7,020 nt of DNA, taken from NCBI GenBank assembly GCA_029932675.1, contig JAOZPP010000097.1:1-7020 (forward strand), read 5' to 3'. A program made the translations under genes and the position numbers. Source of the stretch: a bacterium (GTDB lineage Bacteria; SM23-81; DAOVCL01). How positions within the stretch are numbered: position 1 is the stretch's first letter; the number at the start of each line of letters is the position of its first letter. The notes under the pieces are model-generated. The model saw nothing but the letters and a program-made list of their open reading frames with translations, searched no databases and was not told where the DNA came from. Below are positions 1 through 7,020 of the stretch, piece after piece.

Positions 1-2
1 CA

Positions 3-965
3 TGTTCAATATGCAGCAACGTGAGATGTAAACTATTTAGTGCTCCGAGTAATAATACTGTGCCGCTTAAGGTGGCAAGCAAGCTGTATGTTGAAACCAG
101 TTACTTGCTGCGGATTCACCGGCCAGGCTACCAGACCGCCAGGTCAATCGCTTCAGAACTGGCGTGGCTCGCCGCGTTACGGAAAGAGGTAGAGCTGGCC
201 GTTCCCGAACCGGTGCTCACATTGCAAGGTGAGCTATTGACAGAGGCCGGTGCGCCAGGTGTATCGGAGCAACGGGTCTGCTCGCTGCTCCGGTGGATGA
301 AGGGGCGATTCTATGAGCGTTGCCCTCGACCCAGCCACTTTACAGCGATGGGACAGTTGATGGCTCACTTGCACAATCACGCTGAACGCTGGCAACCACC
401 GCAGGGTTTCACGCGAAGGCACTGGGATTGGGATGCGCTGTTTGGAGATAACGCCGGCTTTAACCTCAGTGGAGATGAAGTTTGGGCGAAACTGCCACGC
501 AGCTACTATGAACCCTTTCACGCGGTGGCCAATCAGGTAGGTCAAGTCATCCACGCACTGGGTAATGGGCCGGAGGCGTGCGGGCTGATCCATGCCGATC
601 TGCACTTGGGAAATGTGTTGTTTTTCAAAGGGGAGGCGCGAGCTATTGACTTTGACGACTGTGGCTTTGGTTATTGGGTATACGACTTTGCTGGACCTCT
701 CTGCGAGTGCCTGGAGTACGAAAACTGGCGGGGCTTGCGCGATGCTCTGATTGAGGGATACGCGCAGATACGTGTGGTGCCAGAAAGGCAATTAGTCCAT
801 GTGGACACGTTTATGGCAGCCCGGTATGTGTCGATAGCCCTTTGGGCGACCGATCTGGCACAAGTTAATCCGAGTTTTCGGGAAAACCTGGATCGGTGGC
901 TCGAGTGGACCGCTGCTCATGTCGGACGATTTCTTGATGGCTACCGGGTGCTGAGTAGCAGTTGA
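3..965 (+). CDS. APH-fold phosphotransferase (aminoglycoside phosphotransferase/homoserine kinase-like), 5' end missing
   Basis: Cytosolic small-molecule kinase of the APH/choline kinase fold (PF01636), related to SrkA/YihE and type II homoserine kinases; the substrate cannot be told. Numbering from the GTG at 21, the Brenner catalytic motif HADLHLGN is at residues 191-198 (D193 catalytic base, N198 Mg ligand) and the Mg-binding IDFDD is at 209-213. The N-lobe strand YLLRIHRPGY, followed by a helix with SELAWLAALR and then VPEPV, is typical of the family. The GTG at 21 is the first possible start inside the window, but the frame stays open to the left edge (codons from position 3 read C-S-I-C-S-N) and no Shine-Dalgarno precedes 21. 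NNTVPLKV fits the family's first N-lobe strands, so some N-terminal residues are probably outside the window. The C-terminus looks complete. The gene is visibly more GC-rich than the rest of the window. It converges on the outer-membrane protein gene. An antibiotic-resistance role is not supported. Confidence 0.85.
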   Translation, partial: CSICSNVRCKLFSAPSNNTVPLKVASKLYVETSYLLRIHRPGYQTARSIASELAWLAALRKEVELAVPEPVLTLQGELLTEAGAPGVSEQRVCSLLRWMKGRFYERCPRPSHFTAMGQLMAHLHNHAERWQPPQGFTRRHWDWDALFGDNAGFNLSGDEVWAKLPRSYYEPFHAVANQVGQVIHALGNGPEACGLIHADLHLGNVLFFKGEARAIDFDDCGFGYWVYDFAGPLCECLEYENWRGLRDALIEGYAQIRVVPERQLVHVDTFMAARYVSIALWATDLAQVNPSFRENLDRWLEWTAAHVGRFLDGYRVLSSS

Positions 966-1238
966 GTGCCTTCGAGAAGTCTTCGAGGCATAAGGAGGGT
1001 CGCCTCACAAGGTGCTTCACCTGACCGCCCTGTCAAGGATCAGCTTGTTGCCGGTCTTGTTAGAGGAGGAGCCTCTGCTTGCTGAGCACATCGTTTCACC
1101 TGGCGGCGGATTAGCCCCAGCCGGAGAGCGTTCCTCGAAAAGACCCACTATTTTGGGTTTTTCTAAGCAAGATCTTCTCCGGTGTAAAAGCTCAGCAGGC
1201 AGAGGACTCTCAGAGTTCAATTGACACTATCACAAATT
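966..1238. other. Convergent intergenic region with several inverted repeats, no gene seen
   Basis: This is the gap between the 3' ends of the kinase (+) and the outer-membrane protein (-). Reading frames here (for example + 1012-1224) have no usable start context and no recognisable protein character. It holds an imperfect hairpin directly after the kinase stop (967-990, about 9 pairs with wobbles, no T-run), a small hairpin with arms AGGTG/CACCT (1010-1014/1018-1022), another with AGAGG/CCTCT (1062-1066/1072-1076), and an outer 7-bp pair CCGGAGA/TCTCCGG (1121-1127/1176-1182). That last pair encloses the terminator listed separately. Confidence 0.6.
1138..1162. terminator. Bidirectional rho-independent terminator between convergent genes
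   Basis: The stem is AAAGACCCA (1139-1147) against TGGGTTTTT (1154-1162): nine pairs with one G-T wobble around a 6-nt loop CTATTT. On the + strand it ends in a five-T run. On the - strand the complementary A-run supplies a TTTT tail. It lies about 175 nt after the kinase stop and about 77 nt after the stop of the - strand outer-membrane protein gene, which suits a shared terminator. The stem is only moderately GC-rich, so efficiency is uncertain. Confidence 0.65.
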
Positions 1239-3569
1239 TTAAATGCTAAGCAAATGAGCTATTTTCAGGATGATAACCCTGTTCTTAACCCCTGATCTAA
1301 GTCTGTCTCCTCTGGTCTCGTTGTAGACCAGGTAGAGGCTGGAACCCGGACGATAGATGTAGTTAAACAGAAGATTTGCGCTGAACTCCTCTGCATCCGA
1401 GTTATACTGAAGGAAGGCCCGAGAGAAGAGATTAGCAGAGAAAGAGTAGTTAATCCGTGCGGCAATTAGGGTGGTGTTAAAGCCTATCTTCCTTTTTTGG
1501 TTGTGGGTCAAATCCAAAACCGACAGATCCCTCACCCAGTTTCGGGAGAGACTAGAGGAGAGAGATAAGTTCTGATTGGGCCTAAAGCTTTCCCCTACGC
1601 CGAACTCCAGGATTTTTCCATCGAAGAGCCCATCACTGTTAAGTTCACAGCGGACCGAAAACATTCTTCCTGGATCTGAACCAAATTCCGAGAAAAATCC
1701 GAGAGAAGTATACTTTCCAGCTTCTATAAGCTTTCCTTCCCGTATTTCAAATTCATCCTCCTCAGTCAGCTTTTCATAGCCTTGGTTGAACCCTATCATC
1801 AGATGTCCCCCGCTCTCCAAGGCGTTATAGACTCCTAAAGAGCTCTTTCTGGTCAGTAAGGTATTTTCCCAGTCAGTATAAAATTGGTTGTTGAAGAAGA
1901 AATAAGACTGTCTGATTAAGCTTAGCTTAGGACGAGGGCTGTAGCCCAGCTCTAATTTGGTCCTGTGGACATCTTTCCTCACCAGAAAACCCATTTCAGG
2001 GTTAAAATTTTCCCCTATCTCCATATAGGATCCGTCAAAACTGAAAAGGTCGTTCCTCCAATCGAAATAGATATTGCTCGCCCAGTCCTTTCCCTGCACA
2101 TCTGGTGTATAGGTCTTGGCTAAGAAGCCGCCGAAATTTAGGCTTTGAAGGAGGGAAAGGCTTAGATCAACTCCCCAAGTCCTGTTATAGGTGTTTACGA
2201 AATCCTCATGGAAATAGGTATTTGTGTCCCCGTTTACTTCGGCCCAGTCGGATTTAGTTCGATTCAAGTTTTTGTCAAGAAGAATAATGCCAAAGCTGGA
2301 CCTCTCAAAGATATCTTTCTTTAGCCTGAGAGCAAAGAAATTAGTCCTGGGAACGATATATTTTACGCCCCCATCATCAATCTTGGCCCCATCGACTGCC
2401 ATGGTGAGCAAACCAAGGTTGTAGTCACTGGCCTTTCCAGTAACCCTCACTCCCCATAATATGGGCAGAGCTGTCTCCCCGGCAAGGCCTATCCTTCTGC
2501 TGAAGAAGAGACTTATAAAGGGACGATCTTCCCAGGGTTTGAGTTTCTCTCCAAAATAGAAGGTACCTGCACCCTCAAGGAAAAACTCCCTCTTTTCGGG
2601 GAAGAAGAGATTGAAGCGACTCAAATTTATCTGCTCCTGATCCGCTTCTACCTGAGCAAAGTCGGTGTTAAAGGTGATGTCTGCAGTCAGGTCTGAGGTG
2701 ATCCCATATTTTATATCCAGTCCTGTATCGAACTTCCTTTCCCTCTCCCCCGTCTCATAATCTCTCTCCAAACCGCTCAATAGATAGGGCTTTAATTGAA
2801 GGTTCCTTCCCTTTTTCAAACCCTGAAGTCCCATCAATTGCCCTATCTTGGAAACTTTAAACTCTGCATTTATACCGTAGTCCCTCAGCATGGGGGTCCA
2901 GAAGGAGACCTCGTTTTTTCTCCTAATGGAGCGCATAATGTTTGTTCCCCAAATCTGCTTCTCAGCCGATGGAAATCGGAGGGTCTTAAAGGGAATAGCC
3001 ACCTCTGCCGTCCAGCCGAGGCTGTCGATCTTGGCCGAACAATCCCAGATCCCATTCCAGTCGAAGTTCTTGTCCTTGCCCTCATCGGTGATCAACCCAT
3101 CCTGTTTTGTCCCTAAAGGGTTGAGACAAAAACAAAAACAGTTTCGATGATCATGAAAAGTATCCAGAAGTATCATGACCATATCGTTATGGCCAAGTTC
3201 TGCATCCCTCCTCAACTCATTGGCAACGATCTTATCCGGGTGGCTATCATAACATCTTATCCCAATGTAAAGGTTGAGATTGTCGTAAAGAAACCATACC
3301 TCTGTCCTCTCCGATGCTGGCTTTCCCTCCTCAGGCTCCAGTTGAAGGAATCCCGTAGCTGGAGAGGCTAAACCCCAACAAGCCTCATTTAGCCTGCCAT
3401 CGACCTTAATTCCCTCCTCTACCTTTACTGCTGTAACCTTATAGTCCTCAGGGTTTACCTTTTGGGTCCCCCGCGCATAGGAAATGGAGGTTCCAACCAT
3501 TAGTGTCACGAATAGAACTGACCTCCACCGCACCGCATCGGTGAGTTTTCTTCGGATAATGGAAATCAT
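1239..3569 (-). CDS. Secreted CBM9-like/DUF5916 outer-membrane beta-barrel protein
   Basis: Full-length 776-residue protein. Residues 1-32 form a signal peptide: basic n-region with RRK and R14/R16, hydrophobic core about 17-30, likely cleavage after S-Y-A32. Residues about 45-240 are a CBM9-like beta-sandwich domain, with the hallmark VDGRLNEACW (56-65), a central NPLGTKQDG (150-158) and WTAEVAIPF (186-194). From about 240 to the end is DUF5916, predicted to form an outer-membrane beta-barrel; its diagnostic stretch runs 303-333 (DFAQVEADQEQ, then FFPEKREFFLEG). Known relatives are widespread in Bacteroidota, Acidobacteriota and related lineages. Their function is unproven; sugar or polymer binding at the surface is an inference from the CBM9 fold. 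The C-terminus ends in isoleucine rather than the usual barrel phenylalanine. C144/C146/C148 form an odd alternating cysteine triplet. The start is supported by the ribosome binding site 6 nt upstream and by the signal peptide. It looks monocistronic. Confidence 0.9.
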   Translation of the reverse strand: MISIIRRKLTDAVRWRSVLFVTLMVGTSISYARGTQKVNPEDYKVTAVKVEEGIKVDGRLNEACWGLASPATGFLQLEPEEGKPASERTEVWFLYDNLNLYIGIRCYDSHPDKIVANELRRDAELGHNDMVMILLDTFHDHRNCFCFCLNPLGTKQDGLITDEGKDKNFDWNGIWDCSAKIDSLGWTAEVAIPFKTLRFPSAEKQIWGTNIMRSIRRKNEVSFWTPMLRDYGINAEFKVSKIGQLMGLQGLKKGRNLQLKPYLLSGLERDYETGERERKFDTGLDIKYGITSDLTADITFNTDFAQVEADQEQINLSRFNLFFPEKREFFLEGAGTFYFGEKLKPWEDRPFISLFFSRRIGLAGETALPILWGVRVTGKASDYNLGLLTMAVDGAKIDDGGVKYIVPRTNFFALRLKKDIFERSSFGIILLDKNLNRTKSDWAEVNGDTNTYFHEDFVNTYNRTWGVDLSLSLLQSLNFGGFLAKTYTPDVQGKDWASNIYFDWRNDLFSFDGSYMEIGENFNPEMGFLVRKDVHRTKLELGYSPRPKLSLIRQSYFFFNNQFYTDWENTLLTRKSSLGVYNALESGGHLMIGFNQGYEKLTEEDEFEIREGKLIEAGKYTSLGFFSEFGSDPGRMFSVRCELNSDGLFDGKILEFGVGESFRPNQNLSLSSSLSRNWVRDLSVLDLTHNQKRKIGFNTTLIAARINYSFSANLFSRAFLQYNSDAEEFSANLLFNYIYRPGSSLYLVYNETRGDRLRSGVKNRVIILKIAHLLSI

Positions 3570-3575
3570 TTTAGA

Positions 3576-3584
3576 CCTTTCTCC
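3576..3584 (-). promoter_or_regulatory. Ribosome binding site of the CBM9/DUF5916 gene
   Basis: On the - strand the sequence reads GGAGAAAGG, then a 6-nt spacer, then the ATG at 3569. This fixes the start of the outer-membrane protein. A further G-run lies immediately upstream. Confidence 0.7.
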
Positions 3585-3634
3585 CCCCTTAGGAGAGATT
3601 TGTGTACAAAAATCACCTCAAGGTTTTCACCATT

Positions 3635-3663
3635 ATCTTAAACTTCAAATTGGTAACCGTCAA
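3635..3663 (-). promoter_or_regulatory. Sigma70-like promoter of the CBM9/DUF5916 gene
   Basis: On the - strand the -35 box is TTGACG (3658-3663, 5/6 match to consensus), the spacer is exactly 17 nt, and the -10 box is TAAGAT (3635-3640, 4/6). Transcription would begin near 3628, giving a leader of about 60 nt. It diverges from the hicBA promoter about 275 nt away. Confidence 0.6.
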
Positions 3664-3682
3664 GGGAAATGTGGCTAACCTG

Positions 3683-3815
3683 ACGTTTCGGAATTCCTAA
3701 GAATTCCGAAACGTGGGGGGGCTTAAGGGGGGTATGCCCCCTTTAAGGGTGACAGTGGAGCAATCCGAACAGGCGGAGGATTGCGGAGCGCCATAGGGCC
3801 GGTGAGGCCCTCTGG
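3683..3815. repeat. Block of four successive hairpins between divergent promoters
   Basis: Hairpin 1: ACGTTTCGGAATTC (3683-3696) and its exact complement (3701-3714), a perfect 14-bp stem with loop CTAA, followed by a run of seven G. Hairpin 2: CTTAAGGGGGG (3722-3732) against CCCCCTTTAAG (3737-3747), 11 pairs with one wobble, loop TATG. Hairpin 3: GCAATCC (3760-3766) against GGATTGC (3778-3784), with an inner alternative TCCG/CGGA. Hairpin 4: CCATAGGGCC (3791-3800) against GGCCCTCTGG (3806-3815), one mismatch. No stem is followed by a T-run, so these are not standard terminators. A dispersed REP/MITE-type element or a structured non-coding RNA is possible; a family cannot be named. Confidence 0.75.
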
Positions 3816-3845
3816 AAAAGTTAGCGACCGAAGTATGAATATTTT

Positions 3846-3878
3846 GGAATTGCCTGTGCATTAAAAGAATCCAATTCC
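3846..3878. repeat. Short inverted repeat flanking a 19-nt loop
   Basis: The arms are GGAATTG (3846-3852) and CAATTCC (3872-3878). It lies just downstream of the four-hairpin block and may be its right boundary. The seven-base arms make this weak evidence by itself. Confidence 0.35.
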
Positions 3879-3937
3879 CTCGATACCTGAAAAAGTTCTA
3901 AGAAAGAATAGACTCAGTGAAGGGACCAAAAAATTGG

Positions 3938-3966
3938 TTGACACCATCAACATGTATGATTAATTT
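3938..3966 (+). promoter_or_regulatory. Probable promoter of hicBA
   Basis: A perfect -35 box TTGACA (3938-3943) is followed by 17 nt and a weak -10 TAATTT (3961-3966), within an AT-rich stretch. Predicted transcription starts near 3973, about 60 nt before hicB. An odd-length palindrome ATTGTAACAAT (3991-4001) lies between promoter and start and could be an operator. However, the short HicB here lacks an obvious DNA-binding tail, so self-repression through this site is unproven. Confidence 0.5.
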
Positions 3967-4032
3967 TAAAAAATGGTGGTTTTGTGATAGATTGTAACAA
4001 TTCGATGTAGTTGAAATTAGGAGGTGGTAACT

Positions 4033-4239
4033 GTGGTCTATAGAGTTATTATTGAAAAAGGCGAAGATTTTGGTTATGTGATGCACTGTCCAGCACTCCC
4101 TGGTTGTCATTCGCAAGGAAATACTATTGAAGAAGCAATAGAGAACATTAAGGACGCGATAAGGGGATGCCTCTCGGTGTTGGACGAAGAGGTCACCGAA
4201 TCTGCCAAAGAACTCGGCGTTATGGAAATAGAGGTTTAA
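4033..4239 (+). CDS. hicB: HicB-family antitoxin (short form)
   Basis: Antitoxin of a type II toxin-antitoxin pair; it should bind and neutralise the HicA mRNA interferase in the cytoplasm. The 68-residue product has the partial RNase H-like HicB fold: an N-terminal strand (VYRVIIEKG), the conserved GYVMHCPALPGCHSQGNT (14-31), then the helix IEEAIENIKDAIRGCL. It ends soon after this domain, so the C-terminal ribbon-helix-helix or HTH DNA-binding domain of longer HicB proteins is absent. The start is the GTG at 4033 because AGGAGG (4019-4024) sits 8 nt upstream. A GTG at 4024 in the same frame overlaps that Shine-Dalgarno and is unlikely. The stop is followed directly by hicA, so the pair is co-transcribed. 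The antitoxin-first order is common in hicBA loci. Confidence 0.88.
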   Translation: MVYRVIIEKGEDFGYVMHCPALPGCHSQGNTIEEAIENIKDAIRGCLSVLDEEVTESAKELGVMEIEV

Positions 4240-4242
4240 TTG

Positions 4243-4470
4243 GTGAAATTACCGGTAATCTCTGGGAAAGAGGCAATCCGCGCCTTTGAGAAGGCGGGTT
4301 GGTACATTGACCGTCGAGCAAGAAGTAGACACATAATCATGAAAAAACCAGGTATGAAGACTACTTTATCTATCCCTGAACATAAGATACTTGATAGGGG
4401 ACTTCTGCGAGCTTTGATAAGGGATGCGTATATCTCAATTGATGAGTTTAACGAATTATTGAGGAAATAA
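4243..4470 (+). CDS. hicA: HicA-family mRNA interferase toxin
   Basis: Small dsRBD-fold toxin of about 75 residues, expected to cleave mRNA when free of HicB. The frame shows the family order: KLPVISGKEAIRAFEKAGW (2-20), the catalytic-histidine region RRARSRHIIM (24-33, H30), LSIPEH (42-47), then RGLLRALIRDAYISIDEF. The usual G-S-H triplet reads S-R-H here; the histidine is kept but the serine before it is arginine. Start choice: GAGGT (4231-4235) lies 7 nt before the GTG at 4243. A TTG at 4240 is directly in front, would add one residue, and abuts the hicB stop. Either start implies translational coupling. The C-terminus is complete. Confidence 0.88.
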   Translation: MKLPVISGKEAIRAFEKAGWYIDRRARSRHIIMKKPGMKTTLSIPEHKILDRGLLRALIRDAYISIDEFNELLRK

Positions 4471-4529
4471 TTAGGGACAAGTACCACTTTTAGACAAAAT
4501 TGACAGGATGAACAAGGTATTCAATAAAT

Positions 4530-4550
4530 ACCGAAAATCACTGTTTCGGT
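4530..4550 (+). terminator. Terminator-like hairpin after hicA
   Basis: ACCGAAA (4530-4536) pairs with TTTCGGT (4544-4550) around a 7-nt loop, 60 nt after the hicA stop. The downstream tract GGTTTTGGTG is only partly T-rich. A competing hairpin GGTATT/AATACC (4516-4521/4527-4532) shares its left arm, so the two cannot form together. Confidence 0.4.
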
Positions 4551-4741
4551 GGTTTTGGTGTTTAATTTCGGAAGATCTTGTTACCTGTTAGAAAAGTCGA
4601 CTCGAGGGGTATGAAGTTCAAAAACGGCAACGTCGGCATAGGCAGAGGAGAGACTCTTACGCCTCCGGACTATTTGCCCGCTCAGCGTAGCAGCGATGCA
4701 AACGGCAATATGGACAAAAGCGGAACCCCCCATAGTTTACG

Positions 4742-4838
4742 ATGTCACGGATTTTACTGATAGAAAACAGACAGTTAAATTTATCACGGAAATTCACGGA
4801 ATCACACAGGAAAAAGCAGATTGTGATCTGTAGTTATC
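4742..4838. repeat. Decayed dispersed intergenic repeat (CACGGA-type tract)
   Basis: It contains GTCACGGATTTT, ATCACGGAAATT and TTCACGGAATCA, then AGCAGATTGTGATCTGTAG. This wording resembles a degenerate repeat (variants of AATCCGTGTAAATCCGTG and ATCTGTGGTTA on the other strand) that I associate with gaps in many environmental bacterial genomes. That association is from memory and has not been tested by a search. Confidence 0.4.
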
Positions 4839-4943
4839 TAAAAGCCAGCAGTGGACACCATCGCCTGGGGTCTGGGTGCGAGTACCTTCCTCATGCTGTT
4901 CGCGCCCCTTGTCTTTACGCCACTTCCCTACTAAGACCAGACT

Positions 4944-6191
4944 TTATACAACCCACCAGGCTGGCAGGAGGCTTCTGCGACCTTCCTGGATGAATTCCCC
5001 AGCGTGCACCACATACCCACGCTCTACCCCGTATCGTTGCATAAACGATCCCAGCGCACGGGAATGCCCGGCCCTCCACTTTACCTCTATGGGGAATAGC
5101 CTGGTGGCCCGCTCTAAGACAAAATCTACCTCAGCTCCATTCTGTGTCCTCCAGAAGTGTAGCCGGTCCAATTCCCCCATACGTTTCACAAAACCTGTAT
5201 ACACCAAATTCTCCAACAGTTTCCCTATATCTCCTCTTAACTCCGACTGTGCCAGATCCCCAAGGAGATAGTTACGAATTCCATTGTCCAGAAAGTACAC
5301 CTTGGGCGACTTGGTTACTTCCTTCCTCCGATTGGTGAAATACGGAGGGAGCAGCGAAAGGATAAACGTACTCTCCAAAATTGAAAGGTACCTCGAGGTG
5401 GTATGGCGAGCGATACCCACTGCATTGGCGATGTTGGAGATGTTCAAGAGATTTCCTATCTGAGCCGCAAGCACACTAAGCAGTCGGTTGAACTTAGAGA
5501 TGTCCTCTAACTGGAAAAGGCTGCTCACATCCCGGTATACATAGGTGCTTACAATTTCTCCCAAGAACTTGGACTTTCTCTCCACCTCGTCCTCTAACAC
5601 CACCCGAGGGTAACCACCGAATACAAGAAACTCCAGGAAGTAGCGCCGATAGTCCCGCTGATAGAACCGACCCTCATCAGCCGTACCTGCGAAAGCATTC
5701 TCAGGCAGAAGAGCCGACAGTTGGGCTTCCTCCTTAAACACCAGCACTTCCCGAAAGTCCAGGGGATACAGATGGAAGACGATCTTTCGTCCCACCAGTG
5801 AATCCCGAAATTTCATCTTAATACTCAGTGCCGAAGACCCGGTAACGATCAACTTCACTTCATCGCTATGGTGGTCTACCATCAATTTGATGAACTTAGA
5901 GGGGTCCCGAAGATACTGGATTTCATCGAGCAAAACGATATTGCGCCGCTTGCGATCTGCCCCTTCTGTCCTGATGAATTGCAGGAAATCATCTACACCC
6001 TCATCCAACACCTCTAAGACCCGGGTTTCCTCTAAGTCATAGTAAAACACCGGGGCGTGCGATTTCAGATCCTCCATCAACAACTTCAGCAGCGATGTTT
6101 TTCCCACCTGTCGGGAGCCGAGGACGACTAGAGCTTCTCTATCATCTATATATTTCAGAACGTGTCGACGAATTCGGCGGTCATAGAGCAT
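4944..6191 (-). CDS. AAA_14/DUF4143 family ATPase
   Basis: A 415-residue cytosolic ATP-binding protein of unknown physiological role. The N-terminal AAA_14 domain has Walker A GSRQVGKTS (25-33, K31), Walker B IVLLDEIQ (85-92, D89/E90) and a sensor-like KLIVTGSSAL (from 113). A middle segment with NLLNISNIANAVGIARHTTS looks like a winged helix. The DUF4143 C-terminal domain ends with EVDFV (354-358) and PIEVKW (367-372), which resembles the E/D...ExK core of PD-(D/E)XK nucleases; nuclease activity is not established for the family. The start is the ATG at 6191, with AGGAGG 5 nt upstream. An in-frame GTG at 6242 adds 17 residues but lies inside the promoter spacer, upstream of the expected transcript start, so it is rejected. 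The gene is intact and monocistronic. Relatives are typical accessory genes, often in many paralogous copies; defence or toxin-like roles are conjecture. Confidence 0.9.
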   Translation of the reverse strand: MLYDRRIRRHVLKYIDDREALVVLGSRQVGKTSLLKLLMEDLKSHAPVFYYDLEETRVLEVLDEGVDDFLQFIRTEGADRKRRNIVLLDEIQYLRDPSKFIKLMVDHHSDEVKLIVTGSSALSIKMKFRDSLVGRKIVFHLYPLDFREVLVFKEEAQLSALLPENAFAGTADEGRFYQRDYRRYFLEFLVFGGYPRVVLEDEVERKSKFLGEIVSTYVYRDVSSLFQLEDISKFNRLLSVLAAQIGNLLNISNIANAVGIARHTTSRYLSILESTFILSLLPPYFTNRRKEVTKSPKVYFLDNGIRNYLLGDLAQSELRGDIGKLLENLVYTGFVKRMGELDRLHFWRTQNGAEVDFVLERATRLFPIEVKWRAGHSRALGSFMQRYGVERGYVVHAGEFIQEGRRSLLPAWWVV

Positions 6192-6196
6192 AGTTC

Positions 6197-6202
6197 CCTC
6201 CT
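6197..6202 (-). promoter_or_regulatory. Ribosome binding site of the DUF4143 ATPase
   Basis: A consensus AGGAGG on the - strand lies 5 nt before the ATG at 6191. It decides this start over the upstream in-frame GTG. Confidence 0.75.
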
Positions 6203-6226
6203 TTTTCCCGGTTGTCTGTGAAAGGT

Positions 6227-6255
6227 AAGATACAAATAACACGGTTATTTGTCAA
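6227..6255 (-). promoter_or_regulatory. Sigma70-like promoter of the DUF4143 ATPase
   Basis: On the - strand, a perfect -35 TTGACA (6250-6255), a 17-nt spacer and a -10 TATCTT (6227-6232, 4/6). The predicted transcript start is near 6220, giving a leader of about 29 nt that contains the ribosome binding site. Confidence 0.7.
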
Positions 6256-6273
6256 CGATGTTTTGCAAATAAC
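6232..6273. promoter_or_regulatory. Operator-like inverted repeat within the ATPase promoter plus a third half-site
   Basis: ACAAATAAC (6232-6240) and GTTATTTGT (6244-6252) form a perfect 9-bp inverted repeat with a 3-nt centre ACG. It covers the promoter spacer and the edges of both boxes. A third half-site CAAATAAC occurs at 6266-6273, just upstream of the -35. A dimeric repressor bound here would block RNA polymerase. No regulator gene is adjacent; the ATPase itself, through its winged-helix-like segment, is one speculative candidate. Confidence 0.6.
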
Positions 6274-6583
6274 TTGGAATTATAGGAAATTCCTTTTGGG
6301 GACGCAGATAAACCCAGCTTGTCAAGATCTTAACTTTCTGCGGTTATCGGCGGTAACTATACCAAGGGGAGGGATCTACCTAATTTAACTTATTCATAAA
6401 TCCTCGAGAGCTTTATGTAAGCTCCTGTCACCATGAAAGCATAGGATTTGCATTTTTTCTCTTTGTTAATCAAAGAATTACAAGAGGGTTAGGGTTGCTG
6501 AGCCCAAATTCCTCATGCCGCAGACTTTAATCTGCTTTCTATCGTAACCTCCGAGGATACCGCTATCGTTGGAGGATATAGTA

Positions 6584-6607
6584 CCCTCTCCCTCCAAAGG
6601 GAGAGGG
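6584..6607. repeat. Perfect 10-bp hairpin of the CCCTCTCCCT type
   Basis: CCCTCTCCCT (6584-6593), loop CCAA, and AGGGAGAGGG (6598-6607) form a perfect stem, followed by ACAGGGTGAGGGG. I recognise this as a common dispersed palindrome in bacterial intergenic DNA, from memory and without a search. Confidence 0.65.
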
Positions 6608-6609
6608 AC

Positions 6610-6675
6610 AGGGTGAGGGGGAAATAGATGAGATCTTCACCCTCTCCTTAGTTCTCCCCCCTCAAGGGGGAAGAA
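6610..6675. repeat. Two further palindromes continuing the CCCTCTCC repeat
   Basis: AGGGTGA (6610-6616) pairs with TCACCCT (6637-6643). Next, TCCCCC (around 6655-6660) pairs with GGGGGA (6666-6671) around a short loop, and TTC/GAA can extend the stem with a bulge. With the preceding hairpin this makes a compact array of about 90 nt that may be one composite repeat unit. Confidence 0.5.
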
Positions 6676-6728
6676 ACCTGAATTGTTCATAAAACTTGCA
6701 CGTAGCTGCAAACTACCAATAGCTGAGT

Positions 6729-6785
6729 GGTTAGATCTCCTGATCTGACCGTGGCAGAATAGGGGTTCTGCCACCTCACTTTTTT
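6729..6785 (+). repeat. Tandem hairpins followed by a T6 run (repeat element, terminator or small RNA end)
   Basis: Stem 1: GGTTAGATC (6729-6737) with GATCTGACC (6742-6750), nine pairs with one wobble, loop TCCT. Stem 2 follows with no gap: GTGGCAGAA (6751-6759) with TTCTGCCAC (6766-6774), perfect, loop TAGGGG. Five bases later comes TTTTTT (6780-6785). The T-run is slightly too far from stem 2 for a textbook terminator, but flanking TGAG (6723-6727 area) and CTCA (6775-6778) could close the structure. There is no upstream + strand gene for it to terminate. Confidence 0.6.
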
Positions 6786-6868
6786 ATGATACGGTTATCT
6801 CCAACATTCAATGCAACGGCACATCATACAGAACCATCGGAAATTGTGGAAGATATCTTTTGGCAAGG

Positions 6869-6905
6869 TTCACCCCTTTAGATAGCAGGAATCTAATGGG
6901 GTGAA
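6869..6905. repeat. Near-perfect 37-nt inverted repeat (TTCACCCC / GGGGTGAA)
   Basis: TTCACCCC (6869-6876) pairs with GGGGTGAA (6898-6905). After a single T-T mismatch, TTAGAT (6878-6883) pairs with ATCTAA (6891-6896), leaving the loop AGCAGGA. Fourteen base pairs in total, consistent with a REP or MITE-like element. Confidence 0.7.
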
Positions 6906-6942
6906 TATACTTTTCAATCTTGTCTGAAGTATGTCGCTGCTT

Positions 6943-6968
6943 AAAAGTGGGGGGCAGTCCCCATATTT
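6943..6968. repeat. Short GC-rich hairpin with A/T-rich flanks
   Basis: TGGGG (6948-6952) pairs with CCCCA (6959-6963). Outer AAAA and TTTT (6943-6946 and 6965-6968) could add pairs across an internal loop. It could act as a weak terminator in either direction, or be another dispersed palindrome. Confidence 0.4.
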
Positions 6969-6995
6969 TGGTACTGGGAAGGCAGATGGTAACCA

Positions 6996-7013
6996 GGGTG
7001 GGGGGGGCGGGGG
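6996..7013 (+). other. G-quadruplex-capable tract
   Basis: G-runs of 3, 8 and 5 are separated by single T and C bases. The middle run can supply two G3 tracts, so four G-tracts with very short loops are available. It lies at the right edge of the window, and what it abuts cannot be seen. Confidence 0.5.
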
Positions 7014-7020
7014 TCCAAGG

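Follow-up and report, generated by a model that had tools for sequence, protein, structure and literature searches.

A conserved inverted repeat over the promoter of an AAA_14-DUF4143 ATPase gene and its probable role as an autoregulatory operator

The ATPase gene and the dyad at its promoter

The window (i.e., the entire 7,020-nucleotide stretch of DNA analyzed) carries on its minus strand a gene for an AAA_14-DUF4143 ATPase, the promoter of which is occupied by an inverted repeat, or dyad (Table 1). The gene starts with the ATG at positions 6191-6189, and GGAGGG is found just upstream. A longer ORF beginning with GTG was rejected as an unlikely gene start; this ORF crosses the promoter. The encoded protein matched the Pfam domains PF13173 (1.7e-28) and PF13635 (1.7e-46), both above the cut-off, and its residues 1-400 matched the PADLOC profile PDC-S01 (E = 7.2e-94). 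By these matches, it is a member of PDC-S01 and a candidate for single-gene phage defense with a putative anti-phage role. PDC-S01, in which an ATPase is fused to a PD-(D/E)XK domain, is described as the fourth most common defense across prokaryotes, its counted copies number in the tens of thousands, and experimental validation is pending for most candidates of this type (PMC12988326). Sequence searches of PDB and NCBIfam returned no relative, and a Pfam scan found no WYL domain in the window protein.

Alignment of 20 relatives revealed that the Walker A residues G25, R27, Q28, G30, and K31 were invariant, as was E90 of the acidic Walker B motif (LLDE). In the PD-(D/E)XK-like motif, D356 was invariant and E369 and K371 were at least 90% conserved. 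The initial annotation had noted a winged-helix-like segment in the protein, which the AlphaFold model (mean pLDDT of 86.6) supports with predicted helices at residues 231-243, 251-258, and 262-274 and a strand at residues 278-281. Structural alignments to 2qen and 2fna, which extended over residues 1-311, also included the predicted winged helix. In the structural ranking, PABY2304 and Sso1545 were the nearest (Z of 17), followed by the NLR/CED-4 STAND proteins, and Orc1/Cdc6 was among the matches. In many STAND proteins, such as CED-4 and plant NLRs, the winged helix regulates the ATPase rather than reading DNA. Because the winged helix of a STAND protein need not bind DNA, the modeled fold permits, but does not prove, DNA binding by the window ATPase.

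Table 1. Positions of the ATPase gene, its protein motifs, and its promoter elements in the window.
Feature	Position	Strand	Basis or remark
Gene for 415-aa AAA_14-DUF4143 ATPase (PADLOC PDC-S01)	4944..6191	minus	Pfam, PADLOC
Walker A GSRQVGKTS, residues 25-33	6093..6119	minus	alignment of 20 relatives
PD-(D/E)XK-like motif D356...E369-x-K371	5079..5126	minus	alignment of 20 relatives
Winged helix (predicted), residues 231-281, putative DNA-binding region	5349..5501	minus	AlphaFold
Dyad, proposed operator, 21 bp, ACAAATAAC-N3-GTTATTTGT	6232..6252		exact in sequence
Third half-site CAAATAAC (GTTATTTG on minus strand)	6266..6273		upstream of -35
-35 hexamer TTGACA	6250..6255	minus	promoter scan; conserved in L035 and L036
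-10 hexamer TATCTT	6227..6232	minus	promoter scan; TATATT in L035 and L036
Ribosome-binding site GGAGGG	6196..6201	minus	read from sequence

Elsewhere in the window, genes for a HicB-like antitoxin and, directly following it, a HicA toxin are found at positions 4024-4470 of the plus strand, and the intergenic region at positions 6570-6680 contains inverted sequences (CCCTCTCCCTCCAAAGGGAGAGGG and similar) that are possibly a dispersed repeat.

The two 9-bp arms reported in the initial annotation, ACAAATAAC at positions 6232-6240 and GTTATTTGT at positions 6244-6252, and the octamer said to recur at positions 6266-6273 are all exact in the sequence. On the minus strand the dyad reads ACAAATAAC-CGT-GTTATTTGT. 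The centers of the half-sites are 11 bp apart within the dyad and 22 bp apart from the dyad to the third half-site, which are about one and two helical turns, respectively. The promoter, TTGACA-17 nt-TATCTT, matched the consensus at 10 of 12 positions in the promoter scan. As had been claimed, the dyad fills the entire 17-bp spacer; it does not, however, lie strictly between the hexamers, as it overlaps the final three bases of the -35 and the first base of the -10.

The dyad of the window gene is a single-copy sequence in the 3.03-Mb genome, with up to 2 mismatches allowed. Three copies of CAAATAAC are present in 7 kb, compared to 0.30 expected (0/200 shuffles), and the dyad pattern with up to 3 mismatches, which was picked post hoc, is expected 0.02 times by chance. 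An unbiased search for the best palindrome in the 110 bp upstream of the gene gave p values of 0.010 to 0.027 against dinucleotide shuffles, and the two versions of this test agreed. Taken alone, the repeat in the window is therefore modest evidence; it is the conservation and the family-wide test that make the case convincing. A plasmid similarity search with the window promoter yielded no match. When 60 genomes were searched for the literal dyad, the single match outside its own genome, with 1 mismatch, was in G008 and is probably a chance occurrence.

Conservation of the dyad in orthologues and occurrence in the family

A scan of a genome collection identified two orthologues from Latescibacterota, L035 and L036, whose proteins were 87 and 86% identical to that of the window. 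The 26-bp promoter/operator sequence TTGACAAATAACCGTGTTATTTGTAT is identical in both at all 26 positions, compared to only 83-85% identity of the coding DNA, while the DNA further upstream is unrelated to the window and the alignment breaks down there. The repeat is thus kept upstream of the orthologues, so that the test proposed to refute the operator claim does not refute it, and the repressor-operator geometry suggested for the window is supported. The third half-site is kept in L036 (GGTTATTTGT) and degenerate in L035 (GGTTATTCAT). L035 and L036 have xylose-isomerase-like and URO-D genes as common neighbors, which are absent from the window. Given the shared operator and the different gene neighbors, the gene and its operator therefore moved together. 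It should be noted that L035 and L036 are 95% identical and lie at the same locus, so the window operator has one independent comparison, as these two are near-duplicates. In each of the three genomes, the dyad is present once, at the ATPase gene, as would suit a regulator devoted to this gene better than one governing a regulon.

To extend the comparison to the family, 110 bp upstream of each of 127 distinct AAA_14-DUF4143 genes, collected from the 60 genomes and the genome-collection scan, were analyzed. Dyads with p<=0.05 against shuffles preceded 62 of these genes (49%) vs. 17 of 137 neighboring genes (12%; Fisher 9e-11). The rule used to call start codons was simpler for the control genes than for the DUF4143 genes, and the figure for neighbors may be somewhat lowered by this. 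At p<=0.01, the proportions were 28 and 5%, respectively. Upstream of purA, which served as another control, palindromes with p<=0.05 were found in 8 of 28 cases (29%), above the level of neighboring genes, and the difference between 49% and 29% is by itself not decisive. Because a number of the palindromes at purA resemble terminators, the comparison was rerun with AT-rich arms only, a filter that was set after the purA result was seen: such dyads occurred within 80 bp in 42% of DUF4143 genes, 4% of neighbors, and 11% of purA genes.

The sequences of the dyads vary among paralogues and are conserved within subfamilies. The second DUF4143 gene of the window's own genome, for example, has a different dyad, CCTTTAAATTTAGTCAGACTAAAATTAAAGG. 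The suggestion that the literal half-site CAAATAAC would recur at paralogous genes did not hold for distant paralogues, as each subfamily has a sequence of its own. About half of the family is without a significant dyad, including several of the closest relatives, L005, L006, L181, and L182 (40-46% identity). Across the whole family, a -10 located directly after the right arm was not specific (27/55 vs. 26/62 at offset -8). A phylum search around G032 returned too few genomes. In L005, the promoter of the DUF4143 gene is covered by a tandem direct repeat (ACTTAATTTTTTTGATATAATTGTAT, twice) in place of a dyad. In the sister family DUF234 (ATPase_2-type; loci L194-L208), significant upstream dyads were found in 9 of 14 genes, a small sample, hinting that the scheme may reach beyond DUF4143.

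In one subfamily, four genes with 52-71% mutual identity had 37-bp dyads at the same place. After a search of 386 genomes with P0001, one of the four, 30 loci of 45-60% identity to P0001 were retrieved, among which the discovery genes L143, L153, L158, and L164 were included and the other 26 were new; 28 of the 30 carry nnnTGAAAnnnnnn-N9-nnnnnnTTTCAnnn or a close match. Across these operators, 82.9% of the cells were paired, compared to 67.6% after shuffling, and double changes between the arms numbered 67 vs. 26 in shuffles. Outside the anchoring core, pairing was found at 182 of 252 positions vs. 110 expected (z = 11). While the shuffles ignore the relatedness of the sequences, the slid registers correct for it and agree, with pairing of at most 55%. 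The arms of the 37-bp operator thus covary, as a binding site for a symmetric dimer would be expected to do. In 22 of 28 loci, 11-15 nt separate the end of the operator from the start codon, and in 15 of 26 a match to the -10 immediately follows the right arm; the signal for a -35 at any single position was weak in this subfamily (at most 5/28 per position). No family of neighboring ORFs was common to more than two of the loci, and nothing other than the gene itself was found to accompany the 37-bp operator throughout. In 26 of the genomes of the subfamily, sites with up to 2 mismatches were mostly at DUF4143 genes; those in G349, G045, and G361 that were not resemble chance occurrences, and G282 has another three.

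In two of the G282 sites (L188:1547-1583 and L189:1562-1598), a DUF4143 remnant lacking the 5' part directly abuts an operator-like palindrome of 37 bp. The homology begins at residue ~273 in L188 and at residue ~208 in L189, and its start coincides with the right arm or falls inside it. The operator may have been a deletion or recombination endpoint in these remnants. The third site (L190:1495-1531) is a perfect operator-like palindrome, CCTTGAAATTCCCGC-N7-GCGGGAATTTCAAGG, near which no DUF4143 gene was detected.

Candidate readers of the proposed operator

Given these observations, the dyad of the window is very probably a real operator. Since such operators accompany one gene in many different genomes without a shared neighbor and differ between paralogues, self-regulation is the simplest reading, and the ATPase probably regulates its own gene through the dyad. 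The gene combines a conserved dyad over its own promoter with a predicted DNA-binding domain in its product. Although the identity of the binder is inferred, autoregulation fits better than control by a distant regulator.

A real operator could also be read by a separate trans-acting repressor, for example a small dimer of the TetR, MarR, or WYL type whose gene lies elsewhere. Dyads in promoter spacers are classic sites for such proteins, and BrxR, a winged-helix/WYL regulator, controls defense islands via inverted repeats (PMC9122601). There is, however, only one site per genome, the operators accompany the gene across genomes without a shared neighbor, and the operators of paralogues differ, so that a different distant regulator would be required for every one of them. 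Such a repressor is unlikely. HicAB was considered as the source of a regulator and rejected; the HicAB region is without the half-site and nothing points to it.

Another role for the dyad, in which it would not control transcription but would be recognized or cleaved by the ATPase-nuclease or belong to a mobile unit, is very improbable. The PD-(D/E)XK motif of the protein and the G282 palindromes, two of them abutting DUF4143 remnants and the third without such a gene detected, would be in keeping with such a role, but a fixed spacing to the -10 and the start codon and a filled -35/-10 spacer are what a transcription operator predicts, and a bare recombination site would not require such placement in a promoter. 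Finally, although the window dyad alone reaches only p = 0.01-0.03 and purA controls have palindromes too, several of them terminator-like, the probability that it is a palindrome arising by chance in an AT-rich promoter, or that it serves an upstream gene as an RNA hairpin or terminator, is very low in view of its conservation in L035 and L036, the enrichment in the family over neighbors with composition controlled, the covariation of arms in the 37-bp subfamily, and its location upstream of the expected transcript start without a T tail.

Proposed autoregulation and its implications for PDC-S01

For autoregulation by the ATPase, we propose the following model. The AAA_14-DUF4143 protein, which would be built of a STAND-like ATPase domain, a winged helix, and a PD-(D/E)XK nuclease-like domain, would bind the dyad as a dimer or larger oligomer through the predicted winged helix, and probably also the third half-site, at a distance of one or two helical turns. 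Repression is proposed because the operator sits over the promoter: the bound ATPase would cover the -35/-10 spacer and exclude RNA polymerase. Negative autoregulation would then keep the level of the ATPase low until binding is relieved, perhaps via the nucleotide state or phage infection.

Several known systems share parts of this proposal. BrxR is likewise a winged-helix protein with inverted repeats at its own promoter in a defense context, and 193 of 347 BrxR homologues (56%) were found to be preceded by inverted repeats (PMC9122601), which is similar to the 49% of DUF4143 genes in this study, although the criteria differ. BrxR is, however, encoded by a separate WYL-domain regulator gene, whereas the regulator proposed here is the defense ATPase itself. 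IniR of mycobacteria is also a transcription-regulating ATPase, with an ATPase domain predicted to be Sso1545-like, but it has 818 aa, a separate C-terminal DNA-binding domain, and a MalT-like sensor domain, and it controls iniBAC (PMC5760070).

Among proteins of known structure, the archaeal ATPases Sso1545 (2fna) and PABY2304 (2qen) share with the window ATPase the fold of the ATPase and winged-helix parts (Z of 17.1 and 17.4, 264-265 aligned residues, and rmsd of 3.8-3.9), but only 17-19% sequence identity, and we know of no operator role for either. Orc1/Cdc6 on origin DNA (2qby and 2v1u) combines an ATPase with a DNA-reading winged helix. The matches to it were weaker (Z of 12.7 and 11.4, with a high rmsd of 8.7-10.4), and these proteins are replication initiators without a nuclease domain.

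Our search covered the open-access literature and revealed no description of operators or of autoregulation in PDC-S01. The PDC-S01 papers found deal with abundance and evolution, and the string "autoregul" is absent from PMC12988326. DUF4143 is named in one open-access paper, where an ATPase gene of Thermus with HTH motifs appears among tabulated expression changes. Within this scope, the novelty of the finding is provisional.

A more far-reaching reading, which we regard as quite unlikely, is that the operator would serve the ATPase-nuclease as a sensor and as a place of rest, where the protein would be inactive and self-repressed, and that infection would free the nuclease and derepress the gene, with paralogues insulated by private operators and DUF234 proteins behaving likewise. 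If this reading were true, the paralogues in one genome would be insulated single-gene defense modules.

Few candidate defense systems are as abundant as PDC-S01, and no mechanism for it was found in the literature searched. Predicting the binding sequence gene by gene provides a direct biochemical handle, as it names the DNA to test. The operators suggest that PDC-S01 proteins act on DNA as dimers or oligomers, and they offer a way to recognize true start sites and functional copies. An operator carried by the gene itself would also explain how a single-gene nuclease spreads between distant hosts with its own control.
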